In this document: one piece after another, positions 1 to 64,000 of the stretch
Numbering within the stretch: position 1 is the first letter of the stretch
How the letters are laid out: each line of letters opens with the position of its first letter
DNA from: Bacteroides sp.
GTDB taxonomy: Bacteria > Bacteroidota > Bacteroidia > Bacteroidales > Muribaculaceae
Direction of reading: 5' to 3'
Assembly (NCBI GenBank): GCA_014802265.1
Contig: JAAVCP010000028.1
Coordinates: 124,001-188,000, forward strand
Length of the DNA: 64,000 nucleotides
Made by a program: the position numbers and the translations under genes
The notes under the pieces: generated by a model
What the model saw: only the letters and a program-made list of their open reading frames with translations
Told to the model about the DNA's origin: nothing
Databases searched by the model: none

Positions 1-132
1 CCATTCCCATGAAAGATCCACCACCATGCCGTTGACATCGGCATTAAGATTACCCGGGCTGACCGGTTCAAAAGCTGATACCGCTGTCGGCATCAGAAGG
101 CACATTAGTCCTGAAAGTATCGTTTTTTTCAT
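1..132 (-). CDS. Secreted protein, N-terminal fragment (signal peptide, fibronectin III-like start)
   Basis: Only the first 44 codons are in the window; the gene runs off the left edge. The start at 132 gives MKKTILSGLMCLLMPTAVSA, a textbook Sec signal peptide, followed by a mature N-terminus (FEPVSPGNLNADVNG...) that resembles the opening strand of a fibronectin type III domain. The 1472-residue secreted protein at 46.7-51.2 kb contains similar strands, so this may be another member of that secreted family. It is read away from the regulator at 222-1970, on the same strand and downstream of it. Function cannot be stated from this fragment. Confidence 0.7.
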   Translation of the reverse strand, partial: MKKTILSGLMCLLMPTAVSAFEPVSPGNLNADVNGMVVDLSWEW

Positions 133-221
133 TGATAAAAATTTTTGTTTTATTCGCAAAATTATGTAATTATGGCTGTTTTTCAGTTAAAATTTCGTAA
201 TTATATGTCTTAAATCGGGAT

Positions 222-1970
222 TTAAGACCGATTGGCAGCTTCTTTTGCCTGTCGGGCAAACTGAGAAGGGGTAAGTCCGGTTACATCTTTAAACACTTTG
301 CTGAAATATGTGCGTGACCGATAGCCCACACTTTCTGCCACTCCCTCCATCGACATTGCCTTCACTTTCTCCGGATCAGACAGAATACGGCACGCTTCCC
401 TTATCCTATACTCGCCGAGCATAACATTGAAGTTTTTCCCGGAAATGGCATTTATGGCATTACTGACTACTTTCGGTTTCTCCCCGATCATCTCGGCAAG
501 ATAATCAACCGAAAATTCCGGATTCAGAATCTCTCGTCTATGCTCCATAACTTCCTTTACCTTTCTGAGTATTTCGTTCCTCTTAAGGTCGTCGGCACCT
601 TCACTCTTCCCCGGCAATTCCGTGTGAGATTCCTGACTATCCTCCACCGCGGGAAGCAAATCCTCATGGGAAGAATGTTCCATATATGATTTGTAGATTT
701 CACGGTAGGCGCACTTCAATCGGCGATGACTTACAAGCAACATCACAAGAGCCAACGCAAGAATCACACCTGCCCCAACTGAACCGGCAATTATGCGCCG
801 CTGCATCATTGACTCCCTTACCGATTCCCTCACGTCTTCATGAAGCTTGTTGAGTTCGCCGGCTATGGCAAGATCCTTTACTGTCTCAAAACGTGCCGCA
901 TTAAACAGGGAATCCCTTATCTGCATTCCCCTGTAGCGATATACCATCATAGCCTCTCGGTCTCCCCTCCTTTCCGCACACTCCATAAGATAAGCATACC
1001 CTTTCTCCATGAAATTAAAGAAACCCTCCTCAGAAGAAATACTTATCACCTCCCGGCAATGATACTCCACCTTATCATAGACACCTGCCCCTATCCACAT
1101 TTTTGCAGCTATCAGGTGGTGCATGGTCAGATAGCGTTTCCTGTCGGCATTCAAGTCAAAAAGCGGGGTGGCATCTTCAATTATCAAGGCTGCTTCACGA
1201 TGATTACCGCCAGTATATTCCTGCAAGGCTTCCTTAAGTCTGCCAACATAATCTTTAAGGGGTTCGTCATCAACAATTCTGACCGAAATATCCTTATCTG
1301 TCATCTCTTTAATGACATCAAGCCTGTCTGCCATCATAGCGGAGGTGATAAAGTCAATCAAGGCACGCCCGTAATAATGACTTCCGTCAGGGTCGGAGCT
1401 GATTCTTTCCAATACTGTCTTGAAAAGTTCTACTGCCTTGGGAATGTTATTATAGTCAAAATATATCAACCCGATATTGGATATGACAGATGTTTCTATA
1501 TCGTCAAAATCATATTTCTGAGCCAATTCACGCGCTCTCATAAGCCAGGGATAAGCCTCTGCTGCATTCTGACGCCATGCAAGCCATATATATCCCATGT
1601 TGACACAGGCAATGGCACATCTCCTCTTGTCACGTAATGGCAGATGGTCGGAAAAACGAGATGCAACAAGGGAATAATATGCCGCAGCAGAGTCATACCG
1701 CTCATTGCTTACGCTTTGCCATGCGTCACGCATTAATGCCACAGGCTCACGGCTGACGTTCTCCCGACGAAACCTGGCATAGTCTATTTCCCCCGCTCCG
1801 GAATACGTTTCCACTGATGCTGCCACGACATCTGACCCAACACAGACCAACATAAATATCAATGCCACAAGAAACTGACTTATGGGCATAGAACGACATA
1901 TTCTAATTAGAGACAAGACCGTCATGATGCATTTGGGTAAGGGAGGGTGAAGTTTCACTTTGGAAATCAT
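222..1970 (-). CDS. TPR-containing membrane regulator with C-terminal AraC-type HTH
   Basis: 582 residues. An N-terminal hydrophobic segment (about 31-50) is followed by a tetratricopeptide-rich region (about 85-350), one membrane helix (393-414), a charged linker, and a C-terminal AraC-type double helix-turn-helix (about 485-575, ending GLTPSQFARQ). The architecture implies a one-component regulator: a periplasmic TPR sensor coupled through the membrane to a cytoplasmic DNA-binding domain. The true start is uncertain; methionines 16 and 28 would place the hydrophobic segment closer to the N-terminus. It lies directly upstream of the secreted protein leaving the window at 132, a regulator-plus-secreted-protein pairing repeated elsewhere in this window. 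The ligand is unknown. Confidence 0.85.
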   Translation of the reverse strand: MISKVKLHPPLPKCIMTVLSLIRICRSMPISQFLVALIFMLVCVGSDVVAASVETYSGAGEIDYARFRRENVSREPVALMRDAWQSVSNERYDSAAAYYSLVASRFSDHLPLRDKRRCAIACVNMGYIWLAWRQNAAEAYPWLMRARELAQKYDFDDIETSVISNIGLIYFDYNNIPKAVELFKTVLERISSDPDGSHYYGRALIDFITSAMMADRLDVIKEMTDKDISVRIVDDEPLKDYVGRLKEALQEYTGGNHREAALIIEDATPLFDLNADRKRYLTMHHLIAAKMWIGAGVYDKVEYHCREVISISSEEGFFNFMEKGYAYLMECAERRGDREAMMVYRYRGMQIRDSLFNAARFETVKDLAIAGELNKLHEDVRESVRESMMQRRIIAGSVGAGVILALALVMLLVSHRRLKCAYREIYKSYMEHSSHEDLLPAVEDSQESHTELPGKSEGADDLKRNEILRKVKEVMEHRREILNPEFSVDYLAEMIGEKPKVVSNAINAISGKNFNVMLGEYRIREACRILSDPEKVKAMSMEGVAESVGYRSRTYFSKVFKDVTGLTPSQFARQAKEAANRS

Positions 1971-2145
1971 AAAATGGAGAGAATCTTGATTAAACCAAAG
2001 TGCAATTTCAACGTCAATATTTATGGAGAAATTTGTTTTGCAATTTTCTTTATTTAAGAAACGCTTCCCTTCCTATGATATTGCGCGTTGTGAAAGGTGT
2101 GGTGTCAAAAATTAAATTCAAATTCATTGCCGTAGGGAGGCAAAA

Positions 2146-2153
2146 TAATTTTG
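2146..2153 (+). promoter_or_regulatory. Possible -7 box for lpxB
   Basis: TAATTTTG matches the Bacteroidetes -7 consensus TAnnTTTG and lies 11 bases before the lpxB start. The nearest TTG upstream (2127-2129) gives a 16-base spacer, shorter than the usual 19-21, so the call is weak. Confidence 0.3.
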
Positions 2154-2163
2154 AATACATAAG

Positions 2164-3408
2164 ATGAAGTATATGCTCATTGCCGGCGAGGCATCCGGCG
2201 ACCTCCATGCCTCCAATCTGATCTCCTCTCTTCGTGGAATTGACCCCGAAGCTGAATTCCGTTTCTTTGGCGGCGACCTTATGGCTAAGGTGGCGCGAAG
2301 AAACCCTGAGATTCACTATGAGCACATGAACGTGATGGGATTTTCCGAAGTTATCAAAAGGCTCCCCAAACTGCTTCAGAACCTTAAGACTGCCAAAAAC
2401 ATCATAAAGGAATTTAATCCCGATGTGCTTATTTTGGTCGATTATCCGACTTTCAATCTCAAACTCGCTAAATATGCTCATAAATTAGGAATAAAAGTTG
2501 ACTATTTTATCTCGCCTAAAGTATGGGCTTGGAAAGAATATCGTGTTAACCAGATAAAGAAATATGTAGACAATCTCTACTCTATTTTGCCTTTTGAGGT
2601 AGGGTTCTATAAGGCACGCGGCTATGACGTTACTTATGTAGGCAATCCCTCGGTACAGGAGATGGACTATGCCCTCGGTCACCTCCCCCCATATAAGCAT
2701 TTCGTAGAACGGCAAGGGATAAGCGATGCTGAAAAACCTATCATAGCTCTTCTTCCCGGCTCTCGCTACAGCGAAATACGCAACAATCTCCCCATTATGA
2801 TCGCAGCGGCAAAGAGGTTCCCAGACTTTCAATATATTGTGGCAGCTGCCCCGGCTATCCCGGAAAAGTTTTATCGTGAAGTGGCACAAGATCCCGGCTT
2901 ACAGGTGGTGTTTGGCGCAACCCCTACTCTCCTGAAATACTCCAAGGCTGCTTTGGTTACTTCCGGCACAGCAACCCTCGAGACTGCCTTGGTGGGCACG
3001 CCGCAGGTGGTATGCTATCGTGGGAACGGCAGCAAACTCACCTATAACATTATGAAGAGAGTGCTTAAAGTAAAGCATATATCTCTCCCCAATCTAATCG
3101 TTATGAACACTATAGTGCCTGAGTTGATCTTGCATCAATGTAACCCCACAAGCATAGCCCGTGAGCTTTCCCCACTGCTCCAAGTATCACCAAGACGTGA
3201 CTGGCAAATTTCCGGATATAAAAATATGCGCCGCAGACTGGGCAACAGCGTGGCAAGTGATTACACGGCTGAACTAATAACCAATCAACTTGGCATTGTG
3301 CCCTCGGATACAGTAGACGAACCGGAGAAAAAGACTAAAAAGAAAAAGAAAAAACGCACTACGCATCCTGCTGATGCAGAGTCACCCATGCCTTCCTCGG
3401 AATCGTAA
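2164..3408 (+). CDS. lpxB: Lipid-A-disaccharide synthase
   Basis: 414 residues. LpxB joins UDP-2,3-diacylglucosamine and lipid X to form the tetraacyl disaccharide of lipid A at the inner membrane. Family signatures are clear: GEASGDLHASNLI at the N-terminus, PKVWAWKEYR near residue 120, LLPGSRYSEI near 198, and the GTATLETAL donor-binding block near 280. The C-terminus carries a basic extension (about residues 380-397, mostly lysine) that is not part of the fold. The usual Bacteroides upstream neighbour surE is absent here; the upstream gene is divergent. Two DUF4230 genes follow on the same strand, 30 bases downstream, and are probably cotranscribed. Confidence 0.95.
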   Translation: MKYMLIAGEASGDLHASNLISSLRGIDPEAEFRFFGGDLMAKVARRNPEIHYEHMNVMGFSEVIKRLPKLLQNLKTAKNIIKEFNPDVLILVDYPTFNLKLAKYAHKLGIKVDYFISPKVWAWKEYRVNQIKKYVDNLYSILPFEVGFYKARGYDVTYVGNPSVQEMDYALGHLPPYKHFVERQGISDAEKPIIALLPGSRYSEIRNNLPIMIAAAKRFPDFQYIVAAAPAIPEKFYREVAQDPGLQVVFGATPTLLKYSKAALVTSGTATLETALVGTPQVVCYRGNGSKLTYNIMKRVLKVKHISLPNLIVMNTIVPELILHQCNPTSIARELSPLLQVSPRRDWQISGYKNMRRRLGNSVASDYTAELITNQLGIVPSDTVDEPEKKTKKKKKKRTTHPADAESPMPSSES

Positions 3409-3438
3409 GAGAAAAATAATATAAAAACAATCACCGCT

Positions 3439-4056
3439 ATGAATACAAAGCATTTATTGATCCTGTTTACTACTCTTCTCCTCACCCTTTTCTCCTCATG
3501 TAAAGAGAAAGCAGACCCTGAGACGGAGATTGCCAGGCGTCTCCGTGATGTCAGTCGACTGGAGTTGGCACAGATGACCATTGGTAAAGTCGGTATGATC
3601 TCTGATCATAAGTATGAAGATGCAAAAAGTTTGGAGGATAAAACGAAGGCAATGTTAAACGCGATGAAAATAGGAAACCGTATAGGAGTCTATTCATACG
3701 ATACTTATTTAATTGCCTACATTGACTTGTCGGAACTTAGTGCCGATGATATTGAGTTTGACCCCAATACAAATGTTGCCCATGTCAACTTACCCTCCGT
3801 CAAGATTATCACCGACGGGCGTGAGCCTGAGCTTCATGAGGTGCATTACCGTGTCACCGGATTCAGGTCTTCCATAAAGCCTGAGGAGAGAGCCAAACTT
3901 AAAGCACAGATGGCTGCCGAAGTAAAAAAGGAAGTAGCCGGTTATGAAGGCAGTAAGGAACTGTTGCGTGATGAGGCACGAAAAAAAGCTGTCTCATGGT
4001 TTAATGGCATAATAGAAAGCTGGGGATATATTCCAAACATAACATTTAAAGACTGA
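3439..4056 (+). CDS. DUF4230 family lipoprotein
   Basis: 205 residues. The N-terminus (MNTKHLLILFTTLLLTLFSSC) is a lipoprotein signal with the lipidated cysteine at residue 21. The body matches the DUF4230 pattern: an opening region rich in ELAQMTIGKV, a central YDTYLIAYIDLSEL strand pair, a conserved DPNTNVAHVNLPSVKI segment, then a helical tail ending WGYIPNITF. The function of DUF4230 is unknown. It sits 30 bases after lpxB and 4 bases before a second DUF4230 gene, so a role at the cell envelope is plausible but only inferred. Confidence 0.8.
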   Translation: MNTKHLLILFTTLLLTLFSSCKEKADPETEIARRLRDVSRLELAQMTIGKVGMISDHKYEDAKSLEDKTKAMLNAMKIGNRIGVYSYDTYLIAYIDLSELSADDIEFDPNTNVAHVNLPSVKIITDGREPELHEVHYRVTGFRSSIKPEERAKLKAQMAAEVKKEVAGYEGSKELLRDEARKKAVSWFNGIIESWGYIPNITFKD

Positions 4057-4060
4057 CACT

Positions 4061-4645
4061 ATGAAATGGATAAGAACGCTGATAATAGCGGCAGCCTTGG
4101 TTGCTGTCGGTTGCATTGTATGGTGGTGTACACGTACTCCGGAAAACGTAAGCTACAAAACCCAATCTGCCAAAGTCAAAGCCATATCGAATATGGTGGA
4201 GCTATGCACCACCGATATTCATGAGGAAATCCCGATTAAGGATTCCATCAATGGCAAATGGATTGTGGCGCGTCAGGTAGTGGAAGGACGTATCCGCTTT
4301 GACATAGAGCGCCTGAAGACCGAAACACAAGGAGACACGCTAATTGTCTATCTCCCTCGAGAGCGTGTTGACATTCTTGAAAATGCCTCCCCCAATGCCT
4401 ATCAGGTGCTCGACACTTGGGACGGTAAATCCATGATGTTTCCGCGTACCCTCACCGCCGCTGAGGAAAATGCAGTGAAAAAACGCTGGCAAAACCGTAT
4501 CCGCAAGAAACTCTATGCCCGAGGCTATGTGAAGCGTGCCCGCCATGAGGCAGTAAATACCCTCATCCCCCTTATCACAGCAATGCAAGCCCCAGGCACT
4601 ACCGTAATGATTATTGACCCCACCCCAGCTGGTAGCTTCTACTGA
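4061..4645 (+). CDS. DUF4230 family membrane-anchored protein
   Basis: 194 residues with an N-terminal membrane anchor (TLIIAAALVAVGCIVWWC) and a periplasmic DUF4230-like body that includes an ARQVVEGRIRFDIERL strand segment and DTLIVYLPRERVDIL, equivalent to the AHVNLPSVKI strand of the upstream paralogue. Tandem DUF4230 genes of unequal anchoring (lipoprotein, then membrane protein) suggest that the two products work together. No enzyme motif is visible. A gap of 219 bases with a strong promoter separates it from frdC. Confidence 0.75.
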   Translation: MKWIRTLIIAAALVAVGCIVWWCTRTPENVSYKTQSAKVKAISNMVELCTTDIHEEIPIKDSINGKWIVARQVVEGRIRFDIERLKTETQGDTLIVYLPRERVDILENASPNAYQVLDTWDGKSMMFPRTLTAAEENAVKKRWQNRIRKKLYARGYVKRARHEAVNTLIPLITAMQAPGTTVMIIDPTPAGSFY

Positions 4646-4711
4646 AAGACCCCCATAAAACAAGGACGAATACAGAAATGTGATGAAATGTGAAAAATAC
4701 TTAAAGAAAAC

Positions 4712-4743
4712 TTTGTAGGAATGAACAAAAAAGCATAAATTTG
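4712..4743 (+). promoter_or_regulatory. Promoter of the frdCAB operon
   Basis: TTTG at 4712-4715, a 20-base spacer and TAAATTTG at 4736-4743 form a canonical Bacteroidetes sigma-ABfr-type promoter. Transcription should start near 4750, giving a leader of about 115 nt that begins with an imperfect hairpin (TTCCACG at 4751-4757 pairing with CGTGGGAA at 4775-4782, and inner ACAT/ATGT). Confidence 0.75.
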
Positions 4744-4864
4744 CACATATTTCCACGGAACATGCATAATGTGACGTGGGAATAGCTATCTTCATCGTGC
4801 ATCAAACCGTTAGATACTAAACTAAATAACTAACTATAAACCTTCAATTAAATCAAAAACTGCT

Positions 4865-5842
4865 ATGTGGTTATCAAGCTCTTCCGTAGGACGTAAGTTC
4901 GTCATGGCCGTCACAGGCGCCGTGCTCGTCCTATTCGTCACATTTCACTGTTTGATGAACACCGTAGCCATCTGCTGGCCCGTCGCATACAACTGTATAT
5001 GCGAATTCCTGGGTGCCAATTGGTATGCGCTTGTCGCTTCAGCAGGCTTGGCTCTGTTCATCATCATTCACATCATCTACGCGGTGATGCTAACTCTTCA
5101 GAACCGCAAGGCCCGTGGTGCTGACCGCTATCTCGTAGTCAAGAAACCGGCTACCGTAGAATGGTCAAGCCAGAACATGCTCGTTCTCGGCATCGTGATC
5201 CTCGCGTTCCTCGTTGTTCACCTTATCCAGTTCTGGGCTAAGATGCAGCTCGTTGAGATTCTCGGCAAGCATGGTGCTCTCCCCCCGACAGCCGGTACAC
5301 TCTTCCTTCAGGAAGCATTCTCAACCAACTGGACTTGGATTGTCTATGTAGTAGGTTTCTGCGCTCTCTGGTTCCACATGAACCACGGCTTCTGGTCAAT
5401 GTTCCAGTCAGTTGGTTGGGACAACCAGGTTTGGATCTGCCGCCTCAAAAAAATCTCTTGCTGGTGGACTTCAATCGTAGTTGCCCTCTTCCTTGCTCAG
5501 GCAATCGTGTTCACAGTAATGGCTCACAAAGACTACTACAAGACTGACTCAGCACTCCGCGCTCAGTATCAGGAAATGATTTCTCCGATGATTGAGGAGA
5601 GCTTTGGTCCCCAGGCTGCCGATCAACTCGCTTCAGCTCCTTTCGACCAGATGAAGCAGATGATCAACGGCACTCTCTCTCAGATGCAGGCTCCCGAGGC
5701 TCAGAGCTATTTCGCTAATGATCCCGAATACCCCAAGCGTCTTGAGACTCTTCAGAACGTAGCTAAACTCATCGAATATCTCGACGTCGAAGTTCCCGTT
5801 GAAAACGAGATTCCAGCAAATCCTCAACCCACCAACAACTAA
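4865..5842 (+). CDS. frdC: Succinate dehydrogenase/fumarate reductase cytochrome b subunit with C-terminal extension
   Basis: 325 residues. This is the di-heme, five-helix type membrane anchor of the quinol:fumarate reductase complex that passes electrons between menaquinone and FrdB. Hydrophobic helices lie near 12-36, 54-77, 104-124, 158-178 and 200-221; histidines 28, 69, 119, 171 and 174 are candidate heme ligands. The normal family fold ends near residue 222. Here it continues for about 100 residues of polar, helical, Glu/Gln/Met-rich sequence ending in a proline/asparagine-rich tail, which is unusual. frdA follows after 8 bases. Confidence 0.93.
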
Positions 5843-5850
5843 TTAGCGAT

Positions 5851-7875
5851 ATGGAAAATACAGAAAGCAAAATTAAAGTAATGAATCCGGCTGATTCCAA
5901 AATCCCGGAGGGTCCTGTCGCTGAGAAATGGACCAACTACAAGGCTCACCAGAAGCTCGTGAACCCTGCCAACAAGCGTCGTCTTGACGTAATCGTTGTC
6001 GGCACAGGTCTTGCAGGCGCATCTGCCGCTTCAACCCTCGCCGAACTCGGCTTCAATGTGCTTAACTTCTGCATTCAAGACAGCCCACGCCGCGCTCACT
6101 CTATCGCCGCTCAGGGTGGTATCAACGCTGCCAAGAACTACCAGAACGACGGTGACTCAGTATATCGTCTTTTCTATGACACTGTAAAAGGTGGTGACTA
6201 CCGTGCCCGCGAGGCTAACGTATACCGTCTTGCCGAGGTTTCAAACAATATCATCGACCAGTGTGTCGCACAGGGTGTACCTTTCGCACGTGAATATGGT
6301 GGTCTTCTCGCCAACCGTTCTTTCGGTGGTGCCCAGGTAAGCCGTACATTCTATGCTAAGGGTCAGACAGGTCAGCAGCTCCTTCTCGGTGCTTACTCAT
6401 CACTCAACCGTCAGATCCAGGCAGGCAAGGTAAAAAGCTACAACCGCTATGAGATGCACGACGTAGTGCTTATCAAGGACAAGGACGGCGTGGAGCGCGC
6501 TCGCGGCATCATCGCCAAAAATCTCGTTACAGGTAAGCTCGAGCGTTTCGCAGCTCACGCTGTGGTAATCGCAACCGGTGGCTATGGCAACACCTACTTC
6601 CTTTCAACCAATGCTATGGGTTGCAACTGCTCCGCAGCTATGGCATGTTACCGCAAGGGTGCATACTTCGCTAACCCCGCTTACGTGCAGATCCACCCCA
6701 CCTGTATCCCGGTTCACGGCGACAAGCAGTCTAAGCTGACTCTTATGTCAGAGTCTCTCCGTAACGACGGACGTATCTGGGTACCTAAGAAAATCGAAGA
6801 CGCACAGAAGCTGCAGAAAGGTCAGATCAAGGGTAGCGATATTCCTGAGGAAGACCGCGACTACTATCTGGAACGCCGCTATCCGGCATTCGGTAACCTT
6901 GTGCCGCGCGACGTGGCTTCACGCGCTGCCAAAGAGCGTTGCGATCATGGCTTCGGCGTAAACAACACCGGTCTTGCCGTGTTCCTCGACTTCTCTGAGG
7001 CTATCAACCGTCTCGGCATCGACGTGGTGCGCCAGCGTTACGGCAACCTCTTCGATATGTATGAGGAAATTACTGACGTAAACCCGGGTGAGCTTGCACG
7101 CACAACTAACGGTGTGAACTATTACAACCCGATGATGATCTTCCCTGCTATCCACTACACAATGGGTGGCATCTGGGTTGACTACGAGCTCCAGACTTCA
7201 ATCAAAGGTCTGTTCGCAATCGGCGAGTGCAACTTCTCTGACCACGGTGCAAACCGCCTCGGTGCATCTGCACTTATGCAGGGTCTTGCCGACGGTTATT
7301 TCGTGCTCCCCTACACTATCCAGAACTATCTCAGCGATCAGATCACAGTGCCTCACTTCTCTACTGACACTCCGGAGTTTGACGCTGCCGAGGCTAAGTG
7401 CCAGGAGCACATGGACCACCTCATGGGCATCAAAGGTCATCGTTCTGTTGACTCTATCCACAAGGAGCTTGGACACATCATGTGGGAATATGTTGGTATG
7501 GCTCGCGACAAGGAAGGTCTTCAGACCGCAATCAAGAAGCTTCAGGAGATTCGTAAGACTTTCAACACCGACCTCTTCATCCCGGGCACACAAGACGGTA
7601 TGAACATCGAGCTTGACAAGGCTTTCCGTCTCAATGACTTCATCACAATGGGTGAACTCATCGCTTATGATGCATTGAGCCGTAACGAAAGCTGTGGCGG
7701 TCACTTCCGCACTGAATATCAGACTGAGGAAGGTGAGGCTAAGCGTGACGATGCCAACTGCTTCTACGTAAGCTGCTGGGATTATGCCGGCTCTGACTCA
7801 AAGGCACCGACTCTCATCAAGGAGCCACTCCATTATGAGGCTATCAAGGTACAGACTCGTAACTATAAGTCATAA
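5851..7875 (+). CDS. frdA: Fumarate reductase/succinate dehydrogenase flavoprotein subunit
   Basis: 674 residues. FrdA carries covalently bound FAD and catalyses fumarate/succinate interconversion; in gut Bacteroidales the usual direction is fumarate reduction for succinate and propionate formation. Visible signatures: the dinucleotide-binding loop [11 protein letters not shown] (about 51-61), the FAD-attachment segment [16 protein letters not shown] (about 81-96), and [15 protein letters not shown] near the C-terminal FAD site. Length is typical of the Bacteroidetes type. Codon use is strongly biased (CTC, GGT, CGT), as expected of a highly expressed gene. It lies between frdC and frdB in one operon. 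Confidence 0.96.
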
Positions 7876-7896
7876 ATCTAAATAGAAATTTCAATC

Positions 7897-8655
7897 ATGG
7901 AAGAAAATATAATGAAAGTCAACCTCAAGGTTTGGCGTCAGGCTAATCCGAGAGCTAAGGGCGGGTTTGTGACTTATTCCAATGTCGAGACCACACCCGA
8001 TACCTCCTTCCTGGAGACCCTCGACATTCTCAATGAGACCCTCGTAGAGAAAGGCGAGGAGCCTATTGTGTTTGACCACGACTGCCGTGAGGGTATCTGC
8101 GGCATGTGCTCACTCTATATTAACGGTCATCCTCACGGACCCGCAACAGGTGCCACTACTTGTCAGCTTTATATGCGTCGTTTCCAGAATGGTGAAACCA
8201 TCACTGTGGAGCCTTGGCGCTCTGCCGCTTTCCCGGTGATCAAAGACCTTATGGTTGACCGTAACGCATTCGACAAAATCCAGCAGGCAGGCGGTTATGT
8301 ATCGTTCAACTGCGGTGGTGCTCAGGATGCCAACGACCTCCCAATCTCTAAGGTGAAAGCTGACGAGGCTATGGACTCTGCAAGCTGTATCGGCTGCGGT
8401 GCTTGTGTGGCTGCCTGCAAGAACGGTTCTGCAATGCTCTTCGTTTCTGCAAAGATCAGCCAGCTCTCTTATCTGCCACAGGGTGAGGTAGAGAAAGACC
8501 GTCGTGTTCGCGCAATGGTTGCCAAGATGGACGAACTCGGTTTCGGCAACTGCACCAACACAGGTGCATGCTCAGCTGAGTGCCCGAAGAACATCAAGCT
8601 TGCTAACATCGGCAGAATGAACCGTCAGTTCATCGCTGCAAAATGCAAAGAGTAA
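7897..8655 (+). CDS. frdB: Fumarate reductase/succinate dehydrogenase iron-sulfur subunit
   Basis: 252 residues. FrdB relays electrons between FrdA and the membrane anchor. The plant-type [2Fe-2S] site is CREGICGMC with a later cysteine in GATTCQL; the [4Fe-4S] ligands are in [11 protein letters not shown]; the third cluster uses [13 protein letters not shown]. All ligand sets are intact. A second in-frame ATG at 7912 ([10 protein letters not shown]) is an equally good start. The operon ends at a strong hairpin 16 bases downstream. Confidence 0.96.
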
Positions 8656-8671
8656 TATTACCATACCAAAT

Positions 8672-8706
8672 AAAAGGCGAGATCTTTATGGTCTCGCCTT
8701 TTTTTA
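8672..8706 (+). terminator. Rho-independent terminator of frdCAB
   Basis: AAAAGGCGAGA (8672-8682) pairs with TCTCGCCTTTT (8692-8702) around a 9-base loop and runs into a T tract. It closes the frdCAB operon. Confidence 0.9.
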
Positions 8707-8837
8707 TTATATTTGCCGTAATTCTAACGATTAATTATAAAAGATAAGTGATAAATTATTCCTCGCTTCTTCATTTTATCTCTCATAACTAATCTCTTAT
8801 AATTAATCTTTAATCGTTAATAAATAATCGCTACCCT

Positions 8838-9680
8838 GTGCTTACCGCGTCAATTGTTGTCCATAAAACTCCCCCACCACAGCTTCAGAAGGCTATTCAA
8901 TGCCTTCTCCGTTCCGATATAGAGCGTGTATATATCATAGACAATAGCCCCGTTGATTCTCTACGCAGGTCGCTGCCTGAAGACCATCGTCTTGACTATC
9001 GTCATGTGGAAAACAATGGGTTCGGAGCGGGACATAACATCGCCATAAGAGAGGCTTTGAAACGCCCCGGTGAGGGTTATCACCTTGTCATGAATGCAGA
9101 CGTATGTTGGGAGGGTGATGTGCTGAAGCCACTTGTTGATTACTTACACAAGAATACCGATGTTGGAATGGTAATGCCGAAAGTGTTTTACCCCGATGGG
9201 GCTTTGCAATACACATGCCGTATGCTCCCTACCCCACTTGACCTCTTTGCAAAACGTTTCCTACCGAAATCCATCACTCAGAAACGCATGGAGCGTTATC
9301 TGCTCGCTGAACATGATCATGATAAGCCACTTAATTGTCCGTATCTTCTCGGCAGCTTCCTACTATTTAGAAATGATGCGCTAAGAGCCTGTGGTATCTT
9401 TGACGAGCGATATTTTATGTATCCCGAGGATATAGACATCACAAGACGAATCCATATTAAATGGCGCACAATGTATTGGCCCGGAGTAAGTATAATTCAT
9501 GAGCACGCAGCCGAATCGCGAAAAAGTAAAAAAATGCTGAAAATCCATATCTCCAACATGATAAAGTACTTCAACAAATGGGGTTGGCTGATTGACCCTA
9601 CGCGCCGCCGTCTCAACCGCCGTCTCCGCAAATCCATCTCTCCCCTTCCTGTTTCCAAACGCCCTGTCGCAAGAGGATAA
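8838..9680 (+). CDS. Family 2 glycosyltransferase (rhamnosyltransferase-like)
   Basis: 280 residues, GTG start; an in-frame stop at 8811-8813 and the lack of any other start codon make 8838 the best choice. GT-A fold signatures: N-terminal TASIVVHKTP strand, IIDNSP, ENNGFGAGHNIAI, the nucleotide/metal-binding NADV at 86-89, and the acceptor-side EDIDITRRIH near 198. These match GT2 enzymes that add rhamnose or similar sugars to LPS or capsule. The tail is very basic (RRRLNRRLRKS), consistent with membrane association. It stands alone between the frd terminator and a regulator; the sugar it transfers cannot be read from sequence. Confidence 0.88.
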   Translation: MLTASIVVHKTPPPQLQKAIQCLLRSDIERVYIIDNSPVDSLRRSLPEDHRLDYRHVENNGFGAGHNIAIREALKRPGEGYHLVMNADVCWEGDVLKPLVDYLHKNTDVGMVMPKVFYPDGALQYTCRMLPTPLDLFAKRFLPKSITQKRMERYLLAEHDHDKPLNCPYLLGSFLLFRNDALRACGIFDERYFMYPEDIDITRRIHIKWRTMYWPGVSIIHEHAAESRKSKKMLKIHISNMIKYFNKWGWLIDPTRRRLNRRLRKSISPLPVSKRPVARG

Positions 9681-9973
9681 AATATAGTCTTAGAGCTGAT
9701 AGTTATCTATAAGCTGGAAACATTTATCAAAACCAGGCACAGTAAGAGTGAATGGAAACCAAACCAAGTGTTGGAGAAATTTATATTGAACAGCATTTGG
9801 AAACAAGCATAAGGGAAATATAGACATACCTCTCTTAAAAAGGAATTTGAAAGTATTCTTGATCAAAAACAATAAGACATTTAATTCTAACTCAAAAAAA
9901 TTAGCAGAAAAGACGGTCTATTAACGGAATTTGCGATTTATTTATTAACTTCGCAGAAATCAAGAGAAACAAC

Positions 9974-11773
9974 ATGAATAACAATATTCATCATAGACAT
10001 TACCCTCCACTGCTATTAGTATTATTGACAATAGTATTTATAGCATTTACTGAGAGCGGTTGCCATAAGCACGATGAAAGAGCTAAGGGTAAGGAGCGCA
10101 TGCGCCTGGACAGTTTGTTCAGTAGCGCAAGTGACGCTGCCCGCAAAGATAACTTTGCGATTAGTGACTCTTTAGGCATGGTGCTTTATAAAGAGGCACG
10201 AGCTAATGGTGACAAAGTTTATGAAGCTTACGGTCTTCTCGCACGCGGTTTTTATCCGAAAACTTCAGAAGGGGGTGAAGAGCGACTTCCATTAGTACAT
10301 CAAGCTGAGGAACTTGCCCTCACTACAGATAATGATACACTCCTCTCATGGGTATATAATGTCCTCGGCATATATGCTACAGTCTATGAATGTAACTTCT
10401 CTCAAGCAAGACACTATTACTCCGAAGCAATAAAACATGCCAAACGCATCAATGCAACACAATTCATAGTATCAGCGGAATGTAACATTGCGGAGCTATA
10501 TCATTCTGTTGGCGACACCTTAGGGCATACCTACGACCTTGACATTTATAAATATGCCCTTGAAAATAATAATAAAGCTCTTCTTCTGCCGGCTGCCCAA
10601 CGTTGTGCGGAATATTATATAGAGTATTCCAATCGTCCGGAACGTGCAATGCCTTATATAAAGAGCGTCTGGGAAGCCGGGAGCGAGTATCTGTATCATC
10701 TCCTGCAGGGGAAATACTATATTGCCACCGACAGTGCCGAATTAGCACGCCACGAGCTTGAGCTGGCACTGCAACAGGAATGTATATCTCCAAATGTCTA
10801 TCTTACATACGGAAAACTCCTGAATAATCTTGGGAACTACGCGGAATCAAACAATATGCTCCGGCAAGCTGAAGAAGCCTACTATCAGATTGACAGCAGA
10901 GGATCCAGCCATATAGAGACCTGGAGAGTAATGTCTGACAATTATCGTAAACTTGACAATGTCGGTCTTGCTCTCAATTACCTCGACCTCTACATCAACG
11001 GACGCGACAGCGTCAACAATCTACGAAACCAGGAGGAAATCAACACTTATAAGGTGCGATTTGATGTGGAAAAGAAAGAGCTGGAGCTTGCCCGTAACCG
11101 TGAGACAATGAAACGACAGTCAATAACCCTTTGGGCAATAGTAATCATATTGGTGATTGCAGGAGGTTTTTACCTTTTTTACACATTGCGAAAACGCAGC
11201 ATGCATCGCCTAATTGTGCGCCAACAGAAAGATTTCTTAATGGAACAACAGGCAAAGGAAACTGACTACTCAGAAAAACCGGAGTTTTCTGAAGATTCTG
11301 ACAATTCAGACCTCTCCATCATTATAAGCCCATCTGAAGAGAAGACAAGCGTCGAGGCAGAAGAAAAACCGGAGCAGCAAAAGGGACTATCTGCGGAAAG
11401 AGCCGATGCAATCTGGGAACTTATAGAACATGAAATGAATGTGAACAAGATTTACGCCGACACTACTGTGACACGCGACATATTCTCGGAGCGCGTAGGG
11501 TGTAACCACACTTGGTTCTCTCAGGTCATTAAGGAACGCACCGGGAAGTCATATCTTCAGTTTATGAACTCCCGACGCATAAAAGAGGCGGTAAGAATCC
11601 TTTCTAATCCCACCTCTGAAATTACTCAGAAAGACCTTGCTGCAAGACTTGGTTTTCTCTCCGCATCAACCTTCTATTCCACCTTCAAACAACAAATGGG
11701 TATGTCGCCTGCCGAATACCGTAAGTTAGCATTATCAGAATCCACAAGCAATAATCCTGAAAGTATGGAATAA
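9974..11773 (+). CDS. TPR-containing membrane regulator with C-terminal AraC-type HTH
   Basis: 599 residues. A signal-anchor-like N-terminus (11-26) precedes TPR repeats (about 75-350), a coiled-coil stretch, a membrane helix (384-404), an acidic Ser/Glu-rich linker (about 425-470) and an AraC-type HTH (about 495-585, with MGMSPAEYRK at its end). Cysteine 30 follows TESG, a poor lipobox, so lipidation is doubtful. Same layout as the regulators at 222, 21268 and 26914. It precedes the secreted proteins at 12605 and 15904, separated by a toxin-antitoxin pair. The signal it senses is unknown. Confidence 0.87.
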   Translation: MNNNIHHRHYPPLLLVLLTIVFIAFTESGCHKHDERAKGKERMRLDSLFSSASDAARKDNFAISDSLGMVLYKEARANGDKVYEAYGLLARGFYPKTSEGGEERLPLVHQAEELALTTDNDTLLSWVYNVLGIYATVYECNFSQARHYYSEAIKHAKRINATQFIVSAECNIAELYHSVGDTLGHTYDLDIYKYALENNNKALLLPAAQRCAEYYIEYSNRPERAMPYIKSVWEAGSEYLYHLLQGKYYIATDSAELARHELELALQQECISPNVYLTYGKLLNNLGNYAESNNMLRQAEEAYYQIDSRGSSHIETWRVMSDNYRKLDNVGLALNYLDLYINGRDSVNNLRNQEEINTYKVRFDVEKKELELARNRETMKRQSITLWAIVIILVIAGGFYLFYTLRKRSMHRLIVRQQKDFLMEQQAKETDYSEKPEFSEDSDNSDLSIIISPSEEKTSVEAEEKPEQQKGLSAERADAIWELIEHEMNVNKIYADTTVTRDIFSERVGCNHTWFSQVIKERTGKSYLQFMNSRRIKEAVRILSNPTSEITQKDLAARLGFLSASTFYSTFKQQMGMSPAEYRKLALSESTSNNPESME

Positions 11774-11779
11774 TATCAT

Positions 11780-11787
11780 TAACTTTG
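11780..11787 (+). promoter_or_regulatory. -7 box for the mntA-hepT pair
   Basis: TAACTTTG matches TAnnTTTG and lies 18 bases before the ATG at 11806. No good TTTG was found 19-21 bases upstream. It overlaps the TTG that would otherwise be an upstream start for mntA, arguing for the ATG. Confidence 0.45.
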
Positions 11788-11805
11788 CACTCAAAATATT
11801 ATATT

Positions 11806-12108
11806 ATGCATCTCATCAGCAACAATATCAAAAAACTAATTACCATATGTCAGAAGTATAAGGTCAGAAAACTATATGCTTTCGGCTCAATCCTCACTCC
11901 AAGGTTTAATGATCAAAGTGATATCGACATTCTGGTTGACTTCAGCTCCGAAATAGACCATCACAATTATACCGATAATTATTTTGACCTATATTACGCC
12001 TTGAGAACATTGTTTGGAAGAGATATAGACCTCGTAGACGAAGCGGCAGTCAAAAACCCATTTTTCAAAGAGGAACTTGAAGAAACAAAATACCTAATAT
12101 ATGGATAG
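11806..12108 (+). CDS. mntA: MntA-type nucleotidyltransferase antitoxin
   Basis: 100 residues from the ATG at 11806. The minimal nucleotidyltransferase motif is present: GS at 27-28, then SDIDILV at 38-44, carrying the two catalytic aspartates (D39 and D41). In the HEPN/MNT type VII toxin-antitoxin systems this enzyme adenylylates the HEPN toxin near its active site and silences it. The gene overlaps hepT by 8 bases, the usual coupling. A TTG 21 bases upstream would add seven residues but lies within a promoter box. Confidence 0.85.
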   Translation: MHLISNNIKKLITICQKYKVRKLYAFGSILTPRFNDQSDIDILVDFSSEIDHHNYTDNYFDLYYALRTLFGRDIDLVDEAAVKNPFFKEELEETKYLIYG

Positions 12109-12487
12109 GAAACTACTGAAGTATCTCGCGGATATGCTTTCTTCTATTTTAGAGATAGAATCCTTTATGACAGAACGACCCAAAGAATTTGCAACATTTT
12201 GTAACGATACATTATTTCGGAGAGGTGTAGAAAGAAATATTGAAATCATAGGGGAGGCAATGAATCGAGCTTTAAAAATTAACTCTGAATTGCCGATCAC
12301 ATCTGCACGAAAAATTGTCGACACAAGAAATTTTGTAATTCACGCCTACGATTCCCTCAGACCTGATATGCTGTGGGGCATTGTAATTAACCACCTCCCT
12401 TTGTTAAAAAAGGAAATTAAAGAGATACTCTCAAGTATTGTTTTGTCAGAGGGAGAGATGAATAAAAATAGCACGGAGGAGTGCTAA
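12101..12487 (+). CDS. hepT: HepT-like HEPN ribonuclease toxin
   Basis: 128 residues, all-helical. It has the HEPN signature R-X4-H-X-Y as RNFVIHAY (R76, H81, Y83), the catalytic site of HEPN RNases, with the tyrosine being the residue adenylylated by MntA in characterised pairs. The N-terminal ERNIEIIGEAMNRA helix is also typical of the family. It overlaps mntA by 8 bases. The pair sits between a regulator and a large secreted protein, in the accessory part of the window. Confidence 0.85.
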   Translation: MDRKLLKYLADMLSSILEIESFMTERPKEFATFCNDTLFRRGVERNIEIIGEAMNRALKINSELPITSARKIVDTRNFVIHAYDSLRPDMLWGIVINHLPLLKKEIKEILSSIVLSEGEMNKNSTEEC

Positions 12488-12541
12488 AACAGCCATTCGG
12501 TATCATATTGCAGCCAATGGCTGAATTAAGAGTCTAAAAAG

Positions 12542-12572
12542 TTGTAATTTGCTATCCTTTTATATTCCTTTG
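12542..12572 (+). promoter_or_regulatory. Possible promoter for the 1056-residue secreted protein
   Basis: TTG at 12542-12544, a 20-base spacer and TTCCTTTG at 12565-12572, one mismatch from TAnnTTTG. A transcript would have a leader of about 25 nt. Confidence 0.4.
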
Positions 12573-12604
12573 CAAAAAGTTTTATTAACCAACACCAAAC
12601 GAAT

Positions 12605-15600
12605 ATGAAAGGAAAATATTCCATTATGGCATGTGTCATGGCTCTCGGAGCTGCCGGCACAACAATGTGGGCACTCTCACGACCGACAGGAAAACTCTTG
12701 AAGCCAACACTGCTTCAGCACCGTCAAGTGGCAACACTCCATAAGGCGTCTGTGCGTGCGACAGAAACCGCCTCTGCCGATGCCTCCATGTATTGGACTG
12801 TGGCAAAATCATATTATCACGATGCAGAGCTCGACAAAGAAAACGGAGACATTCGTCAGTTTGGTACCCGTGTGGAGATTGATGGCGACGTGGCAACCAT
12901 ATACGGTCTTGTTGACCTTTACTTCGATGAGGTAGACAAGGAATATGCAGTGCAGGGAAAATATAATGACCGTACCGGCACAATCACCATTGAAGGCACC
13001 CAATATGATTCTGAGAAGCCTGTCAGCTCGTTCATCAAGCTTGCCGACATGTATAGCACAACCAACGATGAAGCCTACACCATCGTACTCTTCGCCGGCG
13101 ATATGTATGGGGAGCAATTGGAGACTATTGACCAACTCGTATTCAAAGTGACAGAGGACCTGTCTACCCTCACCTCAGAGACCGGATATGGCGCATATGC
13201 TTTCAGTGCTTCCGGCAATCCAATGGCTTTCTATGACTATTACCAACCCAAAGTTAAAATGACCCTTGCAACACCTGAAGCCGGGCTCGCGGTGTCAACT
13301 GAAAACTTAAGCTTCAACGGCCTGTTCATAGCCGCCAATATGCCGGTAAAAGAGACCATATATATCTATAACCGCAGCAGTGAGGAGGCTACATTCTCGC
13401 TGTCTTCCTCCTCTTCCGAACTCACTACATCAGTTTCAGAAGGCAAGATTGCACCTTGTTCAACACGTGCAGTGGATGTAACGCTTGTGTCCTCACAACC
13501 CGGACAGTTTGAGGGCTCTTTGAATCTGACCTCTTCTGCTGCCGAACCTATCATCATATCTGCCAATGTAGAGGTATGGGAGACCCCCGACTATGCAAAA
13601 ATCACCAAAGCAAGCTCAGTTCCAATAGAGTTTGACATGTCGCCACAGTATCCTTTCGTAATCTCAGAATTTGACGGGCACATTGCAGCCAAATCAACCA
13701 ATAATGGTAAAGGAGACAACACTCAGTCTTTTTTCGTGTGTCAACTCAACGTCCCACAAGGGAAAACCGGTGTCTTCTCGTGGGATGCCGCTCAACTTAC
13801 ATCGCAGCCTAATACTCTGATGGTGTTGCTTGATGACGAGCCAATCAAATATGACTACTACGTTCAGACTTCCGAGCCGGTTGATATGTCGGGCATAGTA
13901 GCATTGGCATCAGGGAAACACGAGATAGCTTTTGTTCAGTACATTTCCATGGATTGGACTATCTATGGCAACGACTCTTTCGGATATGTATGGGGACTCG
14001 ACTTCCAACTGATGGACACACAGGCTAACTTAGCCTATTTAGAGAATGAAACCGCTGACTTCGGCACAACCTTCTATGACGGTCTGTCAGTGACTGTAAC
14101 AAGTGAGGTGACTCTCCTTAACGTAGGCTCAGCAGCTTTGAAAGTGACAGAAGTTAAAGGAAACGGCAATTTCTCAGGTCGGGTGCCCTCAATTTCCGTT
14201 CCACAAGGTGGTGAAATCACTGTGCCCCTAACATGGACCGCCGCAGCTATCGGTGAAGATACCGGAGATGTAACAATTGTCACGACTGCCGGTGAGTTCA
14301 CTGTAAAATGTAAGGGTATGGCAAACGAGCTTCCTTGTGACTACTCCAAGTTTGTGACGGAGGGTGAAATATCTTTCAATACTGATTCCGCATGGCCATT
14401 CGTAATCAGCGACAACGGCAAATATACTAACAACTCCACTTCTAATGCAGACATCGATGGCATTACTGAATCATGGCTTGAAGCCATCTTTGAGGTGCCT
14501 GAAGGAAAAGTCGGCACAATCTATTGGGATGCCATAAACTCATCTGAAGACCTCTTTGTATTCCTGGAGCAGCCCTCACTTATATCCGGCACACGCTTTA
14601 CAATTGATGGTGGTTTAGAGACAATGGTAGGCGGAGACAATGTGGCATGTGCATCATCTGACCTGTATACCCCTGAGCAGCTCACATTCAAACCCGGACG
14701 CCACAACGTAAGATTCACTTACAAGAAAACTGCCAACGAACCAAATTATGTGTTTGGCGATGACCGTCTGAAACTCTTTGAGATAGCCCTTAAACTTCAG
14801 AATGTAGACGAACATAAGGGCGCCATTTCAACTGAAAAGGCTGCATATCCCAATCCTGTATATGTTGGCTGCGCAGGACATTATCCCGTACTCATCACAA
14901 ACTATACTTCTGAAGTGCCTGAGCTTCTATCGTCACAGTGCGATGCTCCTTTCACGGCAAAGACTGTCAACGTGAAAGACGGAAACCTAAACCTTATGAT
15001 TGAGTTTAAACCAGCCATCGCCGGTGAATATGAAGGTGAGCTTACCATTTCAACTAATATTGGCGACTTCAATGTGAGCTGCAAAGGCAGTGCAGTAGAA
15101 TCTGAGCTTGGCACAGCAATCTTCTACGAGAGTTTCGAATATGCCTTCGAAGAAAATTGGGTAATAGATGATGCCAATAATGATGAAAATTCCTGGGAAA
15201 GACTCTCCAATAATATTGCCGCTTATGGCAACATGGGGCTTGCTCCTTATGATGGCAGTGAAGGACTTTTCCTAAAAGGGTTTGACCGCAACACATTCGA
15301 AAGTTTCGAGACAGATGAGTATGCCTTCACAAAGGAGATCACTATCCCTGCAGACGGTATAACCACACTGCGCTTCATGCTCCTTACCCATTCTTACTCG
15401 GAGCAATATCTCGAGATCCTTGCCGGAGAAGGTGATGACGTTTCCAACTATAATGTTATTGAGAAGATGACTTTTGACGAGCCCCTGAATAACTGGGAGG
15501 TGCGTCAGGTTAATCTGTCAGCAATGGCAGGTAAAAAAATACGTATCGCCTTCAGAGGATACGGTATCGTCAACTATATAGCTCTTGACGATGTGCTCGT

Positions 15601-15775
15601 GGCAACCACCGGCATGGTAAGCGTAAATCAGGTGAATGCCGACAAGGAAATTGTGGCTAAGGAATATTATACACTTAGTGGTGAGCGCGTGGCACAACCC
15701 GTAAAGGGTGTGAACGTAGTGGTGACCCGCTACTCCGACGGCACTTCCAAATCTGCTAAACACATCATTAAGTAA
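12605..15775 (+). CDS. Large secreted protein with repeated beta-domains and C-terminal sorting tail
   Basis: 1056 residues. A signal peptide (about 1-23) is followed by an N-terminal domain, two or three tandem beta-domains (the PDYAKI...FPFVISE block near 325-350 and its counterpart near 580-600), a choice-of-anchor J/cleaved-adhesin-like domain (about 840-1010, FYESFEYAFEENWVIDD to IALDDVLVA), and a tail with YYTLSGERV and KGVNVVVTRYSDGT ending in HIIK. The tail resembles type A type IX secretion sorting domains. It is a paralogue of the 803-residue protein at 18644. Probably exported to the cell surface; the binding partner is unknown. Confidence 0.85.
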   Translation: MKGKYSIMACVMALGAAGTTMWALSRPTGKLLKPTLLQHRQVATLHKASVRATETASADASMYWTVAKSYYHDAELDKENGDIRQFGTRVEIDGDVATIYGLVDLYFDEVDKEYAVQGKYNDRTGTITIEGTQYDSEKPVSSFIKLADMYSTTNDEAYTIVLFAGDMYGEQLETIDQLVFKVTEDLSTLTSETGYGAYAFSASGNPMAFYDYYQPKVKMTLATPEAGLAVSTENLSFNGLFIAANMPVKETIYIYNRSSEEATFSLSSSSSELTTSVSEGKIAPCSTRAVDVTLVSSQPGQFEGSLNLTSSAAEPIIISANVEVWETPDYAKITKASSVPIEFDMSPQYPFVISEFDGHIAAKSTNNGKGDNTQSFFVCQLNVPQGKTGVFSWDAAQLTSQPNTLMVLLDDEPIKYDYYVQTSEPVDMSGIVALASGKHEIAFVQYISMDWTIYGNDSFGYVWGLDFQLMDTQANLAYLENETADFGTTFYDGLSVTVTSEVTLLNVGSAALKVTEVKGNGNFSGRVPSISVPQGGEITVPLTWTAAAIGEDTGDVTIVTTAGEFTVKCKGMANELPCDYSKFVTEGEISFNTDSAWPFVISDNGKYTNNSTSNADIDGITESWLEAIFEVPEGKVGTIYWDAINSSEDLFVFLEQPSLISGTRFTIDGGLETMVGGDNVACASSDLYTPEQLTFKPGRHNVRFTYKKTANEPNYVFGDDRLKLFEIALKLQNVDEHKGAISTEKAAYPNPVYVGCAGHYPVLITNYTSEVPELLSSQCDAPFTAKTVNVKDGNLNLMIEFKPAIAGEYEGELTISTNIGDFNVSCKGSAVESELGTAIFYESFEYAFEENWVIDDANNDENSWERLSNNIAAYGNMGLAPYDGSEGLFLKGFDRNTFESFETDEYAFTKEITIPADGITTLRFMLLTHSYSEQYLEILAGEGDDVSNYNVIEKMTFDEPLNNWEVRQVNLSAMAGKKIRIAFRGYGIVNYIALDDVLVATTGMVSVNQVNADKEIVAKEYYTLSGERVAQPVKGVNVVVTRYSDGTSKSAKHIIK

Positions 15776-15832
15776 GGCTAATTTAACAAGTTATAAAATG
15801 TTAGTATTGATCGTATAAATTCATTTTCAGGC

Positions 15833-15870
15833 GCAGACCGTGGTCTCACTCGGTGAGCATCACGGTCTGC
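15833..15870 (+). other. Stem-loop in the gap before the Omp28-like gene
   Basis: GCAGACCGTG (15833-15842) pairs perfectly with CACGGTCTGC (15861-15870), with an inner stem CTCAC/GTGAG closed by a TCG loop. No T tract follows, so it may be a transcript-end structure or a leader hairpin of the next gene (start 34 bases later). Confidence 0.6.
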
Positions 15871-15903
15871 ATCAATTCTAACCCAATCAAACAAATTCAA
15901 ACC

Positions 15904-17787
15904 ATGAAACTGACAAAATACCTCGCCATTGCCCTACTGCTGCTTTGCAGCCGATTTTCAAGCCATGCTGCTGAATATGCTCTTTATGAAGATTGGAGCA
16001 CATGTGCCGACGGCAAATTGCCGGAAGGATGGACCACAACCGCCACTGACAAGACTCCCTCCGGCTATGCGGCATCATTCTTTGAATACGGAGAGGGAGT
16101 GAAAGTAATGGAGTTGCCGGGAAGCACACTGCCATACGCCGTAAGCTATTCCACCACCCTTGAAGGAGGGAAGGTAGACACACGCCTTATCAGCCCCACA
16201 TTCACCGTGCCCACAGCCGGGGCAATACTATCCTTTAGTGCTGTAAACTATAATCCGGAAGGATCCGTAGCAAATAAGATAGAAGTCCTTGTGGCGGAAG
16301 AAGACAGCAAGGAGGAATCTATTTTAATTGCACGTATACCGTCAAACAGTGTGAGCAATCCGGCTAATTATAATCTGTCGCTCGGGGCATACGCAGGGAA
16401 GGAACTCTCTCTCGTGATTGCCAACGAGGGTACCGCTGCCGGTCTGTTAGGCATCGGATCTATACTCGTCACCGAATATGTCGGTGAATTTATCGACACT
16501 ACCCCTTTATTTACCTCCACGGAAGAGAACCACAAGCTGTCAATGGCAGTCAGACTGCTTGCCCCGTGCAAAGGATTTTCTGCTACACTGACTACCTCCA
16601 CAGGAATTGAGGAGACCTATACTTCCAACAAAGACCTTAGCGAGGCTCTTAACCTATATACCCTTCCCTTTAAAAGCACCTTCTCCTTAAAGAAGGGAGA
16701 AGTGATGGAATATACTGTCAGTGTCACACCTAATATGGAAGGTGCCACTCCCCTTGTCTTGACCGGCTCAACAGGTTGTGGCGACGGTTTTCCGATGGTA
16801 TGCGTTGAGGAAGAGGGCACCGGTGAGAAGTGTGGTTATTGTCCCGGAGGTGCGGCAGGCATTGAGAAATTTTCCAATGAGTATGGTAACAGATTCATAG
16901 GCATAGGCATACATTGCACTTCAGCTTTCTCTACAGGAGTTATGGAATCCCCGACGTACGCAGAGCCTTTTGTGAATAATCCCTATTTCCCGATTGTAAG
17001 TCTTCCCTCCGCAATCTTGAATAGGAAAATATCGCAAAGTCCTACATATTTTGACGATATGGATACCGCTGTAGCAAAAATTACTGAGGAGACATCTGTA
17101 GCGGAGACACAGATAAACTCTGTAGTTTATGATGAGGATACCCACACCGTAAAGGTGCGTTTCTCCACCCGTCTTGCCCTTCCGCTCGTAGGCACTGACC
17201 TCAAGGCGGCGGTTGTGCTTTTGGCAGACAGTCTTACAGGAAGCGACATCAAGTGGTGGCAGTATGATTACTATAGTGGCACCTCCAAAGAGGATTTTCT
17301 GAAGCAAGCTAATGAGTCATGGTGGGAGTATATGAAATTTTATTGTGAGTATCCGGCAGAACTTATCTCCCCTACCGATATGACATTTAATCATGTGGCT
17401 ATGGGAATTTATCCTGACTTCTTTGGCAACGGCTGCCCGTTACGCTCTGACTGGACCGACGGAGCTGTTGATGAATCTGAAATAAGTTTTGTAATGCCAA
17501 TGCAGGAGGTTGCGGATGGCTTCGGGGTTCAGAATCCTGCGAACACCTCTGTCGTGGCACTTATATTCAATGGACGCACCGGTGAAATCATCGCGGCTGA
17601 CAAGGCTCATGCCTCAACCTATGAGGTGACAGGAATTGAGAGTATTCAAGAAGATGCCGCTCCCCTACGTTCTTACTTCATCGACATGAACGGTGTGCAT
17701 CATGCGGTTGCCCCCAAAGGTGTAAGCATAAAGGTAACCGAATATTCCGACGGCACTATACGCACTGAAAAGATTCTTACCCATTAA
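15904..17787 (+). CDS. Omp28-like secreted protein with CxxC thioredoxin-type site and sorting tail
   Basis: 627 residues from the ATG at 15904, which begins a clear signal peptide (MKLTKYLAIALLLLCSR...). An upstream in-frame GTG lies inside a hairpin and is not used here. An N-terminal beta-domain resembling choice-of-anchor modules precedes a segment with VEEEGTGEKCGYCPGG; cysteines 310 and 313 form a CxxC followed by proline, as in the Omp28/thioredoxin-like family of Porphyromonas and relatives. The tail (KGVSIKVTEYSDGTIR...) is type IX-like. Probably a surface protein; redox activity is inferred from CxxC only. Confidence 0.8.
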   Translation: MKLTKYLAIALLLLCSRFSSHAAEYALYEDWSTCADGKLPEGWTTTATDKTPSGYAASFFEYGEGVKVMELPGSTLPYAVSYSTTLEGGKVDTRLISPTFTVPTAGAILSFSAVNYNPEGSVANKIEVLVAEEDSKEESILIARIPSNSVSNPANYNLSLGAYAGKELSLVIANEGTAAGLLGIGSILVTEYVGEFIDTTPLFTSTEENHKLSMAVRLLAPCKGFSATLTTSTGIEETYTSNKDLSEALNLYTLPFKSTFSLKKGEVMEYTVSVTPNMEGATPLVLTGSTGCGDGFPMVCVEEEGTGEKCGYCPGGAAGIEKFSNEYGNRFIGIGIHCTSAFSTGVMESPTYAEPFVNNPYFPIVSLPSAILNRKISQSPTYFDDMDTAVAKITEETSVAETQINSVVYDEDTHTVKVRFSTRLALPLVGTDLKAAVVLLADSLTGSDIKWWQYDYYSGTSKEDFLKQANESWWEYMKFYCEYPAELISPTDMTFNHVAMGIYPDFFGNGCPLRSDWTDGAVDESEISFVMPMQEVADGFGVQNPANTSVVALIFNGRTGEIIAADKAHASTYEVTGIESIQEDAAPLRSYFIDMNGVHHAVAPKGVSIKVTEYSDGTIRTEKILTH

Positions 17788-17804
17788 CAAATCACATAAA
17801 CTGT

Positions 17805-17856
17805 ATTGAATTGCGGCTAAAAGTAAGTTTAAACTTACTTTTAGCCGCAATTCAAT
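17805..17856. terminator. Perfect 52-bp palindrome between convergent genes (bidirectional terminator)
   Basis: Two 26-base arms meet with no loop at GTTTAAAC (17827-17834). It lies between the Omp28-like gene (ends 17787) and the convergent HdeD-like gene (ends 17874). The loop would open to about four bases in RNA. T-rich sequence flanks either side. Confidence 0.8.
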
Positions 17857-17873
17857 TTATCCTTAAATTAATT

Positions 17874-18452
17874 TCAATAATTGTTTTTGATATTTTTGTT
17901 GATGCGACGAAGTTTTGCTGAGAGGAGAATACGATAAATGCCATAGCAAATAAAGGATATTCCAATGTATAGCCATACTGCCACCCCACCTGCTATCGGA
18001 CCGGCAAGGAATACTATAGAGCAAATTATCGTAGCAATCAGTAATGCCAGTAGCCAGCCAATCCAGAATGAGGCATAATTGTAAATCATAACTGTCTCAC
18101 AGATTGCATTTATGGCTACAAACAGGATGTAAAGACCTATTGCGTAAATAAATGCTGTGGTCATCGCTGCTACCGGGAGAGAGAACATCCACACACCACA
18201 CAAAATTTCAATAATTCCATAAGCCAGTGACCAGCCCCAGCCATAATGACCCCCAATGTTTGCAAAAGCATATACAAGGTTCACAAATCCAATGCCACAC
18301 AAGCAGATACTGAAAGCGTATGCCAATGCCGGCAACGACGATTCAGGGCTGCAGAGGCACCAAATTCCTATCGCAATTGCCACCAATCCCGTAAGCATCG
18401 GCAGCCACCAGTAGCGGGTTATACCCACATTGTTGTTGTTCAGATTTTTCAT
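17874..18452 (-). CDS. HdeD family (DUF308) membrane protein
   Basis: 192 residues from the ATG at 18452; fourteen further codons upstream lack a convincing start. Six hydrophobic helices arranged as three pairs, each with the small-residue pattern of DUF308 (for example MLTGLVAIAIGIWCLCSPE and the matching YGIIEILCGVWMFSLP), identify the HdeD family. HdeD contributes to acid resistance in E. coli; the role in Bacteroidetes is not established. The C-terminus is basic and cytoplasmic. It converges with the Omp28-like gene at a large palindrome. Confidence 0.85.
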   Translation of the reverse strand: MKNLNNNNVGITRYWWLPMLTGLVAIAIGIWCLCSPESSLPALAYAFSICLCGIGFVNLVYAFANIGGHYGWGWSLAYGIIEILCGVWMFSLPVAAMTTAFIYAIGLYILFVAINAICETVMIYNYASFWIGWLLALLIATIICSIVFLAGPIAGGVAVWLYIGISFICYGIYRILLSAKLRRINKNIKNNY

Positions 18453-18549
18453 AGTAACAAAAAGATTATTAATTAGTGTTTTATAAATAAACACTTTGCT
18501 AAGCCTAACTGTTTATGTCTCTTTAATATATTCTCCACCAAGACAAAAA

Positions 18550-18578
18550 TTTGCAGGGACTCATTGAATCCCTGCAAA
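18550..18578 (-). terminator. Terminator of the 803-residue protein gene
   Basis: TTTGCAGGGA (18550-18559) pairs with TCCCTGCAAA (18569-18578) around a 9-base loop. On the minus strand the hairpin is followed by ATTTTTGTC, a short U tract. Confidence 0.75.
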
Positions 18579-18643
18579 AAATTAACCAAATGAGATTTTA
18601 GACTGTATCTTTCTCGCAATAATCAGTCTAAAACTAATTATAC

Positions 18644-21055
18644 TTATTTCACAATAACTTTATTAGTCTTTACCGAGCCGTCAGAATAAGTGGTTCTGAC
18701 GATGTTAACGCCCTTCTGCATCTGCTGCAGACGCATACCGCTAAGGTCGAATATCTGAGTTGAAACTACATCACCATTATTGGTTACCTTATCTACACCG
18801 GAATCATCAGCATAGATGCCGAAGTAAGAGATCATCATTATATCTTCTTCAGTGATCTCGCCGTTGCCATTCTTGATATATTCGAATTTCACGAAGCCAT
18901 CGCCGGAACCCAACTCAAGCGCGGGTGCAAATCCCTGAGACAGCTCTGAAAATAGTATTGAGCCAGCATTACCATCATATTCATTTGTGTACACACTATA
19001 GTATCCGTACAAAGGATTATATATTGTAACGATGCCATAATCTATTGCATACGGATCCTCAGGATTATATTCACCACCATAGACTTCGCCATCCCATTCC
19101 AAAGTGGCAGTTACGCCTTCGGGTATAGAGAAATTAATCTGGAACCATGAATCAGTTGTTTCGTTGTCTGCTTCACCGGTATTGGCATTATAAGCAAATC
19201 CATCTTCAACATCAAACGGACATTCGTCACTTGTCTCAAACGAAGTTATGTATTCAAGACCTTCAACCACTATCTTAGAGAAGTCAGCCATCTTACGTAC
19301 CAATACGCTCACCTCAGCCTCCACTGTGCCAGCACTGGTTACGATTTCAACCTTGGTAGTAAATGTACCGGGAAGAAGTGTCTCAAACTTGATGCCAACA
19401 GGAAGAGTCTCGAACAGAGATACTGAGCCTGAAGGAATCGTAGCAGAGAAATGTTCTGTGTCACTTAAGGATACTGAAGAAATTGACAGAGGATTAGTAC
19501 CCAAGTTACGGACAACAAGACTATTCATTACCTCTACGCCGGTATCTGTCTTTATAAGCTGATTGCCTAAGTTAAGATTGGGATTATCAACAGTAACTGC
19601 ATTTGCCTCAGCATGTGTTGATGCGAGAGCAAGGTCATAGAGATACATGAAATGCTCGGCGGCACCTAAAGTGGAATAACTGTCACACTGGAACCTAATG
19701 GAGTGCTTGCCGGGTCCGAACTGTATTGAATTGGAAATATCGGCACTTTCCAGGAGAGACAAAGCAGGTGTGTCAGAACCATCTATGAAATAACCTACAG
19801 CTGAGGAGTAGGGCTGTGTAATAACACACTCTCCTTTCCATGAAAGAGTAGCAAGGTCTTCATCAGCAACTTCAAATTCAACTGTGAATTGAGATGAGCC
19901 TCTCACCATATCATCAATGCCAGACTTAGCCACGATAGTACCGTCATTAAGAGTAGCGAGCTCAAACGGGAAATCAATTGTGGTCTGGAACTTGAAATCA
20001 CCCTCCTTGACAATCTTGGCATAGTCAGGCATCAAGATAGCAGTGCCTTCATAAGTGACATTGATGGGTTCGGGATCAGTCGTATCACCCTCATATTCCA
20101 CTACAATATCCGCACTGAAATTACCTGCTTCTACAGGAGAGAAAGCGATATTGATATCCTGACTGGAAAGCGGACTTATTGTACCAATTTCAGTAGGAGC
20201 TGAGAACACATCGCCATCTGATTCCACATTCACGAAATAAGCTACCTCTGTATCGCTGACATTGACAACAGTGAATGCCTCTTCTTGGGTCATAGTGGCA
20301 TACTGAGTACCTACATTCATCTTCTCTGTAAAAGTTATAAGTTTTGGCTCACTCTGAGGCAACGTAGCATAGAATCGACGATAAATTTCTCCGAAGCCAT
20401 ACATATCACCCTGTTGAGTACAGTTCATGACACCAAAACTTGTCTCAGTTTCTAATGCCTCGAAATCGCCGATCACATTGAAAACAAGTTCGTCTACGGT
20501 ATCAATCTCTCCATACTCAGACACTGTTCCAGCAATCAACAATTCTTGATAATAGCCGCTGTAAGTGGAGCCAACTATAGTGCCTTTCTCAAATTCCGGG
20601 ATAGTAGAAATTGTAACAGTTCCTGCTTCCTTATCATATATGCCTTCGACATCGAAATCCTCACAAGGTGACCACTCAGTTGACATAGCTACAAAATTAA
20701 ATAACCCATTAATCGTAACCTTGTCACCATCTACTCTTATAGTCATAGGATAAGATGTGATTTCTCCTCCGTCGTAGACAAACTCGTATCCTTTCTTGTA
20801 GCTTTGCGCTACTGCAAAAAACTCATCATTTTCTTCAGCTGCCTTAAAAGGTGTATTACGTTTAGCGGAGAAAAAAGTATTTGAATTGGCTTCACTTTTT
20901 TCAGTCATTACCTGGGGGCACAACGGATTCTCAATGCGAATATCCTGGCTAATGACCCAAGGATTGGAAACAGGTGACACAGCTATATTTTCTGCCACCG
21001 CTGATGTCAACGACAGGCATCCTGCAATGCCTAAAAGAAGAATCGGTTTTCTCAT
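18644..21055 (-). CDS. Large secreted protein with repeated beta-domains and C-terminal sorting tail
   Basis: 803 residues. Signal peptide (about 1-22, ending SAVAEN). The N-terminal domain (about 78-240) and the following PDYAKI...FPFELATL...GTIVAKS block align by eye with the 1056-residue protein at 12605, as do two intervening ASH/immunoglobulin-like modules. A second PDY/DFSKI-type block lies near 600. The tail is FDLSGMRLQQMQKGVNIVRTTYSDGS...VIVK, a type IX-like sorting signal. It lacks the choice-of-anchor J domain of its paralogue. Upstream lies a TPR/AraC regulator on the same strand, 212 bases away. Probably surface-exposed; substrate unknown. Confidence 0.85.
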   Translation of the reverse strand: MRKPILLLGIAGCLSLTSAVAENIAVSPVSNPWVISQDIRIENPLCPQVMTEKSEANSNTFFSAKRNTPFKAAEENDEFFAVAQSYKKGYEFVYDGGEITSYPMTIRVDGDKVTINGLFNFVAMSTEWSPCEDFDVEGIYDKEAGTVTISTIPEFEKGTIVGSTYSGYYQELLIAGTVSEYGEIDTVDELVFNVIGDFEALETETSFGVMNCTQQGDMYGFGEIYRRFYATLPQSEPKLITFTEKMNVGTQYATMTQEEAFTVVNVSDTEVAYFVNVESDGDVFSAPTEIGTISPLSSQDINIAFSPVEAGNFSADIVVEYEGDTTDPEPINVTYEGTAILMPDYAKIVKEGDFKFQTTIDFPFELATLNDGTIVAKSGIDDMVRGSSQFTVEFEVADEDLATLSWKGECVITQPYSSAVGYFIDGSDTPALSLLESADISNSIQFGPGKHSIRFQCDSYSTLGAAEHFMYLYDLALASTHAEANAVTVDNPNLNLGNQLIKTDTGVEVMNSLVVRNLGTNPLSISSVSLSDTEHFSATIPSGSVSLFETLPVGIKFETLLPGTFTTKVEIVTSAGTVEAEVSVLVRKMADFSKIVVEGLEYITSFETSDECPFDVEDGFAYNANTGEADNETTDSWFQINFSIPEGVTATLEWDGEVYGGEYNPEDPYAIDYGIVTIYNPLYGYYSVYTNEYDGNAGSILFSELSQGFAPALELGSGDGFVKFEYIKNGNGEITEEDIMMISYFGIYADDSGVDKVTNNGDVVSTQIFDLSGMRLQQMQKGVNIVRTTYSDGSVKTNKVIVK

Positions 21056-21267
21056 AAAATTTAAATTTAAGTTTAGTTAGTGGAATAGCCCTGACACATT
21101 ATCTGAAGCATTCCGAATGCAAAGTAAAAGATATTTAATGACGTTTGCAAAATAAAATTTTATAAGTATAACAAATTGTCATATTTATAACTAAACTCCA
21201 TAAATTCTTTATATATTTGACAATTGTCAAATATATAAAAATCCATATTTAACTTATAACCAAGATT

Positions 21268-23115
21268 TTAAGAATTTACTCCCTCCTCGGAGAGATGTTT
21301 CATTGACTTACGGTAATTAGATGGGGTTATGCCCGTTTCAGCCTGAAAACATTTATAAAAAGTTGCAATCGTACCAAATCCAAGATCAATAGATAACTGC
21401 TTAAGAGGATAATCAAGCTTTGTCTTATCTGACAAAATTCTCATGGCTTCCTTAATTCTCCACGAGTTTATCCACTGTGTATAATTACGTCCTGTGTGTT
21501 GCTGAATCGCCTGTGCCAGATATGTACGATTGGTGCCAAGACGCTCCACCAATTGTTCACGTGTGAAAGTTGAGTCGGCATACAGTCGTTCCTCCCTCAT
21601 TATGCGACAAGCCTCCCGAAAAATATTCTCATTTTTCTCTGACAGATTCGAAGACTCTTTGCCGGAGTCCGAACCGAAGGCTATAGAAGAGTCGGATATT
21701 TCATTTTCAATCTTGACAGCTGCTTCTGAAACCTCCTCAACAGTCGGTGTCAGTTTAGACAATCTGTCTTCAGCCTTCATCAAACGCTGATTCTTAATCA
21801 CTATGCTGTCATAGAGTTTTTGTATTCTCTTATAATTCCTTATCAGTACAAATATCAATATAGCCAAAACCAACATTGACACAGCCATAATGATTATCAC
21901 TCGTTTCAGATATTTGATGCTTAACTGAGTAGTAGCTACTGTCATTTCCTTGTCAGCATTCTCCAGCATAATGTCTCGCTGCATTTGCATCTGCTGCTGT
22001 GCAATCTGATTAATACTGTCGGAACTCTCCTTTGCTTTCTGCATATAGTCAAAAGCCATAGTAGTGTTTTCCCGCGCATTACACACATTTGCTAACAACG
22101 TATATATTTCCGGCATATGTATTCGTGATGAAGATGAATTAGAGGCATCTATTGCAAGACGCAAAGCATCTTCTGCCAATGCATAGTTACATTGGGCATA
22201 TTCCACTTTTGCCAACTGAAGATAAGCAGACGGAAGTTCCGTTACTAAATTATCAGTAAGATACTTTATGGCAAGCAAAGCAAAATTCTTGGCTTCAGTA
22301 TAGTTTTTTGAATCTAAATAAAGTTCCGAACGCAACTTATATAATTGCCCTAAAAGTTTTGTATCATCTTTCTCACACAACTCCAAAGCCATATCATAAT
22401 ATTTAAGCGACTCATCATTATTACCCTGCAAATGATATAGTATTGCAAGTTGCACCGCACTGTTATTACGTATTTCAGGCATATCATTTTTTATTCCACC
22501 CTCATAACCTTGAAGAGCATAAATCAACCCACCCGGATCTTTTCTGTTAATTGCCAGTTCCGCCAAATTAACATTAAGAACTATTTCCTGTCGTTTATTT
22601 TTACTTTTCTTTGCCAGCTCCTGACTTTTTAAGAAATAATACTGTGCCAAATATGGATTTACATTAACACTCGCTTCATACACCCCCAGGCAATTATATA
22701 AAGCGCAAATGACAGGTTCATCTTGATTTCGTTCAGCAAGAGACAATGCGCGTTTGAAATAGGGTAATGACTTTTGACCATCGTTACGAACAAGATATAC
22801 TTGCCCTAAGTATAAATTCCCATAATATTCAGCAATTTCACTGTGAGCCTTCTTACCCAAATCCAATAATTCATAAGCCGGTTTTTCTATTTCAATGTAA
22901 TTAAACTGTTTGGAAAGTTTTGAACATTCTTTTATAAGTTCTTTAATCCTTTTGGCATATGCCTCTGAACCTCCTGCTGCGTGGAGATCCATGGCAGAAT
23001 ATAAGCTCGCTACCAATATAAACAAAAGAAGGGATATATAGTGTGAGAATTGACGCATGATATAGGTTGTCATAAAATTTCCACAAAAATACATAATTTT
23101 TTTGATTATCCACAT
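21268..23115 (-). CDS. TPR-containing membrane regulator with C-terminal AraC-type HTH
   Basis: 615 residues as the longest frame; methionine 20 (at 23058) starts a better signal anchor (MRQFSHYISLLLFILVASLYS) and may be the true start. TPR repeats fill about 85-365, followed by a Gln/Met-rich coiled coil, a membrane helix (404-426), a linker and an AraC-type HTH (about 510-605, ending TGITPSNYRK). The gene is AT-rich relative to its neighbours. It lies immediately upstream of the 803-residue secreted protein on the same strand and is its most likely regulator; this is inference. Confidence 0.87.
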   Translation of the reverse strand: MWIIKKIMYFCGNFMTTYIMRQFSHYISLLLFILVASLYSAMDLHAAGGSEAYAKRIKELIKECSKLSKQFNYIEIEKPAYELLDLGKKAHSEIAEYYGNLYLGQVYLVRNDGQKSLPYFKRALSLAERNQDEPVICALYNCLGVYEASVNVNPYLAQYYFLKSQELAKKSKNKRQEIVLNVNLAELAINRKDPGGLIYALQGYEGGIKNDMPEIRNNSAVQLAILYHLQGNNDESLKYYDMALELCEKDDTKLLGQLYKLRSELYLDSKNYTEAKNFALLAIKYLTDNLVTELPSAYLQLAKVEYAQCNYALAEDALRLAIDASNSSSSRIHMPEIYTLLANVCNARENTTMAFDYMQKAKESSDSINQIAQQQMQMQRDIMLENADKEMTVATTQLSIKYLKRVIIIMAVSMLVLAILIFVLIRNYKRIQKLYDSIVIKNQRLMKAEDRLSKLTPTVEEVSEAAVKIENEISDSSIAFGSDSGKESSNLSEKNENIFREACRIMREERLYADSTFTREQLVERLGTNRTYLAQAIQQHTGRNYTQWINSWRIKEAMRILSDKTKLDYPLKQLSIDLGFGTIATFYKCFQAETGITPSNYRKSMKHLSEEGVNS

Positions 23116-23287
23116 ACCAGCTTACCGTGTTTTTCTAAAATAATATTCTTCCAAAGACGTGATAGATATAAGTGATAAATCCATAATAAAAGGATAGAAA
23201 ATTTAGAAGGTGATATAGCGATTAGTTCTAAAGGGCGTAGGAAAGCAGTCTTAAAAGAAATAATCCAAGATTTTAAATGAATATAAA

Positions 23288-23330
23288 AGGGATGGTGTAT
23301 CAAAATCCAAGATTTTGATACACCATCCCT
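23288..23330 (-). terminator. Terminator of the PCMD/outer-membrane barrel operon
   Basis: Twenty-base perfect arms (23288-23307 and 23311-23330) with a CAA loop; on the minus strand the stem is followed by TTTTATAT. It lies 18 bases after the stop of the barrel gene. Confidence 0.85.
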
Positions 23331-23347
23331 ATTGATTAAAATCAATC

Positions 23348-24127
23348 TCAGAAGACATAGCTGAAGCCGAGATTGAGATAAATTGGGTAAAGATCGAAAG
23401 AGATGGTCTTGAAAGAGGAGTTGAAGATGTCATTACAACCCCATTCAAGATTAGCATTGACGGCAAGCTGCTTGTAGACCAACACTGATACGCCCAACTG
23501 CATACCCCACTGGAATTTCCTTAACTGATCACCGAAATCATAGGAAGCCCTTGAATCTGCATCAAAACTTATTTTATTGCCTGTGGGGTCACCTTCACGC
23601 AAATAGCCATCGTAGACATAGCCGTCAAAATCATTGCTGAAAGCATACGACAGGTACGGACCGGCATTAAGCGTCACCCGCTTACTGAGCTTGTAAAAAG
23701 CCGTGAGAGGCACCACAAGTTGCTGAGAATGATACTTTGTCTGTACCTTTCCCGTCCAACGACCTTTAAGTGTCTTGCCGTTGTCAATAATCTCCATGCC
23801 ATAATTCTTTACTGTCGCAAGGGTCTTCATACCCTTTGTCTCAAATCTGATACCGAGTCCGGCACCCCATTTCTCTTCCGGTCCAAACCATTTTCTCACA
23901 GTGGCACCAATCTGAAGATTCAGTTCCGGATTATATGAATTAATCTTGCGAATCTCTGCAGGCAGTGGAATTGGAGAAGCACCTCCGATATTAGTACCGG
24001 CATTCACCTCATACTCCAGACTTCTGAAAAAGTCTTTTACTCCATTACCGTTTTCTTCAGCCAACATTTCCTGCACACCAAATGAAAGAAGCGTCAGCAC
24101 TGCCAATATTATCTTTTTCATTGTCAT
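23348..24127 (-). CDS. Outer-membrane beta-barrel protein (OMP_b-brl_2-like)
   Basis: 259 residues with signal peptide (MTMKKIILAVLTLLSFGVQE). The mature chain alternates hydrophobic and polar residues in strands (LGIRFETKG, LVVPLTAFYKLSKRVTLNAGPYLSYAFS, QWGMQLGVSVLVYKQLAVNANLEWG) and ends in an aromatic residue, LNLGFSYVF, the usual C-terminal signature of outer-membrane barrels. The pattern fits the PorT/OMP_b-brl_2 eight-strand class. It follows a PCMD lipoprotein gene by 15 bases and is cotranscribed with it. Confidence 0.8.
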   Translation of the reverse strand: MTMKKIILAVLTLLSFGVQEMLAEENGNGVKDFFRSLEYEVNAGTNIGGASPIPLPAEIRKINSYNPELNLQIGATVRKWFGPEEKWGAGLGIRFETKGMKTLATVKNYGMEIIDNGKTLKGRWTGKVQTKYHSQQLVVPLTAFYKLSKRVTLNAGPYLSYAFSNDFDGYVYDGYLREGDPTGNKISFDADSRASYDFGDQLRKFQWGMQLGVSVLVYKQLAVNANLEWGCNDIFNSSFKTISFDLYPIYLNLGFSYVF

Positions 24128-24142
24128 TACTTTCTGGTTAAA

Positions 24143-25276
24143 TTACTCAGAGTCTGCCATACATGTTATCGAAACCTCATCTACCTTAAGCGTGCTCCCT
24201 AAAGCACCGCAAAAACGGTCGCCCTCCTTACTTGATCCCATCACTACGGCAATGCTATATTTACCCTCTTTAAGTTTATCATGATCTATTGTCTTACCCT
24301 GACGCAACACAAAAGGAACAGAAAACTCTACCCATTCCTCTGAAGCATGTGGATCGGGGATTTCAGCAGTTGAGATAATGTAAGGATTATCAGCAGCCAA
24401 TACATTGGTGCCGTCAAGCCATTCCTGACCGGGAACAGTCTCAAACAAAACTGCATAAAGACTGAATGTATCGGTCATGCCGGGCACAGGTACAAGGTTG
24501 CCGTCAGCATCGGGTTCACAGTAGGTCTCACCGGGAGTATATTTGTAGTAACCGCTAAACATCGAGGGGATATTATTAAACGGGGCACCGAAATGAGTTG
24601 CCTCCAATGGACGGGTGATTGCCTCTGTCATGTCAAAAGTACCGATGAAAAGGTTGCCGGATGCAATGGGTTTACCAAGCTTCTGACCGTAATTGCCGGT
24701 AGAACGGGTCACAAGTACAGCACAATACCCGTTAATCCCGTCCTCTCCCTGATACGTAGGGAAAGTATTTGGAGTAGATGCCTGGAAAGTAAGGGCATAA
24801 GCCTTGTTAGCACTCGCCCACTCCATCGTCTCGTTGCCCGAGGGACCGACCTCATAAAACACATCGTAGGAACAAGCCCCGCCGAGAGCAGTGACAACAC
24901 GCACATTCTCAAAACTATAATTCAGATTTATGGTATTATTTTTCTCTACCGCCACCACATATTCCTTGCTCCATTCCCCGTCTTGTGATGTCACGGTGTA
25001 AGTCTGTGGAAGAAGGAAATTACGCACCGTGCCGCTCGCCGGCTCTATAGTGGCGCCCGGAGTCAGTTCAAATTCGGGTGCAAGTGCCATAAGCGACACA
25101 TCATTTTTAACAATCAGAGTTACCTTGTTATTCTCAATCAAGGGTTGACGATTAAGCACGTCACCGGGAAGGGATACAGACAAAATGTCACACTCCGCAT
25201 TCAACGGTTCTTGCCTTATGCACGACATAGTCACTACAGTCATAAAAATGACAATTGCCAGTTGTGAAATTTTCAT
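24143..25276 (-). CDS. PCMD domain lipoprotein
   Basis: 377 residues. Signal with lipobox at VVTMSC (Cys19). An N-terminal module (about 28-110) with VSLPGDVLNRQPLIENNKV and a YTVTSQDGEWSKEYVV strand pair resembles the DUF5018-like immunoglobulin module that often precedes PCMD. The remainder matches the PCMD (putative carbohydrate metabolism) domain: SFENVRV, EWASANKAYAL, GKPIASGNLFIGTFD, then FGAPFNNIPSMFSGYYKYTPG. PCMD proteins are surface lipoproteins of Bacteroidetes that may bind glycans; no enzyme motif is visible. It is the first gene of a two-gene operon with an outer-membrane barrel. Confidence 0.82.
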   Translation of the reverse strand: MKISQLAIVIFMTVVTMSCIRQEPLNAECDILSVSLPGDVLNRQPLIENNKVTLIVKNDVSLMALAPEFELTPGATIEPASGTVRNFLLPQTYTVTSQDGEWSKEYVVAVEKNNTINLNYSFENVRVVTALGGACSYDVFYEVGPSGNETMEWASANKAYALTFQASTPNTFPTYQGEDGINGYCAVLVTRSTGNYGQKLGKPIASGNLFIGTFDMTEAITRPLEATHFGAPFNNIPSMFSGYYKYTPGETYCEPDADGNLVPVPGMTDTFSLYAVLFETVPGQEWLDGTNVLAADNPYIISTAEIPDPHASEEWVEFSVPFVLRQGKTIDHDKLKEGKYSIAVVMGSSKEGDRFCGALGSTLKVDEVSITCMADSE

Positions 25277-25460
25277 TGTCCTTAATAATATAGTATAGTT
25301 TTAGTTAGTCTCTGTTATCTATAACAATTCATTATATAAATTTAACACTCCATAAGTAAATAACGTGCAAAAATACGAATATTTGACCAATAAATTTATT
25401 AAAAAATAACCTCTATATTAAAATTTGTCCTCATTTTACCAATTTATATATAAATTTAAT

Positions 25461-25468
25461 TAACTTTG
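25461..25468 (+). promoter_or_regulatory. -7 box for the 420-residue lipoprotein
   Basis: TAACTTTG matches TAnnTTTG, 52 bases before the start codon. No TTTG at the expected distance upstream. Confidence 0.4.
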
Positions 25469-25519
25469 TACGGTAATATCTAATTTGTCATTTTATTTCA
25501 ACCTAATAATAGAAACCTA

Positions 25520-26782
25520 ATGAAATTTAAACTTATTCATGCACTCGCAATGGCGAGTCTCATGACAACATTCTCCTCATGCAGCAATGATGACCCGATA
25601 GCTCCCGGCAGCTCTCTGGAAGAAAAGACTTATACTGGCACCGACGGGTTGTCAATAAGCCTCAATGGAACCTCTCTCATCGGGAAAGTAGCCACCTTCA
25701 CTCCGGCAACCGACGGCACAGCTACCGTGACTCTGGCAGGAGAACCCATTGAGATGGATGCAATCATGGGTATGATTACAAAAGCTGAACACGAACAGCC
25801 AACTCTTGCATTACCCACTGCCGGTGTGCTTCCCGGTTCTTCACAGCTCATAATCCCGGTGGAACTAAAAGGAGATGCCGACAACTGCACTTTTGACGGT
25901 AAAGGTGAAACCGACTATTGCACCTATTTCTATTCCGGGGCTGCCACTGCCGAGACTTTTGAGTTTAATCTCACAGATGTAAAGCTCAAAAACACCTCAC
26001 TTGCAGGTACCTGGACTTTACCGGAGTTATATGAGATTAACCCTGACTGGGGCACAGAAGAAGCCAACATATATAATGTGGCAAGAGTGGTGTGGCAATC
26101 AGAGAATGGCATCGAGGTTATGCCCGGATGGCCAATGCCTGTAGAAAGTATTTTAGGCATGACGCTTGCCATACCAATGATTGGTGAAGGAGACAATCTG
26201 ATCTCCCCTATTGAGATGTTGACAGTAGTGCTGAAAAGCGTGACTTTCTCCGAAGATGGAAATGTGACAGCAGAATATCTCGATTCTAAAGATATGAGCA
26301 AGGGTGTAATCAAGTCTCCTGCCGGGCTTGCACAGTATGTAATCACTTCCGAAGGCAATCTCCGCCTTTTCCTAAACCCCGCAGCTATAATAGCCAATAC
26401 TGTAACTGCAACCAAATCCTGTGCCACACGCGCAGCCGACATTTCCATGATCGTTGAAAGCCTCATGCAACAACTTATCCCGATGCTGTCACAGGGCGTC
26501 CCAGTAAGTTATGGGAAAGCACTCACCGATTCTGAAGGCAACCTTAATGAAGATCCCGACATAATGAGCTTCTTCCTTGGCACGGAAACACTGCTTCCTC
26601 TTCTTAAGGCTGTGTCACCACTTCTCGCCGATGAAGATTTCGTAAACAGTATTGTAGAGGAAGCAAGGAAAGATCCCAATATGGGCTATATGGCAGACAT
26701 GCTTCCGGGTATCCTCCAATCTCTCCCTGAAGTGATCAACACCACTTCCAAAATCGAAATAGGCATCAATCTTAAAAAGTAA
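25520..26782 (+). CDS. Bacteroidales lipoprotein, DUF4925-like
   Basis: 420 residues. Lipoprotein signal with the cysteine in MTTFSSCSNDD (Cys21). The first half is beta-rich (YTGTDGLSISLNGTSLIGKVATF, TVTLAGEPIEM), the second half has helices and a hydrophobic stretch (ILGMTLAIPMI). The layout resembles Bacteroides lipoproteins of the DUF4925 type, recalled from general similarity only. It stands alone with its own promoter box and terminator between the PCMD operon and a TPR/AraC regulator. No catalytic motif is visible; function unknown. Confidence 0.7.
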   Translation: MKFKLIHALAMASLMTTFSSCSNDDPIAPGSSLEEKTYTGTDGLSISLNGTSLIGKVATFTPATDGTATVTLAGEPIEMDAIMGMITKAEHEQPTLALPTAGVLPGSSQLIIPVELKGDADNCTFDGKGETDYCTYFYSGAATAETFEFNLTDVKLKNTSLAGTWTLPELYEINPDWGTEEANIYNVARVVWQSENGIEVMPGWPMPVESILGMTLAIPMIGEGDNLISPIEMLTVVLKSVTFSEDGNVTAEYLDSKDMSKGVIKSPAGLAQYVITSEGNLRLFLNPAAIIANTVTATKSCATRAADISMIVESLMQQLIPMLSQGVPVSYGKALTDSEGNLNEDPDIMSFFLGTETLLPLLKAVSPLLADEDFVNSIVEEARKDPNMGYMADMLPGILQSLPEVINTTSKIEIGINLKK

Positions 26783-26809
26783 CCCACTGTAATAGTAGAA
26801 CCCCTAATA

Positions 26810-26858
26810 ATTGCTAATTCCTGAATTTAGTATCAATTTGGGAATTAGCAATCTTTTT
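26810..26858 (+). terminator. Terminator of the 420-residue lipoprotein gene
   Basis: ATTGCTAATTCC (26810-26821) pairs with GGAATTAGCAAT (26841-26852) around a 19-base loop and is followed by CTTTTTATT. Confidence 0.8.
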
Positions 26859-26913
26859 ATTAATTTTAACCCCTGAAATTGTAAAGCCAACTACTACTCA
26901 TTCTCCTGACATT

Positions 26914-28524
26914 ATGAAATGGATCTACTTATTATTATGGGTTGTTTTTCAATCAGCATTTACGGCACATGGTGAGAAGACAGGGCATATTGATTCCCTG
27001 TATGCGGAAACGGCAAACTTAGATGCCAGCCGGCTTTTGGTCATGGCAGACAGTGCATACGTGGCTAAAGACAACAGCCGTGCCCTATCACTGTATCTTG
27101 CTATCTGCAAACGTGATGAGGATAAGGCTGTGGCAGATTCTGTAAGATTGAAGGCTTTTATTGGAGCCGGAGACGTGCTCATGCGCAAATGCCACTATCC
27201 GGGAGCACTTGACTATTACGTCAGCGGACTTATGCTTTGCGAAACAGATACAGCCATGCAACGCCAATATGCAGGTGAGTTTTATAAAAATATAGGTAAC
27301 GTATACTCTTCCCTCAATGATTACGAACAGGGAATATATTATTATAAACTTGCCCTTGACCAAAGCAGACCTATGCAGGAAGGGCTGCGCGTAAGAATTC
27401 TGTTCAATCTGGCAGGGTTCAGCACTTATGTAGGGAATGCCTCTGAAGCAAGGCATTATCTTGATTTGGCACAGACAACCGGTTATAAACCCAATGCAGT
27501 GACACGCTTTCTTAATCTCTTTTTAGAAGGATTGGTGCTGGGTAGTGAAGGACACGACCGGGAAGCAATTACAAATTTGCGTAAGGCAGAGCAATTTGCA
27601 AAGACTCATGACATAAGCGCACGATATCTTTGTTCGGCTCAACAACATTTATACGACATATATGCCAAACAAGGCAGAACCGACTCGCTATTCTATTATC
27701 TTAAGGCGTGTGAAGAAAGTGCAGAAAACAATGGCATATTGAGCATGTTTCCCAATATGCTGTCAGACATGGCAGACTACTATTATAAGAATGGCAATCC
27801 AGGATTAGGCAAGGAATACCGCTTCCGGTATCTCGACCTTCGTGATTCACTTAGTAACGAGAGAGAGTTTGATGCCATAAAACAAGTGCAGTTTCAGTAT
27901 GAAGCACGTAAAGCTGCCAATAAGATAGAAACATTACACAAAGAAAAAGAAGCAAACGAGAATCTTATCCGCAAGCAACGCAGATTACTTTTAGGTGTAG
28001 TTATCGGGTTACTTGTCGTAGGTGGTTTCCTTTGGATAATCGCCTGGCAGAACCGTAACCTTAAGCGTAGCTATAAAAGCTTGTATGAAATCAACCGTGA
28101 TCTGGCAAAAAAAGAAGATGAGAGGAAATACAGCTCAAGCAATCTTAAAGAGGAACACAGAAGTGAACTCGCAGAGAAAATTGAAAAATTGATGGATACA
28201 GCCATGATTTATTGCGAGCCAGATTTCTCTTTAGACATGCTTGCCGAGCACGTGGAATCAAACACCAAATACGTTTCACAGACCATCAATGCTGCATTTG
28301 GGAAAAACTTCAGTAGCTACGTAAATGACTACCGAGTGCGCCTTGCCGCAGAAAGATTATCAGACAAGGAATTTTCCAACTATACAGTGACAGCCATAGG
28401 GGAAAGCGTGGGATTTAAGTCGCAATCTTCCTTTACAAGTGTGTTCAGGAAAGCTACCGGTCTGAGTCCATCAATATTCCGAAAAATGTCAATAGTTGAT
28501 AAAAACAGGGAACAAGAGATATAA
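26914..28524 (+). CDS. TPR-containing membrane regulator with C-terminal AraC-type HTH
   Basis: 536 residues. Signal peptide or anchor (about 1-20), TPR repeats (about 50-300), a lysine-rich coiled coil (about 320-355), a membrane helix (358-377), a second coiled coil and an AraC-type HTH (about 436-525, FSSYVNDYRVRLAAERLS and TGLSPSIFRK). It is 103 bases upstream of the GEVED-domain secreted protein, which has its own strong promoter in the gap, a likely target. The pairing is positional inference. Confidence 0.87.
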   Translation: MKWIYLLLWVVFQSAFTAHGEKTGHIDSLYAETANLDASRLLVMADSAYVAKDNSRALSLYLAICKRDEDKAVADSVRLKAFIGAGDVLMRKCHYPGALDYYVSGLMLCETDTAMQRQYAGEFYKNIGNVYSSLNDYEQGIYYYKLALDQSRPMQEGLRVRILFNLAGFSTYVGNASEARHYLDLAQTTGYKPNAVTRFLNLFLEGLVLGSEGHDREAITNLRKAEQFAKTHDISARYLCSAQQHLYDIYAKQGRTDSLFYYLKACEESAENNGILSMFPNMLSDMADYYYKNGNPGLGKEYRFRYLDLRDSLSNEREFDAIKQVQFQYEARKAANKIETLHKEKEANENLIRKQRRLLLGVVIGLLVVGGFLWIIAWQNRNLKRSYKSLYEINRDLAKKEDERKYSSSNLKEEHRSELAEKIEKLMDTAMIYCEPDFSLDMLAEHVESNTKYVSQTINAAFGKNFSSYVNDYRVRLAAERLSDKEFSNYTVTAIGESVGFKSQSSFTSVFRKATGLSPSIFRKMSIVDKNREQEI

Positions 28525-28558
28525 AATAGTGCAGATTCATGAATCTGGCGATAGTTAA

Positions 28559-28590
28559 TTTGCATATTCTGTAACATAAAGATAATTTTG
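28559..28590 (+). promoter_or_regulatory. Promoter of the GEVED-domain secreted protein
   Basis: TTTG at 28559-28562, a 20-base spacer and TAATTTTG at 28583-28590 form a canonical Bacteroidetes promoter. An inverted repeat AGATTCATGAATCT just upstream (28533-28546) could be a regulator site. Confidence 0.7.
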
Positions 28591-28627
28591 CAACAAAATC
28601 AAAAATGTTTATCCTAACTGACAATCT

Positions 28628-31327
28628 ATGGAAATGAAACAATTTTACTTGGCGTTGTCGCTGATGGGAGCCATGTCGCTCCAGGCAGCCCCACCTATCA
28701 TGAAGCCTTACGCAGGCAAAGCAACAGAGTCTGACAATGGTCGGGTCACATTAGATTATGCCACATGGCACGCACCTATGCGTGTCTCGGTTGATGAGCT
28801 TTTCGCATGTCCTGAAAACACTGTGCTCGATGGTCCCTTCATAGCCGATGAAGTAGGCTACCAGGGTTTCCAAAGTTCTGACCAGGCGCGTCCGGAAATG
28901 CCTACAAAGTTTTATCAGGCTTTCCACGGTTGCTACAACAGTGTGAACGCAGTGAGAGTGATTGGGCTTTTCAACTATTTCGATGACGAGGAATACAATT
29001 GGTATGGTTGCGACAGTCGCGGTGGTGTCCAAGAAGATTACACCATGACTGAGCCTATAACATTCGAGGTGTCATTCTATCGTCAGACTGCCAACGGTAT
29101 GCCCGGCGAATGTGTATATCAGAAAAACATCGACATTATCGGCCGCTATATGGGTCTAACATACGGCTCCGGAGCCGAGGAGATGCCGTTGTATGAATTC
29201 AGCACAGAACTTGGTGAAGATATACATCTGGAATCAGGTTTCATATCGTTCAGCGCCGCCGATATCGGAGAAATTCCTACATGCTGGTTCTCACTTTTCA
29301 CTGCCGACACCTCAATGGACTATGGATATATAATGTTAGGTGACTATGGCATGAACTATGCCAATCTGCCTTCTATATTCAGTCTTATGGGTGACGGTTC
29401 ACCTGTGGCTCAGAAGGCATTGCGCGTGGATCGTCTTAGCGCACCCTCTTCAAACGCTACCGGCACTCACGAAAAAGTGACCGTTAAGCTTATCAATGTC
29501 GGTGCAACTGAGATAGACAATGCCACTCTCGAACTGGTGGTAGACGGTAAGGTTATCGCCACTGAGACAGTTCCTACCGTAATAGCATCAAAGGGAGCAT
29601 GTAACTATACCTTCCTTCAGCGTGTGGATCTTTCCTCCGAGGGAGATCACACTGTGGAGGTGCGCAATGTGACCCCCGGCGATGAAAACGTAAGTCTTCC
29701 TATCGCCTCAATCAGCACATATACCTGCTCTGAGGGAGAAGCATGTGACTCCAGTGCCCAATATCCTGATGATGAGATTAAAATCTCACACGTCGTAATA
29801 GGCAATATTGATAATGAAAGTGACGCTGACAGCTATAGTGACTACACCAATACCCACACCACTACGATTCACCCGGGTGAGAAACTTCTTCTTGAGGTTG
29901 AGCCTATGGAGACAGCAATCATCGGCGTATGGGTTGACTGGAACAACGACGGCACTTTCTCAGGACCAGGTGAAGAGATCGGTTACATCTATGATCAGCC
30001 ACTCGAAGTAGCTATTCCTGAAGGAGTCAGCCTTGAGGAAGGCATGAAGCGCATGCGACTCGTGATGGACTATTATGGTGAACCGGAGCCTTGCGGAAAC
30101 TATTATTTCGGTGAGACCGAGGATTACGGGCTTATAGTAACACGTAATGCCGACACTCCTTCACTGGGTGTAAGTCTGGCTGAAGTGGCTGAAGACATGA
30201 AGAAAGGCGATATAAAGGAAGTAGCCCTTGAACTGTTCAACACGGGAGATGCCCAGCTAAATACAACATTCTCAATCAACTACTCCCTCCCAACCGTGTA
30301 TGAGCCTCGTAAGCTTGCGCCAGTAGAGAAATTCGGCACAAAGCCTGTGGCTGCCAAGACTGCAGCAAAGGCTTCAGAACCCGCTACTGATGCTGATGTG
30401 AAGAAAGTGTTGCGCTATGACGGCGGCTTTGCCTCTTCCGTAGCTCTTGACAATTATTCTTCCGCTATCTTTGCACACTACTACCCTGCCGACGTGATGG
30501 GCGCACTCGAAGGGATGACACTGTCAAGCATTGACGTATACATCAATGAGGTTCCTGCAAAGGCTGCAATAAAAGTCTACGGGCAGGGAGAATCCGGAAA
30601 GGCTGGTGTGCTTGTGGCTGAACAACCTTTTGAGGCAGTGGCAGATAGTTGGAACCATGTGGTGTTAGACAATCCTGTTACCATTTCCGGTGAAGACCTG
30701 TGGTTTGGCGTACAGTTTGACGAAATGGAAAGCCGTGGATATTACATCGGCGTAGACGGTATCCCGGCGGTAGCAGGCTATGGCGACCTCTGCAATATCG
30801 GCGGTGAGACATGGTGGTCAATGATGGAACTTGGCATCGATCACAACTTCTGCATACGTGGAAACGTGACCGGAAACTCCACAGCTGCACTTAACTGGCT
30901 TACACTTGACAAAGATCAGATGAGTTTGGCTGCCGGTGAAAACGATATAATGAATGCAGTCATCAGCACAGAGGAAATACCTGCCGGAACTTATGAGGCT
31001 GCTATTGAGATTCGTTCCAACGACGAGTTGAAGCCCGTCTACAGTGTCCCCGTATACCTTAGCAACGGTATCGTAACAGGCATTGACAACACTTCCCTTG
31101 ACCGCACTCAAGTTAGAGTAGAGGGAATGAATGTAGTGGTAAGTTCCGAACACAATATCCTCAGCGTTGATGCCTATGACATGACTGGCTGCAAGGTGGC
31201 TGCCGACAACAATGCAGGTCGCAGACATGAAGTAAGCCTCGAACTCCTCACTAAGGGAACATATGTGCTGAACGTCACCTACACCGACGGCACACGCGAG
31301 GCATTCAAGATTGCCGTAATCCGATAA
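28628..31327 (+). CDS. Secreted GEVED-domain protein with C-terminal sorting tail
   Basis: 899 residues. Signal peptide (MEMKQFYLALSLMGAMSLQA). After an N-terminal beta-domain and a CARDB-like module (about 255-360), a GEVED domain is clear at about 385-512: ISHVVIGNID, SDYTNTHTTTIHPGE, VWVDWNNDGTFSGPGEEIG, then the diagnostic FGETEDYGL. A further jelly-roll-like module (about 600-755) and a type IX-like tail (MTGCKVAADN, KGTYVLNVTYTDGT, FKIAVIR) complete the protein. GEVED domains occur in secreted adhesins and peptidases of Bacteroidetes. No catalytic site is visible, so a surface adhesin role is likely. Confidence 0.85.
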   Translation: MEMKQFYLALSLMGAMSLQAAPPIMKPYAGKATESDNGRVTLDYATWHAPMRVSVDELFACPENTVLDGPFIADEVGYQGFQSSDQARPEMPTKFYQAFHGCYNSVNAVRVIGLFNYFDDEEYNWYGCDSRGGVQEDYTMTEPITFEVSFYRQTANGMPGECVYQKNIDIIGRYMGLTYGSGAEEMPLYEFSTELGEDIHLESGFISFSAADIGEIPTCWFSLFTADTSMDYGYIMLGDYGMNYANLPSIFSLMGDGSPVAQKALRVDRLSAPSSNATGTHEKVTVKLINVGATEIDNATLELVVDGKVIATETVPTVIASKGACNYTFLQRVDLSSEGDHTVEVRNVTPGDENVSLPIASISTYTCSEGEACDSSAQYPDDEIKISHVVIGNIDNESDADSYSDYTNTHTTTIHPGEKLLLEVEPMETAIIGVWVDWNNDGTFSGPGEEIGYIYDQPLEVAIPEGVSLEEGMKRMRLVMDYYGEPEPCGNYYFGETEDYGLIVTRNADTPSLGVSLAEVAEDMKKGDIKEVALELFNTGDAQLNTTFSINYSLPTVYEPRKLAPVEKFGTKPVAAKTAAKASEPATDADVKKVLRYDGGFASSVALDNYSSAIFAHYYPADVMGALEGMTLSSIDVYINEVPAKAAIKVYGQGESGKAGVLVAEQPFEAVADSWNHVVLDNPVTISGEDLWFGVQFDEMESRGYYIGVDGIPAVAGYGDLCNIGGETWWSMMELGIDHNFCIRGNVTGNSTAALNWLTLDKDQMSLAAGENDIMNAVISTEEIPAGTYEAAIEIRSNDELKPVYSVPVYLSNGIVTGIDNTSLDRTQVRVEGMNVVVSSEHNILSVDAYDMTGCKVAADNNAGRRHEVSLELLTKGTYVLNVTYTDGTREAFKIAVIR

Positions 31328-31388
31328 TACCCTTGCTGAAAGTCTAACTAAAATGCTTGGCTATATTTACCTAATTCATTTCACTTAT

Positions 31389-31429
31389 AATAAACCGGGT
31401 CACAATATTGAATTGTGACCCGGTTTATT
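31389..31429 (+). terminator. Terminator of the GEVED protein gene
   Basis: Eighteen-base perfect arms (31389-31406 and 31412-31429) containing ACCGGGTCACAAT with a 5-base loop. The following 298 bases to the next stop codon hold no gene that I can support. Confidence 0.85.
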
Positions 31430-31727
31430 AATTTCACCCCATTTGACCTACATTTATTGCTTGTCCGACAAATACCTATTCCATCAATCGCCTGAGACGC
31501 CTATATAAAGACAAATTTTCATCCACCTGTCACACGGTCAACCCGAGAACTTAAAAAATTTGACTTTATTGCAAGAAACAATCCAGACAAAACTGGAAAA
31601 TGGAAATCTGAAATAACTTCAATATATTAGGACAGATATGCAAATAGCGATCTAAAATAACTTGAATCCGATGAAAATAATTAGATTTAGATTAAAGAGT
31701 CTTTGGATTATCTGCTTTTCCTAATCT

Positions 31728-32246
31728 TTATGCATCGAGATGATTTTTTACGTAATCAACTATGGTAGCCGGATTTTTGCAGCCGAGCATATATTGGCGT
31801 CCGTCTTTCATTCTGACGAAGAAGCAATTCGATGGATTGCCATACATAGCAAAATATTTTCCAAGGTTAGGTTCACGATACCATCCCCAGTAGCCCCAGA
31901 AACCCATGCTCGCGAATATCGCCTTTGTTCCCATAGTGGGTTGCATCAGTTCTATTGACTCTATTTCAGAAATAGGCAGCCGCTTACACCAACAACTTCG
32001 GTAAACCGCTAAAGAATCACCTTCTATCGTTATATTAGCAGGCATGTATATCAACGCTAATAAATTCAATAGGGCTACTACTGCAGAGAATGTGTAAATG
32101 CTTACGCTGTTATATCCAGAATAAATATACCATCCCAATCCGCAAGAACCAAGGGACAGAAGTAATGAAAACCACAATGAACCGGTGCTTACGTCACACC
32201 ATTGTCTCATTACTTCGTTAGTCTTAAATATTGACATCTGTTTCAT
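31728..32246 (-). CDS. Small membrane protein with bacterial PH-like domain
   Basis: 172 residues. Two membrane helices (about 24-43 and 50-68) lead into a cytoplasmic domain with ANITIEGDSLAVYRS and LPISEIESIELM, the strand pattern of bacterial PH (bPH) domains in which a hydrophobic pair precedes a beta-sandwich. A tryptophan/glycine-rich stretch (MGFWGYWGWYREPNLGKYF) and FFVRMKDGRQYMLGCKNPATIVDYV follow, typical of this group. Function is not known; single gene with its own promoter. Confidence 0.7.
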   Translation of the reverse strand: MKQMSIFKTNEVMRQWCDVSTGSLWFSLLLSLGSCGLGWYIYSGYNSVSIYTFSAVVALLNLLALIYMPANITIEGDSLAVYRSCWCKRLPISEIESIELMQPTMGTKAIFASMGFWGYWGWYREPNLGKYFAMYGNPSNCFFVRMKDGRQYMLGCKNPATIVDYVKNHLDA

Positions 32247-32274
32247 AAGGCATTATGTATTTTATAATTCTTTG

Positions 32275-32309
32275 CAAATATAACAAAAAAATATGACATA
32301 ATAATCAAA
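32275..32309 (-). promoter_or_regulatory. Promoter of the PH-like membrane protein
   Basis: On the minus strand TATATTTG (32282 to 32275) matches TAnnTTTG; TTTG at 32309-32306 gives a 23-base spacer, slightly long. The start codon is about 28 bases downstream. Confidence 0.5.
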
Positions 32310-32421
32310 TTATCTAAAAAAATAATCAAATTTGTAACAAAATAAAATTTTATTTTTGATAAATAGTGTATTATGCTTGAAATTCTATATATAGGAGATT
32401 GTGAGATGCTGAATTATCTAT

Positions 32422-32471
32422 AAATTTAATCAGATGGCATATTCAAATTTATATGCCATCTGATTAAATTT
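32422..32471 (-). terminator. Terminator of the aminotransferase gene
   Basis: Perfect 20-base arms (32422-32441 and 32452-32471), 10-base loop, lying 116 bases past the aminotransferase stop. On the minus strand the last arm ends in TTTAATC...TTT. The rest of 32247-32586 is AT-rich and shows only the promoter noted above. Confidence 0.65.
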
Positions 32472-32586
32472 AATTCGGCTGACTACGGGGCAGTGCCCCC
32501 GGGTTCACTCACAGAACGTGAGAGGGAACTATTATATACTGGCTGATGCTATTTGTAATCCTAATAATTAGCTGGATTATAAGAAA

Positions 32587-34320
32587 TTATATGATTGCGG
32601 AACGGATTGCTTCGACAACCTTGTGAACTTCCGCATCGCCTACGTAAGGACCGGCAGGGATACAGAGTCCACGGCTGAAAAGATCTTCGCTGACACCATT
32701 GACGTATGCCGGATTCTCTGCAAACACGGGCTGCAGATGCATCGGTTTCCAAAGATGACGGCTCTCTATGTTGGCTTCATTAAGAATGCGGCGCATCGCC
32801 TCCGGTCTACCGCAACCATCATCACCCTTCACTTTCAAGTCAGGTCCGAAAGTAATCGTGCAAAGCCAGAAATTACTGTCGAAATCCCGCCCCGGGTTTT
32901 CATGCAGCTTAATACCCGGCATATCGGCAAACAGTTCACGGTAAAGAGCTTGCACATGGCGATGATGAGCTATGTGTTCCTCCGCAATCGTCATCTGCCC
33001 CCGACCTATTGCAGCGGAAATATTGCTCAGGCGATAATTGTAACCTATACGCTCGTGCTGATACCAAGGATAAGGCTCACGCGACTGCGTTGCATAGTTC
33101 ATTACCAACTTATAAGCCTTCTCATCGGGACATATCAACGCACCGCCACCAGAAGTAGTTATCATTTTATTACCATTAAAAGACAACGCACCAAAACGTC
33201 CGAAAGTACCGCATTTCTGTCCTTTATAGCAACTGCCGAAAGCCTCAGCCGCATCTTCCAATAAGGGAATGTCCCATTTCTCAGCCACGGCAAGAATCTC
33301 GTCAATCTTCGCGGGCATGCCATAGAGATAAACGGGAATAATCGCCTTCGGTTTCTTTCCGGTTTTCTTCACGCGGTCGGCAATAGCCTCGTCAAGCAGC
33401 TGCGGATCCATATTCCACGTTTCCGGCTCTGAGTCAACAAATACCGGAGTAGCACCCACATAAGTAACCGGATTAGCTGAGGCACTGAACGTAAACGACT
33501 GCACCATCACCTCATCACCGGCTCCGACACCAAGGGCTATAAGTGCCATGTGAATCGCAGCTGTACCAGAGGAAAGGGCAACAATCCTAGCCCCCCTGCA
33601 CCCCCCACAGGGGGGGAGAGGATTCTTATCCTCTTCAATTTTATTGGTTACCTTGGGATGCCCCAACTCACCTACGGGGATAGCCCCCCTGCACCCTCCA
33701 CAGGAGGGGAGAGGATTCTTATCCTCTTCAATTTTATTGGTAGTGGCTGCTTGACGAATCCTCTCCAATACAGCCTCTGAATCACCAATTACTTGCTCAT
33801 TGGGAAAACGCAACACTGTATATCCCTTATTTTTAAGATACTCAGATCTTAATTCATCATATTCTCTCTGTTCGGCAGTGTTATGATACCCACCGTCAAT
33901 TTCTATTATTAAACCGCTATTGAGATCTACGAAATCTACAATATAGTCTCCAATAATATGCTGTCGCCGAAATTTAATACCAAGTTTATTGTTACGAAGT
34001 AGTTCCCACATAATAGCCTCTGCCTGAGTAGGATTCTTTCTCATGTCCTTAGCTTTACTTTTCAGCAATTCATAATTAAGCGGATTAGCAGTATGATAAC
34101 TTCGCTCCCTCCCTTCTTGTGACCGGCAACCAAGCTCCCTCCCTTGTGGGGAGGGCTGGGGTGGGGCTCCAAGAAAAAACTTTTCCAAGTCTTTCTCAAA
34201 ACCGTTGACATGAGGTCCAAGCGGCACCACCCATTCCCCGTCAAAAGCCTCCTTTATAAAATCCATCTCCCTGCCACTCATGTGGCAGAGGCAAAGCAAT
34301 ATCCTGTCAGTTATTTCCAT
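32587..34320 (-). CDS. DegT/DnrJ/EryC1/StrS-type PLP aminotransferase interrupted in frame by a DUF559 nuclease domain
   Basis: 577 residues. The aminotransferase is complete: N-terminal MSGREMDFIKEAFDGEWVVP and GPHVNGFEKDLEKF (1-50), then from residue 245 RIVALSSGTAAIHMAL, LEDAAEAFGS with D356, and the PLP lysine K385 in SFNGNKMITTSGGG. Relatives are about 390 residues long. Between residues 51 and 244 lies a proline/glycine-rich repeat-coded stretch, a full DUF559 domain (about 84-190: FRRQHIIGDYIVDF, IIEIDGGYH, VLRFPNEQV) and two copies of a 20-residue repeat. Such aminotransferases make amino sugars for surface glycans. The frame is open throughout. Whether both activities survive is unknown. 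Confidence 0.85.
   Translation of the reverse strand: MEITDRILLCLCHMSGREMDFIKEAFDGEWVVPLGPHVNGFEKDLEKFFLGAPPQPSPQGRELGCRSQEGRERSYHTANPLNYELLKSKAKDMRKNPTQAEAIMWELLRNNKLGIKFRRQHIIGDYIVDFVDLNSGLIIEIDGGYHNTAEQREYDELRSEYLKNKGYTVLRFPNEQVIGDSEAVLERIRQAATTNKIEEDKNPLPSCGGCRGAIPVGELGHPKVTNKIEEDKNPLPPCGGCRGARIVALSSGTAAIHMALIALGVGAGDEVMVQSFTFSASANPVTYVGATPVFVDSEPETWNMDPQLLDEAIADRVKKTGKKPKAIIPVYLYGMPAKIDEILAVAEKWDIPLLEDAAEAFGSCYKGQKCGTFGRFGALSFNGNKMITTSGGGALICPDEKAYKLVMNYATQSREPYPWYQHERIGYNYRLSNISAAIGRGQMTIAEEHIAHHRHVQALYRELFADMPGIKLHENPGRDFDSNFWLCTITFGPDLKVKGDDGCGRPEAMRRILNEANIESRHLWKPMHLQPVFAENPAYVNGVSEDLFSRGLCIPAGPYVGDAEVHKVVEAIRSAII
33588..33648 (+). repeat. 61-bp direct repeat, copy 1
   Basis: Differs from copy 2 (33681-33741) at two positions only, and these two changes are paired in the CCCCCC-ACA-GGGGGG palindrome it carries, so the hairpin is preserved. 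Copies are 93 bp apart, 31 codons. Confidence 0.9.
33681..33741 (+). repeat. 61-bp direct repeat, copy 2
   Basis: Second copy; the palindrome here reads CCCTCC-ACA-GGAGGG. Translated on the minus strand both copies give KIEEDKNPLP(S/P)CGGCRGA inside the aminotransferase frame. Confidence 0.9.
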
Positions 34321-34359
34321 AAATATCTATTCGTATATTCTTTCGAAAATTTGAACAGA

Positions 34360-34662
34360 TTAGCTATCTATTCTCCTTAACTCCTTATTCATTGCCTTAG
34401 TGTACGCTTGTCCTCTACTGACAAGGAAATGAAATATGACCTTATCATTGGTTATCTCAATATGAAGTGTAAAAAAAGCTCTTTTATTTCCGATTCTAAT
34501 CCGATAAACGTTATTATAATTAACTAACTTTTTACAGTCAGTAATTTTTTCTACAGAATCGGCAGCCTCTACTTCATCAATAACTGCGAGCACTGAACGT
34601 AACTCTTTACCATTTAGCTTCTGCAAAGATTTTGCAAAATCTTTTGAAAGTATATATTTCAT
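34360..34662 (-). CDS. RelE/ParE-type toxin
   Basis: 100 residues from the ATG at 34662, one base after the antitoxin stop codon; the longer frame overlapping the antitoxin is less likely. The pattern MKYILSKDFAKSLQKL, VEKITDCKKLVNYNNVYRIRIGNKRAFFTLHIE and a C-terminal VIFHFLVSRGQAYTKA is that of the RelE/ParE fold, with the usual R(I/V)RIG strand. RelE-type toxins cut mRNA at the ribosome; ParE-type toxins poison gyrase, and the target here cannot be told. It is translationally coupled to the antitoxin and followed by the aminotransferase after 39 bases. Confidence 0.8.
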   Translation of the reverse strand: MKYILSKDFAKSLQKLNGKELRSVLAVIDEVEAADSVEKITDCKKLVNYNNVYRIRIGNKRAFFTLHIEITNDKVIFHFLVSRGQAYTKAMNKELRRIDS

Positions 34663-34663
34663 A

Positions 34664-34933
34664 TCACTGAATCTTGGCTCTAAGTGCACTCATCAGTTTG
34701 TCTTGTTCTTCCTGTGACAATAATTCACTTCCTTCAGGACGAGTTTCAAGCAGATAAGCATACAGAGCGTCATCATCAGTATTCTCTACCGAATCTATTA
34801 CAAGATTTTCAATAAGTTTCTTCACACTCACACCCATAGCAGCTGCCTGCACAGCTAATTTACGACAAATTTCATTGGGTAACTCTATTAGTTTTTTAGT
34901 CTTTTGTGGTCTGTTAAGAATTACTGTATCCAT
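34664..34933 (-). CDS. Antitoxin of the RelE-type pair
   Basis: 89 residues. An N-terminal strand and helix-turn region (VILNRPQKTKKLIELPNEICRKLAVQAAAMGVSVKKLIENLVIDS) resembles a ribbon-helix-helix or related DNA-binding fold, followed by an acidic C-terminal tail (NTDDDALYAYLLETRPEGSELLSQEEQDKLM) that would cover the toxin. Such antitoxins usually repress their own promoter. It is the first gene of the pair, with a strong promoter 21 bases upstream and a one-base gap to the toxin. Confidence 0.75.
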   Translation of the reverse strand: MDTVILNRPQKTKKLIELPNEICRKLAVQAAAMGVSVKKLIENLVIDSVENTDDDALYAYLLETRPEGSELLSQEEQDKLMSALRAKIQ

Positions 34934-34953
34934 ACTTAATTCAAATTATAGTG

Positions 34954-34984
34954 CAAATATAGTATATATATCTTATATAACAAA
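34954..34984 (-). promoter_or_regulatory. Promoter of the RelE-type toxin-antitoxin pair
   Basis: On the minus strand TTTG (34984-34981), a 19-base spacer and TATATTTG (34961-34954) are a canonical promoter. The transcript may continue into the aminotransferase gene. The AT-alternating stretch (ATATATATCTTATATAA) in the spacer could be an operator. Confidence 0.7.
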
Positions 34985-35052
34985 AACAATCGGAATAATT
35001 TTCAAGTTTACTGCAACGTATAAGTAATCAAACGAGAATGTTTTACTTTGAC

Positions 35053-35113
35053 CTTCTATAGAGCTACACTCCCAAAGTTTTAATAAAACTTTGGGAGTGT
35101 AGCTCTATAGAAG
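35053..35113 (-). terminator. Terminator of the dipeptidase gene; 30-bp perfect inverted repeat
   Basis: Arms 35053-35082 and 35084-35113 are perfectly complementary around a single base. It lies 23 bases after the dipeptidase stop. The length is far beyond what termination needs. Confidence 0.75.
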
Positions 35114-35135
35114 TAAGATTTTTATTTCATGATAG

Positions 35136-36749
35136 TCAGAAGCCTTTCCAGCGGCTACGCCAGTAAGCTCTGCCGAGTTCGTCCCAACGGGTTACGGCAG
35201 CTCCGAAGAAGTCGCGGCTATAGTCTGAGAGAAGTTGGGCAGCTTCTTCCGTTTTACCTTCCTTGAGGAGGGCATCATATTCTTTTTCTATGACGGGCAG
35301 TTCACGTTTACCTTTCTTAAGGAAATAGTCGCGTGCCGGCTCAAGGGTCTTGCGGGCATCGCCCCAACGCACGGTGGCTAACTTGTTAGGTTTGCGAAAA
35401 CGCCATAAGGCGGCATCATCACGGTCACGGTGTTGACCACATACCTTCAACATCTCAGGCAGGTCGGCACCGCCGGCGAACAGAGGGAAACGCGGTGACT
35501 GACCGGGATTGTCAAGACATACCCAAGCTACACCCCCCACCCCATCAGGCAACCAGTCACGACACTGTATGATAGTAGAGTAGGCACACCAAGGGACACT
35601 GACTGTACGGATATTATGCATCAGGGAATCGCCTAAAGCCTCATAGACGGCTATCTCATCAGGCTGCATCCAGGGATTAGCCACAGGACTGACAACACTG
35701 TCAGGCACCTCCGGTCCGTCACCCTCCTTCTTATCCTTATTCTTCACTTTAAGTCTGCCGCTCAGATTCTTGTCAGTGCCTTCGTAATAAGAAGCCAACA
35801 GACGTGCCACTTCCTCTACCGAAACCTTTTTCTCCGGCTTAATGCTAAGGGGAAGTTCCTCCATATCTTCGGTAAGTCCGGCATTCGGAGCAAGCTGTTG
35901 CATGATATAAAGCTCGCGCACACTGTAATTCTTCGGTTCTTTGAGATAATTACCACCGCTATAAGCCTTCCAGAAAGAGAAGTCACTCTTACCGTCCCAA
36001 AGACCCATCTTCTTGGCAACATCCTTAACATTATCGGAATACATGTAGTTGTCCTTATCATTGAAATCTATCTTTCCGATGCGGCTGACATTTGCAGACA
36101 CGGCTATATGGTCATCAGGTATTCTGACAGCAGCCCATACGCCACCTTTCTTACCTTTCCCCTCACCCTGCACTTCAAAAATCCACACCTCCTTAGGGTC
36201 GGCAATGGTCAGGCATTCCCCTGAATCTCCATAACCATACTTCTTTATAAGCTCACCCATCAGTTTGATTGCCTCCCGGGCTGTGGAGCAACGCTGCATA
36301 GCCACACGCTGCAATTCCTCTATCATAAACATCCCTTCCGGATTGCACAGTGTGTCAAGACCGCTGTAAGTAGTCTCCCCCATTGCCAACTGCTTCTCGT
36401 TAAGGCATGGATAAGCCGTGTCGAGAAAGCGGAAAGTATGACGTGCCTGTGGGATTGTACCGGTTTCCTTCATTCCGTCCTTGCTATCGGGATATTCCGT
36501 GTGCATACGTCCGGAATAGATACTCATTATAGTGTCATTGGGATAATCCTCGGGAGCCACAGACTGCATCCATGTGCGATACCATGAATCGCATGTATGA
36601 CTTGTCATCACCGAGCCGTCTTCAGAGGCATTGCGCCCTACCATTATACTCGTGCAGGCATCACCCTGTGTCTGCCCTATGGCAGTCTGTCCATTCAAGG
36701 CAGCAGTTACCAAAGCTACCGTGACAGCAAATATCTTTGTGAATTTCAT
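35136..36749 (-). CDS. C69 family dipeptidase (PepD-like), exported
   Basis: 537 residues from the ATG at 36749, which opens a signal peptide (MKFTKIFAVTVALVTAALNG); the 33 codons before it have no signal character. Cysteine 32 in GDACTSIMVGRNAS would be the N-terminal nucleophile after processing, as in the Ntn-hydrolase peptidase family C69. Other matching segments: DGSVMTSHTCDSWY, SGLDTLCNPEGMFMIEELQRVAMQRCSTAREAI, EVWIFEVQGEG and VSANVSRIG. These enzymes cut dipeptides in the periplasm. Lone gene; its start region overlaps the yebC terminator. Confidence 0.9.
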   Translation of the reverse strand: MKFTKIFAVTVALVTAALNGQTAIGQTQGDACTSIMVGRNASEDGSVMTSHTCDSWYRTWMQSVAPEDYPNDTIMSIYSGRMHTEYPDSKDGMKETGTIPQARHTFRFLDTAYPCLNEKQLAMGETTYSGLDTLCNPEGMFMIEELQRVAMQRCSTAREAIKLMGELIKKYGYGDSGECLTIADPKEVWIFEVQGEGKGKKGGVWAAVRIPDDHIAVSANVSRIGKIDFNDKDNYMYSDNVKDVAKKMGLWDGKSDFSFWKAYSGGNYLKEPKNYSVRELYIMQQLAPNAGLTEDMEELPLSIKPEKKVSVEEVARLLASYYEGTDKNLSGRLKVKNKDKKEGDGPEVPDSVVSPVANPWMQPDEIAVYEALGDSLMHNIRTVSVPWCAYSTIIQCRDWLPDGVGGVAWVCLDNPGQSPRFPLFAGGADLPEMLKVCGQHRDRDDAALWRFRKPNKLATVRWGDARKTLEPARDYFLKKGKRELPVIEKEYDALLKEGKTEEAAQLLSDYSRDFFGAAVTRWDELGRAYWRSRWKGF

Positions 36750-36770
36750 GACATTATGTTGTTTTATAAG

Positions 36771-36816
36771 AAATAAGGAACCAAGCGAATATTTTTCAAT
36801 ACCTGGTTCCTTATTT
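36771..36816 (-). terminator. Terminator of yebC
   Basis: AAATAAGGAACCA (36771-36783) pairs with TGGTTCCTTATTT (36804-36816). It lies in the leader of the downstream dipeptidase gene, 22 bases before that start. Confidence 0.7.
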
Positions 36817-36854
36817 ATCAAACCTAAAATTGATTCTTTAATTTCCAATCAGGA

Positions 36855-37574
36855 TTACTCTTCCTCTTCCTTCATGTTATGGAAGACATTCTGAACGTCT
36901 TCGTCATCTTCAAACTTCTCAAGGAGTTTCTCAATAGCCTCGCGCTGCTCGGGAGTAACATCCTTATAGTCGGTCGGAATACGCTCAAACTCAGCCGATA
37001 CGATTTCCATGCCGTTTTCCTCAAGGAAATGTTGAATATTGGCAAACTGGTCGAATGCACCATAAATTACCCATTCTTCCTCATCAGGCTCAAGCTCAGC
37101 CTCAAAGTCCATCAAAGAAAGTTCAAAGTCTTCCTGTGAAGCAGCATCATTTGGCTTTACATGGAACACGCTCTTATGGTCAAAAAGGAAAGAGAGTGAA
37201 CCTTGAGTACCCAGAGAACCGCCATGCTTGTTAAAATATGAACGCACATTCGCCACGGTACGCTGGTTGTTGTCAGTAGCTGTCTCAACAACGATAGCAA
37301 TTCCGTGAGGACCATATCCTTCATATACAATCTCCTTATAATCGCCCGAATCCTTGTCAGTAGCTTTCTTGATGGCGCGTTCCACAGTGTCTTTAGGCAT
37401 ATTCGCTGCCTTGGCATTCTGCATGAGCACACGTAGACGCGGGTTCATGTCAGGGTCAGGACCACCAGCCTTCACTGCTATGGTTATTTCCTTACCGATA
37501 CGGGTAAACGTGCGGCTCATATTGCCCCAGCGTTTCAGTTTTCTTGCTTTACGATATTCAAATGCTCTTCCCAT
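36855..37574 (-). CDS. yebC: YebC/PmpR family protein (TACO1 family)
   Basis: 239 residues. Hallmarks: N-terminal MGRAFEYRKARKLKRWGNMSRTFTRIGKEI, DMNPRLRVLMQNAKAANMPKDTVERAIKKA, YEGYGPHGIAIVVETATDNNQRT and SYFNKHGGSLGTQGSLSFLF. The first and third domains are complete; an acidic tail (EDDEDVQNVFHNMKEEEE) ends the protein. Members act as transcription regulators or as translation factors at proline-rich stretches; which applies here is not known. It follows pheT on the same strand, with a hairpin between. Confidence 0.95.
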   Translation of the reverse strand: MGRAFEYRKARKLKRWGNMSRTFTRIGKEITIAVKAGGPDPDMNPRLRVLMQNAKAANMPKDTVERAIKKATDKDSGDYKEIVYEGYGPHGIAIVVETATDNNQRTVANVRSYFNKHGGSLGTQGSLSFLFDHKSVFHVKPNDAASQEDFELSLMDFEAELEPDEEEWVIYGAFDQFANIQHFLEENGMEIVSAEFERIPTDYKDVTPEQREAIEKLLEKFEDDEDVQNVFHNMKEEEE

Positions 37575-37638
37575 ATAATTATAGAATTAGCAATTATTAT
37601 TTTAAGTTTTATAATTTAACTATTTAACTGTCAACAAT

Positions 37639-37674
37639 AAAAGATTGGATATTATAATTTATCCCTAATCTTTT
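37639..37674 (-). terminator. Possible terminator of pheT
   Basis: AAAAGATTGGATA (37639-37651) pairs with TATCCCTAATCTTTT (37660-37674) with small bulges. On the minus strand the second arm ends in TTTTATTG. Read-through into yebC is possible. Confidence 0.5.
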
Positions 37675-37694
37675 ACCGTTTATCATTAATCTTC

Positions 37695-40184
37695 TTATCT
37701 CAGCTCCGCGCCGTTCTGCTGAAGTGCTTTGATTATTTTCTGCATCACAGCATCAATCTGCTTGTCGTTGAGAGTCTTCTCATCGTCTTGAAGGGTTATT
37801 GCAATGCCATAAGATTTCTTACCGGCAGGCAGATTCTTCCCTTCATACACGTCAAACAAGGTGACACTCTTAAGCAGCTTGCGTTCCGCCTTACGCACTG
37901 TCTCCTCAATCTGTTGGAAGGAGACAGTGGAATCGATAAGCAACGCAAGGTCACGACGCACAGGTTGAGTCTTGGGCAACGGGGCATAAGTCACCTGATG
38001 CTTTGCCACCAATTTGAAAATGGCGTCCCAGTCAAGGGAGGCATATATCACACCCTGCTCTATGCCGAAACGTTTCAGAAGTTCATTGCGCAGAATACCC
38101 AACTCACCGATACGTTTCCCGGTACGTGTCTTTATATTAAGGCGTGCCGACATAAACTCATCTGAATCCTGACTGCAAACGAGGGTACCTTCAGGGAGAC
38201 CGAGCACACGGAACAGATTGAATACAATTCCCTTCATATCAAAGGCAGTAGCCTCGGCAGCCTTTGTGTTCCATGACGGAGTGGTAAAATCGCCTGTCAG
38301 CCATAGGGCAAGTTCCATTTGCTCATGATAGGGAGCAAGCGGACGCTCGGCAGTGCTTTCTTTATCAGCATCACGCCAATAGATATTACCAAACTCGTAG
38401 AAACGGAGATTATCTGCCTTACGGTTGACGTTATGGGCAATTGACTCAAGACCTCCGAAAAGCAGAGTCTGACGCATCACTGCAAGGTCATTGCTCAGGG
38501 GATTCATTATTTTAACGCAGCGGGAAAGAGGCAATTCCTCTGAGTTTTCATAATAGGACACAGCCGACAATGAATTGTTGAGGATCTCCATGAATCCTTC
38601 CCCGGTAAGACGGTTGCTTACAAGCTGCTGGAGAGAATAGCTGAGATCTGTATCACCGGCAGGCGACAGATTAGCATGCATCTCAGTGCCAAATTCCACA
38701 TTATTGTAACCATACACACGTAGAATTTCCTCCACTACATCACATGGGCGGGTTACGTCTACACGATAGGTAGGCACACGAAGTTTCAGCACGTCAGGAT
38801 TCTCTTCACTGCGCTCCACGGAGATTTCAAGCGCACGAAGAATGGCTATCACCAATTCGTCGGGGATACGCTTCCCTATAAGCTGCTGACAATAGTTGAG
38901 CGAGAATTCCATCTCTACATCCTTCACCGGGTGCGGATAATGGTCTGCCACATCGCCGCAGATTTCACCACCGGCAAGCTCTTTGATCAAGACAGCCGCA
39001 AGGCGGGCAGCGTAGACGGTGATATTCGGGTCTGCTCCACGCTCATAACGGAATGAGGCGTCGGTGTTAAGACCATGACGGCGTGCCGTAAGGCGCACAC
39101 GTGTGGGATTAAAGTATGCACTCTCGATAAACACATCTTTGGTGTCGGTTGTCACACCTGAATCAAGACCACCGAACACACCGGCGATACACATTGGCTT
39201 AACCGCATCGCAGATCATGAGGTCTTTTTCATTGAGTGTGCGCTCAACACCATCAAGGGTAGTAAATTTGGTACCCTCCGGACAAGTCCTCACCACAACT
39301 TTCTCCCCCTCAACCTTTGCAAGGTCAAAGCAATGAAGCGGCTGACCGATTCCATTAAGGATAAAGTTGGTGATATCCACTATATTATTAATGGGACGCT
39401 GTCCTATGGTGAGAAGCAGGTTACGCAGCCATTCCGGCGATTCCTTTACCTCAACATTGCGGATAGTCACGCCGGAATAACGCGGACACCCCTGTTGATC
39501 TTCAACGACAATCTCAACCGCGCCGTCAGTGCGGTCAGGAGAGAAACTTTCCACCGAAGGCATTGAAATTTCCACAATGTCGGCAACAGGTTTCTTTTCA
39601 AACCCATCGCGTGTGAATAGAGCCTTCAGGTCGCGTGCCACACCGTAATGGCTGGCAGCGTCAACACGGTTGGGTGTAAGTTCCACCTCAAGGCAATAGT
39701 CGCTCTCAACGTTAAAATACTGAGCTGCCGGTGTGCCGATAGGCACGTCGTTGGGAAGCACCATTATACCGTCATGACTCTCTCCTATTCCTATTTCGTC
39801 TTCAGCACATATCATGCCGTTTGACTCCACACCGCGAATCTTTGATTTCTTGATCTGAAATTCTTTGTCGCCGTCATATAGAGTTGTGCCAAGGGTTGCC
39901 ACCACCACTGTCTGTCCGGCAGCCACATTAGGTGCGCCGCACACAATGGTCTGCGGTTCACCGTTACCAAGGTCAACAGTTGTGATGTGCAAATGGTCTG
40001 AATTGGGGTGAGGTTCACAGGTAAGCACTTTGCCTACGACAAGTCCGCGGAGTCCACCCTTTATGCTCTCCACTTCTTCCACATGATCACATTCCAGACC
40101 AAGGGAAGTAAGTGCGGCGGTAAGCTCGCGTGGATTCAGCGTGAAATCAATGTAGCGTTTAAGCCACTTATAAGAAATATTCAT
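37695..40184 (-). CDS. pheT: Phenylalanine--tRNA ligase beta subunit
   Basis: 829 residues, full length. Domain order is normal: N-terminal helix (MNISYKWLKRYIDF), tRNA-binding OB domain (VGKVLTCEPHPNSDHLHITTVDLG), B3/B4 editing domain (about 205-395), B5 (about 410-485), the catalytic-core-like region and a C-terminal ferredoxin-fold anticodon-binding domain (YAPLPKTQPVRRDLALLID, FDVYEGKNLPAGKKSYGIAITLQ). It forms an alpha2-beta2 enzyme with PheS, which is not in this window. Own promoter at 40262-40293. Confidence 0.97.
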   Translation of the reverse strand: MNISYKWLKRYIDFTLNPRELTAALTSLGLECDHVEEVESIKGGLRGLVVGKVLTCEPHPNSDHLHITTVDLGNGEPQTIVCGAPNVAAGQTVVVATLGTTLYDGDKEFQIKKSKIRGVESNGMICAEDEIGIGESHDGIMVLPNDVPIGTPAAQYFNVESDYCLEVELTPNRVDAASHYGVARDLKALFTRDGFEKKPVADIVEISMPSVESFSPDRTDGAVEIVVEDQQGCPRYSGVTIRNVEVKESPEWLRNLLLTIGQRPINNIVDITNFILNGIGQPLHCFDLAKVEGEKVVVRTCPEGTKFTTLDGVERTLNEKDLMICDAVKPMCIAGVFGGLDSGVTTDTKDVFIESAYFNPTRVRLTARRHGLNTDASFRYERGADPNITVYAARLAAVLIKELAGGEICGDVADHYPHPVKDVEMEFSLNYCQQLIGKRIPDELVIAILRALEISVERSEENPDVLKLRVPTYRVDVTRPCDVVEEILRVYGYNNVEFGTEMHANLSPAGDTDLSYSLQQLVSNRLTGEGFMEILNNSLSAVSYYENSEELPLSRCVKIMNPLSNDLAVMRQTLLFGGLESIAHNVNRKADNLRFYEFGNIYWRDADKESTAERPLAPYHEQMELALWLTGDFTTPSWNTKAAEATAFDMKGIVFNLFRVLGLPEGTLVCSQDSDEFMSARLNIKTRTGKRIGELGILRNELLKRFGIEQGVIYASLDWDAIFKLVAKHQVTYAPLPKTQPVRRDLALLIDSTVSFQQIEETVRKAERKLLKSVTLFDVYEGKNLPAGKKSYGIAITLQDDEKTLNDKQIDAVMQKIIKALQQNGAELR

Positions 40185-40261
40185 AATGAATTGATACTAT
40201 TCTTAAATAGCCGGCATACGGATTTATCAGTCCGTTACAGCCTTTTTGCGTTCTTAGGGTG

Positions 40262-40293
40262 CAAAAGTAACAAAAAAACAGTAATTGTGCAAA
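40262..40293 (-). promoter_or_regulatory. Promoter of pheT
   Basis: On the minus strand TTTG (40293-40290), a 20-base spacer and TACTTTTG (40269-40262). Canonical; start of transcription near 40255, leader about 70 nt. Confidence 0.75.
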
Positions 40294-40352
40294 GAGAAAA
40301 ATAAGTTTATCAATCATAATTTTCACAAATTTTAGATAAAAAGTCATATTAT

Positions 40353-40383
40353 TTGGAAATATGAAATTAATTACCTACTTTTG
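40353..40383 (+). promoter_or_regulatory. Promoter of the small secreted protein at 40467
   Basis: TTG at 40353-40355 (in a TTTG), a 20-base spacer and TACTTTTG at 40376-40383, back to back with the divergent pheT promoter. Confidence 0.7.
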
Positions 40384-40466
40384 CAGACGATATGCAGGGC
40401 AATTCTTTTAATTTAATAGTCAAATAGACATATCGTAATTAATATTTTACAAATTTCATAATGCTT

Positions 40467-41189
40467 ATGAAAAAATTTTTTACAATGCTTGGTGCAGCCC
40501 TAATGATGGGCAGTTTTTCGGCTAATGCCGACAAAGTGGAGGTGTGGGTTTCCTATTGGGACAGCACCAACAATGATTATGTCTACGAAAATTCATTCGA
40601 GACCGACATCGTTAGAAACGAAGATGGAAGCTACAGCCTTCAGGACTTCTTCAACTCCGGCTATCCGGCATCGTTCACATTCGAACAGCCTGAAGTGTAT
40701 GGTTATAACCCACTGAAAATGTGTAAGACCATTTTCCTCTATCCGGGTTATTCTTATCCTTACCTTATGACAACTGAGGATTTTGAGCTTGATGCAGACG
40801 GTTGGCCCGTTAACAATGATGCTTACCTCACCTGCTACTCTTATTCCACCGACGGCACCCCCACAGAGCTTTGGTATCCCTATGTTGATGACACAGGTGA
40901 CCCAACCTATTCTTCTTTTGTTTCCCGTATGGATCCGGAAGAAGATGGTGCTGACTATTATGCATCTATCGTATTGTCTGCCACCCTATCTGACGGTTCA
41001 TTCTCACCCTGGTATTACCTCAACTTCGTATTCAACGAACTGGAACCCGCCGCAGTAAAGAACATAACCATCGATACCAACGTTCCGGTTGAATATTATA
41101 ATCTCAACGGTGTGCGTGTTGACAATCCTTCCAACGGTATCTTTATCCGCAAACAAGGCACAGAAACAAAGAAAGTAATCCTCAAGTAA
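40467..41189 (+). CDS. Small secreted protein with C-terminal sorting tail
   Basis: 240 residues from the second ATG (an ATG two codons upstream at 40461 is also possible). Signal peptide (MKKFFTMLGAALMMGSFSANA). The mature part is rich in tyrosine, aspartate and serine, with a tentative beta fold and no recognised domain. It ends in VEYYNLNGVRVDNPSNGIFIRKQG...KKVILK (given here in pieces), the form of sorting tail very common in Muribaculaceae/Prevotella secreted proteins. Function unknown. Followed by a strong hairpin terminator shared with tatC. Confidence 0.8.
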   Translation: MKKFFTMLGAALMMGSFSANADKVEVWVSYWDSTNNDYVYENSFETDIVRNEDGSYSLQDFFNSGYPASFTFEQPEVYGYNPLKMCKTIFLYPGYSYPYLMTTEDFELDADGWPVNNDAYLTCYSYSTDGTPTELWYPYVDDTGDPTYSSFVSRMDPEEDGADYYASIVLSATLSDGSFSPWYYLNFVFNELEPAAVKNITIDTNVPVEYYNLNGVRVDNPSNGIFIRKQGTETKKVILK

Positions 41190-41227
41190 TCCTTTCAAAA
41201 CAAACAGTAATAATTTCACTTATCACA

Positions 41228-41273
41228 AAGCCTCCCCATAAAAGTTTTTGATCTAACTTTTATGGGGAGGCTT
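41228..41273. terminator. Bidirectional terminator between the secreted protein and tatC
   Basis: Nineteen-base perfect arms (41228-41246 and 41255-41273), 8-base loop, followed by TAAAATTT on the plus strand and preceded by GTGATAAG. It closes both convergent transcripts, including the Cys-rich peptide operon. Confidence 0.8.
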
Positions 41274-41332
41274 AAAATTTAGTACTCTATCTTTTTATTC
41301 TTCATTTTGAGATTCTGTCCTTTTAATTACTT

Positions 41333-42070
41333 TTATGCTAATGGTATAGCCACAAGTATCAAAGTCATTATATCCGGAGGAGTTACAATTGCTGCAACTA
41401 AACAGATTATCAAAAATGCATATCGTCGATATCTGATGAGATAGTCAGAACGAACAAAACCCATTTTACCCAATACAAAAGCCATTACCGGCAACTGAAA
41501 TATCAATCCCATAAGAAGAGTTAGATTAACGAATGTCGAAATATAACTGTCTAAGGTAATTGTACTATGAATTCTATCAGCCACTGAATATGTTCCCAAA
41601 AATCTGAAGGATATGGGAAACAATATATAGTAACTCATCAACACTCCCAAAACAAATAGCAGATAAATAATAACTACTATTTGAGTTGAATATTTTCTTT
41701 CATTTTCTATTAAAGCAGGAGAAACAAAGCAGAACAATTCATAGAGAATGAAAGGAGAGGCACAAAGAAGTCCTAAATATATTGAAGTGGTTATATGAGC
41801 CATAAATTGACTTGATAAATCTGTTGCTATCAAGTCGACATGAAATTCATCAAATCGAAAACCCGAATCAAATAGACTGCAAAAATCTTCTATTACTTTA
41901 TAAGTGATGAAATCCCACTCACTGGGGGCAAGTAGGATTTCAAAAGTTAGATCTTTGAATGTGAAAACAATACATGCAAAGATAAGGGTTATCATCATAA
42001 TTCTAAAAAGAATCTTACGGAGAACCTCAAGATGTCCTCCAAATGTCATCATGCTGTCATTCGACGACAT
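41333..42070 (-). CDS. tatC: Sec-independent protein translocase TatC, short C-terminus
   Basis: 245 residues. TatC is the receptor for twin-arginine signals. Matches: SMMTFGGHLEVLRKILFRI at the N-terminus (the conserved HL.ELR region), YELFCFVSPALIENER after the third helix, YILFPISFRFL, and LPVMAFVLGKMGFV and RRYAFLIICLVAAIVTPPD before the last helix. The sixth helix is cut: the chain stops after IMTLILVAIPLA, where other TatC proteins continue for about 10-20 residues (usually LLLYE...). It follows tatA by 2 bases and is the last gene of the peptide operon. Confidence 0.9.
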   Translation of the reverse strand: MSSNDSMMTFGGHLEVLRKILFRIMMITLIFACIVFTFKDLTFEILLAPSEWDFITYKVIEDFCSLFDSGFRFDEFHVDLIATDLSSQFMAHITTSIYLGLLCASPFILYELFCFVSPALIENERKYSTQIVVIIYLLFVLGVLMSYYILFPISFRFLGTYSVADRIHSTITLDSYISTFVNLTLLMGLIFQLPVMAFVLGKMGFVRSDYLIRYRRYAFLIICLVAAIVTPPDIMTLILVAIPLA

Positions 42071-42072
42071 GG

Positions 42073-42321
42073 CTACGAGTGTTTGGAAGATTTATCAATT
42101 CCCGTATCTTTAATCCCAGTAGATCCATCTGCCATTTCTTTTCGATCTTGATGAGCCTCTTCCTGATCTATATCTGAAGTATCTCTCATTCCGTCTTTGA
42201 ACTCGCGTACACCCTTTCCAAGACCACGCATCATTTCAGGCAGTTTTTTACCACCCACTAGTAACAGAGCTAACCCCCCGATCAGCAATAATTCTGTGGT
42301 GCCTATAAATCCTAAAATCAT
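42073..42321 (-). CDS. tatA: Sec-independent translocase subunit TatA/E
   Basis: 82 residues. A single membrane helix (about 8-22, ELLLIGGLALLLVGGKKLPE) leads into the amphipathic helix GKGVREFKDGM and a charged tail, the standard TatA layout. The GTTE pattern before the helix and KKLPE after it are typical. TatA oligomers form the pore for folded cargo bound to TatC. It lies 2 bases before tatC and 10 bases after the CXXX accessory gene, inside the Cys-rich peptide operon. Confidence 0.93.
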   Translation of the reverse strand: MILGFIGTTELLLIGGLALLLVGGKKLPEMMRGLGKGVREFKDGMRDTSDIDQEEAHQDRKEMADGSTGIKDTGIDKSSKHS

Positions 42322-42331
42322 CTCCTAAATA

Positions 42332-42607
42332 TTATTCAGGTTTTACAAGCCATATCTCGCAAGTGTCGAAATTAATCTCCCAGTTGGATCCTTCTTCACT
42401 TTCCCAATTATACTTCTGAGACATTCTATTCCACCAATTTTGAAACTTTGTTCCAGTTTCACCCAAATCTCTTACCAGCCTTTCATACAATTCCGAGTCA
42501 TCGGCTGTAAGAATTTTTGCTAACTCATTCAAACCATTACGGCGTTCAAAAAGAGTCCGAATCTCATTCCTTTCTTCCTCAGTGACGCGACTTATTACTT
42601 TATTCAT
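42332..42607 (-). CDS. CXXX repeat peptide modification system accessory protein
   Basis: 91 residues, soluble and mainly helical, rich in Glu/Arg (VTEEERNEIRTLFERRNGL, ELYERLVRDLGETGTKFQNWW) with a C-terminal WEINFDTCEIWLV strand. The length, the TEEERNEI...LFER opening and the ETGTKFQNWWNRMSQKYNW centre match what I recall of the small protein that accompanies CXXX-repeat peptides and their maturases in Bacteroidales and clostridia (a TIGRFAM family). Its role is not established; it may bind the precursor or the maturase. It is 10 bases upstream of tatA. Confidence 0.75.
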   Translation of the reverse strand: MNKVISRVTEEERNEIRTLFERRNGLNELAKILTADDSELYERLVRDLGETGTKFQNWWNRMSQKYNWESEEGSNWEINFDTCEIWLVKPE

Positions 42608-42662
42608 CTTAATAGAAAGTTATATGGTTAATATTCTGAATATTGATTTATTATATATGTTA

Positions 42663-43259
42663 TTAACGGAATCCACCTTTTCCATCACACCCTACACATT
42701 TTCCAAGTCCTCTACATACACCACATCGTCCATTACGAGCGTATTCATCTTGACCAGATCCATCACAATATTTACATCTGCCGGTACCCATACAGGAAGA
42801 GCAGTTTGACCAATCGCGTGTATTTCCACTTTCTGAATATCCATCGGAAAATAAATTCATATAATTTTGTGCCGCTTCATATCCATCACCAATAAAAGAA
42901 TAATCATATACTAATTCCATTGTCATATTCATAAACGAACTCTGTGTGAATTGGCGTACAATTGAATAATCACTCGACACCAATATACCTGTAGTACGTA
43001 GAGCCAGGTTACCATATTGCTCAGGGTAATACTGCATAGACCCATCATAATTCTTAGTTCTGTAAACAAATTTCTCAACTCCATTCAATAATAAGTAACC
43101 ATCATAATATTCTATTACTATTGCTAAAGTTGGAACTGCTTGTGAACCCATACTACTCATAACTTTGGTTACAGCATAACCCTTTATCGTCTGCGCATTA
43201 GTTAATGTTAACATGTAAAAATTACATATTAACAATAAAATTAATCTATTTATTTTCAT
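42663..43259 (-). CDS. Exported protein with four DnaJ-type CxxCxGxG units
   Basis: 198 residues. Signal peptide (MKINRLILLLICNFYMLTLTNA). Residues 24-140 form a beta-rich domain of no recognised family (AVPTLAIVIEYYDGYLLLNGVEKFVY). The C-terminal 45 residues hold CSSCMGTG, CKYCDGSG, CGVCRGLG and CVGCDGKG, the four zinc-binding units of the DnaJ cysteine-rich domain, here on an exported protein without a J domain. It overlaps the SPASM gene by 14 bases in the peptide operon. It may handle the Cys-rich peptide or its disulfides outside the cytoplasm; this is inference. Confidence 0.75.
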   Translation of the reverse strand: MKINRLILLLICNFYMLTLTNAQTIKGYAVTKVMSSMGSQAVPTLAIVIEYYDGYLLLNGVEKFVYRTKNYDGSMQYYPEQYGNLALRTTGILVSSDYSIVRQFTQSSFMNMTMELVYDYSFIGDGYEAAQNYMNLFSDGYSESGNTRDWSNCSSCMGTGRCKYCDGSGQDEYARNGRCGVCRGLGKCVGCDGKGGFR

Positions 43260-44208
43260 TTCTAATAATCACGTCAAAAGGATCAATATAATCGATTTCT
43301 GATATTTCCTTACCCATCATAAAAGACCCGGCTTCACGAATCAACGAAAGAAGGGAACGAGATGTATTACGCTCGATATGAGCCATAACACATTGTTGAC
43401 GACTTGGAGTATTTGTTTCAAGCGTTATTTGTTTGTTAAGCCATACGCATCGGCGACACTGATAAGCATCACATATACGGCATATCGGAGCATGATCAAG
43501 ACGATAAAGCTGAGAATTCTTTATATTCAGACCATTATCAAGATCACCAACTGAATCACTACCGTCAAGATAGAATGCCGGGCAAATATAAAAATTACCG
43601 TCAGGAGCCAAAGTAATGCTTTCATATCCGGCATTACAATTATTCATACTGTCAAGAAATATTCTGTCAGTAAGAAGATTAAAATGTACCATATGCCCTT
43701 TTTTATATTCCTCTCTAATAACTGGGATTAGAGATTCAAGTATCTTGGCATATAAGTCAAAATCTTCATTTGAAAAATTATCCGGATCTGTTATTACCAC
43801 TACAATTCTATCTACCTTTTTTAGTATCCCATTAAGGAAGCGGGCATTATCAAAAAAATGCTTCTTGTCTGATCGAATTATATAGCTCTTATCTTTTTGA
43901 AAATCATAATGTATTAAGACTGCCCACGAATCAAATACTATAACATCAGCATTATCAGTTAGTTGTTTATCTTCACACGTTGAACTAACTATAGAAGTAT
44001 GGTCAATAGAATCAATAATTTTCTTATGTTCATCAGAGATTGTATAATCTGGATATAAGAACTGAATATTAAGATTCTCCGTCATTGCAAAAAATATTGC
44101 CTTTTTAAGAGTAGGAATATCAAATACTGTAGACTTATCGTCACTCCTTTCATAATGACAAAATGAAACAGCATCCTTTGTTAACGGAACAATAAGATAT
44201 TTTAACAT
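43246..44208 (-). CDS. CXXX repeat peptide maturase-like protein (SPASM domain, no radical SAM cysteines)
   Basis: 320 residues. The N-terminal half has no CX3CX2C motif. The C-terminal half is SPASM-like: a cysteine in NNCNAGYESITLAPDGNFYICPAF, then CRICDAYQCRRCVW and a last cysteine in SRQQCVMAH, enough ligands for at least one auxiliary [4Fe-4S] cluster. The start MLKYLIVPLTKDAVSFCHYE and ENLNIQFLYPDYTISDEH resemble the CXXX repeat peptide maturase family as I recall it. It probably acts with the preceding radical SAM enzyme, binding the peptide or relaying electrons. Gap to the preceding gene is 4 bases. Confidence 0.75.
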   Translation of the reverse strand: MLKYLIVPLTKDAVSFCHYERSDDKSTVFDIPTLKKAIFFAMTENLNIQFLYPDYTISDEHKKIIDSIDHTSIVSSTCEDKQLTDNADVIVFDSWAVLIHYDFQKDKSYIIRSDKKHFFDNARFLNGILKKVDRIVVVITDPDNFSNEDFDLYAKILESLIPVIREEYKKGHMVHFNLLTDRIFLDSMNNCNAGYESITLAPDGNFYICPAFYLDGSDSVGDLDNGLNIKNSQLYRLDHAPICRICDAYQCRRCVWLNKQITLETNTPSRQQCVMAHIERNTSRSLLSLIREAGSFMMGKEISEIDYIDPFDVIIRNENK

Positions 44209-44212
44209 ATTA

Positions 44213-45427
44213 TTAGCATGGATTATCTATGGGTTGTTTATGACTTACGTTATATTCTTCACGTTTTCCTTCAAGCTCCAACTTTCTGTAAAGTTTATTC
44301 CAATAATAATTATTAGCTCTTACACGGGCTTTGTGCATCTTACATATAGCAACAGAGCGTTGAAATATAGTTGAAGTTTCAGCGGCATCATAATTCTCCC
44401 CCTGACACCAAGCGCATCCACTCGCTACCTCGCAATTAATACATTCATGTGGTGACTGAGTGGGCATATCAAGTGTCAAAAATGGTCTTAGTTTATTTTT
44501 ATCTATTCCATCCCACACATTACCTATAATTAACGGTGCTTTTGATCTTAAAGAATAAGCCGCAAATCTGGTACATGGATAAAAATTACCTGCTGCATCA
44601 ATTGATAACATTTTACCAGCACCACACCAATTGGAGTTGTCTTTTACAGGTTTACCAATATGTTCAACAAAAAAAGAGCATACATTATTTATATACAAAT
44701 TATTGTCAATTATTACATCTGCCAATTCTATTAATTGTTTTTCAAAAGCGACATCATCACCAGGTTTCCAAACATCTTCGAAAACACAATTAATATGGAC
44801 TTCATCAATCCCTAAATTAAATAAATGTAAAACACTTTCCTTAATATAAGGAATATCAGCAGAACTTATGGTAACCTTTGTGCCTCCTCCTGGAAATTGA
44901 CTTAACCACAAAGGTATATTTCTTACGACATCATCATAAGAACCCTTTTCCGGTACAGTATCTTTCCATATTCTATTCAAATCATGTTTTCTACGTGTTC
45001 CATCTATTGTTATACCTATTGATAAGTGAGTATGATTTTTCTTTATAAAGTTCTGAACAGCAGGAGTATCATAGTTAATCCCATTTGTTGAAAAACTAAA
45101 ACGAAACGAGTTAAACCAATGGTGATTTCGTCTATATAGTTCAAGTTTTATGTAATCACATATTTTATCTATAAGATCTATTTCAAGAAACGGTTCACCA
45201 CCAATAAAATCCCATATCACAGATTCTTCCGGGAAATCGTTTTCATTTGACAGAATGTAATCAATTGCAGCTTTAGCGACTGACCAAGACATTCGTTCCT
45301 TAGTGTTTTTACCCACCAAATAACAATATTTACAAGCAAGCTGACAATCTTTCGTAACAATAAATGTGATTGATTTCGATCGACCCAATTGCCAAGATTC
45401 AACCTGTTCCTTTATTTTTTTAGTCAT
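44213..45427 (-). CDS. Radical SAM/SPASM peptide maturase
   Basis: 404 residues. CQLACKYC places the three cysteines C28, C32 and C35 of the radical SAM [4Fe-4S] cluster; FIGGEPFLE is the SAM-binding GGE motif; FSFSTNG and IGITIDGT follow the usual order. The C-terminal SPASM region has CGAGKMLSIDAAGNFYPC, then CINCEVASGCAWC and a final IC, for two auxiliary clusters. This is the class of enzyme that makes thioether or C-C crosslinks in ribosomal peptides. It lies next to the Cys-rich precursor, separated by a palindrome, and is its likely modifying enzyme. Confidence 0.9.
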   Translation of the reverse strand: MTKKIKEQVESWQLGRSKSITFIVTKDCQLACKYCYLVGKNTKERMSWSVAKAAIDYILSNENDFPEESVIWDFIGGEPFLEIDLIDKICDYIKLELYRRNHHWFNSFRFSFSTNGINYDTPAVQNFIKKNHTHLSIGITIDGTRRKHDLNRIWKDTVPEKGSYDDVVRNIPLWLSQFPGGGTKVTISSADIPYIKESVLHLFNLGIDEVHINCVFEDVWKPGDDVAFEKQLIELADVIIDNNLYINNVCSFFVEHIGKPVKDNSNWCGAGKMLSIDAAGNFYPCTRFAAYSLRSKAPLIIGNVWDGIDKNKLRPFLTLDMPTQSPHECINCEVASGCAWCQGENYDAAETSTIFQRSVAICKMHKARVRANNYYWNKLYRKLELEGKREEYNVSHKQPIDNPC

Positions 45428-45463
45428 ATTGTTTTCTCAATAAATATTTCTCAATAGAAAGGG

Positions 45464-45499
45464 GGTATAATTTGGTGTAATATTACACCAAATTATACC
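45464..45499 (-). terminator. Perfect 36-bp palindrome between precursor and maturase (likely attenuator)
   Basis: Arms 45464-45481 and 45482-45499 are perfectly complementary. On the minus strand the hairpin comes 15 bases after the precursor stop and is followed by CCCCTTTC, a weak U tract, so partial termination is expected: more precursor than maturase message. Confidence 0.65.
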
Positions 45500-45514
45500 T
45501 CCTGAAATCTAAGA

Positions 45515-45826
45515 TTATTTCTTACTGGTCCGTGTGCAGTCGTTATAACAACTGTCCCTACAGGTAGCATTACAATGTCCACGACAATTTCCAGCACATG
45601 TATGCCCACAGCCATCTGCCGCACACGATGTCTGACAACCTCCTGTGCAACGACCTTTACATGAATTTGAACATGAATTATCACAATCATATCCAATGGT
45701 TGTGGCATTTCCTAAAACTGGCACATTTGCGAGGGCAATGGCACCGAGGATAGGCAACGCTGCTTTTGCTGCGTTCTTGAAGAAGCTACGTCGTGATTGC
45801 AGTTCTCCATTCTGATTCTGTTTCAT
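45515..45826 (-). CDS. Cys-rich CXXX-repeat peptide precursor with twin-arginine signal
   Basis: 103 residues from the ATG at 45826. Residues 11-17 are SRRSFFK, the Tat consensus, followed by a moderately hydrophobic stretch (ALPILGAIALANVPVLGNAT) and a likely cleavage near 41. The mature part (from about 42) holds 13 cysteines; all but one neighbouring pair are spaced C-X3-C, the exception being CAADGC with four. The X positions are small or polar (Gly, Ser, Asn, Thr, Asp) with several Arg/His. The downstream radical SAM enzymes point to a modified peptide (RiPP). An upstream longer frame runs through the structured leader and is rejected. Activity unknown. Confidence 0.85.
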   Translation of the reverse strand: MKQNQNGELQSRRSFFKNAAKAALPILGAIALANVPVLGNATTIGYDCDNSCSNSCKGRCTGGCQTSCAADGCGHTCAGNCRGHCNATCRDSCYNDCTRTSKK

Positions 45827-45879
45827 GACATAAATATCACGTCCTATAGGCTTCCCGGATTGAGACTTTGAGAGATTAT

Positions 45880-46206
45880 ACAAAAAAGCGTGAAAGCCTG
45901 TATCGGTTGCTCTCCCTTCTGATAGAGGCTCTCGCATTGCCCGTCCAAGTAGAAAGAGCAACGTCGAAGCCTCACGCTGTATGATATACAGCAGCCTCTT
46001 CGCAGAGACTACGAATTATCATACCCGAAAGACATCTACCGTTGCTATTCCCTGACTTGGACAAAAGAATTTGCGAGATTCCTATCAGTCAAGAATTAGC
46101 GCTGATAAACGCTTTTAATCTGTGTATATTTACCATGACTCTCATGTCATGGTGAAAATTGCACATCCCACCAGCTTACCCATATCGGGCTTCGACAAGC
46201 GATATG
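45880..46206 (-). ncRNA. Structured leader RNA of the Cys-rich peptide operon with alternative pairings
   Basis: Transcribed from the promoter at 46212-46242. Order on the minus strand: hairpin CATATC(46206)/GATATG(46181), hairpin ACCATGAC/GTCATGGT (46153-46132), then segment 1 at 46062-46055, segment 2 at 46046-46040, segment 3 at 45963-45955, segment 4 at 45950-45943 and segment 5 at 45913-45906. Segments 1:4 and 2:3 nest as one helix; segment 3 can instead pair with 5 inside an outer stem 45978-45972/45893-45887 that runs into six U (45887-45882). This is the logic of an antiterminator and terminator. It could also be a free-standing small RNA. I do not recognise an Rfam family. Confidence 0.6.
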
Positions 46207-46211
46207 CGTCG

Positions 46212-46242
46212 CAAAATTAATAAGAATTTTCAACTCTACAAA
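46212..46242 (-). promoter_or_regulatory. Promoter of the leader RNA and Cys-rich peptide operon
   Basis: On the minus strand TTTG (46242-46239), a 19-base spacer and TAATTTTG (46219-46212). Canonical; transcription would begin about where the first hairpin of the leader starts. No comparable box lies between the leader's U tract and the precursor start. Confidence 0.72.
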
Positions 46243-46508
46243 TATTTTTATCAATTATATCAAAGAAATTACACTATATTTTCATAAAAAATGGGAATAT
46301 CATGTGAAATGACATATAAATTCACAATCTATTTTCCAAATTCCAAAAAATTATTAAATTGCATACAAACCATTATTACTCTGTAATGCAATATTCATTA
46401 ATCCATTTACAGACTTTGGATTCAAGCTAATAGTCGGTAATGAGAACTCTAAACCTTTTCTTAATCACGTTTTAAATATTAAATAGAGGTCACTGATGAA
46501 TGCGTCAA

Positions 46509-46516
46509 TAATTTTG
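46509..46516 (+). promoter_or_regulatory. -7 box before a tiny reading frame
   Basis: TAATTTTG matches TAnnTTTG, 26 bases before the ATG at 46543. No clear TTTG at the expected distance upstream. Confidence 0.35.
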
Positions 46517-46542
46517 ATATACACTTAATAATATGGAGGACT

Positions 46543-46647
46543 ATGGACAAAATGCCTTTCACTATTGAAAATCCCCTCTTTACCAACCTTGAAGACATGG
46601 CAACTTACGCAATCAAATATCCTACATGTCAGATTTTACTTATGTAA
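46543..46647 (+). CDS. Candidate 34-residue small protein
   Basis: ATG preceded by GGAGGA eight bases upstream, a -7 box further up, and a long hairpin starting 6 bases after the stop, so the parts of a tiny gene are all present. The peptide begins MDKMPFTIENPLF and ends TCQILLM; no similarity is recognised. It stands in the otherwise empty stretch 46243-46738, which is AT-rich and shows nothing else that I can support. It could be a chance frame. Confidence 0.3.
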   Translation: MDKMPFTIENPLFTNLEDMATYAIKYPTCQILLM

Positions 46648-46652
46648 ACTGG

Positions 46653-46691
46653 TAAGACGCAGGCGATCAAAAACAGATCGTCTGCGTCTTA
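46653..46691. terminator. Hairpin between the tiny frame and the 1472-residue gene
   Basis: TAAGACGCAGGCGATC (46653-46668) pairs with GATCGTCTGCGTCTTA (46676-46691), one G-U pair. Lies 47 bases past the stop of the minus-strand 1472-residue gene, so it may serve either strand. Confidence 0.65.
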
Positions 46692-46738
46692 CTAAAATTT
46701 ATAATTATCAGAATTTGTAAATTAAACGGAATATTCGA

Positions 46739-49700
46739 TTATTTTACCATTACTTTCCAGATCTTGCCATCAACCCTTACGAGTATAATACCGGGAGATA
46801 CAGGAAGAGATAATTCATCGGTATCACATTGGGTTCCGGTGATGACCATTCCATCGGGTGTGAGCAATTCTATATGCTTGCCCATTGCATTCAATATGAC
46901 TACCTGCCCCTCTGTTGCAAACACTTTAATATCTGAAGAATCTACACCAGATATTGACGATAAGGCAGCACTTGCTTCATTGGAAAGAAGTCCGCGCTCA
47001 GTGTTACCGTCAAGTATATATACCGGACGCACTCTATAAATATCACTTGCGGCATTGTTCTCCTCATCAGTGTAAGTGCAATTAGGAGCAACATTCTCGG
47101 CAATGACGGCACCATTACGAACTATGTCGTAGCCTGTGTACACAGCGTTTGCCAAAGCAGGAGTATAGGTTATGTCATCAAGGAACAGACAACAACCGTC
47201 AGTTGTGGTGTAACGCAAGGCAAAATATTTAGCATTGTCCGGGAGTGTCACTGAATATGAGGTCCAATCCTCCGAAGCATAACCAATCTTTTCAAGAAGA
47301 GTAAAGTCTTCACGGCTATTACCGTCTGCAGACACCATCACCTGAAGTTCTTCATATACACCTGCCATTGCGGCTGCCATCATAAATGATATTTCACTAC
47401 CACCTGCAACACGGGGAGAAATCAACCAGTCATCAGCAGTCACGCTGAAGTCAGGAGATACAGCAACTGCCATGCGCTCTCCGGAGAAAGGAAGATAAGT
47501 GTTATTATATGGAGCATTCTGTACAGTTGAACGGTCCCAAATAATCCAACCGGTAGGATTATTTTCCGGTGTATGATAGGGGAAACAATATCCTATGGTG
47601 TATTCTTCATCACCATCAATATTAGTAAATTCACCTAATGTAGGAGTTATAAGGAACGGATCGCAGTTTTCAAAACCCTCGGCATTATCTTCCACCATAG
47701 GCTTAGACCATGAAAGGAGTATATTTCCATTCTCTGTTTTCTCTGCATTCAGATCTGTAACGACAGGACGGTTACCTGCTGAAATCGATATACTTGCTTT
47801 CATTTCATCATTAGCCGGATTTTTATCGGGTGTAATAATTCGTGCTATAAGATCAGCTACACCGATATAATTTGGATTATCTATATTGAATTTGAATCCG
47901 ACAGATGCTGACTCACTTGGAGAAAGAATAATTTTTTCCGGTTCAGACATCAAAACACCTTCTGCTATGACTTTACCTTCAAGACTGATTTGAGCAACAC
48001 AATCAGGCAACTCCAGATCTTCATAGCCATTATTGCTCAATGTCACCTCAAATATAGAGTCTTCACCCAAATATAAGCTACGGCTACCGTCAACATTTTT
48101 TACAGCTCCATCATTGCTATAGGCACCAAATATTGAATAAGAAGCGAAAATCAGACATTGGTCAGTACCATCATACTGTGGTTCGATTGCAATCTGAGCC
48201 CAAGAACATTCATTAAATCCTTCCGGGAGCACCGCAACTACAGTCTGATAACCCTTAGGCATCTCCTTAGCCTTGATGTCAAGCACAGGTGTCTTGTCAC
48301 CTTTTGATGATAAGCCATAAAGAATCACATCAGGAGTCTTATCACCAAAGAAGAATTTGAAGTATGCCATTATTCTCTCGCCATAATTCGGATTAAACTT
48401 AGGAAGGATCATAGAGCCCTTAGTTGGATATCCATTACCATTTACACCTATAACAATAAAATCCCCAATTTCCGAAGCATCCTCCTCATACCATTCAGGA
48501 TATGAATAAGTCCAACCTGCCTGATATTCGTCACCACCATTTGACATCAGAGGCTCATATTTGCCTCCCATCGTCATATAATCATTCATCGGAAGACTAT
48601 AGGGGGTTCCCATAGCCACAGGCACATTAATAGACTCCTCTGACGGACCTGACGAGTTGCAGGGGGTTATGGAGTAGTACCATGCACGCTGCGGTGCACC
48701 ATCAGCCAACCTGTAAGTAAACGTGGTGACTTCCACTTCGTCATCAAGCATTAACCAACCTTCTTCATCAGAGAAAATGCTGACCTCATAATAGAGTGAT
48801 TCAGGATCTATATAGCCACCATGAACTCCAGCCGTGGGGGCAGTCCAAGTTATGGTCACCTCCATATTATCTTCAGAAAGAACATAATCAACTTCATCAG
48901 GCGCAACAGCTGTGTCAATACCGGCATAGAATTCATCAGAATAGATTTTTGTACCCTCTTTAGTTTGCAAAGCAACTCGGGTCATTCCTTCCGGCACGCG
49001 CAGAGTCACAGAGATACGTTCTCCCGGTTGCCCTACTGCTTCAACAGTTTCTTTATCCGAGCTTACGCTTACTTCTACAGGACCATCGAGTGGCGTACCC
49101 GCGATCGTGGTTGAGGGAAGTGTAAATGCTACTTCAGCTTTTTCCAACCCCATTGCATCAGGTGTCACCACAATATCCGTAACGTTATCAGGGGCAGTGA
49201 CAGGAGTGCCTGTACTGTCGAGTATTATGTCGTAGATATCTATCGAGGCAGCATCTAAAAGACGCAATGCTATGTAGCAAGGTCCCTCAGAAATCGGATT
49301 CATGTAACAATTAACAATATCATAAAATCCTTCTTTAAGTGTCATCACACCAATTGAAGTCATAGACTTCTTAGTGGGAGCCGAACCCATGAGTATTTCT
49401 ATTCTTGGAGAATGCTCACTATCTACTTCAGCATTAAACGATAGGATATGACGCATTCCGGCGTCTGTAATTTTATAGGCAGGCGTTATTACCCATTCAT
49501 CCACCATAGAAGGTGTGGTTTCCTCAAAACGATAAAATATTCCATACCAGTCGTCATATCCCCATGTATTGCCATCATTGTCACCATCAATCACTGTGAA
49601 GGCAGCCCATTCATTCTCTTCCGGATGAATAGTCGTGCCTAAAGAAAGCACACCACCAGGAGTAACACCGGAAGTAGCAGCCTCACTCCGTTTATCATGA

Positions 49701-51157
49701 GAAATAGCATAGACCTCAATTTCATTAAAAGAGAATTCTTCCGGCAATTCAAGTTCCATATAAGTATCTGAGGTTTCTCCGTATTGCTCACCGTTGAGCC
49801 ATACCTCGTATCTCAGGTTATCAACATAACCACCCTCAGCTCCAATAGTCACGGCATCCCATTTCGCAACATTACCTTCCAATCTTAAATTAGCGGGGAC
49901 TGCCGGAGTATCATATCCGAAATATTTTCTGAACTTTAGAACAGGACCTTCCTTTTCACCTGCTGCTACGCGGGCTGTAATAATCCGTAATCCTTCCTGC
50001 ATATTATCAAGTGAGATCTCTACAGCGGAACCGGGTTGAAGATTTTCTTTTTTCACATAGTCTTCACCGTCAATCTTCACATATAAATCAAGCGAACCAG
50101 TCAAAGAACTGCCATCTACTGCAGACGAAGGCATATCAAATGTAATTGATCCGGAAAGAGCCGGACCCTCTACATCGACGCTTTTCAGTGAGGGAGCCGC
50201 CGGAGTATCGAATGTATAAACCTCATCAGGTGTAAACATAATCATATACTGACGAAGTTCCTCCTCAGACCATGAGTGAGTCCGCTCTACTGAATATGAA
50301 TTAGCATCAATCCTCAGAATTGAACTCTCTGCAGTAGCCTCTATAACCTGACATACGTATGCATCATCAATGGGGCTATACACCATCGATGTATTGGAGA
50401 ATGCCAAAGAAACCGGGAGGCGACATAGCGTTTTGCCGGTGCCGGTCTTTGTATCAAGCATAACCAGACGTGAATCAGTGGTCAAACCCACCACTGCATC
50501 TTTTTTCTCATCATAGGTCATTGCCAAACAGATATCATTCTGGGCAACGTCGGTATTAAGAGGGGTAAATGTAAATGTGACAGGATCAAATTTATTAAAC
50601 ATATACCCATCCAATTCCTCTGTATAGGTATAGGCGTATGCCTCATTAAGCTGAGGATCATAGACAGCAGTAATGGCAGCATGAGCAGGATTCTGATCCA
50701 TATCTTCCATATAGACTATCTCACCGGTAGCTATATCATAGTCCATTCGACTGACATATATGGTGCCATACATGTAGAGTGAACTGATACCATATATCTT
50801 GCCGTCATATATGAAGCCTGTGGTCGGGAACCAATACTGGGAGCCCTCCCACTGCATTGTTTCCTTACCGTCATAATTAAATTCTATAAGGGCGGCAGGC
50901 TGCGGAGCAAGACGCATCGCCATGATGCTTGAGCCAGATGCATTGACGCGTGAGGGCATACTTATTTTCGGTATCCTCCGGATTGCCTTAAACGGTTTGG
51001 TGGAGACAACGACAGGTTCCTGAGTCCTGGTATGACCGGAAATCAGATTTACTGTCGGTTTCTTTAATTCTCTTGCTGACGCTTCATGTAAGTCTGACCA
51101 CATGCACGTGACCGAACTAAGCATCATAGCAATAAGACTGTAAATTTTCAGTTTCAT
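46739..51157 (-). CDS. Giant secreted multi-domain protein (FN3, choice-of-anchor J) with sorting tail
   Basis: 1472 residues. Signal peptide (MKLKIYSLIAMMLSSVTCMWS). About 85-310 is a beta-propeller-like region (FIYDGKIYGISSLYMYGTIYVSRMDYD, TYDEKKDAVVGLTTDSRLVMLDTKTG). Then several fibronectin III-type modules alternate with choice-of-anchor J/cleaved-adhesin domains, two of the latter being clear (near 515-650, DGDNDGNTWGYDDWYGIFY, and near 1230-1350, TADDWLISPRVAGG...FLDDITY). A CARDB-like module lies near 1040-1140. The last 60 residues (ILNAMGKHIELLTPDGMVI...KIWKVMVK) are a type IX-like tail. Probably a surface adhesin or scaffold. A TPR/LuxR regulator lies upstream. Confidence 0.85.
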   Translation of the reverse strand: MKLKIYSLIAMMLSSVTCMWSDLHEASARELKKPTVNLISGHTRTQEPVVVSTKPFKAIRRIPKISMPSRVNASGSSIMAMRLAPQPAALIEFNYDGKETMQWEGSQYWFPTTGFIYDGKIYGISSLYMYGTIYVSRMDYDIATGEIVYMEDMDQNPAHAAITAVYDPQLNEAYAYTYTEELDGYMFNKFDPVTFTFTPLNTDVAQNDICLAMTYDEKKDAVVGLTTDSRLVMLDTKTGTGKTLCRLPVSLAFSNTSMVYSPIDDAYVCQVIEATAESSILRIDANSYSVERTHSWSEEELRQYMIMFTPDEVYTFDTPAAPSLKSVDVEGPALSGSITFDMPSSAVDGSSLTGSLDLYVKIDGEDYVKKENLQPGSAVEISLDNMQEGLRIITARVAAGEKEGPVLKFRKYFGYDTPAVPANLRLEGNVAKWDAVTIGAEGGYVDNLRYEVWLNGEQYGETSDTYMELELPEEFSFNEIEVYAISHDKRSEAATSGVTPGGVLSLGTTIHPEENEWAAFTVIDGDNDGNTWGYDDWYGIFYRFEETTPSMVDEWVITPAYKITDAGMRHILSFNAEVDSEHSPRIEILMGSAPTKKSMTSIGVMTLKEGFYDIVNCYMNPISEGPCYIALRLLDAASIDIYDIILDSTGTPVTAPDNVTDIVVTPDAMGLEKAEVAFTLPSTTIAGTPLDGPVEVSVSSDKETVEAVGQPGERISVTLRVPEGMTRVALQTKEGTKIYSDEFYAGIDTAVAPDEVDYVLSEDNMEVTITWTAPTAGVHGGYIDPESLYYEVSIFSDEEGWLMLDDEVEVTTFTYRLADGAPQRAWYYSITPCNSSGPSEESINVPVAMGTPYSLPMNDYMTMGGKYEPLMSNGGDEYQAGWTYSYPEWYEEDASEIGDFIVIGVNGNGYPTKGSMILPKFNPNYGERIMAYFKFFFGDKTPDVILYGLSSKGDKTPVLDIKAKEMPKGYQTVVAVLPEGFNECSWAQIAIEPQYDGTDQCLIFASYSIFGAYSNDGAVKNVDGSRSLYLGEDSIFEVTLSNNGYEDLELPDCVAQISLEGKVIAEGVLMSEPEKIILSPSESASVGFKFNIDNPNYIGVADLIARIITPDKNPANDEMKASISISAGNRPVVTDLNAEKTENGNILLSWSKPMVEDNAEGFENCDPFLITPTLGEFTNIDGDEEYTIGYCFPYHTPENNPTGWIIWDRSTVQNAPYNNTYLPFSGERMAVAVSPDFSVTADDWLISPRVAGGSEISFMMAAAMAGVYEELQVMVSADGNSREDFTLLEKIGYASEDWTSYSVTLPDNAKYFALRYTTTDGCCLFLDDITYTPALANAVYTGYDIVRNGAVIAENVAPNCTYTDEENNAASDIYRVRPVYILDGNTERGLLSNEASAALSSISGVDSSDIKVFATEGQVVILNAMGKHIELLTPDGMVITGTQCDTDELSLPVSPGIILVRVDGKIWKVMVK

Positions 51158-51211
51158 AGTTGATGGTGTTAAAAGTTACATCAATTTTCTTGCGCATTGA
51201 AATTTGATGCT

Positions 51212-51243
51212 CAAAATTAGTCAGTAAAACAACTTTATTCCAA
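51212..51243 (-). promoter_or_regulatory. Promoter of the 1472-residue protein gene
   Basis: On the minus strand TTG (51243-51241), a 21-base spacer and TAATTTTG (51219-51212). Leader about 50 nt. Confidence 0.6.
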
Positions 51244-51319
51244 TAAAACAAGTCAGAAATAGTAACTACAAAATTTCAAATTAGTGTATTTTTATATCTA
51301 TTAAAAGACGCTAACTATC

Positions 51320-52924
51320 TTATTTTTCGAAAACTTTATTATCTATTTGCAAATTTGCCTCCTTATAATGAGTCAATAGCACCTCTTCAAGGTTATCTTC
51401 CTGCTCAAGCCCCAATACCCTCCTCAACCGATAACGGTTTTGATTAACTGATTTGGGCAAAACTCCCGTGATGCAACTGATCTCCTGAGTTGTCAAACCA
51501 TGACAGAGATATATGGCAAGTTTGCGGTCAGCAGGATTCAGTTCACTGCCAATACTACCCTCAAGTTTGGTTATAAACCGCTCGTCTTCCTCTTCAGCAA
51601 TTATGTTAAAGGCATTTCTTCTTTCAGGCAACGCATTCTGCAAAATTGATGCTGACACATCTTTTATCTTTGCCTGAAGTTGAGAGTCATCAGTTTTTAT
51701 ATTTTTAAGAGATTGGCGTATTCTGGTAAGCATGGAGCCAAACCCTTTATAAAGGATTTCAAGTTTTATTGATTCTCCTCGCAAGCCGGATATTTCCTCC
51801 TTCAAATTCTCTACCATGTCACGATATTCGGCACGCTTTTTCTTTAATATTATCGTAAAAACTAAAATACATATCACTAACACTAATAACACTACCACAA
51901 CTAATACCCCAAAATAACTCTGTCTATCAGATTTCCCGGCAGCAGAACTTGGGGTACCCAATTCCTCACGACACCATTGCAGAATCTTGTCAGCTTCCAT
52001 TGCATGGTCGGCTGCCAACCTATCCCTTTCCTTATTGGCAGCCTCTCGTAACTCTACCAATCTTTGCATACAGGCGTATGACATGGCAGGATTATTCTGA
52101 CGTGAATAAATATTACCCCAAAGCTGTAGACCCTCAGTTTCATATTTCAACTGACCAAGTTTCTTAGCTATCGCACATGCCTTGTCAATCTCTTTTATTG
52201 CCTCCTGATAATCTCCCTGACGGAAATGATAACGTGCCATAGCCAGATAGGCAGGTGCCATAAGAGTATTACAGTTGCCCTCAAAGACAGCTTCAATACA
52301 CTTTTGAAGAATATCAAGTTGTATATGAGAATTATCTTCCAGGCGTTCAGCATGGATTATGGCATTAGCATATAAATATTTACTCCCAATGGAATCAGCC
52401 AACGATTCTGCCTTTTCAAAATATTCCAGTGCCTGCTTCTTCCTGCCTGACTGTTGACATATTTCCCCTAAATTTATACCCAAACGAATGTGAGCATCAA
52501 TCTGAGTGCTGTCTCTATCCGTTTCTTCATACAGTCTTTTAAAAGTCTTTTCAGCTTCTTCCAAGTCACCGTTAAGATACTGAAAAGAGGCAGATGTGGC
52601 TATTAAATGATTTTTGAGTTCAATACTGTCGGATGCGCAATAATACAGTGCATTCTCTATGAGTGGACCCGCAAGAAACCACTCCCCGTTTTCGATAAGA
52701 AACACCGAAAAATCATTAAGCAGAATGGCGGCTTTATTCTTCCGCTCCGTATTATTGAAAGTGGATTTAAGCTCGGTAAACTGCTGCGTAAGATCGCCTA
52801 TAGTAATGTATTCCTGTGGTGGCGTTATAGAGTCATTAACTTTATTATCAGCATATATATGTAGATTCGCTGTGAAAAATGATCCACAGAGAAGCATAAT
52901 GAGGAAGAGAAATCGAAGATTCAT
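51320..52924 (-). CDS. TPR-containing membrane regulator with C-terminal LuxR/GerE-type HTH
   Basis: 534 residues. Signal anchor (about 1-25), TPR repeats (about 70-300), membrane helix (337-360), a coiled coil (365-430) and a C-terminal HTH (about 462-505: LNPADRKLAIYLCHGLTTQEISCITGVLPKSVNQNRYRLRRVLGL), which has the LuxR/GerE pattern rather than the AraC pattern of the four similar regulators here. It follows a sensor kinase on the same strand by 33 bases and precedes the 1472-residue secreted protein by 162 bases. The latter is the likely target by position. Confidence 0.85.
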   Translation of the reverse strand: MNLRFLFLIMLLCGSFFTANLHIYADNKVNDSITPPQEYITIGDLTQQFTELKSTFNNTERKNKAAILLNDFSVFLIENGEWFLAGPLIENALYYCASDSIELKNHLIATSASFQYLNGDLEEAEKTFKRLYEETDRDSTQIDAHIRLGINLGEICQQSGRKKQALEYFEKAESLADSIGSKYLYANAIIHAERLEDNSHIQLDILQKCIEAVFEGNCNTLMAPAYLAMARYHFRQGDYQEAIKEIDKACAIAKKLGQLKYETEGLQLWGNIYSRQNNPAMSYACMQRLVELREAANKERDRLAADHAMEADKILQWCREELGTPSSAAGKSDRQSYFGVLVVVVLLVLVICILVFTIILKKKRAEYRDMVENLKEEISGLRGESIKLEILYKGFGSMLTRIRQSLKNIKTDDSQLQAKIKDVSASILQNALPERRNAFNIIAEEEDERFITKLEGSIGSELNPADRKLAIYLCHGLTTQEISCITGVLPKSVNQNRYRLRRVLGLEQEDNLEEVLLTHYKEANLQIDNKVFEK

Positions 52925-52957
52925 TTTTTAAAGTTTTATTTTTGTATTCCTGAATTT

Positions 52958-54175
52958 TCAGGCAGGGGGCAGCTCAATGCGGAAGGTGGTGCCCTTGCCG
53001 AGTTCGGAGTCTTTTACAAATATTTTACCACCGTGATAATCCTCAATTATACGCTTTACGAGGGTCAAGCCGAGACCCCAGCCTCGCTTCTTGGTGGTAA
53101 ATCCCGGGGAGAACACATTCTTGAAATTCTTGCGAGGAATACCCTTTCCAGTGTCCTTGACCTCTATCCATACCTTTCCCTTCTCCATGCCGGTGGTGAT
53201 GGTAATGGTGCCTTCCCCTCCCATAGCGTCGACGGCATTCTTCGTAAGATTTTCCATTACCCATTCAAAAAGAGGTATAGACAGCAAGACACCGTGGTCA
53301 TCTTCCGATAGATTCATCACAATCTTAACTTTGCCGGAGATACGGCTCTTCATATATTGAAGCGACTGTCCCACAATCTCATTTATATATTCGAGTTGCA
53401 TTTCCGGCATAGAACCTATCTTTGAAAAACGGTCGGCAATAACAGAAAGTCGCTTCACGTCTTTATTCATCTCATCAGTAATCTCTTTGTCAACGCCGGT
53501 GCTTTCCAAATATTCATTCCATGCCATAAGTGACGATATAGGGGTACCAAGCTGATGAGCTGTCTCCTTCGACAAGCCCGCCCACACGCGGTTTTGCTCG
53601 GCTCTCTTGGTATAGACCACTGCAATATAGATGATTACCACCAGAATAATCATCACAGCAAGCTGTATGTAAGGATACATGCTCAACCGCTTGAGCAGAA
53701 TCGAATCCTCATAATAGATATACTGATAATTATTGAAATAAATCTCAACCCGTATGAAGTGGGGATCAGTGGCAGCAATTGCCGACAAGGGTTTACCCTG
53801 ACCTGCCTTCTTCAACCTTTTGGTAAGAAAATCCTTATTCTTTTGCGACAGCTCATCAAAAGTCGCCCCCTCGGGATTAACTTCATCCGGCAATCGGAAA
53901 TTTCGGTAATCCACTATATTATACGCCGAATCACTGACAAGCACCGGAATAGAGTTGTTTTGACTTATAATTGCCAAAAGAAACTCAAAATCAGAATCAA
54001 TGTTTGATTTGGCAAGTTTCTCAGTTGCAGATGCCCAAATGTCCATTCTCTCCCTCTCCTGCTGCGCAAGCTCCTTCACCAGGCTGTTGCTGATCAGAAG
54101 AAAAAAGATTATGGCAATAACTGAGATACCCAAGAAAATAAATTTGCCTGTACGCTGGCGTTCATATATTCCCAT
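52958..54175 (-). CDS. Sensor histidine kinase
   Basis: 405 residues. Two membrane helices (about 11-30 and 168-188) bracket a periplasmic sensor of about 135 residues. The H-box is KETAHQLGTPISSLMAW with H207; the N-box ENLTKNAVDAMGGEG, G1 VKDTGKGIP, F box and G2 GWGLGLTLVKRIIE are intact, so it should be an active kinase. No HAMP domain and no response regulator gene lies beside it. The gene is between a HAD phosphatase and the TPR/LuxR regulator with short gaps (2 and 33 bases). Confidence 0.93.
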   Translation of the reverse strand: MGIYERQRTGKFIFLGISVIAIIFFLLISNSLVKELAQQERERMDIWASATEKLAKSNIDSDFEFLLAIISQNNSIPVLVSDSAYNIVDYRNFRLPDEVNPEGATFDELSQKNKDFLTKRLKKAGQGKPLSAIAATDPHFIRVEIYFNNYQYIYYEDSILLKRLSMYPYIQLAVMIILVVIIYIAVVYTKRAEQNRVWAGLSKETAHQLGTPISSLMAWNEYLESTGVDKEITDEMNKDVKRLSVIADRFSKIGSMPEMQLEYINEIVGQSLQYMKSRISGKVKIVMNLSEDDHGVLLSIPLFEWVMENLTKNAVDAMGGEGTITITTGMEKGKVWIEVKDTGKGIPRKNFKNVFSPGFTTKKRGWGLGLTLVKRIIEDYHGGKIFVKDSELGKGTTFRIELPPA

Positions 54176-54177
54176 GA

Positions 54178-55044
54178 TTATGCTTGCGGAGTGAGGGACA
54201 ACGGGTTTGAAAGAGTTGAATCAAGTATGAAACGAGCCACGGAATCAGTGGTGTTTGGCGGAATAATTATATCGGCAGCTGCCTTCACTTCATCAACAGC
54301 ATTCTCTACTGCCACTGCCACATCTGCCACCCTAAGCATCGGAAGATCGTTAAGGTTATCACCGAAAGCCACCACCCGGGTAGCACCGGTCATCTCCTTC
54401 AACCTCCTGACGGCATTTGCCTTTGATGCAAGGGGAGAGAAGACTTCCAGAATACCTGTCTCCGCTCCAAACATATCATGATAGAAAATCGGGTTACAAT
54501 CAACGTGTTCCTTTATGTCATGATAAGCTGACTCCACAAGTGCCGTGGGTTGCATAGAGTAGAACAACGAGACATCGCTAAGAGGATGGGGAATCACCGA
54601 ATTACCGTCGCCGGGGACATGAAATACCTTATAGTCAGAATCATCTCGGTCTGCCATAAACTTTTTTTCATTAACAGAAAGCGGACCCGTGTGATAAATG
54701 TCTATTCTGTTCTTCCCCAGGCAATAGATAAATGCGGGCAGGGAATGTCTTTTGATAATGTCGAATATTCTCTCAGCTGACTCCCGGCTTATGGTTATCG
54801 TGTCGAAAAAATCTCCGGTAAGCGGACTCCATAACGCGGAGCCGGTCATTACTATAAAAGGAAGAGAAGCCCTCACATCACTCATCAGTAAAGCCACAGT
54901 AGAAGGGGTACGCGCCGTGGCTACCGTAAACAATGCCCCATTGTCTATGGCATTGTTGAGCATATCAGCTGAAGCTGACGACAAACGGCTGTCTGACGAC
55001 AGCAAAGTGCCATCAAGGTCACTTACAAATAATGTTTTTTCCAT
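54178..55044 (-). CDS. HAD-superfamily (Cof-type, class IIB) phosphatase
   Basis: 288 residues from the ATG at 55044 (MEKTLFVSDLDGTLLSS). A 17-codon upstream extension would overlap the preceding gene and is not used. HAD motif I is DLDGTL with D9 and D11; motif II is in VMTGSALW; motif III a lysine near SKANAVRRL; motif IV is VVAFGDNLNDLPML. The cap between motifs II and III is of the alpha/beta IIB type. Members dephosphorylate sugar phosphates or flavin precursors; the substrate is not evident. Confidence 0.9.
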   Translation of the reverse strand: MEKTLFVSDLDGTLLSSDSRLSSASADMLNNAIDNGALFTVATARTPSTVALLMSDVRASLPFIVMTGSALWSPLTGDFFDTITISRESAERIFDIIKRHSLPAFIYCLGKNRIDIYHTGPLSVNEKKFMADRDDSDYKVFHVPGDGNSVIPHPLSDVSLFYSMQPTALVESAYHDIKEHVDCNPIFYHDMFGAETGILEVFSPLASKANAVRRLKEMTGATRVVAFGDNLNDLPMLRVADVAVAVENAVDEVKAAADIIIPPNTTDSVARFILDSTLSNPLSLTPQA

Positions 55045-55067
55045 ATTATTCTCAGTTCCTCCCGGAA

Positions 55068-55502
55068 TCATGCTTTTTTCTTTATATCCACCCAATCCAC
55101 ATCAGTCACCTGACTCTCGTGATACTGTTTCTCCGGTCGTTCCTTTTCTCCTATTATTGTCTCAGAGAAATTTTTTATTTCCACAAACTCCACATCTTCT
55201 GCATATTCACGTGGAATCAGAGGCTCATTATAATACTGTCTGCCTCTGCCTCGTGAACGAGAGCGTGAGCGGGTGTCTGAGCTGCTTCCATAAAACGAAC
55301 TTGAGGTGTCGGAATCTCTATATTGAGACTGCTGCGAGGCACGTTGCTGCCTGCGCTCTTCCTTTGAACCGGGACGAGGAGGCATACCAGTGGCTTTACG
55401 AATATAATCTTCTGTACGATTAGCAAGCATCTGCTTAAACCATCTTGAAATCCATGGCCAGCAAAGAATGACTACAACTATAATTATTAAGAATATTCCC
55501 AT
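55068..55502 (-). CDS. DUF4834 family membrane-anchored protein
   Basis: 144 residues from the ATG at 55502; a TTG 12 codons upstream is a weaker start. One membrane helix (GIFLIIIVVVILCWPWI) is followed by a basic, Arg/Ser/Gln-rich disordered stretch (RSRSRSRGRGRQ) and an acidic end with two DVEFVEI/DVDWVDI-like motifs. This layout is that of DUF4834 proteins, which in Bacteroidales usually lie next to pssA as here (77 bases). Function unknown. Confidence 0.75.
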   Translation of the reverse strand: MGIFLIIIVVVILCWPWISRWFKQMLANRTEDYIRKATGMPPRPGSKEERRQQRASQQSQYRDSDTSSSFYGSSSDTRSRSRSRGRGRQYYNEPLIPREYAEDVEFVEIKNFSETIIGEKERPEKQYHESQVTDVDWVDIKKKA

Positions 55503-55579
55503 GGTTATATATATGTAATTTAATGCCACCCCCTGCAATGGAGGTAACTGAATATATCACTAATTATCCTATCCTGAAT

Positions 55580-56287
55580 TTATCCTATCTTATTGCTACA
55601 TATCACCGACAAAACGATGTAGAATAGCATAAGCCACATCAAGCCTCCCACACCTAATGTGATGCATAGGATTATGGCAGCTGCCACAAGCATCAGCTGC
55701 GGCGCAATTTTCTTCAAACTGAAATCCTTTATTTTCAAGGAAAACATCTTCATCGGGGCATTCATAAGCCAGCATTCTATGATAAGAATGGGGAGAAATA
55801 TATACCACTCCGAGAAGGCACCCACCCCGGCAGTCATAGTGGCAGCATAACCTATCCAGAAGATTGCATTGGCAGGGATTGGCATTCCTATGAAGTAAGT
55901 GGTCTGGCGGGTGTCGATGTTAAACCTCGCAAGGCGCACGGCACCTGATATCGGGATAAGCAAGGTCGCCCAAGGCATCCATGCTGCCACGCCCATTCCT
56001 TCCAAAAGATGAAACATAATCATGGCAGGGGCTACCCCGAAGGTGACAAGGTCACACAGCGAGTCGAGTTCTTTCCCAAGATTTGAATAGGCATGAAGAG
56101 CGCGGGCAGCAAATCCGTCAAGGAAATCTGCCACCGCCCCTATGGCTATGAAGATAAAAGCCCACTGAAAAGCCTGGAGTCCCCACAACGGCTGGGTGCC
56201 CTTTGAGGCTGCCACTATAGCCACACACCCCGACAGGATATTGATACATGTGATTGTATTGGGTATGTTTCTTACTATTGGATTCAT
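55580..56287 (-). CDS. pssA: CDP-diacylglycerol--serine O-phosphatidyltransferase
   Basis: 235 residues. Makes phosphatidylserine from CDP-diacylglycerol and serine at the inner membrane. The CDP-alcohol phosphotransferase motif D57-G58-x2-A61-R62-x8-G71-x3-D75-x3-D79 is complete in DGFAARALHAYSNLGKELDSLCD (given here only as key residues plus short context DGFAARALH and GKELDSLCD). Several membrane helices surround it. It follows psd by 6 bases; together they supply phosphatidylethanolamine. Confidence 0.95.
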   Translation of the reverse strand: MNPIVRNIPNTITCINILSGCVAIVAASKGTQPLWGLQAFQWAFIFIAIGAVADFLDGFAARALHAYSNLGKELDSLCDLVTFGVAPAMIMFHLLEGMGVAAWMPWATLLIPISGAVRLARFNIDTRQTTYFIGMPIPANAIFWIGYAATMTAGVGAFSEWYIFLPILIIECWLMNAPMKMFSLKIKDFSLKKIAPQLMLVAAAIILCITLGVGGLMWLMLFYIVLSVICSNKIG

Positions 56288-56293
56288 ATTTTT

Positions 56294-56989
56294 TTAGTTT
56301 GATGAATGAAGTCGTGCTAAAGGTGTAACGCCTCCCTTCACATTTTGTTTCATTTCCACGAGTATTTCAGCATCAAGGGGGAGATAAAGATCCACTCGTG
56401 AGCCGAATTTTATGAATCCGAGGTGATCGTCAATATTGGCACGGTGTCCCCGGCGGGCGTATGTCACAATTCTGCGTGCCATCGCGCCGGCAATCTGACG
56501 AGCTGTAAGGCGTACCCCTTGGTCTGTAACAATCCCTATGGTGCTACGCTCGTTTTCACTGCTTGCCTTAGGAAGATAAGCCGAAAGAAAACGCCCACGG
56601 TGATGACGCACATATTCCACCGTGCCGTCAACCGGATACCAGTTGGCATGGACGTTAAGGGGCGACATGAAGACCGACACCATCATTGCCTCCGACTTAA
56701 GATATTCCGGCTCTCTCACCTTCTCGATGGCTACTATATGACCGTCGACTGAACTGACAACCATATTTTTACGCACACCCCGGTATTTACGCTTCGGACA
56801 CCGGAAAAAATTGAACACGAAGAGATAGACCACCACTGAAATAGCGGAAAGCAATCCCGGAAGAACGTAAGGAGGCAGAAAGAGCCACACCGGCACGTTG
56901 AGCGCACCGAGCACTATAAACAGGAGTATGAGTATGTTGGTGCCTTCTCTATGAATTTTCACTTTTAGACGAGGGTTAGCGGTGGACAC
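56294..56989 (-). CDS. psd: Phosphatidylserine decarboxylase proenzyme
   Basis: 231 residues, short (type II) class. Converts phosphatidylserine to phosphatidylethanolamine using a pyruvoyl group made by self-cleavage. The cleavage site is G196-S197 in KFGSRVDLYLP. Two N-terminal helices (about 18-60) anchor it; SVDGHIVAIEKV, FMSPLNVHANWYPVDGTV and QIAGAMARRIV are the family blocks. The start is a GTG at 56989; a GTG nine codons downstream (MKIHREGTN) is possible. Own canonical promoter. Confidence 0.94.
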   Translation of the reverse strand: MSTANPRLKVKIHREGTNILILLFIVLGALNVPVWLFLPPYVLPGLLSAISVVVYLFVFNFFRCPKRKYRGVRKNMVVSSVDGHIVAIEKVREPEYLKSEAMMVSVFMSPLNVHANWYPVDGTVEYVRHHRGRFLSAYLPKASSENERSTIGIVTDQGVRLTARQIAGAMARRIVTYARRGHRANIDDHLGFIKFGSRVDLYLPLDAEILVEMKQNVKGGVTPLARLHSSN

Positions 56990-57026
56990 TCAATAAAGTC
57001 TGAGACCCCACCATTGTTCACGAATG

Positions 57027-57058
57027 CAAATTTAGCCTTTTTCTATGTTTCTCGCAAA
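57027..57058 (-). promoter_or_regulatory. Promoter of the psd-pssA operon
   Basis: On the minus strand TTTG (57058-57055), a 20-base spacer and TAAATTTG (57034-57027). Canonical; leader about 30 nt. Confidence 0.75.
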
Positions 57059-57065
57059 TTTTTCG

Positions 57066-57073
57066 TAACTTTG
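57066..57073 (+). promoter_or_regulatory. -7 box for the diacylglycerol kinase gene
   Basis: TAACTTTG matches TAnnTTTG, 73 bases before the ATG. Divergent from and overlapping the upstream region of the psd promoter; no good -33 element. Confidence 0.45.
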
Positions 57074-57146
57074 CACCACTTTTTAAACTGAAGAGGTTTA
57101 AACTTTTTCAAAATAAGTATAAACGCCCTCATTTGTGAGAGAATTT

Positions 57147-58118
57147 ATGGATAAAAGAGAAGCCCTCTTGATAATAAACCCTATAGCCGGCACGCGGTCG
57201 AAGCGCGGTGTGCGTGAAGCGGTTATTCAAAGCTTAAGCCCTCTGGGAATTGAGGTGAGCGTGCTTGAGACAAGTGGTGCCGGAGATGCGGCAGAATTTG
57301 CAGCCCGGGCTGCTGCCGACGGCATAGAGATGGTCATATCGGCAGGTGGTGACGGCACTGTCAATGAAATTGCCGATGCGTTGTCACACACCGAGACCAC
57401 CCTGGGAATCCTTCCCCTCGGCTCGGGCAACGGGCTTGCCCGATCACTGGGCATACCCCAAGACGTTGATGCTGCTCTAAAGATTATAGCTGACGGTCAC
57501 AAAATGAAATGTGACCGTGGGATTGTGAACCGACACCCATTTTATTGCACATTTGGTGTAGGTTTTGATGCTGTGGTAAGCGAAAAGTTTGCATCAATGA
57601 GCCGTCGTGGCAGGATAACCTATATCCGCAGCGTCCTACGGGAATTTCTCAATTATCGCAGCCAGCCGTATGCCATCTCAGTCAATGGTGCTGTCATTAC
57701 TGAGAAGGCACTCCTTATAGCCGTGTGCAATGCCTCCCAATATGGTAACAATGCCTATATTGCCCCACAGGCAAAGCTCACCGACGGTCTGCTTGACATC
57801 ACTGTGGTTCATTCCGGTTCCCCCCTCTCCGCTGTGTCGGTCGGGATGGATCTGCTTACCGGCTATCTTGACCGCAACACTCATATTGACACTTTCCGAG
57901 TCAGCTCTGCCACCATTGCCAGAATTAAAGAGGGACCGGCACACGTTGACGGCGACCCGCTGACTTTGGGTAAGCAACTCGACATTGTGTGTGATCCGAC
58001 AGCTCTTTCAGTCTTTGTGCCTGAAAAGGAAGAGGAGTTTAAGCCGTTTTTATCGCCAATAAAAGCAATGCTTAATGATATACGCTACGACCTGCGTGCG
58101 AAATTCCTTAATCCTTAA
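57147..58118 (+). CDS. Diacylglycerol kinase family lipid kinase
   Basis: 323 residues from the ATG at 57147; a GTG four codons upstream is possible. The catalytic-domain signatures are LLIINPIAGT, the glycine loop SAGGDGTVNEIAD (67-75) and LPLGSGNGLARSLGIP, followed by the C-terminal beta-sandwich with VDGDPL. The family (DagK/YegS/sphingosine-kinase-like) phosphorylates diacylglycerol or related lipids, returning them to phospholipid synthesis. Its position opposite psd-pssA supports a phospholipid role. Confidence 0.92.
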   Translation: MDKREALLIINPIAGTRSKRGVREAVIQSLSPLGIEVSVLETSGAGDAAEFAARAAADGIEMVISAGGDGTVNEIADALSHTETTLGILPLGSGNGLARSLGIPQDVDAALKIIADGHKMKCDRGIVNRHPFYCTFGVGFDAVVSEKFASMSRRGRITYIRSVLREFLNYRSQPYAISVNGAVITEKALLIAVCNASQYGNNAYIAPQAKLTDGLLDITVVHSGSPLSAVSVGMDLLTGYLDRNTHIDTFRVSSATIARIKEGPAHVDGDPLTLGKQLDIVCDPTALSVFVPEKEEEFKPFLSPIKAMLNDIRYDLRAKFLNP

Positions 58119-58127
58119 CCCCGTGCT

Positions 58128-58847
58128 TCAGGGCTTGCGATTTCTCAACAGCCCTTCAAAGACCTGGAGTGCTATGGCTTTCATTCCGGCTTTGGAAGGA
58201 TGACCCGCTGTCTTGGGTATGTCGTGAAGCTCAATGAAGGGCACGGAATAATGGCGGCATATCTCTTTCATTGACTCTGTAATGTCCTGACGCAAATCTG
58301 AGTTGATAATGAAAAAGATAGTTGTGCCCGGATAATGATTGATGGCATCCGAGAGCAGTCGGCTCATCGCAGGACGGAACTTATACAAGTCTTCACCGAG
58401 GATATAGTTACTATAATTATATTCACCGACTTCCACACCCGCCCAACTGTCGTTGGTACCACCAAAAATCAGCAATATGTCAGGGCTACCCAAGTCGCCA
58501 ACGCGGGTAATAAACGATCTGTCGGAATAATCGTCGCCGTTATATCCACGATAAGAGATTGTGGCACCGCTGTAGGAATCATTCTTCCCGAGAATGAATC
58601 CCCCCTTGTCTATCAATTGCCACCACCATGTCTGTTTCACGTCGCCCACGTCTGTTCGGTCAGCTTTGGTGTGGCGTGTATACCACACGGCATTCCCTTT
58701 CGGCATATAGCCCTCAAATGTGGAATAAGAATCGCCAAGAATCGACACCACCGGTTTTGCTACCGGACGGATAGAATTAGTTTGTGCATTCACCACCGTG
58801 GGGAACACAAGGAGAAAAAGCAATACTGCCTTGAAAAATGTTTTCAT
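58128..58847 (-). CDS. Exported SGNH/GDSL hydrolase
   Basis: 239 residues. Signal peptide (MKTFFKAVLLFLLVFPTVVNA). Block I SILGDSYSTFEGY with nucleophile S40, block III FGGTNDSWAG, and block V IPKTAGHPSKAGM with the catalytic histidine are all present; the glycine of block II is in SYSGATISYRG. SGNH hydrolases of this kind are esterases that often deacetylate sugars; the substrate is unknown. It overlaps the preceding gene by 4 bases (ATGA) and ends a five-gene minus-strand operon starting at tsaE. Confidence 0.88.
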   Translation of the reverse strand: MKTFFKAVLLFLLVFPTVVNAQTNSIRPVAKPVVSILGDSYSTFEGYMPKGNAVWYTRHTKADRTDVGDVKQTWWWQLIDKGGFILGKNDSYSGATISYRGYNGDDYSDRSFITRVGDLGSPDILLIFGGTNDSWAGVEVGEYNYSNYILGEDLYKFRPAMSRLLSDAINHYPGTTIFFIINSDLRQDITESMKEICRHYSVPFIELHDIPKTAGHPSKAGMKAIALQVFEGLLRNRKP

Positions 58848-59425
58848 TGGAAAGAAGGATTAAATTCAGGTGGAAGAATCTTTGCCGGATCAGCACTGTC
58901 AACTGATGTCACAATCACTTTGCTTGAGCCACGCCACGGAAGAGTGGCATGATATTTTTTGTAGCCCACACGCACCGGACGCGAAGCAAACTGGGCACGT
59001 TTGAGCATCGCAGCCAGGCTGTCGTTTTTAGCAGTAAAGATAAAGTCACGGCTATACACGCGTGTGGTGTCCATCAACTCCTTATATGGCAACAGGATAC
59101 CCTCATAGGTCTTGAAGACAGTGCCACGTTTCTCAATCCCCTCAACATATCCAAACTGCGTGGCATCTTCTATATAGGGAGAGAAATAGCGCAACCAGCA
59201 AGCTATAATCAACGCCACAAGCACCACTCCCCCTGCCAGCCACAGCTTCCACTGTATGCGGAGGCACGGCTTGAGATGTTCCCATTCCGACTCCTCCTCC
59301 CAATAGGCGGGGTCGTCGGGCTTATATGTCGGTTTCTTCGGCACCACCGGCTTCACTTCCGGCTCATCAGTGCTGTCGAAATAGTCATTTTTCTCTTGAT
59401 CTTCGTCTTTTGGTTCAAATAACAT
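58844..59425 (-). CDS. Conserved Bacteroidales membrane protein of unknown function
   Basis: 193 residues. An acidic, proline-rich cytoplasmic N-terminus (about 1-60, DDPAYWEEESEWEHLKP), one membrane helix (about 61-82, LWLAGGVVLVALIIACWLRY) and a periplasmic domain of about 110 residues (QFGYVEGIEKRGTVFKTYEG, TRVYSRDFIFTAKNDSLA, VRVGYKKYHATLPWRGSSKVIV). The domain has the look of a small beta barrel. Not assigned to a family here. It sits between the flippase-like gene (6-base gap) and the SGNH hydrolase (4-base overlap). Confidence 0.75.
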   Translation of the reverse strand: MLFEPKDEDQEKNDYFDSTDEPEVKPVVPKKPTYKPDDPAYWEEESEWEHLKPCLRIQWKLWLAGGVVLVALIIACWLRYFSPYIEDATQFGYVEGIEKRGTVFKTYEGILLPYKELMDTTRVYSRDFIFTAKNDSLAAMLKRAQFASRPVRVGYKKYHATLPWRGSSKVIVTSVDSADPAKILPPEFNPSFQ

Positions 59426-59431
59426 AGCAGG

Positions 59432-60523
59432 TTATGGTTTATAGGTAAGAGTTGAGGATAGAGAGTCAGCTCTTTTTTTTCTGCTTGTAAGAGAGATGTA
59501 GACCATTGTGTAGATGCCGAGTATTATAAGCATCACTGTCTGTCCGCTCCACTGAAGCATTGAGAAGGCTGTGCCTTCCGCGTCACTCACGCCATAGATT
59601 GCCAGACCGAACATCACGGCAAGGTTCCACGGACCCAAGCCCCCGTTGGAGGGAATAGCCATACCTATCGAACTGAGCACAAATGTCACCAGACACGGGA
59701 TAAGACCACCTGCCAGACCAGGCTCATGACACAAGGCGCGGGTGAAATCAAAGGCATAAAACGCAACATAAAGTTGGAAATAATAGCACCCCCAGATGCA
59801 AAGGGTATAGAACAGAAACAGCCAGCGACCCTTCATGCGTGCCACTACACTGAATCCCTCCCACATATTTAACAACATCTCCTTAAGCTTCTTCACTATC
59901 GCTGTGTCGCGGAACACTCTGAGCAGTAGCCAGCACACTGCCACGGCTCCGATTATAGCCGCCCAGAACCATATTTGCGAAAGCAGCCCTATAATGTCGC
60001 GCCCCACGGGATATTTCGTAAGAAATGCCTCAATGCCGGGATAAGCCACCACAAGCGACAACAGGAAAAGCATTCCCACCATAAGAGTGTCAGAAAGACG
60101 GTCGCCGATCATCGATCCAAGCACCGACGTAAAAGATGCTTTCTCCGAGGAGGCGATATACGTGCAGCGCCACACCTCTCCGAGACGGGGGAAAACAAGG
60201 TTGAGGGCATAGCACCCGAATATAGAGCAACACAATGCCATAAAAGGTGGCTTGATGCCAAGGGCGTTAAGCTGCAGTCGCCAACGGGCTGCCCTGAACA
60301 CATGGGAGAAGACACTGATTCCCATTGCAAGAAGAATCCACCAATAGTTGACGCCATGCTCTATGAGATGCATCATCTCCGTGAAGTTAACCTTCTTGAA
60401 CATATACCACACCAGCAGCACTGTCAGTGCCAACGGTAGCCCGTAGCGCACCAGCAGTGACAACGCTTTTTTCCAGCCCGGTTCCCCTTTCTGATCCGGA
60501 GTCATGCTAATATCTTTTGCCAT
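59432..60523 (-). CDS. Flippase-like membrane protein (UPF0104/LPG synthase TM-like)
   Basis: 363 residues with eight or so membrane helices. FSHVFRAARWRLQLNAL, the FPRLGEVWRCTYIA segment (conserved PRRxGE...R type) and IPSNGGLGPWNLAVMFGLAIYGV are signatures of the UPF0104 family related to the membrane part of lysylphosphatidylglycerol synthase (AglD-like). No cytoplasmic transferase domain is attached. A role in lipid or glycan transfer is inferred from relatives. The start overlaps birA by 17 bases; an ATG six codons downstream (60505), one base past the birA stop, is an alternative. Confidence 0.85.
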   Translation of the reverse strand: MAKDISMTPDQKGEPGWKKALSLLVRYGLPLALTVLLVWYMFKKVNFTEMMHLIEHGVNYWWILLAMGISVFSHVFRAARWRLQLNALGIKPPFMALCCSIFGCYALNLVFPRLGEVWRCTYIASSEKASFTSVLGSMIGDRLSDTLMVGMLFLLSLVVAYPGIEAFLTKYPVGRDIIGLLSQIWFWAAIIGAVAVCWLLLRVFRDTAIVKKLKEMLLNMWEGFSVVARMKGRWLFLFYTLCIWGCYYFQLYVAFYAFDFTRALCHEPGLAGGLIPCLVTFVLSSIGMAIPSNGGLGPWNLAVMFGLAIYGVSDAEGTAFSMLQWSGQTVMLIILGIYTMVYISLTSRKKRADSLSSTLTYKP

Positions 60524-61247
60524 AGTCTAATATAAACTCAACCTCCTTGAAGGCATATTCTCTTATCTCGCCGTCGGCAGTCAATAGGGAAAGAATGCCG
60601 TTTTCAGCTATATCCGAAATACGGGCTTCAATCTTTTGGTGGCGTATTTTGTCATAAAACGGATAATATGCGCCATCGCCTCGCCAAAGATTCCTCATAA
60701 ACTCCGCATGGACGGTTCCCGCCGGGATTTGTGAAATCCGCGCCTCAATCCTACCACCCAAAATCTGTGCAACGCCTGCAATTGGATTTTCCTTACCTGT
60801 AATCTGCACCACCGACACAGGATTGGGGGCATCACTGCAAAACACTTCCTGATTAATATTGACCCCCACCCCGGCAATGGTCCGTGTGATTTTACGCCCC
60901 ATAATGGAATGTTCGATAAGTATGCCGCAGATTTTCTTGTCGCCGGCATATATATCGTTGGGCCATTTAACCTTTGTCTCCACCCCTAATTCACGGAGAG
61001 TGTCGCTGACAGCCAGTGCCACTGCCTCTGAAATGACAAACTGCCTCTGGGGCTCTACCCCGGCAGGCACAAGCAGCACCGAGGCAGTCAGGTTTTTCCC
61101 CGTTTCCGCCTCCCAGGAATTGCCACGCTGCCCTCTCCCCGCTGTCTGCTCCAAGGCATAGACCAAGGTGGGAAGCGTGAGGCTGCCGGAATTTTCTGCC
61201 AGCCATGAGTTGGTAGACGTAGTGCTTGCAATCTCTACGATGGTCAT
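60507..61247 (-). CDS. birA: Biotin--[acetyl-CoA-carboxylase] ligase
   Basis: 246 residues. Attaches biotin to acyl-CoA carboxylases and decarboxylases. The biotinyl-AMP loop GRGQRG lies at 37-42, the catalytic KWPND at 94-98 and GILIE at 108-112, followed by the INQEVF region. No N-terminal DNA-binding domain is present, so it is a ligase only, not a repressor. It overlaps tsaE by 4 bases. Confidence 0.94.
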   Translation of the reverse strand: MTIVEIASTTSTNSWLAENSGSLTLPTLVYALEQTAGRGQRGNSWEAETGKNLTASVLLVPAGVEPQRQFVISEAVALAVSDTLRELGVETKVKWPNDIYAGDKKICGILIEHSIMGRKITRTIAGVGVNINQEVFCSDAPNPVSVVQITGKENPIAGVAQILGGRIEARISQIPAGTVHAEFMRNLWRGDGAYYPFYDKIRHQKIEARISDIAENGILSLLTADGEIREYAFKEVEFILDYGKRY

Positions 61248-61654
61248 CTCATTGTCAGTTTACGCCTCCCGTCTTCGGTTTCCTCTATCCTCACCGTCAC
61301 CGCCTCTTCCGGCAGAAGGTCGCCGATGCGGTCAGGCCATTCTATCAGGCAAAGATTGCCGGAATAGAAATAGTCTTCCGCCCCGAGGTCAAGCGCCTCC
61401 TGTGGTGAGTCAAGGCGATAGAAATCGAAATGATAAACCGGCTTACCCTGTGCGTCCACATACTCGTTGACGATGCTGAACGTAGGGCTTCCTGAGTCGT
61501 CATCAGCCCCAAGCTGACGGCACACCTCAGCTATAAAAGTGGTCTTGCCGGCTCCCATTCCCCCTTCGAAGGCGAATATGCGGTCATCGCGCATGGCTTC
61601 CAGAAAGTCATGCGCGGCATCGGGTAGCTCGGCAAGTGAAAAGATTCTCTCCAT
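61244..61654 (-). CDS. tsaE: tRNA threonylcarbamoyladenosine biosynthesis ATPase TsaE
   Basis: 136 residues. The P-loop GGMGAGKTT (31-39), the switch-like GSPTFSIVNEY, the YHFDFYRL strand and CLIEWPDRI are diagnostic. With TsaB and TsaD it makes the t6A base at position 37 of ANN-reading tRNAs. First gene of a minus-strand operon (tsaE, birA, flippase-like, membrane protein, SGNH hydrolase). Confidence 0.95.
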   Translation of the reverse strand: MERIFSLAELPDAAHDFLEAMRDDRIFAFEGGMGAGKTTFIAEVCRQLGADDDSGSPTFSIVNEYVDAQGKPVYHFDFYRLDSPQEALDLGAEDYFYSGNLCLIEWPDRIGDLLPEEAVTVRIEETEDGRRKLTMR

Positions 61655-61723
61655 AACGATATGTTTTGCTTATTGCGGGTGCCCCCTTGGCTTATTTTCA
61701 GCAAGGGCAACGCACTCACGCTG

Positions 61724-61731
61724 CAAATTTA
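61724..61731 (-). promoter_or_regulatory. -7 box for the tsaE operon
   Basis: On the minus strand TAAATTTG (61731 to 61724). The nearest TTTG upstream (61751-61748) leaves a 16-base spacer. A small hairpin (CCCTTG/CAAGGG, 61707-61685) lies in the leader. Confidence 0.45.
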
Positions 61732-61816
61732 CAAAAAAATATTAAATCAAACAGCACATTACCCCTCCTTTGCGCGTTTATACACTCGGGAATCCTTTTT
61801 TATGGATATTTTTTAT

Positions 61817-61824
61817 TACATTTG
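61817..61824 (+). promoter_or_regulatory. -7 box for the carboxynorspermidine dehydrogenase gene
   Basis: TACATTTG matches TAnnTTTG, 71 bases before the start codon; the -33 region is T-rich but lacks a TTG. Confidence 0.45.
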
Positions 61825-61895
61825 CACCTTTGTAGCGTGCTCTCTCCCTCAAACTCTCAATCCTCAACTCTAAACTTTAAACTAATAAAATAGAA

Positions 61896-63098
61896 ATGGG
61901 AAAAGTAGTGATTATCGGCGCCGGTGGCGTCGGAACTGTTGTGGCAGCTAAATGCGCCCAGAATCCTGACGTTTTCTCTGAAATCGTCATCGCTTCTCGC
62001 ACCAAGGAGAAATGCGACCGCCTCGCCGAGCGTATCGGTGCGAAAAACATTACGACTGATCAGGTCGATGCCAACTCCGTGGAGCAGCTTTGCGAGCTTT
62101 TCAACCGTCATAAGCCCGACATCTGCATCAACGTCGCGCTCCCCTATCAAGACCTAACCATAATGGAGGCTTGCCTTCAGTGTGGCGTAAACTATCTCGA
62201 CACTGCCAACTATGAGCCGGAAGATGAGGCTCATTTTGAATATTCATGGCAGTGGGCTTACCGCGAAAGATTTGAGAAGGCAGGGCTGACTGCCATTCTC
62301 GGTTGCGGATTTGATCCCGGCGTGTCGGCGGTGTTTGTAGCATACGCTGCAAAACACCATTTCTCCGAGATGCGTTATCTCGACATCGTTGACTGCAACG
62401 CCGGCAACCACGGCAAGGCGTTTGCCACCAACTTCAACCCGGAAATCAATATCCGTGAAATTACCCAGAAAGGTAAATACTGGGAAGACGGCAAATGGGT
62501 AGAGACTGAGAACCTCGAGGTGCACCGTCCGCTCAACTACCCCAATATCGGTGAGCGCGAGTCTTACCTACTCTATCATGAGGAGCTTGAGAGCCTCGTC
62601 ATCAACTACCCCACCATCCGCCGCGCACGCTTTTGGATGACCTTCGGTCAGGAATATCTTACTCACCTCCGTGTGATCCAAGACATAGGCATGGCTCGTA
62701 TCGATCCGGTAATGTATGAGGGAAGAGAGATTGTGCCGATCCAGTTCCTGAAGGCTGTTCTTCCCGATCCCGGCTCGCTCGGAGAGAACTACCACGGCGA
62801 GACTTCAATCGGCTGCCGAATCTCAGGTCTTGACAAGCAGGGGAATGAATCGACATATTACATCTACAATAACTGTTCCCACGAGGAGGCATATAAGGAG
62901 ACAGGTGCCCAGGCTGTAAGCTACACCACAGGGGTGCCCGCCATGGTCGGTGCCTATATGTTCCTTACGGGGAAATGGGTTAAACCGGGCGTGCACAATG
63001 TAGAGGAGTTTGACCCGGATCCCTTCCTGGAAAAACTTGCCCTCTCCGGCTTGCCCTGGCACGTGATTGTTGACGGCGACCTCGAATTCAACGATTAA
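61896..63098 (+). CDS. Saccharopine dehydrogenase family protein, likely carboxynorspermidine dehydrogenase
   Basis: 400 residues. The N-terminal NAD(P) loop is VVIIGAGGVGTVVAAK (residues 4-19). GVNYLDTANYE, GCGFDPGVSAVFVAYAAKH and DCNAGNHGKAFATNFNPEINIRE match the carboxynorspermidine/carboxyspermidine dehydrogenase branch, which condenses a diamine with aspartate semialdehyde on the way to norspermidine or spermidine. Gut Bacteroidales use this pathway for spermidine. The decarboxylase partner is not in the window. Strong codon bias suggests high expression. A GH31 gene follows after 17 bases. Confidence 0.88.
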   Translation: MGKVVIIGAGGVGTVVAAKCAQNPDVFSEIVIASRTKEKCDRLAERIGAKNITTDQVDANSVEQLCELFNRHKPDICINVALPYQDLTIMEACLQCGVNYLDTANYEPEDEAHFEYSWQWAYRERFEKAGLTAILGCGFDPGVSAVFVAYAAKHHFSEMRYLDIVDCNAGNHGKAFATNFNPEINIREITQKGKYWEDGKWVETENLEVHRPLNYPNIGERESYLLYHEELESLVINYPTIRRARFWMTFGQEYLTHLRVIQDIGMARIDPVMYEGREIVPIQFLKAVLPDPGSLGENYHGETSIGCRISGLDKQGNESTYYIYNNCSHEEAYKETGAQAVSYTTGVPAMVGAYMFLTGKWVKPGVHNVEEFDPDPFLEKLALSGLPWHVIVDGDLEFND

Positions 63099-63115
63099 AG
63101 TGAAAAAGGAAAATC

Positions 63116-64000
63116 ATGATAAGTAAACACCCTATTTCGATGGTGGCGGGAGTCGCCACCATCGCTATTTTTAGCATAGCAGCCACATCATGCTCACAAG
63201 TGCGTGAAGGTAATGATGGGTATGAGGTGACAGTCAATAACAAGACAATCACCGTACAACCCCTGACTAACGATATCTTCCGTATCACCACCTCACCCAA
63301 GGGGAAGACTCTTAACTACCGGGAGTCTCAGTCAGCCATACTCAAACCATCTGACGACGTGAAGGTAACAACCGACAAATCGTGGGAAACGTATACCTTC
63401 TCCACTCCTACCACCACAGTGAGCATTGACCGCAAGACAGGGGCTGTGACTTTCCTTGATGCTAATGGTAAGACTCTGTTGTCTGAAATCGGAGGAGTTG
63501 ACAACTCCGGCAATGTAAAGACCGTTACCTTCATCGGAGATCCTCGTCAATGCTTTTTCGGCGGCGGCGAGAGAGGTCACAAGTTGGATCTTAACGGCGA
63601 GTTGCTGACCATGTATAACCGACAGAACTACGGCTACACGGCAGGCGACCAGCGTATCTCCCAGATGGGTATATCTGTGCCATACGTTGTTTCTGACAAG
63701 GGTTATGGCATATTGTTTGATGACTACAATGAGGCACTCCTGGTGCTCGGTGACACAATAAAATATGAGTCAGACACCCCAAACCCGCTCTCATATTATT
63801 TCATCAACGGCAACCATACTATTGCCGGGACAACTGAGGGCTATACCCAACTGACCGGCAGACAAGACCTCCCGCCGTTCTGGAGCCTCGGCTATATCAC
63901 CTCAAAATATGGCTATCATAACCAAGACGAGGCGGTGGGTGCCATTGACTCACTGAAGACACGCGGCTATCCTGTCGATGGAATCGTGCTCGACCTTTAT
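63116..64000 (+). CDS. Glycoside hydrolase family 31 lipoprotein, N-terminal part
   Basis: 295 codons, cut by the right edge of the window. The start gives a lipoprotein signal (MVAGVATIAIFSIAATSC) with lipidation at Cys26. The N-terminal beta-sandwich (FFGGGERGHKLDLNGELL and VSDKGYGILFDDYNEA) and the first strands of the barrel (PPFWSLGYITSKYGYHNQDE and YPVDGIVLDLY) are those of GH31 alpha-glucosidases and alpha-xylosidases. The catalytic aspartates lie beyond the edge. Secreted or surface-attached glycan degradation is the likely role. Confidence 0.85.
   Translation, partial: MISKHPISMVAGVATIAIFSIAATSCSQVREGNDGYEVTVNNKTITVQPLTNDIFRITTSPKGKTLNYRESQSAILKPSDDVKVTTDKSWETYTFSTPTTTVSIDRKTGAVTFLDANGKTLLSEIGGVDNSGNVKTVTFIGDPRQCFFGGGERGHKLDLNGELLTMYNRQNYGYTAGDQRISQMGISVPYVVSDKGYGILFDDYNEALLVLGDTIKYESDTPNPLSYYFINGNHTIAGTTEGYTQLTGRQDLPPFWSLGYITSKYGYHNQDEAVGAIDSLKTRGYPVDGIVLDLY

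Follow-up and report, generated by a model that had tools for sequence, protein, structure and literature searches.

The operon described here probably belongs to a RiPP-like system in which a Cys-repeat peptide is modified in the cytoplasm, exported in folded form by a dedicated Tat pair and sometimes lipidated. It comes from a gut bacterium and was found in a window of 64,000 nucleotides, the whole stretch of DNA that was analysed. A wider reading, which we favour slightly, combines two proposals. One is a RiPP-like class with a Tat signal as leader, its own TatA-TatC exit for the folded product and some surface lipoproteins. The other is a new Bacteroidales cis-regulatory RNA family (covarying kissing loop, terminator-like 3′ hairpin) that precedes many envelope and signalling genes, including the CXXX operon, and would couple peptide production to some signal. 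The operon is real, and its core is already modelled in NCBIfam.

The operon and its maturation proteins

A first-pass annotation had placed seven minus-strand genes between 41333 and 46242 and read them as a system for a CXXX peptide that includes dedicated export machinery. All seven are present where it put them, and the reading as such is upheld, with core models above their cut-offs and the tat genes tied to the system (see below). Position 46242 is the first base of the TTTG-N19-TAATTTTG pair, which we take to be promoter-like according to the Bacteroidetes promoter consensus. The twin-arginine motif of the precursor and the conserved 5′ leader were absent from the earlier annotation.

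Table 1. Location of the operon features in the window and the evidence for each.
Feature	Positions	Strand	Evidence
Precursor peptide	45515..45826	-	103 aa; translation and TIGR04117, 46 bits (cut-off 50)
TIGR04115 radical SAM/SPASM maturase	44213..45427	-	600 bits (cut-off 350)
TIGR04119 protein, SPASM-only	43246..44208	-	238 bits (cut-off 150)
Optional CxxCxG-motif protein	42663..43259	-	four CxxCxG motifs and N-terminal hydrophobic stretch (by eye)
TIGR04116 small accessory protein	42332..42607	-	100 bits (cut-off 50)
TatA	42073..42321	-	PF02416, 49.9 bits (cut-off 21)
TatC, CXXX-linked clade, short C-terminal end	41333..42070	-	PF00902, 200.8 bits
5′ leader with structured RNA	45827..46211	-	positions read from sequence
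3′ domain of the leader RNA (model R1)	45885..45977	-	P7 encloses P5, which encloses P6
Promoter-like pair TTTG-N19-TAATTTTG	46212..46242	-	by eye; halves 46242-46239 and 46219-46212

The TIGRFAM/NCBIfam search proposed in that annotation recognised TIGR04115, TIGR04119 and TIGR04116 above cut-off, while the precursor stayed just below with TIGR04117 and also below the cut-off of the second precursor model (TIGR04114, 11.7 bits, cut-off 20). The CX3CX2C motif reported for the first enzyme is C28-X3-C32-X2-C35 of the TIGR04115 protein and is invariant in 30 aligned sequences, which are 68-78% identical. The PapB model NF047865 also matches this protein with 183 bits, which speaks for the main reading; as this is below the cut-off of 340, membership in the PapB family itself was rejected. 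The second SPASM protein indeed has no CX3CX2C motif; the seven cysteines of its SPASM region are invariant in 73 aligned sequences. Its predicted structure has a radical-SAM-like fold, with 5WHY/5WGG as nearest entries (TM 0.67-0.68 of the query), and the model resembles a thioether-forming maturase. The CXXX accessory protein was likewise correctly named. The TIGR04116 model (pLDDT 93.4) runs strand, two long helices, two strands and had no PDB match at E ≤ 0.001. From this topology and the PDB comparison it was not recognisable as a RiPP recognition element (RRE) with the PqqD-like winged-helix fold. The lack of a known leader-binding domain counts against the main reading. The structure alignments covered 69 of the 74 listed TIGR04116 and all 73 listed TIGR04119 sequences, the window included.

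The gene between TIGR04119 and TIGR04116 had been described as an exported DnaJ-type zinc protein. A hydrophobic N-terminus and four CxxCxG motifs are there, but there is no Pfam DnaJ zinc-finger match; the sole Pfam match is DUF7895 with 18.1 bits, under the cut-off of 27. The slot after TIGR04119 holds a protein with at least three CxxCxG motifs in just 7 of 91 loci, and 71 of the 91 lack any insert of more than 200 nt there. The CxxCxG gene is optional, and the proposal of a single product shared by all seven genes was given up.

Loci in which precursor and maturases never occur together had been named as the case against the system. That case does not hold: we found the precursor in 77/77 and relatives of both TIGR04119 and TIGR04116 in 72/72 loci, counted among 80 named loci of which 77 have at least 1 kb upstream and 72 at least 2.5 kb downstream. 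The CXXX genes also co-occur in all 31 loci of the family Muribaculaceae. Non-core gene families are found in at most 13 of 96 loci, opposite-strand frames overlapping core genes being set aside, and neither an immunity gene nor a leader protease was found beside Tat-type loci (96 loci). Carriage by IMG/VR viruses was rejected, as none of the 25 stretches that match a pattern encodes a relative.

A twin-arginine leader and a linked TatA-TatC pair

The window precursor contains the 13 cysteines reported before, although not in uniform C-X3 spacing: of the 12 gaps, 11 have the form CX3C and the remaining one CX4C. The repeat is plain from its sequence despite the low model scores. Cysteine spacing was counted in 150 of the 161 precursors. 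In these, 2401 of the steps from one Cys to the next (85%) are exactly 4 residues, so the spacing is not due to chance. The leader of the window precursor is a twin-arginine signal, SRRSFFK, and the peptide shows the twin-arginine motif, hydrophobic stretch and N-terminal position by which Tat substrates are judged from sequence. Across the 161 precursors, RRx[FLIM][FLI] is present in 155, and Leu at +12 (88%) and Pro at +13 (94%) are conserved. About one precursor in four is expected to undergo lipoprotein-type processing; many of the lipidated ones may be displayed on the surface, as suggested by acidic residues that follow the lipid Cys.

TatA and TatC were correctly identified at the locus (Table 1). 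In 28 of 31 Muribaculaceae loci the tat genes lie next to those for the maturases; no tatC match lies nearby in the other 3 or in 15 of 72 named loci, and one locus, L312, has a Tat-like leader yet no tat genes nearby. Such loci count against the main reading. The CXXX-linked TatC proteins form a single clade (support 100/100). Gene order, phylogeny and signal peptides thus tie the tat genes to the CXXX system. All 30 CXXX genomes have a TatC, compared with 140 of 168 other genomes of the family. The distant locus L314 has no Tat signal and no tat genes. In their place it carries an ABC exporter and a QhpE-like protease (best model QhpE, 111 bits, cut-off 165), and its TIGR04115 is fused to TIGR04119. 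Leader and exporter type change together in L314.

That the pair is a general Tat system, placed in the operon by chance and serving the peptide as one of many substrates, is very improbable. In 8 of 30 CXXX genomes there is no TatC besides the CXXX-type copy, which could there serve any substrate; in the remaining 22 another TatC is present or the sole TatC is another one, so the peptide does not necessarily depend on this pair alone. Against a general role stand the separate clade and the 7 of 15 genus-mates that have no TatC, all of which also lack the CXXX system. In addition, three near-complete genus-mates were chosen in which the CXXX-linked TatC is the only one. Here 4 of 50 RRxF[F/L]K matches lie within Tat-like signals, for which signal hydrophobicity was computed, and all 4 are CXXX precursors, although other Tat substrates may have been missed because this is not the sole Tat motif. 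A different doubt concerns the window strain, in which the operon might be decaying, with an export-dead TatC and a copy that is partly a relic. The window TatC looks truncated: the tail and the last part of TM6 are missing, and the protein stops 16 residues past the last TP, compared with 28 in the next shortest plausible relative, and by eye its end differs from that of L058 by a short frame-shifting deletion. We nevertheless regard decay as unlikely, as each of the other six genes is open across the whole of its model, the match to the Pfam TatC domain reaches the domain end, the assembly has a second TatC and the short end may be an error of sequencing or assembly.

Some copper-storage proteins have CXXXC motifs and Tat signals, and the numerous regularly spaced cysteines could belong to a metal- or cluster-binding protein. 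The SPASM proteins would then aid loading, and Tat would be used since cofactor insertion takes place before export, in the cytoplasm, as it does for most classical Tat substrates. The optional CxxCxG proteins (7/91 loci) fit this, as does the statement in PMC3712460 that E. coli Tat substrates are mostly redox-cofactor binders. However, the radical SAM motif of TIGR04115 is intact and its NCBIfam relatives are peptide maturases, the spacers of the precursor relatives are variable and rich in Ser, Gly, Thr and Lys, and the loci showed no additional conserved gene for metal handling. The metal- or cluster-binding protein is an improbable reading, and spacer composition together with the maturases makes a copper-storage protein less likely.

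A conserved RNA in the 5′ leader

The 5′ leader of the operon is a conserved structured RNA with a covarying kissing loop, formed by 46078-46072 (UCUCGCA) and 45936-45930 (UGCGAGA). A run of six U (45887-45882) follows the closing helix of its 3′ domain. In a search with Rfam 15 nothing at the window element reached the gathering score, and at 8 further loci the sole match above gathering was a tRNA. Model R1 was built from 39 of 59 trimmed copies. The second kissing loop was readable in 63 of 69 copies; in the later set (37 of 39 readable) the exact complement is missing in 6 of 37, two of which are 35-bit R1 matches.

The RNA was matched in 178 of 198 Muribaculaceae genomes. It is not restricted to CXXX loci, and gut Bacteroidales carry many copies per genome. 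Among the fetched copies a co-oriented gene follows in 50 of 54 and an oppositely oriented gene in none; the Pfam scan covered 20 of 50 proteins encoded downstream. At the CXXX loci, it was not found at 31 of 96, and it lies on the operon strand in 64, of which 9 have their next recognised precursor over 1 kb away; in L056 it sits on the opposite strand. The structured RNA would control expression of the operon, perhaps by attenuation.

Proposed pathway and comparison with known systems

A RiPP is defined by leader-guided modification of a ribosomal precursor by a cognate enzyme; of this, the loci show a conserved leader and constant partners. In the pathway that we propose, the leader of the precursor acts as Tat signal and probably also as recognition sequence for the maturases. 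The TIGR04115 enzyme would modify the CX3C core in the cytoplasm, together with TIGR04119 as pseudo-enzyme partner and with TIGR04116. Judging from the relatives PapB and CteB, the modification is most likely a thioether between a Cys sulphur and a carbon of another residue. The folded, modified peptide would leave through the TatA-TatC pair kept for it, a step with strong genomic support. The leader would be removed by signal peptidase or, for about one in four precursors, by lipoprotein processing, which would explain the absence of a leader protease at Tat-type loci; many lipidated forms may reach the surface.

A full-text search of the open-licence literature did not find any naturally occurring RiPP that has a Tat exporter of its own. 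A lanthipeptide paper speculates on Tat as a route and mentions unsuccessful preliminary attempts (PMC5686179), and a review of how leaders are removed mentions neither "signal peptidase" nor "twin" in its main text (PMC10885120). New here are the Tat-signal leader, the maturase-linked tatA-tatC clade, the alternative export in L314 and the conserved leader RNA. If true, a natural Tat-exported RiPP would provide both a leader and a translocon that crosslinked peptides can use, together with a TatC clade that seems to have specialised in a single kind of cargo. The many copies of the RNA per gut Bacteroidales genome make a direct search for its signal possible.

The window shares with the CXXX-repeat system of NCBIfam (TIGR04115, TIGR04116, TIGR04119, TIGR04117, TIGR04118, TIGR04114) three maturation proteins above cut-off and a CX3C-repeat target. 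The names of these models do not mention Tat; the present analysis adds tatA-tatC, the lipidated forms and the leader RNA. Maturation of QHNDH involves QhpD, QhpE and an ABC exporter. The QHNDH-like features belong to L314, with its TIGR04115-TIGR04119 enzyme, ABC exporter and protease scoring best with QhpE, whereas in the window type a Tat leader and tat genes replace exporter and protease. As with the ranthipeptide maturase PapB and PapA (freyrasin), a radical SAM/SPASM enzyme would act on a Cys-rich peptide. PapB is described as acting on CX3D motifs, in which it joins the Cys to the Asp (PMC9413430); in the window, by contrast, the acceptors would not be regular Asp residues, and a pseudo-enzyme partner, TIGR04116 and the Tat pair are added. 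Bacteroidales-1 and Gut-1, tabulated in PMC2864571 and both in Rfam, are also structured RNAs of Bacteroidales or gut bacteria, but the leader RNA matches no Rfam 15 family. TatAC systems without TatB are reported for 53% of the tatC-bearing bacterial classes (PMC3827258). With these and with classical Tat substrates the window shares the twin-arginine motif, TatA and TatC; it differs in having a TatC of a separate clade beside a peptide maturation operon.

Operon and relatives

All seven genes of the operon lie where the first-pass annotation had placed them. Three of the window's proteins score over the NCBIfam cut-offs: TIGR04115, the radical SAM/SPASM enzyme (600 bits, cut-off 350), TIGR04119, the SPASM-only protein (238 bits, cut-off 150), and TIGR04116 (100 bits, cut-off 50). 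With 46 bits the precursor falls short of the TIGR04117 cut-off of 50; TatA and TatC are unambiguous in Pfam.

Of the window's family, 198 genomes were sampled; 30 of them, counting the window's own and one with two copies, have TIGR04115 over cut-off, as do 7 of the 295 genomes of the order sample. Besides the window's locus we fetched 30 family loci, giving 31 for comparison; precursor, TIGR04115, TIGR04119 and TIGR04116 are present in all 31, and tatA and tatC are nearby in 28 (exceptions L039, L042 and L054). A scan of named genomes, from which the best 80 of 372 relatives were kept, returned mostly Bacteroidales groups of gut or rumen and two clostridia (L094, L142). Among these best 80, the precursor occurs in all 77 loci that extend 1 kb or more upstream. 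All 72 that extend 2.5 kb or more downstream contain both partner proteins; tatA is found in 59 of these 72 and tatC in 57. Fifteen of the 80 duplicate loci already fetched, leaving 96 distinct ones; the relatives are for the most part metagenome assemblies.

The first-pass annotation had the gene layout right and its general idea mostly right. Its proposal that all seven genes act on one product is not supported: it counted the CxxCxG ('DnaJ-type') gene as a part, and this gene is optional. The slot between TIGR04119 and TIGR04116 varies in content, with additional precursors, CxxCxG proteins or unnamed proteins that look secreted (e.g. L034, L051, L119, L159, L171).

Precursor and proposed Tat export

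The window's precursor contains 13 cysteines, spaced as CX3C in 11 of the 12 gaps, and starts with a twin-arginine leader (SRRSFFK). This Tat signal, which joins the parts of the operon, had been missed earlier, while the tat genes themselves had been seen. The motif RRx[FLIM][FLI] with enough sequence behind it is present in 155 of 161 distinct precursors; the other six are four called frames without a twin-arginine leader, one divergent leader and one that is too short. Core statistics use the 150 precursors of a stricter first pass: the variable cores carry 3 to 74 cysteines (median 14), with Cys-Cys gaps of exactly 4 in 85%. Ser, Gly, Thr and Lys are abundant in the spacers. L052 (up to six), L033 and L119 have several precursor genes in tandem, alike in their leaders but not in their cores.

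Conserved leader positions are Phe +3 (96%), Phe +4 (94%), Leu +12 (88%), Pro +13 (94%) and Gly +16 (74%). Judged against the usual features of Tat signals, the conservation extends further, which suggests that the leader might serve maturase recognition as well as Tat. A lipobox lies within 33 residues of the RR in 37 of the 155 precursors, and in 25 of these at least two Asp/Glu stand between +2 and +6; acidic residues at such positions resemble the surface-export signal of Bacteroidetes lipoproteins. No lipobox of that kind was found in the window's precursor.

In the TatC tree, 28 CXXX-linked sequences are on one side of a branch (support 100/100) and 26 other TatC of the family, chiefly best-scoring matches and not a random sample, on the other; according to a warning of the tool, long branches meet. 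TatC is present in 30 of 30 sampled family genomes with TIGR04115 over cut-off (CXXX genomes) versus 140 of 168 others, and the CXXX copy is the only TatC in 8 of the 30, with the place of G165 deduced. A TatC match is absent from 7 of 15 genus-mates, and none of these seven has TIGR04115 over cut-off. Three genus-mates with the CXXX TatC as their only one, each 99% complete, were searched on the DNA level for RRxF[F/L]K, which yielded 50 distinct matches; four have Tat-like signals, all of them CXXX precursors. Three further genomes were searched with RRxFFK alone, and two of them have the CXXX precursor as their signal-like match; the third (G080), whose precursor reads RRNFI, showed no signal-like RRxFFK match.

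Set beside related sequences, the window's TatC stops early, inside TM6, and alignment by eye with L058 shows a short frame-shifting deletion, which may be either real or an assembly error. The second TatC of the assembly falls among the 26 non-CXXX sequences. With 4.47 Mb and 5.6% contamination (15 sampled genus-mates: 2.0-3.5 Mb) the assembly may be mixed, so that the second TatC may come from another cell.

Six loci were fetched from other families of the same order. Four have tatA and tatC (L313, L315, L316, L317); no tat genes were found in the 17 kb fetched for L312, but its lipoprotein leader is Tat-like. The precursor of L314 is Cys-rich (TIGR04118 33.4 bits, cut-off 35) and lacks a Tat signal, and no tat match was found within the 17 kb fetched. 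L314 encodes an ABC exporter and a subtilase (best model QhpE, 111 bits, cut-off 165). Leader type and export machinery thus switch together in this one case.

Leader RNA

Coordinates of features in the window and in other fetched loci
Sequence	Feature	Position	Strand	Remark
Window	Leader RNA	45827-46211	-	DNA conserved across loci, between promoter and precursor
Window	Kissing loops	UCUCGCA 46078-46072, UGCGAGA 45936-45930	-	Mutually complementary
Window	TatC	41333-42070	-
L314	CXXX locus	5076-10588		Includes ABC exporter, QhpE-like protease and TIGR04115-TIGR04119 fusion
L268	LytTR gene (Pfam)	777-1145		Preceded by leader RNA
L253	Gene group	1-1875		Preceded by leader RNA; LytTR-, FHA- and kinase-like members (by eye)

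An iterated profile located the leader element in 65 of the 96 loci; 64 of these have it on the same strand as the operon, 55 of them at most 1 kb from the next precursor frame. In L056 it is on the opposite strand; the element is largely self-complementary, and therefore the profile matches its own opposite strand too. The second loop is readable in 63 of 69 copies, and in 61 of these the first zone contains its exact 6-nt complement. The kissing loop covaries: non-consensus loops have their complement in 28 of 30 cases (permutation mean 8.6, maximum 15 in 2000). In a model of the 3′ domain (R1; 39 sequences, 18 pairs, first loop not included), 95.9% of pairs are standard and there are 49 double-change cells versus 14.0 in shuffles; slid structures showed 37-51% pairing. 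Copies found by R1 have the loop complement in 31 of 37 read; eight of the 37 were already in the earlier set, and among the 29 new ones 23 have it; for non-consensus loops it is 23 of 29 (permutation mean 6.9, maximum 14).

At E <= 0.001, 178 of the 198 family genomes contain R1 matches, with up to 17 in one genome; at 1e-6 R1 matches 35 of the 295 genomes of the order sample. In the phylum sample it matches one of 296 genomes, the window's own. Further copies in the window's assembly (G000) are at C4, C25, C28:38161, C44, C49 and C64 (L249-L259, L318). We fetched 54 copies, mostly best-scoring and some out of CXXX operons: 50 have a co-oriented gene as 3′ neighbour, none has one in the opposite orientation, and for 4 no 3′ neighbour was found; 5′ neighbour orientation is 27 to 26. 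Of 20 downstream proteins scanned with Pfam, 11 gave no match. Three are LRR proteins of the BspA type, one of which also has a caspase domain; the others are LytTR, radical SAM, outer membrane, LptE-like and metallo-beta-lactamase-fold proteins, and CsgG was matched weakly.

By eye, the 3′ hairpin with the following U-tract is terminator-like, and base pairing of the hairpin's 3′ strand with the element's 5′ end would also be possible; the RNA may act by attenuation. No Rfam 15 family matches the element, and nothing resembling it was found in the passages that a literature search on Bacteroidetes structured RNAs gave. The leader RNA is an additional find, perhaps more general than the peptide operon.

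Partner proteins and known systems

The predicted structure of TIGR04116 (pLDDT 93.4) has no PDB match at E <= 0.001. TIGR04119 (pLDDT 91.9) is nearest to 5WHY and 5WGG (E 4e-10, TM 0.67), whose titles refer to thioether bond formation; 5WGG is CteB (PMC10352776). TIGR04119 is without CX3CX2C and keeps seven cysteines of the SPASM region across 73 sequences; it is a pseudo-radical-SAM protein and probably binds two clusters. In L314, TIGR04115 and TIGR04119 are fused in one 721-aa protein, each over cut-off, which supports the view that the two SPASM proteins would work as a unit. Five TIGR family numbers were looked up in the paper collection by full text and are not mentioned there, and no description of the CXXX peptide system was found in the literature searched. 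Reset of PapB requires intermolecular electron transfer (PMC10470005), so electron relay is one possible role of TIGR04119; substrate holding is another. The window's operon belongs to a peptide system that is already catalogued, and is a variant that has a Tat exporter of its own.
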